Assembly (NCBI RefSeq): GCF_036711975.1
Contig: NW_027248940.1
Coordinates: forward strand, 1,550,001-1,614,000
Length of the DNA stretch: 64,000 nucleotides
Reading direction: 5' to 3'
Source of the DNA: Onthophagus taurus
Lineage: Eukaryota > Arthropoda > Insecta > Coleoptera > Scarabaeidae
Shown here: piece by piece, positions 1 to 64,000 of the stretch
Position numbering within the stretch: position 1 is the stretch's first letter
How the letters are laid out: every line of letters begins with the position of its first letter
The notes under the pieces: generated by a model
Databases searched by the model: none
What the model saw: only the letters and a program-made list of their open reading frames with translations
What the model was told of the DNA's origin: nothing
Program-made: the position numbers and the translations under genes

Positions 1-651
1 GAGAATGCCTAAAAAGGCTTTTATTTCATCAGTAGTCACGGGCGTCCACTCTTTTATTTTCATTTGGTCGGCATATAAGTTTGTTTGCGACACAATAAGT
101 TCTATAGCTTCATTTGGAAAAACCTTTCAAAAAAGCGGATGGGCCTAGTTTTAGGATTGAAGCTTTGCTTAGTAGTCAAAATCTTCAGCAACGGGCCGAG
201 AAGTCCAATATGTTTTTTTTCATGTCTCTTCTTCGAGATCAGAATCATCAGTGTCGTCAGGTGAGGTACTGAGTTCGGAAGTTGAATATCGAGATCGCGT
301 CAACCGCCTAGCCGGCCTTACAGTAATTGAGCTACTATTTTCAATTTGTTGACTTACATACACGGACAGGTCTTCACTTTGTAAATCAGCTGATGGAATG
401 GCTTCAGTATCCATAATTTCTGATGATTGTAGGCTGGTCTGATTATGCAGGAGGTGCGGAGACATTGACGGATCATCGGGATTTTCCAGTATTTTTTGAA
501 GCCGAGCGGTGCTGTACGGAGCTTCTTCCTCTTCGGCTTCCAGGTTATCGTCAGACACTTCTGGGTCATCAGGCAACCCAAAAAGCTCTTCAAGCGCATG
601 CTCTATTTCGAATTCTGATAAACCTTTGTCTAAGCCACTTTTTGCACTCAT
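1..651 (-). pseudogene. piggyBac-type transposase, N-terminal part, frameshifted
   Basis: Minus-strand reading from an ATG at 651 gives an acidic N-terminus (MSAKSGLDKG..., then many D and E with EEEE and DPDDP-like runs) that stops at 220. Beyond the stop, in other frames, lie NPKTRPIRFFERF and then FPNEAIELIVSQTNLY and KEWTPVTTDEIKAFLGIL, up to the window edge. The last part is the start of the piggyBac DDE domain (family DDE_Tnp_1_7: the W.P.T..EI.AFLG block). At least two frame changes separate the pieces, so this copy should not make a full protein. The catalytic aspartates would lie outside the window. Family call is firm; the exact break points are not. Confidence 0.7.
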
Positions 652-1066
652 CTGCCAAAGCAAAGCAAAAAATATAGCAGCCACTCGCAGGCAGAGGGAA
701 TATGCTTCCCACCACAAAAAGCAATTTATTTGAAAAACCAGGATACCCAAAGATAAAAATATGTGTCAAAATACTTAGGACAAATCCAATATAACATGTG
801 AATAATAAAACTTACCTCAAAATCTCGAAGATCTACATAATAGACCGTTATACAAAATTTGGTACGAAAAAACACTATTTTTGAACATTCAACAGGTGAC
901 AGCAAAAAAACAATTTTATGACAGTTATGCATTTCTTCACGTCATATTATTGACAGATCCCTAAATAAGTTGCCAACTTACAAAAGAAAATTAAATTTGA
1001 TTATTTTCTTATAAAAAGCTTAAAAAAATTATGGTGGTAAAAATATCACCTCTGCCCTAAAAAGGG
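1..1066 (-). mobile_element. piggyBac-like DNA transposon, 5' end
   Basis: The left edge holds one end of a piggyBac-like element read on the minus strand. The inner limit is outside the window. The outer end is proposed at 1066: read on the minus strand the terminus is CCCTTTTTAGGGCAGAGG, preceded by ATAA where a piggyBac element would have its TTAA target. The CCCTTT..AGGGCA terminus and the transposase remains support the family. The altered target tetranucleotide and the broken reading frame suggest an old copy. Terminus assignment is inference because the other end is not visible. Confidence 0.55.
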
Positions 1067-1070
1067 TTAT

Positions 1071-1924
1071 TTGAAGAATAGTATAACCAACGTGCAGGCT
1101 AGCGCTCTCCGCCACAAAGAATATAAACCTAAGAGACGATTGCGCAATGTTTTCGCGGTGTTTGACCAAATAAAATCATTTTCAACGCCAATTAATGTTT
1201 ACTGACCATAGTTAAATTTTGCAATTTTATTTTAGAGAAGATTAGTAGGTATATCAAATTTATGTAAAACAGTCTGATGAAAAAGATATGACTACTTTAA
1301 GGGAGTTCTTTAGGGTAGGCAGCGCCATCGGAATGATAGATCAAAACTAATACGAAATTATTATTTGAAAAAATCATAATGTACTAATTTTCATGTTCAT
1401 AATTTAAGCAAAAGCAAAATTATTAAAGAAAACCGAAAATAAACTATTAACTTTAACCATCTGTATCTTCGTTATTATCAACAATTGAACTAAAATAAAT
1501 TGTAGTCACTGTTCTGTGTCCCATTAGTAACGACCACCTGTATAAACGGAAAATTAATTTTTTTTTCATCGTATTAACTAGGTATTGTGCTATTTTACTT
1601 GTGTGAAGTTTTATACACAAGTTATTAATCTATAAATTTGGGTTTCTTTAATTTTAAGAGACTCTTATTAAAAACTTAGGGTTTCGGGCAAGTTCAGGTT
1701 CAAAAGAATATTAATCAGGTTCGACAAAAAAATTCATTTAATTAAACACAAAATCAAATTAACTCGTTATATGAGTAACAAAAAAAAAATGGTTTTCCTA
1801 AATTTACTTTAATAACAACGCTTATTTACGAGAGATAAATTTTTAAATAAAATAGATAACTGCGGTTATCGACTGAAATATCGATATTAGAGAGAACCCG
1901 TTTATTATTTGAGAGAGAGAGAGT
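1071..1924. other. AT-rich intergenic stretch, nothing recognised
   Basis: No open frame of note, no tandem repeat and no TIR was seen. A short GA run lies near 1911-1922, next to the palindromic element. Confidence 0.6.
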
Positions 1925-1947
1925 AGGATAAAACCAAGGTTTATATA

Positions 1948-2315
1948 AACTGACCGGCAAAAAAATCCGGCCACTAAAATTTTACCACAATTTCAAAGCT
2001 GAGTTTCTCGCGAACCATTCATTCGATTTTGATGATTCCTTTTTTGATCGAAAGGTTGATTCTTCTGTAATTATCCTGCGATAGAAATTTTTATTCGGAT
2101 ATTAATTTGAGCATATACAGGGTGCAAGAATGAGAAAAGCATTTTTTCTCGAAATTTGTAATACCCTGTGGGTTGCAGATGCTACAACAGAGGGTTTTAA
2201 CTGGAATCAAACGGTAACCCAATCTTTTCTGAACATTTTGTTTTTTTATTCACTCTATTATCTCTGTTACTAACGAAGATGCAGTGTTTTAAAGCGAACG
2301 CCTGTGAAAACAAGA
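1948..2315. repeat. Left terminal inverted repeat of the Tc1-like element
   Basis: It pairs with 4083-4452 along nearly its whole length, with scattered mismatches. Both copies contain the blocks TTCAAAGCTG, TTTCTCGCGAACC, CCTGCGATAGAAATTTT, GAGCATATAC and TCTATTATCTCTGTTACTAA. Confidence 0.85.
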
Positions 2316-2397
2316 CAAACAAGCATACAAAATCTAAGGTGGCGCGCTAGGTAGCGTATGTCAGTTGTTTCGAATAGTAAATTGACAGTTGTCAAAG

Positions 2398-3414
2398 ATG
2401 CCGTTATCAATAACTGATGTTGCGCGTATTATTAGTTTAATTGAAGATGGCAAAAGTCAGCGGTACGTCGTCCATACGTTGGGTATACGCCGAACAGTTC
2501 AGGATGCCTGGAACCTCTATGTGGAAACAGGAAATTTTACTAGGCGGCAAGGTTCCGGTAGAAGACGAGTGACAACAGCAGTTGATGATCGATTTATTGT
2601 GCTAAACACTCTGAGGAATCGTAGAACGACTGCTGTAGAAATTCGGCATCGTCTTCAAATGGTGCGTGGGGTTGACGTAAGTGAAAGAACCATTCGTCGA
2701 AGACTTGCCGAAAGTGATCTAACTGCAAGAAGACCTGCCAAAAGACAGCGGCTGCTGAAGAGATATTGGCGAGCACGTTTTCAATTTGGGCGCCTACATA
2801 CGAATTGGGAAATGGAACAATGGGGTAAGGTGCTCTTCACTGACGAGTCCCGATTATGTCTCCGGTCACCTGATGGTCGAGAACGAGTGTGGAGACGTCG
2901 TAATGAACGGTTTGCGAACTGCACAATTTCGGAAAGAGTACCTTTCCATGGAGGTTCGGTCATGGTATGGGCGGGTATTTCGACAGAAGCGCATACAGCG
3001 CTCATCTTTGTTGAAAATGGCACGCTAAATGCCCACCGTTATATCCAAGATATTCTGCAAGAAGCTGTCATGCCCTATTCCTATTTTATTGGTGACGGAT
3101 TCATGCTAATGCATGACAATGCGCGACCGCACGTAGCACGTGTGGTTAGCGAATATCTTGATGAGGTGGGTATTGAATGGATGGAGTGGCCTGCGTGCAG
3201 CCCGGACCATAACCCTATCGAACATCTTTGGGATCAACTTCAGAGACGCATTCGTCGTCGTCCTGTCCTACCGGACAACCTTCAGGAGTTACGAATTGCT
3301 CTTGAAGAAGAGTTTACCGCAATTCCTCAGGAATCAATTACGAACCTAATCAGTTCGATGCCGCGTCGACTACATGATGTTATTTTGGCTCGTGGGGGGC
3401 ACACACGCTATTAA
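2398..3414 (+). CDS. Tc1/mariner transposase, intact (DD34E)
   Basis: Cut-and-paste transposase that would bind the element's TIRs and move it by a DDE reaction into TA sites. The first ATG in frame is at 2398, giving 338 aa, the usual Tc1 length. An N-terminal paired-like helix-turn-helix half (about residues 1-110: ITDVARIISLIEDGKS, then TRRQGSGRRR, then VSERTIRRRL) precedes the catalytic domain. Catalytic residues are in LFTDES (first D), MHDNARPH (second D) and SPDHNPIEHLWD (E). Thirty-four residues lie between the second D and the E, so this is DD34E. No stop or frameshift is present, so this protein could still be made. The gene ends GGHTRY and TAA. A GRPR-like basic stretch and many Arg near residues 100-120 may serve nuclear entry. 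Family assignment is firm; activity is inference. Confidence 0.92.
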   Translation: MPLSITDVARIISLIEDGKSQRYVVHTLGIRRTVQDAWNLYVETGNFTRRQGSGRRRVTTAVDDRFIVLNTLRNRRTTAVEIRHRLQMVRGVDVSERTIRRRLAESDLTARRPAKRQRLLKRYWRARFQFGRLHTNWEMEQWGKVLFTDESRLCLRSPDGRERVWRRRNERFANCTISERVPFHGGSVMVWAGISTEAHTALIFVENGTLNAHRYIQDILQEAVMPYSYFIGDGFMLMHDNARPHVARVVSEYLDEVGIEWMEWPACSPDHNPIEHLWDQLQRRIRRRPVLPDNLQELRIALEEEFTAIPQESITNLISSMPRRLHDVILARGGHTRY

Positions 3415-3599
3415 TTTTCGTGTTATTATTAATTATTACATTAAATTCAATTTGTTTTCTTGTTTATGTGTCCTTGTTTTTACCGCATATTAGAACTGAG
3501 AACAGATGTTTACAATAATGAAGGACGTACGCAATTCTGTAATTCTAAGAAAATGTAAGTGCTTCTGCAAATCTGTTTCGGGTGCCCAGTTTTAGTTTT

Positions 3600-4083
3600 C
3601 AAGGTCAGTGATTTAAGGCGCCACTTTTAACAATGATTAAAATTCTGTATAGGCTTCTTTGGAAATTCCCGGCCACACCATCACAGAACCACCATCGAAA
3701 CTTTCACGTTTCATAATTGTATAGTTCACAAATCTTTCATTTCAACGTCTTCATATTCGCTCCTGACTATCGGGTGATTGTAGACAAAACCACTACTCAT
3801 CCGTAAAAAGGACCTCCATTGCACTACTTATTCCTCTATTGCTCGATCTCCCAATTCATATGTAAGCGCGCAGATTGAAGACGCGCACGTCGATATCTAG
3901 GAAGCAGTCTCGGCCCTTTGGCAGCCTTCTTGCAGCCAGACCAGTTCTAGCAAGTTTTCAGCGGATGGTTCTCTCCCTGACATCAACAACACGCACCATT
4001 TGAAGACGATGCTGAGCCTATGCTGCTGTCGTTTTACGATTGCTTAGAACAATAAAACGGTCATCAGCTACTATTGTCACTCA
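3600..4083 (-). pseudogene. Decayed Tc1-like transposase fragment, inverted relative to the intact gene
   Basis: Read on the minus strand the sequence parallels the intact gene from about its codon 58 to about codon 225: VVADDRFIVL, HRLQMVRVVDVRERTIR, VLFTDE and SVMVWPGISKEAYTE can all be read, with several stops between. It lacks both ends, and its upstream side merges straight into the right TIR. It differs from the intact copy at many sites, so it is an older or separately evolved copy, not a recent inversion of the same sequence. Confidence 0.8.
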
Positions 4084-4452
4084 TCTTGTTTTCACAGACG
4101 ATCGCATTAACATGCTGCATCTTCGTTAGTAACAGAGATAATAGAGTGATTAAAAAAAGAAAATGCTCAGAAAAGATTGGGCTACTGTTTGATTCCAGGT
4201 AATACCCTCTGCTGTAGCAGCTGCACCCCACAGGGTGTTACAAATTTCGAGAATAAAAGTTTTTCTCATTTTTCTCACCCCGTATATGCTCAAATTAAAA
4301 TCTGAACGAAAATTTCTATCGCAGGATTATTACAGAAAAATCAACCTTTCCATCAAAAAAAGAATCATCAAAATCGAATGCGCGGTTCGCGAGAAAGCCA
4401 GCTTTGAAGTTGTGGCAAATTTATAGTGACCGGTTTTTTTTGCCGGTCAGTT
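4083..4452. repeat. Right terminal inverted repeat of the Tc1-like element
   Basis: Inverted partner of 1948-2315. A 63-codon frame here (4235-4426) is only the repeat read through and is not a gene. Confidence 0.85.
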
Positions 4453-4824
4453 TATTAAAGGTTGTCTAAGTTCCTATGCTGCAATACTTTGATTTTAGTT
4501 TGTGGGCGAGGGGCAAGAGCAGGAGTGTTTCGTGACGTAAGCGATCACGGATTGCGCACGCAACCTCATGGCCATGTGGTGCTCCATGCCTTTGTTTAAT
4601 TTGAATTGCTTGGCGGTATTATTTTCCACATGGGACGTAATGCGCAGTATGATTGCGTACGAACCTAGACAACCTCTTATATATAAACCTTGGGATAAAA
4701 CTCGTTAGAACCGTTCTTTGAAAATAACAAATGGCCGATGTCTTCAGTTGTCATCAAACTCGTTAAAAAAAATAGAATTAAATAAATGAACGTTATTCAA
4801 GAAAACTAATAAATCTTTACACAC

Positions 4825-5765
4825 AAGTAAGTATTGATCAAAATTATAGGAAACTCTTGTGAGTTGTTCTTTGATTTTTCTTTTTGTAGGTTATGTTAAA
4901 TAATAAAATAATCATCCGACTGTAAAAAAGAAAGGATTGGAGTTCAATGTGGTATCTGGATTATGGATTGTCTCTTGTGTTCGGGGCACTAACTAATTTT
5001 CTGGATTGTCTTCAGGATTCTTCTTACGGGAATTTGAACTGTTTGTTCTTCGGAAATAGGGTCTTGGATGATCTCGAAGAAGTATCGGTAGTTCTTGGAA
5101 TAGGTTGTAGGATAATTCTCTTTTTATTTTAATATTGTAAGTTGGTTTGACTTTTTTTTTTTTAAATTATCTTAATTTTTTTGAGGTTATCTCTTCAAAA
5201 ATTCTTCTATCTGACGACGTGGATTCGACGCTGGTCCGACGACGACTCTCTCACTCCCTGTTCGCGATCTCCTTATATACCCCGGCACTCCAACTGTTTT
5301 TCCTCGTTTCTGATTGGCCCTTAGCTTCGCGCCCTTTTCAAAATTCAAAAATCTTGCTTCGAAACTAGCGTCATCTCTTGATTTTTCTCGGAATTAACCT
5401 TCAAAATTTAATTCTTTTTTCGTTGATTTCTCCCTTATTCGTTTATGAAACGTAATAAAACTTCGTATTCAACGTTGTCTTTTCTAGTTTTTAGACATAC
5501 ATTGGAGTACACGCCAAATTTCAACAATGAGTAAAGTTGGAAAAATTCAAATTTAAATCAAGGATTTCTTCCTCAAAATAACGTTAAAACCTCAAACGAT
5601 GGATGAAAAATGTGCTTTAGGAGCTGAACTACAATAATTGATACATTTGGAAGTAAACAAAACGGTTTAAGATAAGATTTTCACCAACAAAAAATCTCTC
5701 TGTCACAAATTCTAGGTTATGTTCTCTCGGTGAACTAAGAGAATGTTAAAATTATTACAATATAT
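4825..5765. repeat. Dispersed 0.95-kb repeat, copy 1 (solo-LTR-like)
   Basis: Nearly the same sequence recurs at 56383-57351 in the same orientation. Both copies share the edges AAGTAAGTATTGATC and ATTATTACAATATAT and diverge beyond them. On the minus strand a TATA-like GGGGTATATAAGGAGATC (near 5275) is followed by a CGT-rich initiator-like stretch, as in a retrotransposon promoter. A TG...CA unit can be drawn just inside the edges (TGATCA...TTATTACA). There is no coding frame and no clear target duplication, so a solo LTR or a non-autonomous element are both possible. Confidence 0.5.
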
Positions 5766-5835
5766 AAAACAAAATACTTAATACTTAGGAAGTAGAATGA
5801 AAACAGCCATGGAAATTGGTGACGACTTCTAGGCC

Positions 5836-6578
5836 TTATATATGACGCACTCGTCTTCTAACTCGAGGCACCTCCTTGGGTTGTGGTTGGTGCTTTTCCT
5901 TCGCTTCCAATAGTTCTTCTTGATGGATAACAGTTAGCTTTGTTCCATTTGGAAGAAGAATCCTGATGCGTAAATCCTCGGTCCAGCAGTTTTCGGCTCC
6001 GAAATAATCCTTTGCATTCTTATAAACTTCGAGCCGTGGTTTCGTAAGAGATTCTGTTAATAAGATCCCCGTACTCTTATATTTTCGTTTGTTTCTCCAT
6101 ATTTCGGCTCTATAATTATATGTCGTAAATTTAACAATAATAGGACGATTCGATGATTCAGCTGATTTACTGTTTCCCTTCTTCATTCTACCCAATCGAT
6201 GGCAGCGATCAATCATCGCCGAATTGCAATCAAAATTATTGATGTTCAGCTTCTTAATTGCATCTTCGACTACACTCATTGTATCTTCATTCTCATGCTC
6301 GGGAATCCATGAAACAACAGACAGTTGCGGCGCGAGTAAGCCTCCAAACCATCCAAACGTTTATTGACCTCCCTGAAAGTAGATTTGATGCCCTCAATGG
6401 CCGTTCTAAATGTTTCAGCAAAGTCCAGGAAGTCTGTCCGCAACCTCATGAGACTATCCGAGGTTGGTCCCTGTTTCTCCTCATTCGCCATCTGAAGTCG
6501 CTTATTGGAATCTTCAAACTTCCTTCCAAAACTTTCCTTCAATGCCAGTAGTCTATTAAAAGCAGTTTGTGAATCCAT
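5836..6578 (-). pseudogene. LINE ORF1 protein (L1-ORF1p-like), one frameshift
   Basis: RNA-binding ORF1 protein of a non-LTR retrotransposon, about 247 codons on the minus strand from the ATG at 6578. The first part (6578-6276) is helical and heptad-like and ends in RRNCLLFHGFP, the start of an RRM-like fold. A one-base deletion near 6303 changes frame; the second part (to 5836) continues PEHENEDTMSVVEDAIKKLN, then MIDRCHRLGR, RPIIVKF and a basic C-terminal domain ending RVRRRVRHI. Motif order (coiled coil, RRM, IDRCHR, RPI.VKF, CTD) matches L1-type ORF1p. No ORF2 follows on its 3' side: 70 bp downstream the dispersed repeat begins. This is odd for a LINE, which normally loses 5' sequence, so the 3' part was probably removed or displaced later. 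Confidence 0.75.
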
Positions 6579-6866
6579 ATTTTAGGCTTTATAAAACGTT
6601 GGTGGAATTTGCAGCTGATCGGGAGAAAGCGTTCGTGGTGGATTTAACAGAATAACATTTATCAAGCGAAAAACGTAGGTGAACCAAAAACTGGTCTCTA
6701 ACCGGTCAGCGATGGACTATTGGATAGTGTATATAGAGATTGTATGACTTTATAAATAGAGATACACACGTTTAGGTCTATTCCCTCACTCACAAAAACG
6801 CCACCCCGTGTTCCCTACACCTTCTACTCTCTTCCCGATCCACTCTCCCACAAATCTATTCACTAT
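6579..6866 (-). other. Probable 5' leader of the preceding LINE ORF1
   Basis: Sequence upstream of the ORF1 start carries no other feature. It is bounded on the far side by the TAA-repeat tail of the next LINE at 6867. Leader status is inferred from position only. Confidence 0.35.
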
Positions 6867-7215
6867 TTAATAATAATAATAATAACTTGGCTTTATTAAT
6901 AAAAAAAATAATGACAATAATTATACAAAAGCAATACGTAGGGCGGAGTTAGGAATCAAGTTCCTCTCTACCACTCAACCCTACAAACAAAAAAAAAATT
7001 AAGTATTAATAAAATAGAACAAAAGAAAAATTAAAATTAAAACAAAAAAAAAACAAAAAAAACAATGTTTACGAAATTAACAATATTAAACAAATCAAAA
7101 ATAAAAAAATAAAAAAAAAACAAAGGAACATATATTAATTGCAATACATATGCATGCGAAACTCAGCAACTATACGCCAGATTGTTCATCCATTAACATT
7201 TGTCGCAGTTTCTTC

Positions 7216-9978
7216 TTAAACGCATTCAAATTTAGAGACTTCAAGAGCCTTTATTATAATCCGCTGCCTCTTAGAGCCTGGCAGCGGATTATAATATTTA
7301 GGAAGGCAATAAGTGAAGGATCGTTCAAATAACGAGGTCTCGTGTTTAGGAGGTGTAATAATACCTCTATTTCTAATATTGATATTATGAACATCTGTCC
7401 TGAATGATATTTTATTGTATAGATACGGGGGCTTCTTCAACATGAGAAGTTTATGGTAGAATGATAATAAATGCAACTTTCTTCTGTTGGACATATTCAA
7501 CCAACCAGCATCTATTAATTTATGAGACACATGATCATACCGTTTTAAACCGTATACAAGCCTGAGGCAAGCATTCTGTAGCCGCTGTACACGACTTACT
7601 GAAGTGCTAGCCAAACAGGTACCAAAAACCTTATCACAAAAGGTGAAATTACTAAGTACAAGGGTATTGCACAGTTTTAACAGTGTAGCTTTAGATACTG
7701 TGTGCCTAATGCCATAAATTAATTTCAACGTTGCATATGATTTATTGGTTTTCTGTGTAATATGTGTTTTAAATCTAATATCTGAATCCTGATACAATCC
7801 CAAATTACGAAAACAGCATCCTACATTAATTCGCTGGTCATCAACTTCTATACTAAAATGAGTAGAATGTTCTTCTCGCAAACCCCGCCTACCAAAAAGC
7901 ATCAATGCCGACTTGGCACCATTCACCTTCAAATTATGTCCAGAAGAAATTTCCACTAAGTTCCTAATTTCCCGTGTTAATATAGTTTCAGCCAGAGATA
8001 TATCACTGGGAGCAAATCTCAGATATAGTTGGGTGTCATCTGCGTAAAAATGACAGCTACAGTGTTTCAAACTATTTGAAAAGTTGGATGTATATAACGA
8101 AAACAAAAGTGGCCCCAATATAGAACCCTGCGGCACACCCGCCGACACCCTCCGAGGCTCAGATATAGAGTTGTTTATCTTAACTTTTTGGTATCTATTG
8201 CACAAGTAATTGGAGACCAATGATATAGCATTAGCGCTAAACCCAACAAAATTTAAGACAGAACTTAACAAGGAATGGTTTACAGTATCGAAAGCTTTTG
8301 AGTAATCCAACAAAACTAATGCAGTCATATCGTTTTCATCAATCGCCCGGAGAATGTCGTCGGTAATATGCATTAACGCTGTTTCACAACCATAATGTTT
8401 ACGAAATCCAGACTGATTTGGAGGTAGGATATTATAGCCGTCAATAAAAGTTCTAATTTGCCAGTCCATAACTTTCTCCACAACCTTTGCAAGAACCGGG
8501 AGAATGCTAATAGGTCGTAAATCCTTGTACTCTTGGGGATTAGAAATTTTTGGTAATGGAGTTACCAGAGCGGTCTTCCAACAGGAAGGAAAAACACATT
8601 TCTCCAAACAGTAATTAACTATATGCGTCAAATGTGGGAGTATAAAAGGACAGCAGTACAAGAGCATTGACAACGAAATACCATCATCCCCGACAGCATT
8701 AGATTTCATTTTAAGTAAATAACTTGCAACAACGTTTTCATGTACAGTTTCGAAATCAAAATACTTCTGAAATTCACATTTTTTGTTACTGTTATAAAAG
8801 TGCATAACATCACTTGAAGGTGCTCCTAATGAACAACCTGTCTGGAGAAAGTGGTTATTAATGTCATTCGCATTTCTTAAATGCATGGGCAAAGTGTTTA
8901 CTCTATTCCTGATCACTCCGAAATCACGAACAACACGCCACAGCGCAGATGTCCCAGTTCGACTCGTTGCCCCCTCAAAGTACACCCTTTTTTCAGTTTT
9001 GATGGCATTTGTCACGTGTCTTCTCAACGTTTTATACTGCTCTAGGTCTAATACATTTTTTGTACGCTTATATTTAGCATAAGCTTTATTTCTAACCGCG
9101 ATCATTTCCTTGATTTGGGGTGTAAGCCACGGAGCAGGTTTTTTTGTAAATCTTTTCGTTTGTAGTGGTGCATGTAAATCAAATAGATCTAGTATTAAAG
9201 AATTAAAATAATTCACTTTTTCATCAATGCCGTTAATTTCAAAAATTAATTGTAAAGGTAATGATTCAAGTTCTCTACTAAACAGATCGAGATTAAACCT
9301 CTTAAAGTCTCTATAAGTTCGAAATGTAGGAACAGGCTTTGTACTAGCAGTTTTCAAATGAGAGTGTACCAGTTCGTGATCTGAAAGGTGGGGTAGTGAA
9401 TATAAACCAACCAGGGTGAATTCTTCACATGAACATGCAGTAATATCTATTAAAGTTTCGGAATTAAGTGTAATACGGGTTGGTTGATTAACAAGTTGAA
9501 CCAGACCAAACGACTCCAGCAAATCAAGGAAAATGCGTGAATGTGTACTTTCAGGGTGCAACAAATCAATATTTATATCACCGGCAATAAATAGTTCATT
9601 ACATTGTGGTATAGCTAAACTTAAGGATTCCTCGAGAGACTCAAAGAATAATGGCAGACTTCCGGTCGGGGGCCTGTACATTACACCAAAAATATATTTA
9701 ACTTTGTTAATCGTTACAGCGATCCATAGCTGTTCTAAATGAACATATGTTTTTATGTTAACCTTGCTGGGTCTATATAAGTTCTTAATATAAATGCCTA
9801 CACCACCACCTCGCTTACCAGACCTTGGGCGATGTATGAATGTATAATTTTCGATAGAACACACCGCTTCCGTATGTTCATCCGCCAACCAGGTCTCCGT
9901 AACCAATACAGTAATGTACTCACGAAATTCAGCAATACTAGGCAGCAACGACCTAATGTTAATGGATGCTATATTCAT
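7216..9978 (-). CDS. LINE ORF2: APE endonuclease and reverse transcriptase
   Basis: Nicks target DNA and copies the LINE RNA into the break. From the ATG at 9978 the protein is 920 aa with no stop. Order: APE-type endonuclease (about 1-230: catalytic Asn in SINIRSL, Glu in TETWL, RGGGVGIYIK, GDINIDLL, LSDHELV), linker with KKPAPWLTP, then reverse transcriptase (about 430-710) with DLRPISILPV, QSGFRKHYGCETAL, LDYSKAFDTVNH, AGVPQGSILGPLLFS and the active-site FYADDTQLY (YADD at 8035-8046), then the conserved C-terminal thumb (QNACLRLVYG, TPPKHETSLFERSF). No RNase H. The spacing between NIRSL and TETWL is several residues shorter than usual for this group, so a small endonuclease deletion may have disabled it. 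The clade (CR1/L2/Daphne-like) is judged by eye. Confidence 0.9.
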   Translation of the reverse strand: MNIASINIRSLLPSIAEFREYITVLVTETWLADEHTEAVCSIENYTFIHRPRSGKRGGGVGIYIKNLYRPSKVNIKTYVHLEQLWIAVTINKVKYIFGVMYRPPTGSLPLFFESLEESLSLAIPQCNELFIAGDINIDLLHPESTHSRIFLDLLESFGLVQLVNQPTRITLNSETLIDITACSCEEFTLVGLYSLPHLSDHELVHSHLKTASTKPVPTFRTYRDFKRFNLDLFSRELESLPLQLIFEINGIDEKVNYFNSLILDLFDLHAPLQTKRFTKKPAPWLTPQIKEMIAVRNKAYAKYKRTKNVLDLEQYKTLRRHVTNAIKTEKRVYFEGATSRTGTSALWRVVRDFGVIRNRVNTLPMHLRNANDINNHFLQTGCSLGAPSSDVMHFYNSNKKCEFQKYFDFETVHENVVASYLLKMKSNAVGDDGISLSMLLYCCPFILPHLTHIVNYCLEKCVFPSCWKTALVTPLPKISNPQEYKDLRPISILPVLAKVVEKVMDWQIRTFIDGYNILPPNQSGFRKHYGCETALMHITDDILRAIDENDMTALVLLDYSKAFDTVNHSLLSSVLNFVGFSANAISLVSNYLCNRYQKVKINNSISEPRRVSAGVPQGSILGPLLFSLYTSNFSNSLKHCSCHFYADDTQLYLRFAPSDISLAETILTREIRNLVEISSGHNLKVNGAKSALMLFGRRGLREEHSTHFSIEVDDQRINVGCCFRNLGLYQDSDIRFKTHITQKTNKSYATLKLIYGIRHTVSKATLLKLCNTLVLSNFTFCDKVFGTCLASTSVSRVQRLQNACLRLVYGLKRYDHVSHKLIDAGWLNMSNRRKLHLLSFYHKLLMLKKPPYLYNKISFRTDVHNINIRNRGIITPPKHETSLFERSFTYCLPKYYNPLPGSKRQRIIIKALEVSKFECV

Positions 9979-10281
9979 GTTGTGAACAATAATAAAAAAA
10001 AGACAAACAAAATACAAAAAAAAAAAAACAATAATAACTACAATTAAATGAAATTTAACTATTGAAAAAGATTTAAATATATATAAACTACATTCTAGAG
10101 TGCTTTCCCTCCAGGTAACAAATCAACTAGATTCGTCAATTAGATCAAACGGAGGAAAAGTCTCAAAACAATCGAAAGATTGTATATATATTTTTAACAA
10201 TCGAAAACAAAAAAGAAGAAAAAAAAAACGGAAAAATCGAACAGAAATTTTTCGAAAAAAGCAAGAATCGAAAAAGTTATA

Positions 10282-10728
10282 TCAACATTCTTTTCTTCTT
10301 TTCTTATGATAAAATACGCGATCTTTGGTCTTATGACTTATAAATTTCATAATAATAGGTCGGTTCTTTCCATTTTGCTTCGGTCCAACTCGATGACAAC
10401 GATCGATAGAATCCGGTAACAATGCGAGGTTCATTTTCTTATTAATAATATCTAATACAACTTGTTCGGTGTTTTCATTGTCTGTCTCGCTTACCCCGAA
10501 AACTCGAATGCTATTCCGTCGAGTGTATTGCTCAAGTCGATCCAGTTTTTCCTCATGGTCTGCTCTACATACGGTATTGTCGGACTTTGAACGAGTAACC
10601 TCCGCTTCCAAAATTACAACCTTTTCTTCGAGAATATTAACCTTTTCCTTGTATTCCCTGAGTTCATCCCTTAGAATGGACGATATCAAAATCACTCAAT
10701 TGTTTCTTGGTGACCACCATTCTCTTTA
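10282..10728 (-). pseudogene. LINE ORF1, truncated at both ends
   Basis: Belongs to the LINE whose ORF2 is at 7216-9978. The likely original start (MVVTKKQLSDF, ATG at 10728) is out of frame with the body and stops after 18 codons. The body (from 10695) has a coiled coil (ELREYKEKVNILEEKVVILE), then LEQYTRRNSIRVFGV, SIDRCHRVGP and RPIIMKF, the same motif order as the ORF1 at 63048-63696. It lacks about 40 N-terminal residues and the whole C-terminal domain of that relative; an A-rich stretch takes the place of the C-terminus (10018-10281). Hence ORF2 is intact but the element is probably not autonomous. Confidence 0.7.
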
Positions 10729-10870
10729 ACTAATTAACACACTCAACTTAAAAACTAACTTTAAAACGTCGAAAATCAAGTTGAATTAATCGGTAACTCA
10801 AACCACCTCGATAATTTTCGTCGACTTAACCTGGAGAGGCACGCGCACGTCTAGCTTGGTTGCATGCTTA

Positions 10871-11505
10871 TAACAAATATTTCCCCACTAAAACTTCGAT
10901 TTTATACAGAGCACTTTCATGTACGTTTACTCTCTCTTCCATATATTATAATGTCATATATTATAATAGAAATTAGTTATATGGCGTGTTACGGGAGTTT
11001 TTGTTTTTGTTTACCTTATATACATAGTGTTTACTATTAATTTCTCTATAATTTCTTTCTGTAACTGGATACAAAGACAAATAAATAAATAAAATAAGAA
11101 ATAGACCTGTCGAACCCTATATTTTTGTAATCAGAAATAAATAACGAATTTAAAACAAATCAGTGATTGTTTCCATTTAAAAAAACCAACAGTCAAGTCT
11201 ATAAGTTTAATTTTTTATCATATTTATTATTATTATTATACGGCCGTTAACTAATATTTTTTAATAACTTATTCTATTTGTGATTAAAATTGTTTAGCTC
11301 CATATTTTATTTATATTTGAGTCTGAGGCTTAGTGAATTTTGAAAATCAAAGCAATAAAAGTAATCTTATATACTAGAAGAAGACAGGAAATAACATATC
11401 TTGCAGGTTATAATTTATATTAAAATTAAATTTTAAAATTTGTTTTTTTTTATGTTATTATCTTTATGCAGTTAAATATCGAGAATTGATTAGAATTGGT
11501 CGAGT
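10871..11505. other. AT-rich intergenic stretch, nothing recognised
   Basis: No frame, repeat or TIR was seen between the LINE leader and the 3' flank of odorant receptor A. Confidence 0.6.
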
Positions 11506-11550
11506 TATATTGTTTATAACTATTAATCTTAATTACTTTAATAATTATAC

Positions 11551-12876
11551 TTATTTCTTTTTCAAAACTAACGATGAAATAGTTCTCGACCAAGCGTAGC
11601 ATCGTTTAAGATCCTAAAATGAAATAACTTCATTAATTTACTCTTACTATTAAATTATTAGTTATTTAGTGATTTACCAAAGTCATTGTGTTATAAGAAA
11701 CAATACCAAACAACCCCAATTTAATGTTTAAAACCCGTTGGGTTAAACAAAGGAAAATTAAGACATCCTTTTGCAACTTAACATCGCCATCGTACCAATT
11801 TAAGTTATAAACGGCTTCTGCTAAAGATAGATTCTAAAAAAAGGATTAATTTTTTAATTCATATTTGTTTTTAGTTACCGCATCAATCACTCGTTGTCCG
11901 ATTGTGTTAAATATCATCAACGAGATTAAGCATAGGGTAAAGTTTATGAAGCTAAATAAATCGTAATGCTTAAAAATAAATTAATTAATTAATTAATAAA
12001 TAAATAAATAACTAAATTGTAATACTGACTAAAACAAACGTTGAAGTGGTTAAGATGATGAATCCACTTGCACAAAATCGTTCCAATATTATTAATTTTC
12101 CAAAAACATTGCACGACAGATTAAATAAGAGAAAAATGTCTTGGTGATACCGAATAACATCGCGGAATTTATCGCTGTCTTTCATCCCGTTGAAATTAAT
12201 TTGATTAACCAAGATCGTAAGGTGTCTTAATCGAATTATTATTGTTTCAAAAATATAAATAAACATGGAAATCCCTCCGATTCCGATGTTCCAAATTGTG
12301 ATGGTCATAAACATCTCTTCAACAACTAAAATCTCCTCCAACGAAGACGAAATTTTATTTGGGAGAAAATACTCCATGACTAAATAACAACGAGTATTAG
12401 AACAATTTTTCTTCAACAACAAAGCGTTGTAATAAATCATCATTTCGATTAATGTTACGAAAGGAGCGTATTTTAAACAATTCTTAATCAAAGTATCGAT
12501 TAAGCGGAGCTCCTTCGGGATTCCAAACCGATCAAAATTGCTTAAATTATAAATTAAATGAATTAATTTCTTCTTTTCTGTTGTAAGTATCACTGTGATT
12601 AATCCGTAATTGAACAACAATAAATAGGCGTAAATCTCTTTTAGGTACGAGCGAAACTCAATTTGGGGGTCTAAAAATGATTGGGGTTAAAATTAATTCA
12701 TTAATAACTTAATAAGACTTACTTGTAACTTTTTGAAGAAACGGGTAAAAAGTTAGGATTATATGTAAAATGATCATTATAACTAGTTTGTTTTTGTATA
12801 GGGGAGATAAAGGGGAGCATTGAATTTTGTTAAAATAGTTCATGATTACTAAGAAACCGATGGTTTTAATCCACAT
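11551..12876 (-). CDS. Odorant receptor A (insect 7tm_6 family), five exons
   Basis: Ligand-binding subunit of an insect odorant-gated cation channel in olfactory neurons, normally paired with Orco. Exons on the minus strand: 12876-12723, 12670-12030, 11968-11879, 11833-11678, 11613-11551; lengths 154, 641, 90, 156 and 63 nt. All introns are short with GT-AG ends and the frame stays open, giving 367 aa, a little below the usual 380-420. Family evidence: several hydrophobic segments, the RLRHLTILVNQ and FRDVIRYHQDIF motifs before the pore region, and the C-terminus AEAVYNLNWYD, CLTQRVLNIKLGLFGIVS, NTMTLDLKRCYAW. There is no gustatory-receptor TYhhhhhQF motif. The start (MWIKTIGF) could be extended upstream a few codons. 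Gene and 0.7-kb upstream region are duplicated in inverted orientation at 30510-32460, also intact. The exon 2 donor (GTCAGT) is the weakest call. Confidence 0.82.
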
Positions 12877-13121
12877 CTTGCTGAAACTGGGGCCACAAAC
12901 GGAATGAATTTAAATTTAAACGATTTAAAGAAATTGTTCGTAATGAAATGCGCTTAATGATCGTAGATTAATAATTAATAAGGATTTACTCGGTTTAGAA
13001 TTATCTCTCGATTCATTTTTATGATATATGGCTTAATGGTTCTGAATTAAAAATTAATTCTTTGAATGCATTTTCATGTCTATATAAAAAAAAACTTGCT
13101 ACTAAAATGAACAAAACGAAA

Positions 13122-13582
13122 CTAGATAGAAAATAAGACTCTAATAAGAGATAAATAGTAGAAGAAAGTGAAATATCTCGAATATGGAGAAAGAAGGTTG
13201 AGCAGGAAGGTGTAATACTGAAAAGAGACTGGTAATAGAAGAAAGAAGAATAACGAATAAGAAGACACTGAATAAAACGTGAAAAAGAAGAAAGGATTTA
13301 GGCAGAAAGGAGGAAGACTACAAATGCAAGAAAATGATGGTTGCAAAAAAAGAGATTGGAAAGGATGATAAAAAAACTGAATAGACGTTGGAGAGACAAA
13401 AATGGAAATGGGCAGAAAGATGTGACATTGAAAAAAGGTTGGCAAGGAAAAATAAAGGTGTAGAGAGACTGGAAATGAAAAAATGAGGGTGGGCAGAAAG
13501 CTATAATGCTGGAAAATAAGACTGAAAATATGAGAAAGGCATTGTATACAAACAATACAGGTTCTAAACTTTAATATCCAAA
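13122..13582 (-). repeat. Degenerate polypyrimidine tandem repeat upstream of receptor A
   Basis: On the minus strand the stretch is pyrimidine rich, with recurring blocks like CCAGTCTCTCTACACC and CTTTCTGCCCA at irregular 40-60-nt steps. The long frames in it are low complexity and vanish with small changes, so no gene is called. The same tract lies upstream of receptor B (30539-30950), so it belonged to the duplicated segment. Confidence 0.6.
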
Positions 13583-13823
13583 CTAAACTTCGAACAGACA
13601 GAAATAGACTTCAAACAAACAATGGTGCTGGCTAGGGACAACAATTTTCCCACTTATATATTGTTCCCGATTTTCGATTTCGTCACTTCGAACCAGTTTC
13701 TGAAAAATTGTCACATTGACAACTAGAAAAATTAATGACCCAATGTCACCAACTTGAACTGGTTCCATAAAAAGTTATTAAAATCTCATTACAGCATCGG
13801 ATGCTGTAAAAAGTGTCATCACT

Positions 13824-16432
13824 AGGGCACGGAACTTTTGTAACAAAATAATACGATTTCCCCCCTCCACTCGTTCTCAGCAGAAAATTTAATACAAAAG
13901 TTGTTCTAAATTAAATTCTAAAACGATTTTCTCAATAAAAAATATATATATAAAATTTTTGTTGAGGTTATGTTCTTAATTATTGATCAAATCAAAAAAT
14001 TTTATTAACAAAATTTGTTTAGAATTACTTCAGGAACAGTGTTTATTAATAAAAATTTTTGCTAACTTGAAATATTAATTTTCCTCTGAATCAAAATTAA
14101 TTATCTCAATAATTATTGTTTTTATTAAAAAATGTTTTAAATAAAATTTGTTTCAATTTCGATTTTGAATCAATTATCTTAATAAAAAAATTTTACATTT
14201 CTATTAATTAAGCATCCAAGTGTAATTATGTATAAAAACGGAAAAATTATTATTTTGAGGTTATCTCCTTAATTATTGATTAAATCAAAAAATTTTGTTA
14301 ACAATGTTTGTTAAGAATTGCTTCAGGAACAGTGTTTGATAAAACAATTTTTTTCTATCTTGAAATTTTAATTTCCCACTGAACAGTATGCTACAAAAAT
14401 TAATATTTTTGAGGTTATATCCTTATTGTTGATTTAATCAAAAAATGTTGTTAACAAATTTTGTTTAGAATTACTTCAGGAACAGTGTTTGTTAATACAA
14501 TTTTTTGCTAACTTGAAATTTTAATTTCCCTCTGAATAGTATGCAATCAAAATTAATTATCTCAATAATTATTGTTTCTATCAAAAAATGTTTTAAATAA
14601 AATTTGTTTCAATTTCGATTTTGAATCAATTATCTCAATAAAAAATTTTTACATCTCTATTAATTAAGCATCTAAGTATAATTATGTATAAAAACGGAAA
14701 AATTATTATTTTGAGGTTATCTCCTTAATTATTGATTAAATCAAAAAATTTTGTTAACAATGTTTGTTAAGAATTGCTTCAGGAACAGTGTTTGTTAAAA
14801 CAATTTTTTTCTAACTTGAAATTTTAATTTCCCACTGAACAGTATGCTATAAAAATTAATATTTTTGAGGTTATATCCTTATTGTTGATTTAATCAAAAA
14901 ATGTTGTTAACAAATTTTGTTTAGAATTACTTCAGGAACAGTGTTTGTTAATACAATTTTTTGCTAACTTGAAATTTTAATTTCCCTCTGAATAGTATGC
15001 AATCAAAATTAATTATCTCAATAATTATTGTTTCTATCAAAAAATGTTTTAAATAAAATTTGTTTCAATTTCGATTTTGAATCAATTATCTCAATAAAAA
15101 TTTTTTACATCTCTATTAATTAAGCATCTAAGTATAATTATGTATAAAAACGGAAAAATTATTATTTTGAGGTTATCTCCTTAATTATTGATTAAATCAA
15201 AAATTTTGTTAACAATGTTTGTTAAGAATTGCTCCAGGAACAGTGTTTGTTAAAACAATTTTTTCTAACTTGAAATTTTAATTTCCCACTGAACAGTATG
15301 CTATAAAAATTAATATTTTTGAGGTTATATCCTTATTGTTGATTTAATCAAAAAATGTTGTTAACAAATTTTGTTTAGAATTACTTCAGGAACAGTGTTT
15401 GTTATACAATTTTTTGCTAACTTGAAATTTTAATTTCCCTCTGAATAGTATGCAATCAAAATTAATTATCTCAATAATTATTGTTTCTATCAAAAAATGT
15501 TTTAAATAAAATTTGTTTCAATTTCGATTTTGAATCAATTATCTCAATAAAAATTTTTTACATCTCTATTAATTAAGCATCTAAGTATAATTATGTATAA
15601 AAACGGAAAAATTATTATTTTGAGGTTATCTCCTTAATTATTGATTAAATCAAAAAATTTTGTTAACAATGTTTGTTAAGAATTGCTTCAGGAACAGTGT
15701 TTGTTAAAACAATTTTTTTCTAACTTGAAATTTTAATTTCCCACTGAACAGTATGCTACAAAAATTAATATTTTTGAGGTTATATCCTTATTGTTGATTT
15801 AATCAAAAAATGTTGTTAACAAATTTTGTTTAGATTTACTTCAGGAACAGTGTTTGTTAATACAATTTTTTGCTAACTTGAAATTTTAATTTCCCTCTGA
15901 ATAGTATGCAATCAAAATTAATTATCTCAATAATTATTGTTTCTATCAAAAAATGTTTTAAATAAAATTTGTTTCAATTTCGATTTTGAATCAATTATCT
16001 TAATAAAAAAATTTTACATCTCTATTAATTAAGCATCTAAGTATAATTATGTATAAAAACAGAAAAATTATTATTTTGAGGTTATCCCCTTAATTATTGA
16101 TTAAATCAAAAAATTTTGTTAACAATGTTTGTTAAGAATTGCTTCAGGAACAGTGTTTGTTAAAACAATTTTTTGCTAACTTGAAATTTTAATTTCCCTC
16201 TGAATAGTATGCTACAAAAATTAATATTTTTGAGGTTATATCCTTATTGTTGATTTAATCAAAAAATGTTGTTAACAAATTTTGTTTAAAATTACTTCAG
16301 GAACAGTGTTTGTTAACACAATTTTTTTCTAACTTGAAATTTTAATTTCCCATTTTTTTTCCCGCTGTTCTTTTAATCAGAACGAGTGGAGGGGGGAAAT
16401 CGTATCGTTTTGTTACAAAAGTTCCGTGCCCT
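13824..16432. mobile_element. Non-coding TIR element filled with 455-bp tandem repeats
   Basis: The ends are inverted repeats of about 54 bp with two mismatches: AGGGCACGGAACTTTTGTAA... at 13824 and its inverse ending at 16432, both containing CGATTTCCCCCCTCCACTCG. A direct ACT flanks each side (13821-13823 and 16433-16435). Because the ends read CTA|GGGC and GCCC|TAC, a TA duplication is equally possible. Apart from the TIRs the interior is a tandem array and has no gene, so the element would need a transposase supplied elsewhere. Superfamily not recognised. Confidence 0.75.
13930..16350. repeat. 455-bp tandem repeats, about 5.3 copies
   Basis: The block TATGTATAAAAACGG recurs at about 14228, 14684, 15140, 15593 and 16049, a period of 453-456 bp. 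Each unit contains two clearly related half-modules of about 150 bp (GAGGTTAT...CTTCAGGAACAGTGTTTG...AACTTGAAATTTTAATTTCCC) and a third, more diverged one (ATTATCTCAATAATTATTG...). Copies are nearly identical, with a few substitutions and 1-3-bp indels, so homogenisation is recent. Confidence 0.85.
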
Positions 16433-16566
16433 ACTCATTACAGCACCCATTTGAGTACTGTTAGAGCTTTCATTACCGTCGCGAATTACAAAAACTAACT
16501 AACAGTAATAGTGTAGGAGTGTGTATGTGAGTTATTCCGACTTTTTGTCGGAACGCCAGTTGTCTC

Positions 16567-17005
16567 TTGGAAATCCTGACTCAGTTTAGGCAAGTTTTTG
16601 TAGTCGGTGATTTTAACCTGAAGTTTGGTAATTTAGACGGGGACGTTGTTATGATGTGTGACCTGTTCTTGAGCTATGGTTTTTACCCTACTGTTACGAA
16701 AGCAACTAGGGGCGGAAGCTGTCTGGATAATATATTTATAAATTTTGCCATTGGCACTACCTCTGTCACGGAACCCAATCTGTCAACTAGCAGCTTTATA
16801 AACACTGCAAAAAATAAAGCTAGAGTAGTGTGATCAATAATAAATGAAAATAGAGTCAACGATAAAAGCAATCTAAATAGTAATCTTGATCCGAATGTGC
16901 TGAATAGGTTTTTCGTTGATACACCCAATGATATCGTTGAAGGGCTGTCAAGTGGTGTGCTTGATCCCATTCTCATATGTGAATGTGTGGATCAAATGGT
17001 AGCGT
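16567..17005 (+). pseudogene. LINE endonuclease fragment
   Basis: A reading from about 16567 gives QVFVVGDFNLKFGN, then TRGGSCLDNIF, the GDFN and C-terminal blocks of an APE-type endonuclease. After a stop at 16831 the same frame gives LNPNVLNRFFVDTP-like sequence (LDPNVLNRFFVDTPNDIV), typical of the segment before a Jockey-type reverse transcriptase, so an internal part is missing. It is a small, broken retrotransposon remnant of another family than the full-length LINEs here. Confidence 0.65.
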
Positions 17006-17009
17006 AATT

Positions 17010-20000
17010 TCATTTTTCAGAAGTTGGCCCTATCATGATTTTCCGTTTATGTATAAATTTGATTCTTTCTTACTTAAACACTTTTTTCCGAAAATTTTTA
17101 TAATCCTACATCAACGGTTTTATGTCTTATTATAAACTGCAATCTTTTAGCTTCAATTTAAAATATAAATCGTTTCTTAACTCTTATAAATGCAGTTGGT
17201 ACGATTTTTTAAAGAAATTGGTTTTCCGTTTATACATATATTTGACACTTCGTTTTTATGACTCTACATCAACGTTTTTATATCTTAACATAAACTGCAA
17301 TCTTTTCGCTACAATTTAAGATATAAATCGCTTCTTTACTCTTAGAAATGCAGTTGGTACGATTTTAAAAAAAAATTGATTTTTCGTTTATATATAATTT
17401 TGACACTTTCTCACTTAAACACTTTTTTCTGGAAATTTTTATGATTCTACATCAACGTTTTTATATCTTAACAAAAACTGCAATCTTTTCGCTACAATTT
17501 AAGATATAAATCGCTTCTTTACTCTTAGAAATGCAGTTGGTACGATTAAAAGAAAAAAATTGATTTTTCGTTTATATATAATTTTGACACTTCCTCACTT
17601 AAACATTATTTCTGGAAATTTTTATGATTCTACATCAACGTTTTTATATCTTAACATAAACTGCAATCTTTTCGCTTCAATTTAAGATATAAATCGCTTC
17701 TTTACTCTTAGAAATGCACTTGGTACGATTAAAAGAAAAAAATTGATTTTTCGTTTATATATAATTTTGACACTTCCTCACTTAAACACTTTTTTCTGGA
17801 AATTTTTATGATTCTACATCAACGTTTTTATATCTTAACATAATCTGCAATCTTTTCGCTACAATTTAAGATATAAATCGCTTCTTTACTCTTAAAAATG
17901 CAGTTGGTACGATTTAAAAAAAAAATTGATTTTTCGTTTATTTATAATTTTGACATTTCCTCACTTAAACACTTTTTTCTGGAAATTTTTATGACTCTAC
18001 ATCAACGTTTTTATATCTTAACATAAACTGCAATCTTTTCGCTACAATTTAAGATATAAATCGCTTCTTTACTCTTAAAAATGCAGTTGGTACGATTTAA
18101 AAAAAAAATTGATTTTTCGTTTATTTATAATTTTGACATTTCCTCACTTAAACACTTTTTTCTGGAAATTTTTATGACTCTACATCAACGTTTTTATATC
18201 TTAACATAAACTGCAATCTTTTCGCTACAATTTAAGATATAAATCGCTTCTTTACTCTTAAAAATGCAGTTGGTACGATTAAAAGAAAAAAATTGATTTT
18301 TCGTTTATATATAATTTTGACACTTCCTCACTTAAACACTTTTTGCTGGAAATTTTTATGATTCTACATCAACGTTTTTATATCTTAACATAAACTGCAA
18401 TCTTTTCGCTACAATTTAAGATATAAATCGCTTCTTTACTCTTAAAAATGCAGTTGGTACGATTAAAAGAAAAAAATTGATTTTTCGTTTATATATAATT
18501 TTGACACTTCCTCACTTAAACACTTTTTTCTGGAAATTTTTATGACTCTACATCAACGTTTTTATATCTTAACATAATCTGCAATCTTTTCGCTACAATT
18601 TAAGATATAAATCGCTTCTTTACTCTTAAAAATGCAGTTGGTACGATTAAAAGAAAAAAATTGATTTTTCGTTTATATATAATTTTGACACTTCCTCACT
18701 TAAACACTTTTTTCTGGAAATTTTTATGATTCTACATCAACGTTTTTATATCTTAACATAAACTGCAATCTTTTCGCTACAATTTAAGATATAAATCGCT
18801 TCTTTACTCTTAAAAATGCAGTTGGTACGATTAAAAGAAAAAAATTGATTTTTCGTTTATATATAATTTTGACACTTCCTCACTTAAACACTTTTTGCTG
18901 GAAATTTTTATGATTCTACATCAACGTTTTTATATCTTAACATAATCTGCAATCTTTTCGCTACAATTTAAGATATAAATCGCTTCTTTACTCTTAAAAA
19001 TGCAGTTGGTACGATTTAAAAAAAAAATTGATTTTTCGTTTATTTATAATTTTGACATTTCCTCACTTAAACACTTTTTTCTGGAAATTTTTATGACTCT
19101 ACATCAACGTTTTTATATCTTAACATAAACTGCAATCTTTTCGCTACAATTTAAGATATAAATCGCTTCTTTACTCTTAAAAATGCAGTTGGTACGATTA
19201 AAAGAAAAAAATTGATTTTTCGTTTATATATAATTTTGACACTTCCTCACTTAAACACTTTTTTCTGGAAATTTTTATGACTCTACATCAACGTTTTTAT
19301 ATCTTAACATAAACTGCAATCTTTTCGCTACAATTTAAGATATAAATCGCTTCTTTACTCTTAAAAATGCAGTTGGTACGATTAAAAGAAAAAAATTGAT
19401 TTTTCGTTTATATATAATTTTGACACTTCCTCACTTAAACACTTTTTGCTGGAAATTTTTATGATTGTACATCAACGTTTTTATATCTTAACATAATCTG
19501 CAATCTTTTCGCTACAATTTAAGATATAAATCGCTTCTTTACTCTTAAAAATGCAGTTGGTACGATTTAAAAAAAAAATTGATTTTTCGTTTATTTATAA
19601 TTTTGACATTTCCTCACTTAAACACTTTTTTCTGGAAATTTTTATGACTCTACATCAACGTTTTTATATCTTAACATAAACTGCAATCTTTTCGCTACAA
19701 TTTAAGATATAAATCGCTTCTTTACTCTTAAAAATGCAGTTGGTACGATTAAAAGAAAAAAATTGATTTTTCGTTTATATATAATTTTGACACTTCCTCA
19801 CTTAAACACTTTTTTCTGGAAATTTTTATGACTCTACATCAACGTTTTTATATCTTAACATAAACTGCAATCTTTTCGCTACAATTTAAGATATAAATCG
19901 CTTCTTTACTCTTAAAAATGCAGTTGGTACGATTAAAAGAAAAAAATTGATTTTTCGTTTATATATAATTTTGACACTTCCTCACTTAAACACTTTTTGC

Positions 20001-21290
20001 TGGAAATTTTTATGATTGTACATCAACGTTTTTATATCTTAACATAATCTGCAATCTTTTCGCTACAATTTAAGATATAAATCGCTTCTTTACTCTTAAA
20101 AATGCAGTTGGTACGATTTAAAAAAAAAATTGATTTTTCGTTTATTTATAATTTTGACATTTCCTCACTTAAACACTTTTTTCTGGAAATTTTTATGACT
20201 CTACATCAACGTTTTTATATCTTAACATAAACTGCAATCTTTTCGCTACAATTTAAGATATAAATCGCTTCTTTACTCTTAAAAATGCAGTTGGTACGAT
20301 TAAAAGAAAAAAATTGATTTTTCGTTTATATATAATTTTGACACTTCCTCACTTAAACACTTTTTGCTGGAAATTTTTATGATTCTACATCAACGTTTTT
20401 ATATCTTAACATAAACTGCAATCTTTTCGCTACAATTTAAGATATAAATCGCTTCTTTACTCTTAAAAATGCAGTTGGTACGATTAAAAGAAAAAAATTG
20501 ATTTTTCGTTTATATATAATTTTGACACTTCCTCACTTAAACACTTTTTTCTGGAAATTTTTATGACTCTACATCAACGTTTTTATATCTTAACATAATC
20601 TGCAATCTTTTCGCTACAATTTAAGATATAAATCGCTTCTTTACTCTTAAAAATGCAGTTGGTACGATTAAAAGAAAAAAATTGATTTTTCGTTTATATA
20701 TAATTTTGACACTTCCTCACTTAAACACTTTTTTCTGGAAATTTTTATGATTCTACATCAACGTTTTTATATCTTAACATAAACTGCAATCTTTTCGCTA
20801 CAATTTAAGATATAAATCGCTTCTTTACTCTTAAAAATGCAGTTGGTACGATTTAAAAAAAAATTGATTTTTCGTTTATGTATAATTTTGACATTTCCTC
20901 ACTTAAACACTTTTTTCTGGAAATTTTTATGACTCTACATCAACGTTTTTATATCTTAACATAAACTGCAATCTTTTCGCTACAATTTAAGATATAAATC
21001 GCTTCTTTACTCTTAAAAATGCAGTTGATACAATTTAAAAAAAAAATGATTTTCCGTTTATGTATAAATTTGATTCTTTCTCACTTAAACACTTTTTTCG
21101 GAAATTTTTTATAATCATACATCAACGTTTTTATGTCTTATCATAAACTGTAAACTTTTAGTTTCAATTTAAAATATAAATCGTTTCTTAACTCTTAAAA
21201 ATGCAGTTGGTACGATTTTTTAAAGAAATTGATTTTCCGTTTATACATAAATTTGACACTTCGTTAATTTTTTTCAGGAAATTTTTATAT
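17010..21290. repeat. 183-bp satellite array, about 23 monomers, with higher-order structure
   Basis: CAGTTGGTACGATT recurs every 182-185 bp (17351, 17533, 17717, 17901, 18083 and so on to about 20850). Each monomer includes TTTCGCTACAATTTAAGATATAAATCG. Inner monomers are almost identical; those at both edges (17010-17340 and 21020-21290) are diverged and resemble each other (ATGTATAAATTTGATTCTTTC). Two monomer types alternate: type A (TTTATTTATAATTTTGACATTTC) and type B (TTTATATATAATTTTGACACTTC). Confidence 0.95.
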
Positions 21291-21509
21291 CATAATTTTT
21301 ATTTTATTTCTCTTTGAGGTATAATTTTTTTTATTTTTGACAATGTTTAGATAAATATTAAATGTGGTAAATTGCATTCAAATCATCACAACAACGAGAT
21401 ACATCGAAATTAAGGAATCATTTTTGGGGAATTAAAACTAGGATAAATTTGCTTCAAAATGCCATATAACACATAATTATATCTCAATTAGTTATTGAGA
21501 TATAATTTT

Positions 21510-22475
21510 TTATTTCTTCCAAACGTTCTCTTCAATCCAATCGATATAATTATAAAGTTTCGTTGTGACATCGGGAACTTCATCGCTAGGAAGTCTCGGC
21601 CCAAAATTATCAATCGCAACGATTTTAGGCACATCATCTTCTACAACGTGGGAAGTACCCCCAATGTGTTGCTAAAACAGTCATATTTAACACCTTAATC
21701 TTACTCTTAATTAATTAATAAAATAATTACAACGTGGTCTCCATTAAATTTGCGACGAACACACAAAAATGAGTAATCATCAATCGTTACTTTTTGCTTC
21801 TTATAACTTTCAATACAAGAATCTGTTGGGATAATTGAAGCATCGACTTTAAATAAAACCCGATCTGACCCCGACCTGGTCCAAAGCAAATCAGTTAATG
21901 TTTGTTTATCATCGACTGGTTTTGTGTATAAACAACCGGGTTTTACATTATCATTGAATGTTATTGGAGGAGAAAATTTAATGAGGGCCAAAGAATGTTG
22001 ATAAGCAGAGTTTGTTTTTGAATATTTTGGGTGAACTAAGATTTCGGTTATGTTTAAAAGTAGGCGATTTTTGTTGTTATCGGTTAATTTTGACACTCCA
22101 AAAAGTAAGTGTTGAGGTGGTCCCCTAAAAATTAATTAATAATAATTGTTTAAATTAATTTTATTAACTTACTGAGGGCTTGTAATACAAAAAGCTGGAG
22201 ATAAAGCGACTGAATCACTTATTAAAGTTGCGGGGCAATTATATTTGATGATATCGTCATCTTTGTATCCCAACAATCCTAAATGAGGAAACTCGGAGAT
22301 TAAGGAATCCTTTTTGATGTTGGGATCTTTGTGGTACTCCTTACATTCTGTTTAAATGAAATTAATTAGAAATTATTTAATTAAAATTGTTGAAAAACTC
22401 ACTTTCGTCGCTTAACCTTGCGGTAACCGCACCAATAATAAGAATTAAAACGAAGGATTTCAACTGGTTCTTCAT
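21510..22475 (-). CDS. Secreted serine protease homologue lacking the catalytic triad, four exons
   Basis: Trypsin-fold (S1 family) protein that should bind but not cut; such homologues often act as cofactors in insect immune cascades, but a role here is not shown. Exons on the minus strand: 22475-22403, 22347-22173, 22124-21731, 21671-21510; all GT-AG, 267 aa, open throughout. Signal peptide: MKNQLKSFVLILIIGAVTA. Fold landmarks: FPHLGLLGY, LISDSVALSPAFC (usual TAAHC, His replaced by Phe), NITEILVHPKY, HSLALIKFS (usual DIALI, Asp replaced by Ser), NGDHVQHIGG (usual GDSGGP, Ser replaced), IVAIDNFG, and DVTTKLYNYIDWIEENVWKK as the normal C-terminal helix. All three catalytic positions are changed while frame, splice sites and structural motifs are kept, which argues for a maintained non-enzyme rather than a decaying gene. 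No clip domain is visible. Confidence 0.78.
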
Positions 22476-22799
22476 GGTTGGGTGTTAAACGAGATATGAG
22501 GATCATTTGGTGAGTAGCTCTTCTTAAAAGATATTTTCAAGGTTAACGAGTTATTTAGTAATGTAAATATATTCGACCATAACAACAAATTTCTCTGAAT
22601 TATTTACCTCTTTTTGTATTAAAATCGATATTTTATTTTTTCTTTTTCTTATTCATTTTATCTTATTAACATAATATATAAAACACCTTTTTTAAAAATA
22701 AACTATTTTCGTAATTTATTTTATCGCCAAAAACACGTTTTTAATTAAAACTCATTTTAATAATAATATATTTTATAATATTAATAATGAATTATAAAA
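22476..22799. other. 5' flank of the serine protease homologue
   Basis: AT-rich with long T and A runs; no promoter element could be singled out. Confidence 0.4.
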
Positions 22800-23191
22800 A
22801 CTCAAGCTGCTAGAATTCAAGAAAGTGAATGGATAAGTAATAGCTCATGCTGTCAACAAGTTGCAAAAATTGGCAGACTTCAAAATGATGAATAGCAGTT
22901 TTGACATGTAATAGCTCGTGCTGCCAAGAAGTTGGCAAACATATAAATATGAATAGGAGTTTGGACATGAAATAACTTATTGATTGGCAGACTTATTGAA
23001 GTGTAGCAGTTTTCTGTTATAACAGCTCATGCTGCCAACAACTTGGTAGACTTATTAAGGTAGTCCCACACGACTGGTATACTTAAGGCCAATTTTTACA
23101 CAAATATTTGCCTACTTACGTACTTGCCAATTACAGCAGTCGTGTGGGACCACGTTTAGAGAATAGTAGTTTCGTGTTATAATAGCTCTTA
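22800..23191. repeat. Degenerate minisatellite of about 60-70 bp units, left part
   Basis: Units contain AATAGCTCATGCTGCCAACAAG, shortened or altered, and TTGGCAGACTTCAAAATGATG. The array continues at 26289-26410 with the same motifs, so the LINE at 23192-26288 split it. A small palindromic element sits inside at 23061-23154. Confidence 0.7.
23061..23154. repeat. Short palindromic MITE-like element
   Basis: About 94 bp bounded by the inverted repeats AGTCCCACACGACTG and CAGTCGTGTGGGAC. Secondary pairing lies inside (GGCCAATTTTT against the CTTGCCAATTAC side). It interrupts a minisatellite unit. Confidence 0.6.
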
Positions 23192-24181
23192 GTCCCTACT
23201 TCTAATGCCTTTCGACCCATCAGCCTAACGTCATTTCTACTAAAAACCTTTGAAAAAGTTCTGGAACGGTATATCCGTACGGTGCCATTGGTATCTGGTC
23301 CACTGAGTCGCCACCAGTATGCTTATCAAGCGGGAAAATCAGCAGAATTGGCTCTACACAACTTAGTTGGTAGAGTATCCAGAACGCTGCAGGATAAAGA
23401 AATCTTGGTTTGTGCGTTTCTGGATATAGAAGGGGGCGTTCAACAACGCAATACCACAATCTCTTGAAAGACCTGCTCTTGACAGGGGAGTGGAAGCAAC
23501 TATAGCGGGTTGGATCCGCAATATGCTAGATCGTAGAATAGTTTCTACTTCACTCCACGGTGATACGATACGCTTCAGGCCGGGAGGTGGCTGCCCACAG
23601 GGAAGGGTGTTATCTCCCCTGCTTTGGTCCCTCCTAGTTGACGATCTGATTGCGATAGTCGAAGCTGTTGGTGTGGAAATACAAGCTTATGCTGATGACA
23701 TTGTCGTTATGGTCAAAGGAACCTGTTTGCCGAGGATATCTAAAGTCCTCCAGGTGACCCTAGATACCATTTGCCCTTGGTGTAAGGGAGAGAACCTTTC
23801 AATAAACCCGCAAAAGATAATTGTTGTGCCCTTCATCAGGAAGCGAAAGTTGGATGGACTAATCCGCCCAACTATCCAAGGTGAAGAAATTCCTTTCTCA
23901 AAGGAAGTCAAATATCTAGGAGAGTTTTGCCGGGGGGTTGTGCAGGGAGTTTTGCACAAAGCTAGACTATCCTTGTGGAGTTGTCGCAGTCTTTGTGGAA
24001 AAAATTGGGGTCTTACTCCTGAAAGACTGTACTGGCTTTATGTGACTGTGGTTAGACCTATGATCACATACGGAGCAGCAGCCTGGTATAGGAAAGTCCG
24101 ACAGACTTCAGTTATCAGTAAAGTTTCACGAATTCAATGAGTAGCTGGATTGGCAATCTCTGGTGCGATAGGCACAACGCC

Positions 24182-24644
24182 TGTGGCGAACATCTGGACG
24201 CCAGGGAACTTTCTAAACCGTTCAAAAAAATCTCTCTCCGGTCATCTGGGCAGGACACCCTTTTGGTCCAGGCAAAGGGTTCCCGGAAAACTTTCATCGG
24301 AGATATTACTGGACGCTCTCCGTGGCGAACATCTGGACGCCAGAAAGCGTTCGAAACAATTCAGAAGAACTCTCTCCGTACATCTGGACAGCAGATCCTT
24401 TTGGTCCAGATAAGGACTCGAAGAGAACTTTCACCGGGGATGTTACTGAACTCGGGGATAAAAGGAACCAGGATCGGCCCGGAGAGTTCAGTTACCACCA
24501 GTTACCATCAGTTATCAGTCAGCAGTTACCCTTTCGCGTCCGCACTTACATTATTGTTATTATTGTTGTAAATAAAATTTTGTTGTTGAAGACATTGGTT
24601 TTCCTAAAACTTCCTCTCGCTATTATCAAAGCATTAGCCCCGCA
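24182..24644. mobile_element. Solo LTR, 463 bp, with 5-bp target duplication
   Basis: It begins TGTGGCGAACATCTGGACG and ends CATTAGCCCCGCA (TG...CA), flanked by ACGCC on both sides (24177-24181 and 24645-24649). Removing it restores the LINE reading ISGAIGTTP|TLAMEVL exactly. AATAAA at 24571-24576 fits plus-strand orientation. The 5' half holds two copies of a module starting GTGGCGAACATCTGGACGCCAG about 150 bp apart. Frames in it are not genes. Copia, BEL and some Gypsy elements make 5-bp duplications; the family is not recognised. Confidence 0.88.
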
Positions 24645-25394
24645 ACGCCAACTCTAGCAATGGAGGTTCTGCTTGGCCTATCTCCTCTGCATTTGCATAT
24701 AGAGAAAGTGGCTAGAACAACCATTTACAGATTTAAGCAATATGCTCAAAACTGTTCCGACATGTCCTACCAATGGGCTGTGGAAGACATTATAAGCACT
24801 GATACTGTGCTATCAATGCCGTCAGATTTGGCGATATCACTATCAGTGATTAATGCTCGATACCAGATTGTACTGCCTGAGCGGCAGTCCTGGATCGAAA
24901 ATGAAAATTCTCTGGTTCAGGCAGACATTTGCTTGTACACAGATGGATCAAAAACGCCTGAAGGGGTAGGAGCAGGAGTATACTGCCAGACATCTCGAAT
25001 TAAGCAAGCTTACAGCCTGGGTACGTACTGTACTGTATTCCAGGCGGAAGTATTTGCTGTTGACATGGGTGCTAAAATTCTTCTTGAAAGAGGGGTGAAG
25101 AACATGACAGTACGAATTTTCTCAGACAGTCAAGCCGCTCTCCAGGCGCTGAAAGCCGTGAAAAAGGTGTCGGCTCTGGTTAATGATTGTAAGAGAACAT
25201 TAAACACTCTGAGTTGTGATAACAGAGTCTCTCTGATCTGAGTCCCGGGTCACTCTGGGGTTGCTGGCAATGAAGCGGCAGATAAGCTAGCACGAGATGG
25301 CAGCGCTGAAGCGTTTGTGGGGCCGGAACCAGCAGTTGGTGTATCATTTGCGATGGCCAAATATAGGATTGGACTGTGGACTGAAGTGAGACAT

Positions 25395-25970
25395 GTTAAG
25401 GTGTTTATTAACATCGCCACTGTCGATCACGTTCTCCGGTGTCAGGTACTCCCGTAGGTTGGCCATAAGTCGTTGTCTTTCGCTGCTCCATCTAGGGCAT
25501 TGGAAGAATGTGTGTTCCACGTTGTCCATTTCACCACAGTAAGGGCAGCAGTCACTCCTACTCTGTCTATGGATATACAAATGTTGCCTGAAGCATCCAT
25601 GTCCTGTTATCAACTGGCTTGTGTAATAATTAACATCGCCCCATTTCCTTTGGCTCCAGTTGGTTATCTGTTTGATAATCCTTTTTGTCCACGACGCTTT
25701 GCCAGTGTTCTCGCTCCACCTCGCCTGCCACTCTCGCATGATATCAGCCTCATTTCTATTGCCTGCCCTTTTCCGGATCATAAGGTCGATCGGTGGCGTT
25801 CCCGTCAGAACCTGCAACGCCTCCGTAGATGTCGTTCGATAAGCACTCGATACTCGGAGTAAGATCTTGCGCTGCAGGCTCTCTAGTTTTTTCGTGTGTT
25901 TTTTCACTTTGATCGGATTTATTTTAGGACTTGCCCGTAGTAGCATAAAAGTTTTAATGGGTGTTTTTAC
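25395..25970 (-). pseudogene. R1-clade LINE ORF2 C-terminus, inserted in the LOA-like LINE
   Basis: A minus-strand frame gives LQRKILLRVSSAYRTTSTEAL, PPIDLMIRKRAG, GDVNYYTSQLITGHGCF and CPYCGEMDNVEHTFFQCPRW, the thumb and CCHC knuckle usual at the end of R1-clade ORF2. It is open for about 200 codons but lacks the endonuclease and polymerase, so it is a 5'-truncated copy. It breaks the host LINE after TEVRHV; the host resumes at WAHLNLLGLADD. The same motifs recur at 52080-52540 in the R1-like LINE within the TIR element. Confidence 0.78.
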
Positions 25971-26288
25971 TGGGCACACCTCAACTTGTTGGGTTTAGCC
26001 GACGATGTTGAATGCCGACTATGTGCGGAGGAAGCAGAGACGGTTTAGCATGTTTTATGCCACTGCCCTGCTGTTAACCGTATCAGATTCTCGATTTTTG
26101 GGTCGCAGTTTATCTCCTCAAGGGATTTGAATGACCTTTCGCCGAGCAAGGTATTAATGTTCGTTAAGAACATTGGACTGCACGGTGAAATTTGATAATG
26201 ATATCTATCGGGGTACAATAGATCCTTAGGGTCGCGGTGCAAGGTTGGTTAGTCCGCCTACCCGATATGTAGTCGATGCAATGTAATG

Positions 26289-26410
26289 TAATGTAATAGG
26301 TCTTACTGCCAACAAGTTGGCAGACTTCAAAACGATGAATAAAAGTTTGTTGATATAATAGCTCAATCTGCCAATGAGTTGGCAGACTTCAAAACAATGA
26401 CAAAGTTTTT
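26289..26410. repeat. Minisatellite, right part
   Basis: It continues the units of 22800-23191 (CTGCCAACAAGTTGGCAGAC twice) beyond the LINE insertion. Confidence 0.65.
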
Positions 26411-26955
26411 ATCTCTTCTTGGAATCCTCGTGAGATTTACCAAAGTAGGGCTGTCCACCACTTCATCGAAGGTGTTTCTTGCTCCTGTATGTGCAAAATA
26501 ATTAATTGTAATATTCTATTACATTAGCAATGTGTTTTATTTTTCTTTGTTTTGTTGCTTCTTGTCGCATCTTATTGTATAACCATAACAAATAATAAGT
26601 AAACATATAACGATGTTGTTCGGATCAAGAGCAATTGGGCGTATAAAGTCCATTTTTAATGTTTGACTACTTTAGACTTCAATTTTTCTTTGTTCCTGAT
26701 TATTTTCTTTTTCTTTATTTTTCTCTTTGTTTTTCTTTTCTTGCTTAATCTTATTTGGTGATGTTAATAATATCTAATTGTCACTACTTGCCATATTCAG
26801 CAAATACTATTTTTATTTTTGTTTGTTCTGTTGGGTCATTTGGCAGAGATCGCTTGTGCGATAAAATGATCCATTTGCTGATACTGTTTAAGTTAAGTGT
26901 ATCTTATGTAATTTTGTATTTTTGTCTGTGGCAATAAATGATAAATAAATAAATT
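26411..26955 (+). other. Probable 3' tail of a LINE, no coding content
   Basis: T-rich sequence ending in GGCAATAAATGATAAATAAATAAAT, with a stretch GGTCATTTGGCAGAGATCGC near its end. The polyadenylation-like AATAAA and A/T-repeat finish are like the 3' ends of the CR1-type LINEs here. Assignment is by analogy only. Confidence 0.35.
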
Positions 26956-27071
26956 ATTTGATCCTTGATAATATCGTCTATAATTAATGTTAGCTAATTT
27001 TCTGCGCACGTGCATTCAAGTGTCGTGAAGCGTGCCTTTCAGTATTCAATAATTGAAGAAAAATGTACACT

Positions 27072-27213
27072 GTGTTACTTAATTATCGTACCCGACGTCA
27101 TCATTGTAAGTATGCAACCAAATACGCAAATCATGTATTGCAATATCAATACTGTGATATTGGTTGCATATTTGCAATGATGACGTAGGGTGCGATAATT
27201 AATTAACACACTC
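27072..27213. repeat. Hairpin (MITE-like) element of about 140 bp
   Basis: Inverted arms of about 48 bp: left with TTAATTATCGTACCCGACGT and CATCATTGTAAGTATGCAACC, right with GGTTGCATATTTGCAATGATG and ACGTAGGGTGCGATAATTAA. The loop is about 45 bp. Confidence 0.65.
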
Positions 27214-27588
27214 TAATGTTCCACCCAATTTAAATTTTTAAATTTAAAAATATCAAACCCCGCACCTAGCCAAGCCAAACGCTTTGTGTGCGGATGTATC
27301 ATGGAATCGATGTATCGACGATGACGTCATCATGATAAGGCTCGTCGATCTAGGTAGTTTCATTCAAATTTCCCGCCAAAAAGAGGGTTCTTGGAGAATG
27401 CCGCGCTCTGATTGGTTGAATTTAAAATGTAAGCGTGGTCAAAACGTCAAAAGGAGGTAGTGGTGGGGATAAAAAGTAAGGAGAATTTTATTCTATAAAT
27501 GAATTTATAAATTTTGAATTGTAATTTTTTATTTTCTTCTTTTTCTTTTTTGTGACGATATTTTGTACGCTTTTATATAAATGCAAAT
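27214..27588. other. Intergenic stretch, no gene seen
   Basis: It contains a CRE-like palindrome ATGACGTCAT near 27321 and a CCAAT-like TGATTGG near 27411, but no gene start that they could serve is seen nearby. Confidence 0.3.
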
Positions 27589-27883
27589 ATTGGGCGCGGC
27601 CAGCGGACACAGCTGATGTAAAAAAGAAGCTTTTGTGATGAGTATGATGATAAGCAGCATGTTTCTGATCGCTGTATGGTATTTCTACACATCATGTTTT
27701 TGACATATTATGCATTAAATGTCTAAACTGTCTTGGTTGACAGTATTAGATTAGTTAAGTCCCGTATTATACGTGTTTGCTAAAAATGATCGATACAAAT
27801 CGTAATAAACGTATGGTAGTGGATTATTTTGTAAACGATGATGATTTAGATATGAATAAAACTGCTATAATAATACAGTGTGA

Positions 27884-28136
27884 TGATAAAGTTTGGAACA
27901 TAATTCATAATTGCGTTATTAAATGTTTTCAGGCAATAGTTACGTTTTTATTTTTTAAAGTGAATAATCTATTTATTTATTTTTTTTTAATTGTTGTGTG
28001 GGCTATCAATTTTTTTACATCATCATTTAAGTAGTAAGGAGTTCTATGGAAAAAAGTGACCTGTCCTAGCGTTTTTCTTGAAAATATTAAATAACGCAAT
28101 TATGAATCATATTTCAGACTTTATCACCACACTGTA
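27884..28136. repeat. Internal inverted repeat, about 55-bp arms
   Basis: GATAAAGTTTGGAACATAATTC with the following AATTGCGTTATTAAAT at 27891-27940 pairs with ATTAAATAACGCAATT and GAATCATATTTCAGACTTTATC at 28085-28130. An 85-codon frame crossing it (27777-28034) is not supported as a gene. Confidence 0.6.
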
Positions 28137-28270
28137 CATTATTGGTTATAAAAATAAAGTAAATATGTAATAAATGTTGTATTTACATGTAATAATTTAT
28201 TATAAGTAATTACAAACTGTTTTTTTATATACTTATGTATACTAGGTTTAGAAACACATAAAAAAATTCT

Positions 28271-29143
28271 TTATAAATTTAAATATTTTTTAAAAAGTTC
28301 TAATTTTTCTCTTTGAATTTTATTGTATTCCTCTAAACTTACACGTATCTTTTTCACTTCTTCCAACTTTTCTTCTTCTAGTTCAAGTTGCCTTTTTCTA
28401 AATACATCCAATCTTTTTTTTTGAGGGCCTGTAGGTGTATTCGATCGTGAATCTTGTTCGAAATCCTGTGCAGCTCCCAGCCCAGGCGATCGTACATCAT
28501 CATCACTCTGGGTTTGAAATGAAGATACAGTACAATCAATATTGATTGTTTTATCCTCAGTAAATATTTCATTGAATCTATTATAATACTCCCAACTGAT
28601 GTGTCCTCTTCCAGTGCTCCGTTTTTTGTTATTATCTATAATTCCTTTGTACGTTCCTTTCATATTCCTTAGTTTTCGGTCTAGTGTTGTACCATCGACT
28701 TTATATCCTTGCTTTAACATTTCTCTTCGAATTTCTTCCCACAACTTCTTCTTTTTAATTTTGGGATTTCGGAACATGTCCTTCCTCTTTTCATATTCCG
28801 CTAAGAAAAGCATTGTTGCTGAATGTGTCCATATAAATTTATCTACAAGATTTACACAAATCATATTTATATACATGAATATATAGTTATACTTGTATGT
28901 ACAGACCTTCATATACTTCTACATCGAAGTGTTCGTCCCTTCCTTCTTCTTCTACAATACTAATATTCCTGTTTTCTTCTGTATTTTTATCTTGGGTGTC
29001 AACAAGGTAATAGGTTAAATCATCTAGAGTAAAATCAAGGTCTATAGAACATAAGGTTACCCAATACCGATTCTCCTCCTCTGAGAGGCAAGGTGGGTCA
29101 GTGACGTAGCTGGTTCTATGAACAACACAACACCACCTATACT
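28271..29143 (-). CDS. Myb/SANT-like DNA-binding protein, two visible exons, 5' end uncertain
   Basis: Exon 2 (28842-28271) encodes FIWTHSATMLFLAEYEKRK, KKLWEEIRREMLKQGY, LDRKLRNMKGTYKG and WEYYNRFNEIF, a trihelix Myb/SANT-like domain of about 85 residues. A Ser/Asp-rich linker and a Glu/Lys-rich coiled coil (RKRQLELEEEKLEEVKK) follow; the stop is at 28271. A 64-nt intron (28906-28843, GT-AG, phase 1) joins it to an upstream open stretch DFTLDDLTYYLVDTQDKN...VEVYE. That frame stays open to about 29143 (QYRWCCVVHRTS). No ATG was fixed, and part of the upstream exon overlaps a foldback. It likely binds DNA as an accessory protein of the surrounding TIR element; a host gene captured between TIRs is the alternative. 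Confidence 0.58.
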
Positions 29144-29313
29144 GTGGTACAGTCTATATAAAATATTTAAACCTCGCATCGTGTTGTCACGTATAGGCAC
29201 ATGTATAGGCTATCTTTTATTCTGACTGTATCGAACCAGTGACGTCAATTTGCGGGGTAATAATCGATACTACAGAGGCATAGGGAATGAGGTAACCTTA
29301 TGTTCTATAAACC
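29036..29313. repeat. Foldback with about 85-bp imperfect arms
   Basis: TATAGAACATAAGGTTACC (29041-29059) and AGTGACGTAGCTGGTTC (29101-29117) are matched in inverted order by GAACCAGTGACGTC (29236-29249) and GGTAACCTTATGTTCTATA (29290-29308). Confidence 0.6.
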
Positions 29314-29589
29314 TTGGGCCACGGCTAGGTGGGATTATATTAACCTCACTTCACGACTTCACCCACTTTCTGTCACTTTCATTTAAACGTCAAACCAAAG
29401 CGCTGTTAAAAACGGCCAGCGCTGAGTTTCAGCAATAAACCAGCGATACCGTTCAGGAATCTGATGTGGCTCAGCTACTCAGCTGCTGTGTCCGCTGACC
29501 GCGCCCATTGATTCTCAATATATTCATTGTTGAGGTGTCCAGCCAATGTTTAGTGATACAAATAACTTCGATATTTTCTGATTTTATAA

Positions 29590-30490
29590 TAGTATATTAT
29601 TCAACAAGCGTATAATGGCACATCTTCATGGGTAACAGCACACATGAAGATGAAGTTGCAACACGAGCGAGCGAAGCGAGCGAGTGTTGTAATCTGAGTG
29701 GGTAACATCCATTATACGCAAGTTGAATACTATACTTTATCTACAACTATTTAATTTTGAAACAAAAATCAAAAAAAGGAAAAAAATAAACTTGATAGAC
29801 ATTTCAGACATAACCTCAATATAAGAAAGCTGTCATTTCTGTTAATATTTTATTTTTTGATTAGTAGGCCGTGTCAGAACTGTGGAATAATGGCTTCATT
29901 ATTCAACACTTTGTCAGTCATTGGTAATGCGTGTCATTACCCGTCAAAAATCAATTGTATAACGAATAGATAATTCAATAGTTGTAGATAAAGTATTTTG
30001 TCCACGACTACCTTAACAAAATGGTAGTCATTTTTCACGGAGTGAATAATAGCGGTGAATAATAATCATTATTCACGGGTAGCCATCTTGACCAGACTAA
30101 TAATAATTATTTGAAACGTTAAAAGTTCAAAAAACGTCAATTTAATTCAATTTTTTAGGAGTTTCTAAATGTTTGACATTAAAAAAACCTAAACAAATTC
30201 CTTTTTTCGTATGATTTAAGCATAAATTAATTAATTTTCGTAAAGAAAACGACGTTTTATAAAACTAACACTTAATTTTGACAAATTGTTGTGAAGTTGG
30301 TTGCAGTTAGTAACATTAAATTTGTGTCACATTGACGTTTAACCTTTATTCAAAAATTTATTTAAAAAATAAATTTATGAAACCACTTTCAATAGTCGTG
30401 GATAAAGTATAGTATTCTACTCGCATATAATGAGCTATTATTCACTCATGTTAATTATGCCTTAACCTTCGTGAATAATAGCTATAATTA
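29590..30490. repeat. Hairpin-rich MITE cluster
   Basis: TATTATTCAACAAGCGTATAATGG (first 20 bases from 29593) pairs with CCATTATACGCAAGTTGAAT (29711-29730). Inside that hairpin are ATCTTCATG/CATGAAGAT and CAACAC-(GAGC repeats)-GTGTTG. The outer flank ACTATACTTTATCTACAACT (29733 on) is met again inverted at 30390-30420 (GTCGTGGATAAAGTATAGT). Further GTGAATAATA/TTATTCAC hairpins lie at 30050-30080 and 30420-30480. This looks like at least two nested or adjacent MITEs. No coding frame. Confidence 0.6.
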
Positions 30491-30538
30491 CATCAGTTTT
30501 ATTTTTCATTGATTGGATATTAAAGTTTAGAAATTGTA

Positions 30539-30990
30539 TTGTTTGTGTACAATGCCTTTCTCATATTTTCAGTCTGTTTCCAGCATTATAGCTTTTTGCC
30601 CACCCTCATTTTTTCATTTCCAGTCTCTCTACACCATTATTTTTGCTTACCAACCTTTTTTCAATGTCACATCTTTCTGACCATTCCCATTTTTGTCTCT
30701 CCAACGTCTATTCAGTCTTTTTATCATCCTTTCCAATCTCTTTTTTTCTGCAACCATCATTTTCTTGCATTCGTAGTCTGTCTAAATTCTTTATTCTGTT
30801 TTCACGTTTTATTCAGTGTCTTTCTTCTATTATCACTCTCTTTTTACTATTACACTTTTCTGCTCAACCTCCTTTTTCCATATTCGAGATATTTCGTATT
30901 ATTTTTATGCGTCTCTATTCAATTCTCTTCTATTATTCACTTTAAACCATATATCATAAAAATGAATCCAAACCGATTAAATCCTTATTC
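30539..30990 (+). repeat. Degenerate polypyrimidine tandem repeat upstream of receptor B
   Basis: Inverted counterpart of 13122-13582, with the same blocks and order and a few indels. The frames across it encode only F/S/L-rich low-complexity peptide and are not genes. Confidence 0.6.
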
Positions 30991-31090
30991 ATTATTAATC
31001 CACGATCATTAAAGTACCTTTCATTAAGAACAATTTCTTTAAATCGTTTAAATTCAAATTCATTTCGTTTGTGGCCCCAGTTTCAACAAG

Positions 31091-32413
31091 ATGCGGATTA
31101 AAACCATTGGGTTTTTAGAAATCATGAACTATTTTAACAAAATTCAATGCTCCCCTTTATCCCCCCTCTACAAAAACAAACTATTTATAATGACCATTTT
31201 AAATATAATCCTAACTTTTTACCCGTTTGTTCAAAAACTTACAAGTAAGTCTTATTAAGTTATTAATAAATTAATTTTAACCCCAATCACTTTTCAGACC
31301 CCCAAATTGAGTTTCACTCGTACCTAATAGAGATTTACGCCTATTTAATAGGTATCAATTTCGGATTAATCGCAATAATACTTACAAAAGAAAAAAAGAA
31401 ATTAATTAATTTAACTTATAATTTAAGTAATTTTGATCGGTTTGGAGTCCCGAAGGAGCTCCGCTTAATCGATACTTTGATTAAGAATGGTTTAAAATAC
31501 GCTCATTTCACAACATTAATCGGAATGATGATTTATTACAACGCTTTGTTGTTGAAGAAAAGTTGTTCTAATATTCGTTGTTATTTAATCATGGAGTATT
31601 TTCTCCCAAATAAAATTTCGTCTTCGTTGGAGGAGATTTTAGTTGTTGAAGAGATGTTTATGACCATCACAATTTGGAACATCGGAATCGGAGGGATTTC
31701 CATGTTGATTTATGTTTTCGAAATAATAATAATTCGATTAAGACACCTTACGATCTTAATTAACCAAATTAATTTCAACGGGATGAAAGACAGCGATAAA
31801 TTCCGCGATGTTATTGAGTATCATCAAGAAATTTTTCGCTTATTTAATCTTTCGTGCGAAGTTTTTGGAAAATTAATTATATTGCAACGATTTTGTTCAA
31901 TTGGATTCATCGTTTTAAACATCTCAACGTTTGTTTTAGTCAGTATTACAATTTCTTTATTTATTTATTAATTAATTAATTAATTTATTTTTAAGCGTTA
32001 CGATTTATTTAGCTTCATAAACATTATCTCAAGCTTATTCTCGTTGATGATGTTTAACACAATCGGACAACGTGTCATTGATGCGGTAATTAAAAACAAA
32101 TATGAATTAAAAAATTAATCCTTTTTTTAGAATCTCTTTTTAGCAGAAGCCGTTTATAACTTAAATTGGTACGATGCCGATGTTAAGTTGCAAAAGGATG
32201 TCTTAATTTTCCTTTGTTTAACCCAACGCGTTTTAAACATTAAATTGGGGTTGTTCGGTATTGTTTCTTATAACACAATGACTTTGGTAAATCACTAAAT
32301 AATTAATAACTTAACAGTAAGAGTAAATTAATGAAGTTATTTTATTTTAGGATCTTAAAAGATGCTACGCTTGGTCGAGAACTATTTCAACATTAGTTTT
32401 GAAAAAGAAATAA
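31091..32413 (+). CDS. Odorant receptor B (insect 7tm_6 family), five exons
   Basis: Paralogue of the receptor at 11551-12876. Exons: 31091-31244, 31298-31938, 31996-32085, 32131-32286, 32351-32413; all five lengths equal those of receptor A and every intron is GT-AG, giving 367 aa with no stop. Shared motifs: FDRFGVPKELRLIDTLIKN, EEILVVEEMFMTITIWN, IIRLRHLTILINQ, FRDVIEYHQEIF, AEAVYNLNWYDADVKLQKD, LKRCYAWSRT. Amino-acid differences are scattered (for example VIRYHQDIFLL against VIEYHQEIFRL; CASGFIILTTS against CSIGFIVLNIS) and introns differ by small indels. So this is a real duplication that is no longer brand new, and both copies appear maintained. Ligand unknown. About 40 residues of the first exon precede the first long hydrophobic helix. 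Confidence 0.82.
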
Positions 32414-32735
32414 GTATAATTAAGTATTTAAGATTAATACTTATAAACAATATAACTGCACCTCCTTATGAATGTTATTAACAATTAAAATAAAAAATTA
32501 AATCGAAAATGACAATTTCAACTTTTAATAACGTTTTTCAACTTGAAAAATGACATTTTCAAAACTATTTCTTTAATTTTTAAAATAATTATTCTGGAAC
32601 TAGTTATATATTACTATTCCTCGGTCCAATACGAATAAATTTCGTACATGTTATGATGATCTATCGATTGTATATTTTGATTGGTGATAGATTATTTAAT
32701 CTAACCTATTTGATATGGAGTTTATGTACATCTCC
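32414..32735. other. 3' flank of receptor B
   Basis: The first 45 bp still match the receptor A flank. The rest is AT-rich, without feature, up to the satellite edge. Confidence 0.4.
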
Positions 32736-35018
32736 TTCAAACACTTTTTTCGAATAAAATTTATTATCTAACACATAACTTATCATACACCATCATGAAT
32801 AGGACTCTTTAAGCTTTAATTTAAGATATGCCTCATTTCAATATATCCAGAATTAAGAAGGATATGATTTTTTTTAATTTGACACTTAATGTTAACAAGT
32901 TAGGTTAACATCGAATTTGCAACGTTTTCGAAAAATATTTTTTTGGGAATAATTTAAAATAAAGCTGTATCATGTTATATATTATTTCAAAGAGGACATT
33001 TCAACCTTTTATTTAAGATATAACTCATTTTTCAACTCAACGATATAACCCGAAAATGATTTTTTAAACATCACTATGTATTTAAAATCTCGTTGATGCA
33101 ACTTTTCCTTCAAAATTTTTTTTCTAAAAATTTTTGTTATCTAACACATAACATATCATATACCATTATAAAGAGGACTATTTAAACTTTAATTTGAGAT
33201 ATGCCTTATTTCTATATACCCAAAATTGACAAAGATATGATTTTTTTAAATTTGACACTTAATGTTAACAAGGACCGAATTTGCAACGTTTTCGAAAAAT
33301 ACTCTTTTTTGGTGTAATTTAAAATAAAACTCTAGCATGTTGCATATCATTTTAAAGAGGGCATTTCACGCTTTCCTTTAAGACATAACTCATTCTTCAA
33401 CATCTCGATATACCCCGGAAATGATTTTTTAAATATCACTATGTATTTAAAATCTCGTTTGTGCAACTTATCATTCAAAATTTTTTTTTTTTAAATTTTT
33501 ATTATCTAACACATAACATATCATATACCATTATAAAGAGGACTCTTTAAGCTTTAATTTAAGATATGCCTCATTTCTATATACCCAAAATTGACAAAGA
33601 TATGATTTTTTTAAATTTGACACTTAATGTTAACAAGGACCGAATTTGCAACGTTTTCGAAAAATACTCTTTTTTGGTGTAATTTAAAATAAAACTCTAG
33701 CATGTTGCATATCATTTTAAAGAGGACATTTCACGCTTTCATTTAAGACATAACTCATTCTTCAACTTCTTGATATACCCCGGAAATGATTTTTTAAATA
33801 TCACTATGTATTTAATATCTCGTTTGTGCAACTTATCCTTTAAAATTTTTTTTCTAAAAATTTTTATTATCTAACACATAACATATCATACACCATCATA
33901 AAGAGGACTCTTTAAGCTTTAATTTAAAATATGCCTCATTTCTATATATCCAGAATTAAGAAGGATATGATTTTTTTTAATTTAACACTTAATGTTAACA
34001 AGTTTGGTCAAGATCGGATTTGCAACGGTTTCGAAAAATACTCTTTTTTGGTGTAATTTAAAATAAAATTAGCATGTTGCATATCATTTTAAAGAGGACA
34101 TTTCACGTTTTCATTTAAGACATAACTCATTCTTCAACTTCTTGATATACCTCGGAAATGATTTTTTAAATATCACTATTTATTTAAAATCTCGTTTGTG
34201 CGCAACTTATCCTTCAAAATTTTTTTTCTAAAAATTTTTATTATCTAACACATAACGTATCATACACCATCATGAGGAAGACACTTTAAGTTTTAATTTA
34301 AGATATGCCTCATTTCTATATACCCAGAATTAAGAAGGATATGATTTTTTTAAATTTGACACTTAAAATTACCAAGTTAGGTTAAGATCGAATTTGCAAC
34401 GTTTTCGCAAAATACTCTTTTTTGGTGTAATTTAAAATGAAACTCTAGCATATTGTATATCATTTTAAAGAGGACATTTCAACCTTTCATTTAAGACATA
34501 ACTCATTCTTCAACGTCTTGATATACCCCGGAAATGATTTTTTAAATATCACTATGTATTTAAAATCTCGTTTGTGCGCAACTTATCCTTCAAAATTTTT
34601 TTTCTAAAAATTTTTATTATCTAACACATAACGTATCATACACCATCATGAGAAAGACACTTTAAGTTTTAATTTAAGATATGCCTCATTTCTATATACC
34701 CAGAATTAAGAAGGATATGATTTTTTTAAATTTGACACTTACAATTACCAAGTTAGGTTAAGATCGAATTTGCAACGTTTTCGCAAAATACTCTTTTTTG
34801 GTGTAATTTAAAATGAAACTCTAGCATATTGTATATCATTTTAAAGAGGACATTTCAACCTTTCATTTAAGACATAACTCATTCTTCAACGTCTTGATAT
34901 ACCCCGGAAATGATTTTTTAAATATCACTATGTATTTAAAATCTCGTTTGTGCCATTGTGCAACTTATCCTTCAAAATTTTTTTTCTAAAAATTTTTATT
35001 ATCTAACACATAACATAT
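32736..35018 (+). repeat. 357-bp satellite array, left segment
   Basis: Dimeric satellite: CTAACACATAACATATCATA recurs every 355-360 bp. Each unit is two related halves of about 178 bp, one with ATTTAAGACATAACTCATTC, the other with ATTTAAGATATGCCTCATTTC. The first units are diverged; copies at about 34230-34590 and 34590-34950 are almost identical. Interrupted by a LINE at 35019. Confidence 0.93.
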
Positions 35019-37090
35019 AGGTTGAATATCAATAAAAGTAAGGATGGTTTGCTGCCGCATGAGTTGCAAAATGCAGAAGAAATTAATAATTTCTTTTTAA
35101 ATAGTGTTAGGGATATTGCAAATTCGTTTACTCCTGTAAATGATGAAATTCATAACAGTCATGTATCGTCAGAATTCTCTTTTAAGACAGTTGAAACGGC
35201 AGAACTTTTAGCTATTATTAATTCTATATCGTCAACAGCTAGTGGAGTGGACGGAATTAGTGTTGAAATGTTAAAAATGTGTTGTCCAATTATACTACCT
35301 TATGTGGCGCATATAATTAATTACTGCATCACGGAAAACGTTTTTCCAACATCGTGGAAGCAAGCTGTCGTACTTCCTTATCCTAAAAAAAAAAGTACCG
35401 AAAGAATTAAAGGATTTGCGTCCTATTAGTATTTTACCTGTGTTGTCGAAGGTCATGGAGAAGGTAATGAAAGTGCAAATGATGAATTATGTTGAATCAA
35501 ATAGTTTATTGCTACAAGAACAATCGGGATTCCGACCTGGGTATAGTTGTACAACAGCGATGTTGAACTTAACTGATGACATATTGTGCGCTTCAGATAA
35601 TGAACAGTATACTGCAGTTGTTTTTTTGGACTTTTCTAAGGCCTTCGACACTATAAATCACGTGAAATTATGTAATACTTTAAAATGCTTGGGTTTTACC
35701 GAAGGTGCGATTTCTCTATTAAATAATTATCTTACTGATAGGACGCAGATGTGTAGGATAGGAGACGATGTGTCCAGCGTGGTGAGGATTATCACAGGTG
35801 TCCTGCAGTTCTGGGGCCGTTGTTGTTTACGCTTTACACGTCACAATTTGCAAAACAATTGGAGTATTGTAAAATTAATATTTATTAAATTATATTAAAT
35901 TATAATTATTTATAATATGTATGCTGATGATTTACAGTTATATTTTTCGTTCCCAGGTATTGATTATCGTGTTGCTGAAGCTAAAATAAATAGCGACTTA
36001 AATAGAATGTATCGTGTGGCAGCTGGCTATCAATTGAAAGTCAACCCAAGTAAATCCATGTATATGTGTCTCGGTAATACCAGGGCTAGTAGCAGACCTG
36101 TGTTAAATATACAAATGAATGGTGAAATAATCAGTTTAGTTCAGGAATCCAAATGCTTAGGGTTAAGAATAGATAATACGTTTACATACAGATCGCAGAT
36201 TGGCTATTACATCAAAAATGCTTATTCTTATTTGCGTGGACTTTATCCTCATCGAGCCTATCTTACGGTGAATCTAAAAAAGCAACTGTGTGAGTCTTTT
36301 GTTCTATCCCAGTTTAATTATATGGCGCCACTCTACCACCCGGCTGTTGATGTGGTAACTTCTAACCGCATACAGAGAGTGCAAAACAGTTGTCTGAGGT
36401 ATATTTATGGTATTAGAAAATTTGATAGAGTTACTCATAAGGTAAAAGATATAAAATGGTTGTCAATGAAACAAAGAAGAGACCTTCATAGCTTATGTCT
36501 CTTCCATAAAATTATAATCTCATGTAAGCCAGAATATCTGTATAAAAAAATTAAGTTCAAACCGGCAACAAACCCATATGTTATGAGATTAAGCAATCCT
36601 ATATATCCACCAAAACATCGAACGTCTCTATTTGAAAGAAGCTTCAGCTATCACATTTACAAATCTTACAGTAAATTGCCAAGTGATATGCGAACTCTGA
36701 GCTTATGCACACTCAAGAAGTGTTTGATGCGACTGTGGTTTCAGCAGCAAGGGAGAGAATAATATCTGATGCTGGGATATTTACCGTTGGCAGGTTGGAG
36801 TTTGTGAAGGCAGTATAAATTTGTATAAATTTGTGTTTTTTTTTGCTTTAATTGTTGAAGTATCTTATAATTCATATCATATGTTTTTCTTTCTTTTTTC
36901 TTTTATTTTCTTTCTCATGTTCTTTTTTCGGTTAATTTTTATTTTTTTCTCTGCAACCAACTGGGTTGGTATGAGCAGACTTTGTCTGGAACCCACCCAT
37001 TGTGTTCCTTCTTTAATTTATATTATGAAACAGAATGTTATTTGTATTCCGTGGAAGGCACAATAAAGATATATTATTATTATTATTATT
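35019..37090 (+). mobile_element. CR1/Jockey-superfamily LINE, 5' truncated, inserted in the satellite
   Basis: It interrupts a unit inside TAACATAT|ATCATATACC (possible 4-bp ATAT duplication). The 3' end is AATAAAG followed by a (TTA)n tail at 37070-37090. Same family as the LINE at 57676-63840, judging from nearly identical RT motifs. Confidence 0.85.
35022..36762 (+). pseudogene. LINE reverse transcriptase, three frames
   Basis: The endonuclease is absent. Frame 1 (to 35429) gives SGVDGISVEMLKMCCPIILPY. Frame 2 (35416-35810) gives LRPISILPVLSKVMEKVM, QSGFRPGYSCTTAM, FLDFSKAFDTINH, then loses frame inside the GVPQGSVLGP block. After a short AT-rich disruption frame 3 (35917-36762) gives MYADDLQLYF, KCLGLRIDNT, VQNSCLRYIYGIRKFDRV and PPKHRTSLFERSFSYH. 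The YADD active site is kept but the gene cannot make one protein. About 580 codons remain of the roughly 900 of an intact ORF2. Confidence 0.88.
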
Positions 37091-40000
37091 ATATCATATA
37101 CCATCATGAAGAAGACTCTTTAAGCTTTAATTTAAGATATGCCTCATTTCTATATACCCAGAATTAAGAAGGATATGATTTTTTAAATCTGACACTTAAA
37201 ATTATCAAGTTAGGTTAAGATCGAATTTGCAACGTTAACGAAAAATATCTTTTTTGGTGTAATTTAAAATGAAACTTTAGCATATTGTATATCATTTTAA
37301 AGGGGGCATTTCAACCTTTTATTTAAGACATAACTCAATCTTCAACTTCCTGGTATACCTCGGATATGATTTTTTAAATATGACTATGTATTTAACATCT
37401 CGTTTGTGCAACTTATCCTTCAAAATTTTTTTTCTAAAAATTTTTATTATCTAACACATAACATATCATATACCATTATAAAGAGGACTATTTAAACTTT
37501 AATTTGAGATATGCCTCATTTCTATATACCCAAAATTGAGAAAGATATGATTTTTTTTAATTTGACACTTAATGTTAACAAGAACCGAATTTGCAACGTT
37601 TTCGAAAAATACTCTTTTTTGGTGTAATTTAAAATAAAACTCTAGCATGTTGCATATCATTTTAAAGAGGACATTTCACGCTTTCATTTAAGACATAACT
37701 CATTCTTCAACATCTTGATATACCCCGGAAATGATTTTTTAAATATCACTATGTATTTAAAATCTCGTTTGTGCAACTTATCCTTCAAAATTGTTTTTCT
37801 AAAAATTTTTATTATCTAACACAACATATCATATACCATTATAAAGAGGACTATTTAAACTTTAATTTGAGATATGCCTCATTTCTATATACCCAAAATT
37901 GAGAAAGATATGATTTTTTTAAATTTGACACTTAATGTTAACAAGAACCGAATTTGCAACGTTTTCGAAAAATACTCTTTTTTGGTGTAATTTAAAATAA
38001 AACTCTAGCATGTTGCATATCATTTTAAAGAGGACATTTCACGCTTTCATTTAAGACATAACTCATTCTTCAACATCTTGATATACCCCGGAAATGATTT
38101 TTTAAATATCACTATGTATTTAAAATCTCGTTTGTGCAACTTATCCTTCAAAATTGTTTTTCTAAAAATTTTTATTATCTAACACAACATATCATATACC
38201 ATTATAAAGAGGACTATTTAAACTTTAATTTGAGATATGCCTCATTTCTATATACCCAAAATTGAGAAAGATATGATTTTTTTAAATTTGACACTTAATG
38301 TTAACAAGAACCGAATTTGCAACGTTTTCGAAAAATACTCTTTTTTGGTGTAATTTAAAATAAAACTCTAGCATGTTGCATATCATTTTAAAGAGGGCAT
38401 TTCACGCTTTCATTTAAGGCACAACTCATTCTTCAACTTCTTGATATAAGCCGGAAATGATTTTTTAAATATCACTATGTATTTAAAATCTCGCTTATGC
38501 AACTTATCCTTCAAAATTTTGTTTCTAAAAATTTTCATTATCTAACACATAACATATCATATACCATCATGAGGAAGACTCTTTAAGCTTTAATTTAAGA
38601 TATGCCTCATTTCAATATATCCAAAATTAAGAAGGATATGATTCTTTTAAATTTGACACTTAATGTTAACAAGAACCGAATTTGGAACGTTTTCGAATAA
38701 TACTCATTTTTGGTGTAATTTACAATAAAACTCTAGCATGTTGCATATTATTTTAAAGAGGGCATTTCACGCTTTCATTTAAGACATAACTCATTCTTCA
38801 ACTTCTTGATATACCTCGGAAATGATTTTTTAAATATCACTATGTATTTAAAATCTCGTCTGTGCGCAACTTATCCTTCAAAATTTTTTTTCTAAAAATT
38901 TTTATTATCTAACACATAACAAATCATATACCATCATGAGGAAGACACTTTAAGTTTTAATTTAAGATATGCCTCATTTCTATATACCCAGAATTAAGAA
39001 GGATATGATTTTTTTAAATTTGACACTTAAAATTATCAAGTTAGGTTAAGATCGAATTTGCAACGTTATCGAAAAATATCTTTTTTGGTGTAATTTAAAA
39101 CGAAAGTTTAGCATATTGTATATCATCTTAAAGAGGACATTTCACCCTTTTATTTAAGAGATAATTCATTCTTCAACTCCCTGAAATACCCCGGAAATGA
39201 TGTTTTAAATATCACGTGTATTTAAATCTCGTTTGTGCAACTTTTCCTTCAAAATTCTTGTTCTAAAAATTTTTATTATCTAACACATAACTTATCATGT
39301 ACCATCATAAAGAGGACTCTTTAAGCTTTAATTTAAGATATGCCTCATTTCTATATATCCCGAATTAAGAAGGATATGATTTTTTTAAATTTGACACTTA
39401 ATGTTAACAAGTTAGGTTAAGATCGAATTTGCAACGTTTTCGAAAACACTTCTTTTTGATGTAATTTAAAATAAAACTGTAGCATGTTGTATATCATCTT
39501 AAAGAGGACATTTCAAACTTTTATTTAAGATATAACTCATTCTTCAACACCCCGATATAACCCGAAAATGATATTTTAAATATCACTATGTATTTAAAAT
39601 CTCGTTTCTGCAACTTTTCCTTCATAATTCTTTTTCTAAAAATTTTGATTATCTAACACATAACATATCATATACCATCATAAAGAGGATTATTTAAGCT
39701 TTGATTTGAGATATGCCCCATTTCTATATACCCACAACTAAGAAGGATATGATTTTTCTAAATTTAACACTTAATGTTAACATGTTAAGTTAAGATCGAA
39801 TTTATAACGTTTTTGAAAAATCCTTTTTTTTGGTATAATTTAAAATAAAGCTTCAGCATGTTCTATATCATTTTAAAGAGGACATTTCAAGCTTTTATTC
39901 AAGACATAACTCATTCTTCAACTCCCCGATATAACCCGGAAATGATTTTTTAAATATCACTATGTATTTAAAATCTCGTTTGTGCAACTTTTCCTTTAAA

Positions 40001-43000
40001 CATTTTTTTCTAAAAAATTTGATTATCTAACGCAAAACATATCATATACCATCATAAAGAGGACTCTTTAAGCTTTAATTTAAGATATGCCTCATTTCAA
40101 TATATCCAGAATTAAGAAGGATATGATTTTTTTAAATTTGACACTTAATGTTAACAAGTTAGGTTAAGATCGATTTTGCAACGTTTTCGAAAAATACTTT
40201 TTTGAGAATAATTTAAAATAAAGCTGTATCATGTTATATATCATTTCAAAGAGGACATTTCAACCTTTTATTTAAGATATAACTCATTTTTCAACTCCCC
40301 GATATAGCCCGAAAATGATTTTTTAAACATCACTATGTATTTAAAATCTCGTTGGTGCAACTTTTCCTTTAAACATTTTTTTCTAAAAATTTTTATCATC
40401 TAACACACAACATATCATATACCATTATAAAGAGGACTATTTAAACTTTAATTTGAGATATGCCTCATTTCTATATACCCAAAATTGAGAAAGATATGAT
40501 TTTTTTAAATTTGACACTTAATGTTAACAAGGACCGAATTTGCAACATTTTCGAAAAATACTCTTTTTTGGTGTAATTTAAAATAAAACTCTACCATATT
40601 GCATATCATTTTAAAGAGGACATTTCACGCTCTCATTTAAGACATAACTCATTCTTCAACATCTTGATATACCCCGGAAATGATTTTTTAAATATCACTA
40701 TGTATTTAAAATCTCGTTGTGCAACTTATCCTTCAAAATTTTTTTTCTAAAAATTTTTATTATCTAACACATAACATATCATATACCATCATGAAGAGGA
40801 CTCTTTAAGCTTTAATTTAAGATATGCCTCATTTCTATATACCCAGAATTAAGAAGGATATGATTTTTTTTAAATCTGACACTTAAAATTATCAAGTTAG
40901 GTTAAGATCGAATTTGCAACGTTATCGAAAAATATCTTTTTTGGTGTAATTTAAAATAAAGCTGTAATGTGTTGTATATCATTTTAAAGAGGACATTTCA
41001 ACCTTTTATTTAAGACATAACTCATTCTTCAACTTCTTGATATACCCCGGAAATGATTTTTTAAATATCACTATGTATTTAAAATCTCGTTTGTGCAACT
41101 TATCCTTCAAAATTTTTTTTCTAAAAATTTTTATTATCTAACACGTAACATATCATATACCATTATAAAGAGGACTATTTAAACTTTAATTTGAGATATG
41201 CCTCATTTCTATATACCCAAAATTGAGAAAGAAATGATTTTTTTAAGTTTGACACTTAATGTTAACAAGGACCGAATTTGCAACATTTTCGAAAAATACT
41301 CTTTTTTGGTGTAATTTACAATAAAACTCTAGCATGTTGCATATCATTTTAAAGAGGACATTTCACGCTTTCATTTAAGACACAACTCATTCTTCAACTT
41401 CTTGATATACCCCGGAAATGATTTTTTAAATATCACTATGTATTTAAAATCTCGTTTGTGCAACTTATCCTTCAAAATTTTTTTTCTAAAAATTTTTATT
41501 ATTTAACACATAATATATCATATACCATCATGAAGAGGACTCTTCAAGCTTTAATTTAAGATATGCCCCATTTCAATATATCCAGAATTAAGAAGGATAT
41601 GATTTTTTTAAATTTAACACTTAATGTTAACAAGTTTGGTCAAGATCGGATTTGCAACGATTTCGAAAAATATTCTTTTTTGGTGTAATTTAAAATGAAA
41701 CTTTAGCATATTGTATATCATTTTAAAGAGGACATTTCAACCTTTTATTTAAGACATAACTCATTCTTCAACATCTTGACATACCCCGGAAATGATTTTT
41801 TAAATATCACTATGTATTTAAAATCTCGTTTGTGCAACTTATCCTTCAAAATTGTTTTTCTAAAAATTTTTATTATCTAACACAACATATCATATACCAT
41901 TATAAAGAGGACTATTTAAACTTTAATTTGAGATATGCCTCATTTCTATATACCCAAAATTGAGAAAGATATGATTTTTTTAAATTTGACACTTAATGTT
42001 AACAAGGACCGAATTTGCAACGTTTTCGCAAAATACTCTTTTTTGGTGTAATTTGAAATAAAACTCTAGCATGTTGCATATCATTTTAAAGAGGACATTT
42101 CACGCTTTCATTTAAGACATAACTCATTCTTCAACTTCTTGATATACCCCGGAAATGATTTTTTAAATATGACTATGTATTTAAAATCTCGTTTGTGCAA
42201 CTTATCCTTCAAAATTTTTTTTCTACAAATTTTTATTATCTAACACATAACATATCATATACCATCATAAAGAGGACTCTTCAAGCTTTAATTTAAGATA
42301 TGCCTCTTTTCTATATATCCAGAATTAAGAAGGATATGATTTTTTTAAATTTGACACTTAATGTTAACAAGTTAGGTTAAGATCGAAATTGCAACGTTTT
42401 TGAAAAATACTCTTTTTTTGGTATAATTAAAAAAAAAACTTAAGCATGTTGTATATCATTTTAAAGAGAACATTTCAACCTTTTATTTAAGACATAACTC
42501 ATTCTTCAACATCTTGACATACCCCGGAAATGATTTTTTAAATATCACTATGTATTTAAAATCTCGTTTGTGCAACTTATCCTTCAAAATTGTTTTTCTA
42601 AAAATTTTTATTATCTAACACAACATATCATATACCATTATAAAGAGGACTATTTAAACTTTAATTTGAGATATGCCTCATTTTATATACCCAAAATTGA
42701 GAAAGATATGATTTTTTTAAATTTGACACTTAATGTTAACAAGGACCGAATTTGCAACGTTTTCGAAAAATACTCTGTTTTAGTGTAATTTGAAATAAAA
42801 CTCTAGCATGTTGCATATCATTTTAAAGAGGACATTTCACGCTTTCATTTAAGACATAACTCATTCTTCAACTTCTTGATATACCCCGGAAATGACTTTT
42901 TAAATATCACTATGTATTTAAAATGTCGTTTGTGCAACTTATCCATCAAAATTTTTTTTCTAAAAATTTTTATTATCTAACACATAACATATCATATACC

Positions 43001-44690
43001 ATTATAAAGAGGACTATTTAAACTTTAATTTGAGATATGCCTCATTTCCATATACCCAAAATTGAAAAGATATGATTTTTTTAAATTTGACACTTAATGT
43101 TAACAAGTTAGGTTAAGATCGAATTTGCAACGTTTTCGAAAAATATTTTTTTGGGAATAATTTGAAATAAAGCTGTATCATGTTATATATCATTTCAAAG
43201 AGGACATTTCAACCTTTTATTTAAGATATAACTCATTTTTCAACTCCCCGATATAACCCGAAAATGATTTTTTAAACATCACTATGTATTTAAAATCTCG
43301 TTTGTGCAACTTATCCTTCAAAATTTTTTTTCTAACAATTTTTATTATCTAACACATAACATATCATATACCATTATAAAGAGGACTATTTAAGCTTTAA
43401 TTTAAGATATGCCTCATTTCTATATACCCAGAATTAAGAAGGATATGATTTTTTTAAATTTGACACTTAAAATTATCAAGTTAGGTTAAGATCGAATTTG
43501 CAACGTTATCGAAAAATATCTTTTTTGGTGTAATTTAAAATGAAACTTTAGCATATTGTATATCATTTTAAAGAGGACATTTCAACCTTTTATTTAAGAC
43601 ATAACTCATTCTTCAACTCCCTGATATAACCCGGAAATGATTTTTTAAATATCACTATGTATTTAAAATCTCGTTTGCGCAACTTTTCCTTTAAACATTT
43701 TTTTCTAAAAAATTTTATTATCTAACACATAACATATCATATACCATCATGAGGAAGACTCTTTAAGCTTTAATTTAAGATATGCCTCATTTCTATATAC
43801 CCAGAATTAAGAAGGATATGATTTTTTTTAATTTAACACTTAATGTTAACAAGTTAGGTTAAGATCGAATTTGCAACGTTTTCGAAAAATATTTTTTTGG
43901 GAATAATTTAAAATAAAGCTGTATCATGTTATATATCATTTCAAGGAGGACATTTCAACCTTTTATTTAAGATATAACTCATTTTTCAACTCCCCGATAT
44001 AACTCGAAAATGATTTTTTAAACATCACTATGTATTTAAAATCTCGTTGGTGCAACTTCTCCTTTAAACATTTTTTTCTAAAAATTTTTATTATCTAACA
44101 CATAACATATCATATACCATTATAAAGAGGACTATTTAAACTTTAATTTGAGATATGCCTCATTTCTATATACCTAAAATTGAGAAAGATATGATTTTTT
44201 TAAATTTGACACTTAATGTTAACAAGGACCGAATTTGCAACGTTTTCGAAAAATACTCTTTTTTGGTGTAATTTAAAATAAAACTCTAGCATGTTGCATA
44301 TCATTTTAAAAAGGACATTTCACGCTTTCATTTAAGACATAACTCATTCTTCAACATCTTGATATGCAGCGGAAATGATTTTTTAAATATCACTATGTAT
44401 TTAAAATCTCGTTTGTACAACTTATCCTTCAAAATTTTTTTTCTAAAAATATTTATTATCTAACACATAACATATCATATACCATCATGAAGAAGACTCT
44501 TTAAGCTTTAGTTTAAGATATGCCTCATTTCTATATACCCAGAATTAAGAAGGATATGATTTTTTTAAATTTAACATTTAATGTTAACAAGTTTTCGAAA
44601 AATATTATTTTGGGTCTAATTTAAAATAAAACTTTATCATGTTGTATATCATTTTAAAGATGCATTAATTTAAGATATATCTCACTTATA
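37091..44690 (+). repeat. 357-bp satellite array, main segment, about 21 dimers
   Basis: Continuation of the array after the LINE. Three almost identical units lie at about 37440-38520; they and units near 41870 and 42600 share a 3-bp deletion (CTAACACAACATATC). The pair at about 41740-42480 and 42500 onward repeats with a period near two units. Some units carry TTTTTTTGGGAATAATTT instead of CTTTTTTGGTGTAATTT, marking subfamilies. Confidence 0.93.
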
Positions 44691-44760
44691 AATAATAATT
44701 AGAAACTTTAATAATTATTTAATCAATTAAAAAATAGTAATCTATAACCATTTCAATAAA

Positions 44761-44877
44761 TTAAACGGTAGATGGCGCCACATCATCTGTCACTTTTGAC
44801 GTTTCATCCCAACCTTCATTTAAAACGCACATAAAAACAACAAGAAATTTCTGTTAAAGTTTCTAAACCGAATAAAA
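44761..44877 (+). promoter_or_regulatory. Probable promoter and leader of TBCB
   Basis: Unique sequence between the satellite edge and the start codon. It contains AGATGGCGCCACATCATCTG (44769 on) and TGACGTTTCATCC, with no TATA box, as expected for a housekeeping gene. Assigned by position only. Confidence 0.35.
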
Positions 44878-45609
44878 ATGATGGCAGATTACAAAGTAAT
44901 CACCCCCGATTTTGTAAATTTACACATTTCAACATCGAACAGTGATATACCATCGTTCAACGATAAACGTTTTCCAAAAGACACAACAATCGCCGATTTG
45001 AAGGCTAAGTTGGAGTTAATAACCGGGGGCTCAAGCGCAACGATGCAATTAGAAGGTTACTCGAAAGATAATAAACTAATTTGTACCCTAAGCGATGATT
45101 CAGCTCAATTGGGTCAATACCCGTTGGAAGATGGGATGCGGTTACACGTTGTTGATAAATTCTCGATAAAAAATGAGTTAGATTTTGGAAATGTACCCAA
45201 ATTCGAACTCTCCGATGAGCTTTACGCGAATAAAGCCGATTCACTTCGAGCGTTTTTAATGAGAAACAAACTGGGTCATTACAACGAGGATAATATTCAA
45301 AATAAAGAAAAATTAAAGAAGGAAGAACAAGAAATTTGCGAAGCTGTTGTTTTGGGGAGTCGATGTAAAGTTGAGATTGCTGGTGCTGCGACCAGATTGG
45401 GATGTGTTATGTTTAAAGGAAAAGTTGAAGGGTTAGATGGATTTTGGATTGGGGTTAAATATGATGAGCCTTTGGGAAAGAATGATGGTTCAGTTAAAGG
45501 GAAGAGGTATTTTGAGTGTCCCATGAATTATGGAGCTTTTGTTAAACCACAAAATGTACTTTGTGGGGATTTTCCAGAGGAAGATTATGATTTAAATGAA
45601 GAAATTTAA
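44878..45609 (+). CDS. TBCB: Tubulin-folding cofactor B
   Basis: Cytoplasmic cofactor that takes alpha-tubulin from the chaperonin CCT and, with cofactor E, helps build or take apart alpha/beta tubulin dimers. The 243-aa protein has the full family layout: a ubiquitin-like domain (about 10-92), a charged helical linker (about 115-155), and a CAP-Gly domain (about 159-230) with GFWIGVKYDEPLGKNDG (GKNDG motif at 200-204), KGKRYFEC and YGAFVKPQNV. The acidic tail ends DLNEEI, like the acidic C-terminal tails of other TBCB proteins. Two adjacent ATGs (44878, 44881) could start it. It is a single exon, so either an ancestral intronless form or a retrocopy; no poly-A tract or target duplication was found. 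It lies between inverted arms of the same satellite. Confidence 0.95.
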   Translation: MMADYKVITPDFVNLHISTSNSDIPSFNDKRFPKDTTIADLKAKLELITGGSSATMQLEGYSKDNKLICTLSDDSAQLGQYPLEDGMRLHVVDKFSIKNELDFGNVPKFELSDELYANKADSLRAFLMRNKLGHYNEDNIQNKEKLKKEEQEICEAVVLGSRCKVEIAGAATRLGCVMFKGKVEGLDGFWIGVKYDEPLGKNDGSVKGKRYFECPMNYGAFVKPQNVLCGDFPEEDYDLNEEI

Positions 45610-45658
45610 TTTTTTTGTGCTTTAATCTTAAGTTTTTTTTTTATAATTTTTTTATTTA

Positions 45659-45664
45659 AATAAA
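45659..45664 (+). terminator. Polyadenylation signal of TBCB
   Basis: AATAAA 50 bp after the stop codon, in a T/A-rich stretch just before the inverted satellite arm. Confidence 0.6.
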
Positions 45665-45719
45665 ATAATATATATAAATAATAGATTAACCTAACCTAAC
45701 TTTAATTGTTAAATTTAAA

Positions 45720-48165
45720 AGAATCATCTCTGGGTTATACCTGGGAGTTGAGGAATGAGTTATGTCTTAAATAAAAGCTTGAAATGTCCTCTTTAAAATG
45801 ATATACAACATACTTAAGTTTTTCTTAAATTTTAAGTTTTTCTTAAAGTGATCTTAAATTAAAGCTTAAAGAGTCCTCTTTATGATGGTATATGATAAGT
45901 TATGTGTTAGATAATAAAAAATTTTAGAAAAGAAATGTTTAAAAGAAAAGGTGTATAAACGAGATTTAAAATACATAGTGATATGTAAAAAATCATTTCA
46001 GGGTTATATCGGGGAGTTGAAGAATGAGTTATGTCTTAAATAAAAGCTTGAAATGTCCTCTTTAAAATGATATAGAACATGCTTAAGTTTTTTTTTTAAT
46101 TATACCAAAAAAAGAGTATTTTTCGAAAACGTTGCAAATTCGATCTTAACCTAACTTGTTAACATTAAGTGTCAAAATTAATAAAATCATATTTTTCTTA
46201 ATTTTGGGTATATAGAAATGAGGAATATCTTAAATTAAAGCTTAAAGAATTCTCTTTATGATGGTATATGATACGTTATGTGTTAGATAATAAAAATGTT
46301 TAGAAAAAAATGTTTAAAGGAAAAGTTGCATAAACGAGATTTTAAATACATAGTGATATGTAAAAAATCATTTCAGGGTTATATCGGGGAGTTGAAGAAT
46401 GAGTTATGTCTTAAATAAAAGCTTGAAATGTCCTCTTTAAAATGATATACAACATGCTTAAGTTTTTTTTTAATTATACCAAAAAAAGAGTATTTTTCGA
46501 AAACGTTGCAAATTCGATCTTAACCTAACTTGATAATTTTAAGTGTCAAATTTAAAAAAATTATATCCTTCTTAATTCTGGGTATATAGAAATGAGGCAT
46601 ATCTTAAATTAAAGCTTAAAGAGTCTTCCTCACGATGGTATACGATATGTTATGTGTTAGATAATAAAAATTTTTAGAAAAAAAATTTTGAAGGATATGT
46701 TGCACAAACGAGATTTTAAATACATACTGATATTTAAAAAATCATTTCCGGAGTATATCAAGAAGTTGAAGAATGAGTTATGTCTTAAATAAAAGCTTGA
46801 AATGTCCTCTTTAAAATGATATACAACATGCTAAAGTTTTATTTTAAAATACACAAAAAGAAGTATTTTTCGAAAACGTTGCAAATTCGATTTTGACCTT
46901 ACTTGTTAACATTAAGTGTCAAATTTAAAAAAATCATATGTTTCTTAATTCTGCATATATTGAAATGAGGCATATCTGAAATTAAAGCTTAAAGAGTGCT
47001 CTTTATGATGGTATATGATATGTTATGTGTTAGATAATAAAAATTTTTAGGAAACAACATTTAAAGGAAAAGTTGCACAAACGAGATTTTAAATACATAG
47101 TGATATTTAAAAAAATCATTTTCGGGGTATATCGGGAGTGGAAGAATGAGTTGTCTCTTAAATAAAACGTTGAAATGTCCTCTTTAAAATGATATATAAC
47201 ATGCTAAAGTTTTATTTTAAATTAGGCCCAAAAGAATATTTTTCGATAATGTTGCAAATTCGATCTTAACCTAACTTGTTAATATTAGGTGTCAAATTTA
47301 AAAAAATCATATCTTTCTTAATTTTGGGTATATAGAAATGAGGCATATCTTAAATTAAAGTTTAAAGAGTCCTCTTTATGATGGTGTATGATATGTTATG
47401 TGTTAGATAATAAATTCTTTTAGAAAAAAAATTTTGAAGGAAAAATTGCACAAATAAGATTTTAAATACATAGTGATACTTAAAAAAATCATTTTCTGGT
47501 TATATCAGGGAGTTGAAGAATGAGTTATGTCTTAAATAAAAGTTTGAAATGTCCTCTTTAAAATGATATACAACATGCTAAAGTTTTATTTTAAAATACA
47601 CAAAAAGAAGTATTTTTCGAAAACGTTACAAATTCAATCTTGACCTAACTTGTTAACATTAAGTGTCAAATTTAAAAAAAATATATGTTTCTTAATTCTG
47701 CATATATAGAAATGAGGCATATCTGAAATTAAAGCTTAAAGAGTCCTCTTTATGATGGTATATGATATGTTATGTGTTATTTAATAAAAAATTTTAGGAA
47801 AAGAAACGTGAAGGAAAAGTTGCACAAACGAGATTTCAAATACATAGTGATATTTAAAAAAATCATTTCCGGGGTATATCGGGGAGTTGAAGAATGAGTT
47901 GTCTTAAATAAAAGGTTGAAATGTCCTCTTTAAAATGATATATAACATGCTAAAGTTTTATTTTAAAATACACAAAAAAAAGTATTTTTCGAAAACGTTG
48001 ACCTAACTTGTTAACATTAAGTGTCAAATTAAAAAAATCATATGTTTCTTAATTCTGCATATATAGAAATGAGGCATATCTGAAATAAAAGCTTAAAGAG
48101 TCCTCTTTATGATGGTATATGATATGTTATGTGTTAGATAATAAAAATTTTTAGAAAAACATTTT
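45720..48165 (-). repeat. 357-bp satellite array in inverted orientation, about 7 units
   Basis: The same satellite as 32736-44690 on the other strand: GATGGTATATGATATGTTATG, ATGTGTTAGATAATAAAAAT and GAATGAGTTATGTCTTAAAT recur every 350-360 bp. Copies are more diverged from each other than in the main array, with several small deletions. Confidence 0.92.
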
Positions 48166-49515
48166 TTAATTAAATATTGTACGAACGAAATTTCCAGGTT
48201 ATTTTAATTAAGTCGATTTTTAAAAAATTGTATCTTAAGAAGTAATTGAGATATTGCGATGAAATAAAAAGCATTTTAAAGCAAATTTAATCTAGATTTA
48301 AAACAGCAAATGTTACTTTTTAATTCCAAACAGTTTTAAAGAAGCGATTTTTTAAGTTTTATTATAATTTTAGAATATTGTTAAAATTCAATACTTTGTA
48401 TCTCAAAAACTAATTACGATATTGAGTTGAAATAAAAAGCATTTTAAAGCAAATTTAATCCTAAATTAACACTCCAAAAATTAACTTTTAATTCCAACTA
48501 GTTTTCATGTGACGACTTTTTGAATACAAATCGCACGAAATTAATTCATTTAGAGGTTATTTTAATTAAGTCGATTTTTGAAAAAGCGTATCTTAAGAAC
48601 TGAGATATCGGGATGAAATAAAAAGTGTCTTGAAGTAAATTTAATCTAGATTTAGCACAGCGAAAATTGTTTTTTATTTCCAATCAATTTTTAAGGAGCG
48701 ATTTTTTAAGTGTCATCATAATTCTAGAATATTGTTAAAGTTTAAGACTTTGTATCTCAAAAGTTAATTGAGATATCGAGTTAAAATAAAAAGCAGTTTA
48801 AAGTAAATTGAATCCAAAATTAACTCTCCAAAAATTATCTTTTAATTCCAACTAGTTTTGATATAGCGATTTTTTGAAGTCAAATCGAACAAAATTGATT
48901 CATTTAGAGGTTATTTTAATTAAGTCGATTTTTAATGAATCGTATCTTAAGAACTAATTGAGATATCGCGATGAAATAAAAAGCATATTGAAGCAAATTT
49001 ACTCTAGATTTAGCATAGCGAAAATTATTTTTAATTCCAATCAATTTTTAAGGAGCGATTTTTTAAGTGCCATCATAATGTTAGAATGTTGTTAAACCTT
49101 AAGACATTGTATCTCAAAAGCTAATTGAGATATCGAGTTGAAATAAAAAACAGTTTAAAGCAAATTTAATCCAAAATTAACACTCCAAAAATTATCTTTT
49201 AATTCCAACTAGTTTTGATGTAGCGATTTTTTGAATTCAAATCGCACAAAATTGTTTAATTTATAGGTTACTTTAATTAAGTCGATTTTTAAAAAATCGT
49301 ATCTTAAGAACTAATTGAGATATCGCGATGAAATAAAGAGCATATTGAAGCAAATTTACTCTAAATTTAGCATAGCGAAAATTATTTTTTAATTCCAATC
49401 AATTGTTAAGGAGCGATTTTTTAAGTGTCATCATAATTTTAGAATGTTGTTAAACTTTAAGACATTGTATCTCAAAAACTAATTGAGATATCGAGTTGAA
49501 ATAAAAAGCATTTTG
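48166..49515 (-). repeat. Diverged 356-bp dimeric satellite, about 3.8 units
   Basis: TTAATTAAGTCGATTTTT recurs at about 48204, 48561, 48915 and 49271. Each unit holds two halves: TATCTTAAGAACTAATTGAG with ATCGCGATGAAATAAA, and TATCTCAAAAACTAATTGAG with ATCGAGTTGAAATAAA. Same period as the neighbouring array, and alignable to its inverted units (for example CGAACGAAATTT beside CAAACGAGATTT), so it is an older subfamily at the array edge. Confidence 0.85.
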
Positions 49516-50373
49516 ACGCACTCTGGCGATATTTTGAATCAATACAATCGTAGCACTCAAAGAGTTCATACGTGGGTCTATAATGTTTTCCCATGAATCT
49601 TCTGATTCAAATTACGACACAACACAAGGCACCACAACACATTGCGGCACACAAATATAAATCTCACCATAGTAAATGAAGGGTACAGGGGAAAAACATA
49701 CTAAGTCACAAAAATTCATTTTTTAGATTTTGGTGCCATCTGTTAGCGACGACATGACTCTAGCTTTGTATCAAGTCCATATAATGAAATATCAATCCTA
49801 GTCCATAGAAATCGGCTTTGAAATTTGAGTGTGCAACGAAAGAACATTCTAAGTCCACCGGACTCATCAAGCAGGCTTGCATAAATGTGACGTTTGCAGC
49901 AGATTGCGTCAGTGTGACAAGTTATGTCGTTGTAATGTGTTTGTGCTTGAAATTTTAAATTTTCTTATTGACTTACTGATCGTGTTTAATACAGTGTTAA
50001 TAATGTCGAGTGAAGACGAAAATGAGACGTCTGTAAGTTTTGGACGAAATACAAAAAAAAGGAAAGTTACAGGAAGATTACGTTCTGCTAATAAGAGGTT
50101 ACGTGTTGCTAGCAATGAGTGTGGTGACAGTTGCTCCTGCAAGCGTTTAAAATATTTTAAAGAAAGAGACGGTTTGTTAAAAGATTTTAATTTGCTGGGA
50201 TCGAAAAACAATCAAAGTGCTTATTTAGCTGGCTTAATTTCAATTCATCAGATAAAACGTAGAAGACCACGAAAAAATGAAGCAGACAGTAACTTGCACA
50301 ATCATGCATTTTGTTACAAAGTTAGATTGGTACGTGAAACAGGTGCGATTGAGGTTCCTATATGCAGGAAGGT

Positions 50374-52716
50374 TGAATGTGCCTACTCTATCTGCCGTTA
50401 TAACTGCAAAGCGGGACGCCGTTCTACAAGCAAGCGGCTCTGCAGACCAAATAGTAGCCAAAACTATGTATGTGCTAAGAGACGCATGTGAGGCTTCTAT
50501 GCCAAAAACAAGAAAGCATCGTTCAAAGCCAGCAACGTACTGGTGGACGCCTGAGATAGCAGAACTCTGCAAGGCCTGTCTCCACAGTCGAAGAAAGCTT
50601 ACCAGGCATAAACGCAGAGACTCGCAAAATGTAACACGAGAGACGGAGGAGTTGAAACGTGCCAAAAAGCTGCTAAAAGCCGCAATCTGGGAAAGCAAGA
50701 AGAAGAAGTGGGAGGAGATGTGGGAAGACGTTAATCGCGACCCATGGGGCCTGGGCTATAGGGTGGCCGTGAAAAAACTCGGTCACGCTTCTGCACCTGT
50801 AGTGTTTGACGCCGAGATGATGTTACCCATAGTCAACGCACTCTTTCCAAACCGACCCAAGCAGAATTTTTCATCCCTTCTCAACACGAACGAGGCTTCC
50901 CTTTTCACCGACGAGGAATTAGTTAAGGCTTGCACTTCGATAAAGAATAGAAAGGCGCCAGGCCCGGATGGAATTCCTTCGGAGGCCCTTAAGGTGGCCG
51001 TTACAACATCCCCTGATGTCATGCTACACATGTACAACGCATGCCTTAAAGAGGGTACTTTCCCCGATGCCTGGAAGGTACAGAGATTGGTTTTGATTCG
51101 AAAAAAAAAGGCGATCCTTCTTGTCCATCTGCATACCGACTCCTGTCCATGCTGGACACCGCGGGGAAGCTGCTTGAAAGGCTGCTTCGGAGCAGATTAA
51201 ATAATGTGATAGAGAGCGCAGGCGGACTAGCAACCAGACAGCACGGCTTCCGCACTGGCAGATCGACGATAGGAGCCGTCAAAGAAATAGTCCAAACTTT
51301 TAAGGAGGCTCAACGAAAAAACCATTACTCTAGGCCCATCGTAGTACTGATCACCTTAGACATTAGAAACTCGTTTAACTCTGCGCGCTGGGAGGAGATC
51401 CTCCATGCCTTGGAACGAAACTTCGCAACCCCGGACTATCTGTTGCGGATTCTGGGAAGTTACTTCACAAATAGGATTCTATCCTACGATACCCCACAAG
51501 GCCCAAGAACAAAGAGGATGACATGCGGAGTGGCGCAGGGGTCCGTCCTCGGTCCGGTGCTGTGGAACGTCTTCTACGACGGGATTCTGCGGCTGCAGAT
51601 GCCTGACGGAGTTTTTCTGTGGGCTACGCGGACGATTTGGCTGCGGTGATCCAGGCACGGAACGAAACCGAGGCTCAGAGAAGTATAAACAGAGTAATGA
51701 GAAGGACAAGCTGTTGGATGATGGACCGCGGTCTGACCCTTGCGGCTGATAAAACGGAAATCATCCTGCTTACTGGACGCCGCATACCGCTGGAGATAGG
51801 TTTCAAAGTTCAAGAGACCGAAACCGTCAGTCGGAAAGCCCTGAAATATTTGGGGGTAACGCTCGACAATAGACTAACATTCCGAGATCATGTGAGGTGT
51901 GCCTGCGATAGAGCGGCAAAAATTACAACAATGCTGAGTCGCATAATGGGAAATGTTGGCGGACCGACTGCGACCAAGCGCAGACTACTTATGGAGGTCT
52001 CAAATGCCATAATGTTATACGGCTGCGAGATCTGGACCGATGATCTAAGGCAGGATAGCCACAAACGTCTCATATCAGTCCAAAGAAGAAGTGCCCTGCG
52101 GATTACATCTGCGTATAGAACAGTGTCAGGACCTGCGGTGCTTGTAATCGCTGGCATTATCGTCATCGCTTGACCTACTAGCTGCGGAAAGAAAGGAGGT
52201 ATATGAAACAAAAGACGCAGTAGAACCGATACAAGCGCGTAAGCAGGCTAGAATGCATACATGTGATAAATGGCAGAAGCTATGGGACGAGGAAACCCGA
52301 GGCAGGTGGACGGCTCGACCGATCCCGCGTATTCAGATTTGGCGTGATCGAAAGCACGGCGAAGTCAATTACTACATTACCCAAATCCTAACGGGGCACG
52401 GATATTTTTGTAAATACCTCTAGAACATCGGAAAAGTAAATAGCCCTGCTTGCCCATATGCGGATGGGCTGACAGATGACGCCGAACACACAGTGTTCCA
52501 CTGCCACAGATGGAAAACCGAAAGGGAAGAGTTGACGGCAAATGTAGGCCCTATAGCACCCGACACGCTGGTCAACAAAATGATTAGTGACGAAGCGACT
52601 TGGACAACAATCGTTACCTTTTTGGCGAAGGTCCTCACCCAGAAGAAACTTGAAATGGATGTCGCCCTAGTCCATCTACACGAAGCTGAGTACAGAGAGG
52701 GCTCCCCGATAGGATG
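50374..52716 (+). pseudogene. R1-type LINE ORF2, frameshifted
   Basis: Frame 1 (to 51110): endonuclease-RT linker with YWWTPEIAEL and NRKAPGPDGIPSEAL, FPDAWKVQRLVLI. A shift near 51105 leads to LLDTAGKLLERLL, TRQHGFRTGRSTIGAV, ITLDIRNSFNSARW and GVAQGSVLGPVLWN. A second shift near 51615 leads to VGYADDLAAVIQ (YADD at 51625-51636), ALKYLGVTLD, QRRSALRITSAYRTVS. After another break near 52150 come GEVNYYITQILTGHGYF and CPYADGLTDDAEHTVFHCHRW, ending SPIG and stop at 52716. In the zinc knuckle the second Cys is Ala. At least three breaks make it inactive. The AYRT.S, NYY.TQ.LTGHG and C-terminal CCHC signatures indicate the R1 clade. Confidence 0.85.
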
Positions 52717-52764
52717 AATAGCCTTTTCTGATCCTTTATTCAACGCTACTACAACTACCAGCTG

Positions 52765-53035
52765 AAGCCGGAGGGGGGAACCCCGATGGGACGAAGAGCC
52801 CCCCTCCGATACCTGTAAGTTTACGGTTTTATATGCAAACCTAGAAGTAATCACATATTTTTAATTTTTTATACGTACCTGGACCCGACGTGAAGTTGAT
52901 CCAACTGCTGAAGTCGGAGGGGGGATCCCCGACGGGACGAAGAGCCCCCCTCCGATACCTACGTACCTGGACCCGACGTGGAGCTGATCCAACTGATGAA
53001 GACGGAGGGGGGACGAAGAACCCCCCTCCGATGCC
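52765..53035 (+). repeat. Tandem GC-rich hairpins in the LINE 3' UTR
   Basis: Three repeats of a module with CGGAGGGGGG, a short spacer containing GGGACGAAGA, and CCCCCCTCCGATRCCT (52770-52810, 52916-52957, 53003-53034), separated by repeated ACGTACCTGGACCCGACGTG segments. Each G6 and C6 block can pair as a strong hairpin, in sharp contrast with the AT-rich surroundings. Confidence 0.75.
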
Positions 53036-54936
53036 TGTAAGTTAACGGTCTTAAATGCAAACGTAAAAGTAACCATATGTTTTTATTTTGTTATACGTAC
53101 CTTAACCCGACGTGGAGTCTTCGATGCCTACGTACCTGTATTTGAAGTGCAGTAGATCCACTAAAGTACTGAAGAATCACAGAAGATGGATGGGGGATCC
53201 CCAAGCACACGAAATGCTCCGATGAAATACCCAGAAGGGTGGTCCCGGAGCTGGGGAAAGAGGGGGAGTTTTTAGTGGGTAACTTAGGGACTAGAGTCCC
53301 ACACTTCCGGCCGAAATATTTCCCAACACATCACCATCTACAAGCGCCAACAGTAGGCCGGGGTGCATAACGCATTTTCTCCCCCTCAGCGCAAAAAAAA
53401 AAAAAAAAAAATATGCAGGAAGGTATTTCTTTCAATTTTTGGGATAACTTCTCAGATCATAAGGACTAGCCAACATTCACTTATTACAACAGGAAATCCT
53501 CCAATCGACAACAGGTGTAAACACAAAAATAGAAAACACAAACTGTCAGACTAAACAATAGAAAGGATTCATTCCCACATTCAGTCTCTAAAAGGTAGGA
53601 AATCACACTATAGCTTGCATGATTCCAAACGTTTATATTTACCTGATGATCTTTCGATTAAAAAATTGCACAATATGTACACTGATATAATAAATCCAGA
53701 AAATCCCGTGTCATACGAATGTTACAGAAATATTGTTAATACCCAATATAATATTTCATTTGGGTATCCAAGAACAGACACCTGCTCGAACTGCGACGAA
53801 TTTCAGGCTAAGGTGTCATGCCTTCAAAAAGAAAAAGAAAATTGTACACCAGAAGAGTGCATCGCAAAAGAAAAGGATATACGGAATTTAACCATACTTA
53901 ACGAGTTACATTTGAGAAAAGCTAAAATGTTTTATAAGAGGAAAAGATTAGCAAAGAAAATAGCAAGAAAATCTGCCTGTTATGAATCCATCTGCATGGA
54001 TTTTATGAAGAATCTGCCGGTGCCTAATATTCCAACAAATGACGTATATTATAAACGTCAGTTGTCATTTTATATGTTCAATATCCATGTTCTTTCTACC
54101 GCCGAATCTTACTTTTTCACATATTATGATCAGACCATTGCAAAAAAGGGAGCAGAGGATGTGGTCTCTATGCTTTACCACTTTTGCAAAAACATTTTGC
54201 CACCTGAAGTAAAACACCTTGATATATTTTGCGACAGTTGTGCCGGGCAAAATAAAAATTCATGACCTAGATCAACACAAAAGTTAGAATTGAGCAGCCT
54301 TCACAGTGGAATGAACATGTACGAACATCACGCTCAAAACCTTCCCCATTTACAGTAATCGAATGCGATAGGAGCCTCTTTAAACATTGGAGTAAATACT
54401 TTTTGACCACGTCCTACAAAAAAAAAAGCTTCTTTTCAGACCAGACCCATTATTGAGATTCTCTTTGAAAAACAACATCCACGGACAGTACAGTTACGGG
54501 AATCTTATTCTGGGAGCTGGGAATCTCACATTATACTGGACAAGAAGAAGAAGAAGACGAGTGTTTTACAGAACAGAAACCGAGAAGCAGAGGAATCAGA
54601 ACTACTTTATGAGGGCCCAATTCCGATTCCAAAAAAGAAATTCGATAACATAATGTTTTTAAGTCGCTTCTGCGTACCAGAAGCTAAACTGTTCTATGAT
54701 ATAAAGGGTATTTATTAAGACTAATCTGTTATACTTTCTTATTCAAACTAATTAATAGCATTATCTATATTTAAAAAGTTATAGAGTTTTGAACTTTAAA
54801 CTTCGATTATCTCGCAACTTGACTTTTGTGACTTAGTATGTTCTTCCCCTGTACCCTTCAAATGTATTCAACCGATCCGACTTAAATCCGGCTTGAGACG
54901 GTACCGAAATATCCGAGCTTATGTAACAGGTTTTTT

Positions 54937-54970
54937 ATAATTCGCGACGGTAACGAAAGCTCTAACAGTA
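54937..54970. repeat. Short dispersed repeat, inverted match to 16455-16489
   Basis: TAATTCGCGACGGTAACGAAAGCTCTAACAGTA... (first 20: TAATTCGCGACGGTAACGAA) is the inverse of 16455-16489 with one mismatch. Here it is cut at TA by the mariner-like end at 54971. Confidence 0.6.
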
Positions 54971-55451
54971 CAGGGTGTCCCAATTTCGATGTCCGCATAG
55001 GCTATCTCCGAAACTAAAAGAAATACAAAAAAAGTAGCTTACATGTCATGATCTCGTTTTTCGAAAAAATGCTAATGCCGAAAACTCCGAACAGCTATCG
55101 TCTTTTGTTTTCGCCCTATCGGCAAAAAGTGAAAATTTTGCGAAAACGACAATTGCGAATATCTCACTTATTATCAACGATGGAGTATTATAAATAAAAC
55201 ATTATATGGGCAACTTTTTACGAAGAATTCAGTGGTGTAGGAAGAATTTTTTTCCCATCTTTTATTTTCGAGATTTTAGACGTAACTTTATTTTTTTAAA
55301 TAGAAACCATAGTTGGCTATGACCTAAAATAATTTGTTATTTTCTTCTGATAACAAATATATATAGTTTGTGGGGTATATTTCTTATGGTTATTGAATAA
55401 TTAACAAAAATTCATTTTGTTCCATCTAAAACTAATGTATGTATTTAAAAG

Positions 55452-55482
55452 TTAATGTTGCTATGGTGATAACCATAGCAAC
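55452..55482. repeat. Perfect hairpin, 12-bp stem
   Basis: ATGTTGCTATGG, loop TGATAA, then CCATAGCAACAT. It lies just before an inverted repeat pair (CACGAGAGCTGGCAGT at about 55529, ACTGCCAGCTCTCGTG at about 55926) that may delimit a 400-bp MITE. Confidence 0.55.
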
Positions 55483-56048
55483 ATAGGCATAGGCATAATT
55501 GCCAAAGTTTGTATAGTAAAAACCACGAGAGCTGGCAGTGACAGATCGCTTAAAAATGGTATGAATCAAGATATGGACGTACGACTTAGATTATTTCACC
55601 ACATACATTTAAATGTAGGTTATGTTAGTAATGGAGGTTATATGTCAAACATTGTCAAAGATATTATTTAATGATTTTCCTTAAAAAAAAACATTTTCGG
55701 CTTGTGAAAACACTAACAGATTCATGACAACGCTCACAAGACGTTTCGATTTGAGGTTATAATTATAGAGTTACATCCCTAGAAGAACAGACGTACTTTT
55801 TCGACGTGGCCATTTGAAATGTACAGCAGACATATCAAACTAATGCTATCTCTTTCTAACACACATTACTCTCTTGCGATTTGTGAACTACGTATGGCAT
55901 TTGTAAGAGCGGAAAACGATGATTTACTGCCAGCTCTCGTGGCGTCTACTATATTTAAAAATTCGATAACAACTCTGGCATTATGTGCTGGTACGATGCA
56001 CCAGCATGTTAAGTATCAAAGTATAACAAAACTGAATAAAACTTTACA

Positions 56049-56195
56049 ATGAATTTCGAAAATTATGAAAAATGTTACATGATAGAATGCTATATGTTAT
56101 CAGATAAGAATGCGACGTTAGCCGCGGAATTTTATTTCACAAGATATCCAGAAAGAAGGCAACCGCACGTAAAAAAGCCGGTTTCAGCCGGCTAG
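56049..56195 (+). pseudogene. Mariner-type transposase N-terminal fragment
   Basis: A 48-codon frame, MNFENYEKCYMIECYMLSDK then TLAAEFYFTRYPERRQPH, matches in layout the first helix-turn-helix of the DD41D-type transposase at 61304 (SNEEMRDMLCVY, AASRKYREMYPYRRQP). It ends at a stop after KKPVSAG, where unrelated sequence with a GCCGG palindrome begins. Only the DNA-binding start survives. Confidence 0.5.
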
Positions 56196-56382
56196 CAAAA
56201 AATTTAATAGATATTTGGTCCTTCCCCAAACCACATACAAAAACATACCAAAATGACCTGCAAGAGAAATTGCAACAAGACGTCTCACCCAAAAGCCGCT
56301 GCTCCCGAATATGAAAGAAAAATAAGTATAAACCATACAAAGCGGGGCTAACTCATTATTTACGTGCCAGAGATGTCAATCG

Positions 56383-57351
56383 AAGTAAGTATTGATCAAA
56401 AATTATAGGAAACTCTTGCGGGTTGTTCTTTGAGTTTGATTCTTTGAATTTTCTTTTTGTAGGTTATGTTAAATAATAAAATAAAATTATCATCCGACTC
56501 ACTGTGAAAAATAATGGATTGGAGTTCAATGTGGTATCTGGATTATGGATTGTCTCTTGTGTTCGGGGCACTAACTAATTTTCTGGATTGTCTACAGGAT
56601 TCTTCTTACGGGAACTTGAACTGTTTGTTCTTTGGAAATAGGGTCTTGGAATGGTCTCGAAGAAGTATCGGCAGTTCTTGGAATAGGTTGTAGGATGATT
56701 CTCTTTTATTTTAATATTGTAAGTTGGTCTGACTTTTTTTAAAAAAAAATTATCTTAATTTTTTTTGAGGTTATCTTTTCAAAATTCTTCTATCTGACGA
56801 CGTGGATTCAACGCTGGTCCGACGACGACTCTCTCACTCCCTGTTCGCGATCTCCTTATATACCCCGGCACTCCAGCTGTTTCTTCCTCGTTTCTGATTG
56901 GCTCTTAGCTTCGCGCCCTTTTTCAAAATTCAAAATTCTTGCTTCGAAACTAGCGTCATCTCTTGATCTTTCTCGGAATTAACCTTCAAAATTTAATTCT
57001 TTTTTCGTTGATTTCTCCCTTATTCCTTTATGAAACGTAATAAAACTTCGTATTCAACGTTGTCTTTTCTTGTTTTTAGACATACATTGGAGTACACGCC
57101 AAATTTCAACAATGAGTAAAGTTGGAAAAATTCAAATTTAAATCAAGGATTTCTTCCTCAAAATAACGTTAAAACCTCAAACGATGAATGAAAAATGTGC
57201 TTTAGGAGCTGAACTTTAATAATTGATACATTTGGAAGTAAACTAAACGGTTTAAGATAAGATTTTCACCAACAAAAAAATCTCTCTGTCACAAATTCTA
57301 GGTTATGTTCTCTCGGTGAACTAAGAGAATGTTAAAATTATTACAATATAT
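56383..57351. repeat. Dispersed 0.95-kb repeat, copy 2
   Basis: Same orientation as 4825-5765 and colinear over its whole length, with scattered substitutions, a 15-bp duplication near 56430 (TTTGATTCTTTGAA) and small indels. It ends ATTATTACAATATAT|TCAG. The minus-strand TATATAAGGAGATCG promoter-like block is kept (near 56855). Confidence 0.6.
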
Positions 57352-57675
57352 TCAGTTAGCTCAATCCATATTATATATAATCAAAGAGGTGAATACATTT
57401 TGTGTTTTGACAATTTCTAATTGTCAATTCAATTTTCAAGTGTTACCAACTGCTGCATACCTATTTCCCTACATTGTCAAAATTTATTTTATTTTTGTTA
57501 AAAAAAAAGGATAAAAACGCGAATTACAAAAAATAGCATAAAAAACACGTTTCATAAGACTTAAAGCACTCATTCATTAAACAACTTGAATTCGTGCCTT
57601 TCAAGCGTGTCTTACGAAACTTGTTTTTTAATACACTATTTCCATCTCATTTTAAAGCATTACTCTCCCTCCTAA
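57352..57675. other. AT-rich spacer, nothing recognised
   Basis: It lies between the dispersed repeat and the LINE tail. No frame or repeat of note. Confidence 0.5.
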
Positions 57676-58148
57676 TAATAATAATAATAATAATAATAAA
57701 TGACTTTATTGTCTCCATTACAAAAAAGAAACTACAATACAAATATATACATAATGTATGGAGATCAAACGGCGGGATCCAGAATAGTCTGTTCTATCCA
57801 ACCGTAAAATAAAAAAAAAAAAATTCTATGAATTATAACAAATAAAAAGAAAAAAAAACAAAGGCAAAATCTTGAAATCATTAATACAGTATCACCCGCA
57901 TCATATCAAATCTAAATTTAAACATAATTAAATTAAATGAAAGGGCCCAAAAGACCCAAACGTAAATTAAATGAAAGAGAAAAAAAAAGAAATGAGGAGC
58001 AAAAAAAGAAAAAAAAAAATAATAATGAAAATTAAAAAAGGACTCAGTGTAATAACTGATGGCTTAACTGTTAACATCGTAACAATGACTTTATATCAAT
58101 AAGAATAAGGTCACAAAAAAATCACAGAGAAACAAAGAATAACAAACA

Positions 58149-60802
58149 TCAGACAAGACCCGTTGACTGCTGAAAAATCATATTCCTCAATTTTATTCGA
58201 AATTGGTCATATTTCAGTTGACGTAGTGCATGTGGCAAGCTTCCATACGATTTATAAACATGATATGTAAATGACCTTTGAAAAAGTGATGTTCTATGTT
58301 TTGGAGGATAGAAACTAATACCTGACCTTGTCTGACTTCCCTCGCACTGTGGTTTATATTTAATTTTATTATGCAGGTACTCCGGGACTCCAGAGGTAAC
58401 GATTCTATGATAGAGAGACAAACTATGAAACTCCCGTCGAGAGCTCATGTTCAGCCACCCAGCATCCTTAAGTTTATAAGAAACTCTATCAAATTTGCGA
58501 ATCCCATAAATGAATCTGAGGCAACTATTCTGAACCTTTTGTATACTTCGTGACGTGACTGCATCTATAGCCCTATGATATACAGCAGACATATAATTAA
58601 ATTGTGAAAGAACAAACATATCACAGAGGAGCACTTTTAATTTCAAAGGTAAACATGAACGATGCGGGTACAGCCGACGCAAAAAAAAATATGATCTCTG
58701 AATATATGTTTGAATTTGTTTTCTAAATCTTAAGCTAGTATCTAAAATCATACCAAGACACTTAGCTTCAGAGACCTTTTTAATTAAGGTCTTATTCATC
58801 TTAATGGCTAAGTGCGAAGTAGGGTTGCGCTGTTGCCCATTAAAACTCATCCACATAGATTTGTCAGGATTTATTTTAAGCTGGTGGTATGTTGCTAATT
58901 CAAAAATCGTATCAAGGTCACCGCTAATACCAGCCTCAGCAATACCACTGCCCGCTGTCGCGTATGAAGCGTAAAGCTGGGTATCATCCGCATATGTACT
59001 CATTTTACAGAATTTAATAAATTTATTAAATTGTGACGTATAGATAGAAAATAAAATAGGTCCCAGCACAGATCCTTGGGGAACACCATTACAAAGTGCG
59101 AGTTCACCAGAGATGGCATCATCAATTTTCACCCTCTGTGTGCGATCACTAAGATAGCCACTCAATAGTGTTACTGCGCCTTCACCAAAACCCAGATAAC
59201 GAAGTAGTTTGCTCAAAATGGTGTGGTTAACAGTGTCAAATGCTTTTGAATAGTCTAAAAAACCACAGCAGTACTCTCTCCCACGTCAACAGCGGACAAT
59301 ATATCATCAGTTAGATTTAACATTGATGTTGTGCAACTATACCCACATCGAAAACCCGATTGTTCTGAAGGGAGCAAACTATTGGTCTCCATATACTCCA
59401 CCAATTGAGCTTTCATAACCTTTTCTAAAACTTTAGAAAGAACAGGGAGAATACTTATTGGTCGCAAGTCACTATACTCACGTGGGTTATCCTTTTTGAG
59501 CAGAGGAATAACCTCTGCGCGTTTCCATTCCAAGGGAAAGACATGGTCAACTAAACAACAATTGAGTAGGTGGGTTAAATATGGCAAAATGGTGGGGCAA
59601 CACAGTTTGATCATCTCAATGGAAATTCCATCAGTACCAATAGCAGAAGATGTAATAGATGCAATCACGTCAAAAACCAGAGAGATCTCCACAGTCTTAA
59701 ATGAAAACTGACTACCATAAATAGGAGAACTGTACAGATCAAGGTCAGAAGCCTGTAAATCTTTAATAATGTCATTTACACTGCCTACAAAATAATTATT
59801 AATCAGATCAGGATGTTTTAAATTTAAAGGTAGACAAGATTTTTTAATTGGTTTTAAGTTCAAAGTTTTCAAGTTATTCCACATCTGTTTGGTATTGCCC
59901 GTAGCAGCAATAGAACCAAAATAAGCTCGCTTTTCATTTCTTATAGCTGCAGTAGTAAGATTACGAAGGGTCTTATAATATTCCCAATGAGCCGGCCTGC
60001 CCGTATGTCTAAACCTGGTTTTAGCTTCATTTCTCAACTTAATCATTAATCTAATATTATCAGTCATCCAGGGTGCGGGAGGCTTGGTAAATCGACATTA
60101 CTTTATTGGAGCGTGAATATCAAATAAATCAATTAAGGCTTGTGTAAAGAATGAGACCTTGTCGTTAATATCAGTTAGATAAAATATAAAATTGAATGGA
60201 ACTGATTGTAAATCATGCAGAAAAGATACACTATCAATACGCCTTAATAGTCGTAGAGACTTAAACACTGGAGATTGTCTACCTACATTCACACCAACAT
60301 CGCAAAATACCATATCATGATCAGACAAATTGCACGGGAGCACTCCACTGCGTAGAACCAGAGTCTTTTCGAACGTTATCAACAAGTCTATCAGAGAAGC
60401 CGTTCCAAAAGTAATTCTTGTAGGTACATCAATCAATTGTTGACCTCCAAGGGAATTTAGCAAATTCAACAGATACTCACTATCGCAATTATCCATATTG
60501 ATTAAATTAACATTAAAATCACCGCAACATATAATTCGATCAGTAAAGCTCAGACAACTTACAACCGAATTCTCAAATTCATCCAGAAATCCTCTGTAAT
60601 AAACAGCGGGAGGCTTATACACACATCCAACACACAGACACTCGCAACCAAAACGGACTTTTATCCACAACTGCTCAATCTCGAAAGAAGACGGAATAAT
60701 GGAGAACTCCAAAAAATCACGTAAAACAAAACAAAGAGTCTTTAGAAAATTGCACGCCATACCGTATAGAGAAAGAGTATAAGAAAAAACAGTTAAAGCC
60801 AA
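58149..60802 (-). pseudogene. LINE ORF2: endonuclease and reverse transcriptase, several breaks
   Basis: The endonuclease N-terminus is lost: neither NIRSL nor TETWL is present and the frame joins at FSIIPSSFEIEQLW. What remains has VGCVYKPPAVY, CCGDFNVNLI and LSDHDMVF. A stop (TAA at about 60094-60096) lies in the IHAPIK-stop-CRFTKPPAPW linker. The RT then reads IGTDGISIEMIKLCCPTILPY, LRPISILPVLSKVLEKVM, SGFRCGYSCTTSM and AVVF, loses one T near 59255, and resumes LDYSKAFDTVNH, CNGVPQGSVLGPILFS, TYADDTQLYA (YADD at about 58984-58995), CLRFIYGIRKFDRV, PPKHRTSLFQRSFTYH, to a stop at 58149. About 880 codons in all. It is very close to the LINE at 35019-37090. Confidence 0.87.
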
Positions 60803-60938
60803 TGAATGAACAATTCAAAAAGTAAACAAAACAAACAAAAAAAAAAAACAAAAATCAATCAAATAAGTAAACGAAAAGAAATTTTAAAAAAATAGAAAAT
60901 AAAGAGTAACAGCAATAGTAATGAAAAAAAAATATATA

Positions 60939-62958
60939 CAGGGTGATTCATAAGTAATGGGCCAAATTGTAAATGTACGTTCAGGAGGCCAAAATAATAA
61001 TATTTTCATTAACAATAATGGGTCTTAGTCTGCTCCTTACTGAGATACAGGATGTTAAAGCGAAAAAAATAAAATAGATTTTTGTTAATAGATCAGCTAC
61101 TTTTCTACATAATGACTCATAGTTGACTTATAGTTTTTGTAAGGGTAAACAATAATGTGTGAGAGGATTTGAGTTAACTCGTAGATGTCGTCACATGCGC
61201 CATATGAATTATGAAACGTCAATGAGCTTTTACGTTTAATGAATAGTTTAAAACATTTTATTGTTAAGTAAACTGATTCATTCTTGTCCTAACATAAATC
61301 AAAATGCCGAGACATAATCACTTTTCAAACGAAGAAATGAGAGACATGTTATGCGTTTACGCACAAGAACGTTTTTCTGGGCAAGCAGCATCCAGAAAAT
61401 ATCGTGAAATGTACCCTTACAGAAGGCAACCAAACCGGAAGATATTTCAAAATATTTATAATCGATTGGGTGAAACAGATTCATTTCGTCCAAAATATCA
61501 TACAGGACGTCCTAAGATTATCACTCCGCAGCAAGAAGATGAAATTCTGAAATAAGCACTCGTCGATTGTCTGCAGCAACTGGAATAAGCCAACCATCCG
61601 TGACTAGAATTTTACACAAGGAAAATTTATATCCCTATCATTTTATACCTGTGCAAAATTTACTTCCAACAGATTATCGAATCAGAGTTCAATTTTGTCA
61701 GTGGCTAAAAGGAAAATTGAATAATAATCCAACATTCCTAAATAACATTCTTTTCACGGATGAAGCAACCTTTACCAGACGCGGAGTTTTTAATTGGCGA
61801 AATAGTCATGCCTGGGAAACCGAAAACCCTCGTTTAAAAAAAGATAGACATTTCCAGCACGAGTTTAAAATAAATGTGTGGTGCGGTGTAATAGGCAATA
61901 CATTACTGGGCCCAGTTGAATTACCTCCTAATTTAAATGGAGCTCTTGGGAGATCTTCCATTACAACTAAGAAGAAATATGTGGTTCATGCAAGACGGTG
62001 CTCCTCCACATTTTTCACGTGCTGTGCGCGAACATCTGAATGAAACATTCCCTCACCGTTGGATTGGACGTGGTAGTGAATTTCAGTGGCCACCTCGCAG
62101 TCCCGATTTTAATCCACTTGATTTTTATGTGAACCTACTATAAATACACGAGACGAGTTATGGAATTCAATACGAAATAATCCTGCTACATTTTTTAAAG
62201 TCAGACAATCCTTAACCAAACGGTTAAATGCGTGTATAAATGCTGGTGGTGGTCATGTTGAAAACCTTTTGCAGTAGCTCATAATTAAGCTTAAATTTAA
62301 TTTAACTTCGCACAACATTAACATGTAGGTTTTGATAACAGTTGTCGTAAGTGGTCTTAGTTCAAGTCTGTTCTAATGTTGTATTTCGTTTTATTAACTG
62401 GCGTACAATAAATTCAGTTTAATATTGTTATCAATTATCAATTACGGTTAGGTAAATGTCAACATTCCATGCCATGCTTGTGTCTTAACAGATTAATGCT
62501 ACGTCGACCACCGTGAAATGTAGTGTAGTGAATTAGTAAAATTCAAATATCTCGAAAATCGTTAATATTTTCAAGATCAAACAAGTATAGCTTTTTTCTA
62601 CAGAAATGATGGGGCTATCCAAATTAAACAAGTATGTTGTAAAATAATGAGCGATAAAAAATTTGTAGCTGATTTTATCTAATTCATATGGCGCATGTGG
62701 CGACATCTACGAGTTAACTCAAATCCTCTCACACATTATTGTTTACCTTATTTATTTATGTTTATGTTATTATTTATGTTTACATTATGTAGAAAAGTAG
62801 CTGATCTATTAACAAAAATCTATTTTATTTTTTTCGCTTTAACATCCTGTATCTCAGTAAGGAGCAGACTAAGACCCATTATTGTTAATGAAAATATTAT
62901 TATTTTGGCCTCCTGAACGTACATTTACAATTTGGCCCATTACTTATGAATCACCCTG
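60939..62958 (+). mobile_element. DD41D mariner-type transposon with about 275-bp TIRs
   Basis: It begins TA|CAGGGTGATTCATAAGTAAT and ends with the inverse before TA (62959-62960). The inverted repeats run 60939-61210 and 62681-62958, unusually long, with a few indels. The transposase gene is decayed. DD41D elements are the group typified by rosa in fruit flies; assignment rests on the residue spacing and is therefore moderate. Confidence 0.85.
61304..62277 (+). pseudogene. DD41D mariner-type transposase, frameshifted
   Basis: MPRHNHFSNEEMRDMLCVYA, QAASRKYREMYPYRRQP and RPKIITPQQEDEILK form the N-terminal helix-turn-helix pair (61304-61552). A one-base shift leads to STRRLSAATGISQPSVTRIL and the catalytic start NNILFTDEATFTRRGVFNW, HEFKINVWCGVIGN. 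Near 61940 a few residues are lost and the frame changes to LGDLPLQLRRNMWFMQDGAPPHF and WPPRSPDFNPLDFYV. Forty-one residues separate the D of QDG from the D of LDF, hence DD41D. A further deletion precedes the tail NPATFFKVRQSLTKRL, GGGHVENLLQ, stop at 62277. All three catalytic aspartates remain but the frame does not. Confidence 0.83.
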
Positions 62959-63047
62959 TATATCCAAAAGAAATGAGATAATGCATGTGTTACATGTTTG
63001 TGGCTAAAAATTAAATAAATTCATAACAAACAATAATTACAGTTTGC

Positions 63048-63696
63048 TACATAGTGCACCTATTTCTTTTACCACATTTATCCTTATAAAAAAGCGTTCC
63101 GTCGATCGACCAAACATTCAACTTTCCATACTTATCTTTGAGGGCTTTCATACGAATTAATCGGTCGCGGGTAACTTCAGTCCTTTCTTTCCACGTAGCA
63201 CCTCCCTCTTACTTCCGTATCCCAAAAACTTAATTAAAATAGGACGCGCTCTTCCCTGTTTCTTGGTAGAGGAATCATTTTCCGTCTCGCTTGACAAAAT
63301 AGTTTTTTTACCAGTTCGATGACACCTATCAATATCAGCTGGTGTTATGTTGATAGCCATGTGTTTAAAGAAAATATCCGTCACAAGAGAGACAACATCT
63401 TCTTTGTCGTTCTCTTCGACTCCGAAGAGACGTACATTATTCCTGCGATAGTATTGCTCCAACTCGTCAACTTTTTTGGCACATTCCATCCTTATCTCAC
63501 CATTCTCCTTTCTCAAATCAACCACTTCCGCATTTAAAACCTTAATTTTTTCTTCATACTTATTGATAACAATTTGCAATTGTTTTTCCACCATGGTCGT
63601 AATTGCGAGAGTAATCTGTTCTAAGATTTCCCTCTTTTGAAATGCCTTGACAATAATTTCTTCTATCTCCGTTGTTTGTGATCGCGATAAAACCAT
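63048..63696 (-). pseudogene. LINE ORF1 protein (L1-ORF1p-like), one frameshift
   Basis: Partner of the ORF2 at 58149-60802. From the ATG at 63696: an amphipathic helical start, a long coiled coil (IVINKYEEKIKVLNAEVVDL), LEQYYRRNNVRLFGVEE opening the RRM-like fold, ADIDRCHRTGKK, a Ser/Glu-rich insert and ARPILIKFLGYGSKREVL. A frame change near 63180 is needed to read the C-terminal domain VTRDRLIRMKALKDKYG, LNVWSIDGTLFYKDK, ending RCTM at 63048. With it the protein would be about 215 aa. It gives the model for what is missing from the shortened ORF1 at 10282-10728. Confidence 0.78.
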
Positions 63697-63840
63697 GATG
63701 TGGTAGATTTATAAATTTAAGATTAAATAATTTGAGAATAAAAGAAAGGGAGCCAATCTGAAGCACTGCACTATCACACAGAGAATAGTAGGCGGTATCA
63801 CTTGTGTAGTGGGAACTTTTGATAAGACACAACTTGTTTT

Positions 63841-64000
63841 AATTTAATAAACGATCAGAGCCACAACATGCGTGTATGTCGTTGAAGTTAGCAACGGATT
63901 CAGAAACGAAATTCACATTTTTACAGCGGACCAAACAAATAGTGTACTCTATCTATAATTTCGTATTTATTAGTGATAACAACCAAAAAAACATCAAAAT
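63841..64000. other. Window edge, nothing recognised
   Basis: Short unique sequence beyond the LINE leader. Confidence 0.4.

Follow-up and report, generated by a model that had tools for sequence, protein, structure and literature searches.

The element at positions 49678-54859 of the window (the whole 64-kb stretch of Onthophagus taurus DNA analyzed here) is very probably a copy of a DNA transposon that encodes a DUF7869 protein as its transposase, a degree of confidence that does not extend to its placement in the Sola superfamily. Genes for DUF7869 proteins are common, and uncharacterized, in insect and cnidarian gene sets. Pfam gives no function for this family (PF25273), and the proteins of the window family sit around its cut-off. 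A first-pass annotation of this DNA had proposed that DUF7869 proteins are transposases. That proposal is now supported by five DUF7869 families with terminal inverted repeats (TIRs), by a perfect 4-bp duplication in 19 of their 22 two-ended copies taken together, by empty sites, by a triad of aspartates, and by a predicted model of RNase H type. The copy in the window is itself dead, because it carries premature stops (53552-53554 and 54263-54265) and lacks two stretches that its sister copy L009 has. Its features are as follows.

49674-49677, no strand: left target-site duplication AAAT, pairing with 54860-54863; a single AAAT at empty sites
49678-49713, plus strand: left 36-bp TIR, with CTAAGT at element positions 24-29
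49842-49859, plus strand: subterminal repeat GAACATTCTAAGTCCACC, similar to the inner TIR, with CTAAGT at element position 172
50003-50373, plus strand: coding sequence for the basic, Cys-containing N-terminal part of the transposase (DUF7869); similar reading in L011 and L014
50360-50373, plus strand: left 14-bp duplication of the retrotransposon (repeat family D12)
50374-53410, plus strand: non-LTR retrotransposon within the transposase gene, with reverse transcriptase and an A-rich 3′ end
53411-53424, plus strand: right 14-bp duplication of the retrotransposon (repeat family D12)
53425-54262, plus strand: middle and catalytic transposase part (first and second Asp; CDSCAGQNKN), with the first of the two premature stops
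54263-54718, plus strand: decayed C-terminal part (FTVIECD, LSRFC), with frame shifts and missing stretches
54824-54859, minus strand: right 36-bp TIR, from the repeat search and TIR comparison
54860-54863, no strand: right target-site duplication AAAT, from the sequence

The first-pass annotation had described 36-bp inverted repeats at both ends, AAAT on both flanks and a subterminal repeat, and all three are found at the positions listed. The two TIRs are identical at 35 of 36 positions, and a repeat search of the window stretches their similarity to 52 nt at 85%. Two random tetramers from the window agree with a probability of 0.007, and AWWT makes up 6.4% of its tetramers. All five other two-ended copies of the window family retain, at the corresponding end, the CTAAGT of the subterminal GAACATTCTAAGTCCACC, but CTAAGT is not clearly more frequent within an element than chance would have it. 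This subterminal repeat is a possible binding site for the transposase.

Further copies in the same genome, and empty sites with a single AAAT-like tetramer, had been named by the first-pass annotation as things to look for, and both were found. The genome searched comprises 291 Mb in 33 contigs and holds at least 12 copies of the window family, the window copy included. Perfect duplications flank four of the six two-ended copies, namely AAAT in the window, AATT at L009, and ATAT at both L011 and L013, while L010 (GATT/AATT) and L012 (ATTT/ACTT) are each off by one base of four. Four further families, each with its own TIRs, are F1 (L050-L058), F2 (L059-L062), F6 (L063-L067), and F4 (L033 and L035). 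The duplication is perfect in 7/7 two-ended copies of F1, 2/2 of F2, 2/2 copies of F4, and 4/5 copies of F6; at the F6 exception, L064 (TATT/TTTT), the last TIR base is also changed. The 19 perfect duplications comprise 11 AATT, six ATAT, and two AAAT, and every one of them has the form AWWT. Copies bounded by TIRs and without a duplication would, in the first-pass annotation, have spoken against a transposon; only three of the 22 (L010, L012, and L064) miss it, each by one base of four. The tally leaves out copies showing just one complete end (6 of the 12 in the window family, 2 of the 9 in F1, 2 of the 4 in F2, and L042 and L091 of F4), together with L036 and L089, the flanks of which duplicate those of L035. 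The outer TIR sequence varies between the five families. Further in, 40 of the 44 TIRs in the tally have TAAG at positions 25-28; it is missing there from one end each of L009, L013, L057, and L062.

The first-pass annotation would also have counted against its reading any DUF7869 genes in syntenic single-copy positions without TIRs; in this respect, both TIRs lie within 1.5-kb flanks at only 7 of 30 DUF7869 loci. No acceptable TIR pair was found within such flanks for the groups L023/L024/L029, L028/L030/L037/L038/L044, and L020-L022, or for L031, L045, and L048; DUF7869 groups without an accepted pair were left out of the duplication tally. Inverted repeats of 15-18 bp are present at L028, L031, and L048. 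The DUF7869 frames of L020, L021, and L022 lie on contigs of 35-44 Mb. The F4 element occurs with its near flanks twice (L035 and L036), ~0.58 Mb apart on contig C11 and with 99.9% similarity across the 3.4 kb compared, likely the outcome of a recent segmental duplication.

Empty sites were sought for 17 perfect insertions, none of them from F4, by joining the two flanks of each with a single tetramer and comparing the joined sites with the genome. Among the matches listed, three of the 17 insertions have such a site. The junction of the window copy is spanned by at least nine matches at 97-99%, which extend 13 bp beyond the junction; that of L009 is spanned by at least 31 matches at 87-96%; and the joined site of L054 is uninterrupted at 100% in at least 40 places. 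L011, L013, and 12 other insertions have no empty site among the matches listed. The sites with a single tetramer show that the tetramer is a true duplication. These data also bear on the idea that the TIRs and AAAT surround a host gene by coincidence; in its favor, the window is 68% A+T and short A/T tetramers are frequent. This idea is contradicted by the close match of the two TIRs, and the dispersed copies and the empty sites refute it, so that its probability is negligible.

In the window copy of the transposon, the transposase N-terminal part begins near 50003 and the coding region is interrupted at 50373 by the retrotransposon, whose reverse transcriptase is matched at 2.4e-18 (Pfam). 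L009 and L013 are without the retrotransposon at the corresponding place. Downstream of it, in the piece 53555-54262, D149 and D227 correspond in the alignment to D352 and D431 of the bacterial protein L069. The TIR-bounded transposon described by the first-pass annotation thus stands, and so do the parts of its protein (the basic, Cys-containing region, CDSCAGQNKN, and the FTVIECD/LSRFC tail). What does not hold is a single intact protein, broken as it is by stops and by an inserted non-LTR retrotransposon that went unmentioned. G-rich repeats of 54 nt, with arms that are hairpin-like, lie in the 3′ part of this retrotransposon (52761-53036).

Other features were noted elsewhere in the window. 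By eye, the minus strand has at 7216-10122 an open frame of 968 aa that resembles a non-LTR endonuclease plus reverse transcriptase, and the plus strand has at 2386-3414 one of 342 aa that resembles a Tc1/mariner-type transposase. Two similar frames (12012-12686, minus strand, and 31270-31971, plus strand), ~19 kb apart and in opposite orientation, look by eye like fragments of insect odorant receptors. Near the element, a frame at 44824-45609 resembles by eye tubulin-binding cofactor B, a CAP-Gly protein, and is likely a host gene. Rfam gave no match in the 64-kb window.

The DUF7869 label of the first-pass annotation holds through a sister copy and not through the window fragments. A Pfam scan of the three transposase fragments in the window gave no DUF7869 match and merely weak matches to unrelated families, and the N-terminal frame of L011 had no DUF7869 match in such a scan. 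By contrast, L009 matches DUF7869 at an E-value of 5.4e-6 and, with 26.6 bits, exceeds the cut-off of 26. L014 follows at 1.7e-5 and 25 bits, below this cut-off, and L010 at 0.016 and 15.2 bits. The window family is assigned to DUF7869 because the open frames of sister copies match. Moreover, 13/13 frames of this genome match DUF7869 at E <= 0.1, other DUF7869 families in the genome score up to 69.9 bits, and all of the 150 candidates scored, from 536 in the genome, are over the cut-off.

The aligned frames share a set of acidic residues. The second and third Asp are invariant in 13/13 frames and the first Asp is present in all eight frames that reach it; L014, L069, and L035 have D at all three places, with the spacing D-x76-79-D-x41-42-D. 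The third Asp falls within a GH(S/T)xxxxD motif. The predicted model has an RNase H-type topology, and its best aligned solved structure is Mos1; the third Asp of the model lies in a low-confidence loop. The three conserved aspartates have the arrangement seen in transposases with an RNase H fold. The protein is read here as an RNase H-type transposase, probably of the DDD kind. The likeness to the Mos1 mariner transposase and to retroviral integrases is one of fold only, with ~10% identity, and mariner elements duplicate TA (PMC3627910), whereas the DUF7869 elements duplicate 4 bp. Foldseek alone gave no match at E <= 0.001 against PDB and BFVD, and sequence searches of PDB gave nothing credible.

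It could be argued that some other transposase moves these elements and that the DUF7869 protein is a passenger or a domesticated host gene carried along in them. The loci L020-L022, which are without TIRs in the fetched DNA, would suit such a situation. However, the DUF7869 frame is by far the longest in nine of ten elements (L050, L065, L009, and six bacterial elements), in which other frames reach at most 176 aa; in L059, it adjoins an equally long frame. Furthermore, DUF7869 is common to families with different outer TIRs, and its triad and fold are transposase-like. Passenger status is therefore very unlikely, and DUF7869 as the transposase is the reading retained here.

Irrespective of its superfamily, the transposase would recognize TIRs of ~36 bp carrying TAAG 25-28 bp from the end. 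The Cys-containing N-terminal part probably binds DNA, and the inner TIR with its TAAG is a putative binding site. The element would be cut out (cut-and-paste rather than copy-out) and inserted at AWWT with a 4-nt stagger, such that gap repair after the staggered insertion would generate the 4-bp duplication. Catalysis would be carried out by the three-aspartate RNase H-fold domain of the DUF7869 protein.

As to classification, we consider it likely that the transposon belongs to the Sola superfamily and is Sola2-like by description. It is filed as probably Sola because Sola2 is the closest published description and because of the 2009 definition, in which (in the abstract) Bao and colleagues reportedly characterized Sola by DDD transposases and 4-bp duplications, with members in bacteria, protists, plants, and animals. 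A competing view, which we regard as possible but doubtful, is that DUF7869 transposons constitute a superfamily of their own and that the AWWT duplication is convergent. The 2009 definition would fit the findings, among them an Asp as third residue and the existence of bacterial members, and would speak against this view. The duplication itself speaks against it, being exactly as in Sola2: in Bao and Jurka 2013 (PMC3627910), Sola2 is described with AWWT duplications (ATAT, AAAT, and ATTT reported) and TIRs of 12-21 bp, one family having an 888-aa transposase. The idea in the first-pass annotation that a 4-bp A/T duplication suits Sola is in keeping with this description. The window element resembles Sola2, as depicted in PMC3627910, in its 4-bp AWWT duplication, its TIRs, and a single long transposase, and differs in its TIRs of ~36 bp. 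The shorter TIRs published for Sola2 favor a separate superfamily, as does a literature search that, with most subscription journals outside it, found DUF7869 or PF25273 named in no paper. A 2023 paper that enumerates in its introduction transposon links between eukaryotes and prokaryotes (PMC10045372) nowhere uses the word Sola. Other transposons with 4-bp duplications are piggyBac and Kolobok. Kolobok targets TTAA. The piggyBac target is TTAA as well (PMC7351741), and TTAA occurs in 0/19 of the perfect duplications, so the TTAA families were rejected.

DUF7869 elements also occur, though rarely, in bacteria. Ten loci emerged from a search through bacterial and archaeal genomes, and the bacterial proteins scanned match DUF7869 in 5/5 cases (1.7e-15 to 4.1e-25); for the same five, NCBIfam gave no credible match. 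Both TIRs are present at 7/10 bacterial loci, in elements of 2.0-2.7 kb, six of these seven having one long frame, and no TIR pair was accepted for L071, L077, and L078. With the first G of each TIR taken, on visual inspection, as the end of the element, three of the seven elements have perfect duplications (L069 AAAT, L074 ATTT, and L076 AATT), three are one base off (L070, L073, and L075), and L072 is two bases off; 13 of the 14 flanking tetramers have the AWWT form. Contamination is argued against for L072, which belongs to a named isolate and lies on a 148-kb contig, and for L073, on a 48-kb contig. Among 395 genomes sampled of the phylum of L072, only that of L072 itself has such a locus. 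Phage records gave no match. A viral contig, L068, which got through the tblastn filter at 21% identity, was dropped, as its frames resemble ordinary phage proteins by eye.

Two observations concern the beetle and bacterial loci together. The F4 and L076 TIRs have an 11-bp run in common at the same offset, and its last 10 bp, CTGACAAAAC, are common to F4 and L072, again at the same offset. An 11-bp run between F4 and bacterial TIRs was reached in 0 of 20,000 simple letter shuffles, in a comparison made after the likeness was noticed and for one of five families; the other four have at most 4-7 bp in common with any bacterial TIR. In addition, L020-L022 of the beetle genome fall within the bacterial branch of a 27-sequence tree (midpoint root, six near-duplicate rows dropped) with support of 0.994 and 1.000; the placement of F4 in this tree has a support of 0.055. 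It is conceivable, though we think it rather unlikely, that DUF7869 represents a transposase superfamily of both bacteria and animals, distinct from Sola or as yet unlinked to it, in which the 4-bp AWWT target and a signature of the inner TIR are preserved across the two domains, and that L020-L022 stem from a transfer between them.

If DUF7869 proteins are transposases, many unnamed genes would acquire a function. DUF7869 gene models should then be masked instead of being counted as host genes, and any DUF7869 survivors in single copy would merit consideration as domesticated transposases. Being compact, the IS-like elements of bacteria would lend themselves to tests of the chemistry. Moreover, the TIR run common to F4 and the bacterial elements would make transposon exchange between domains testable.
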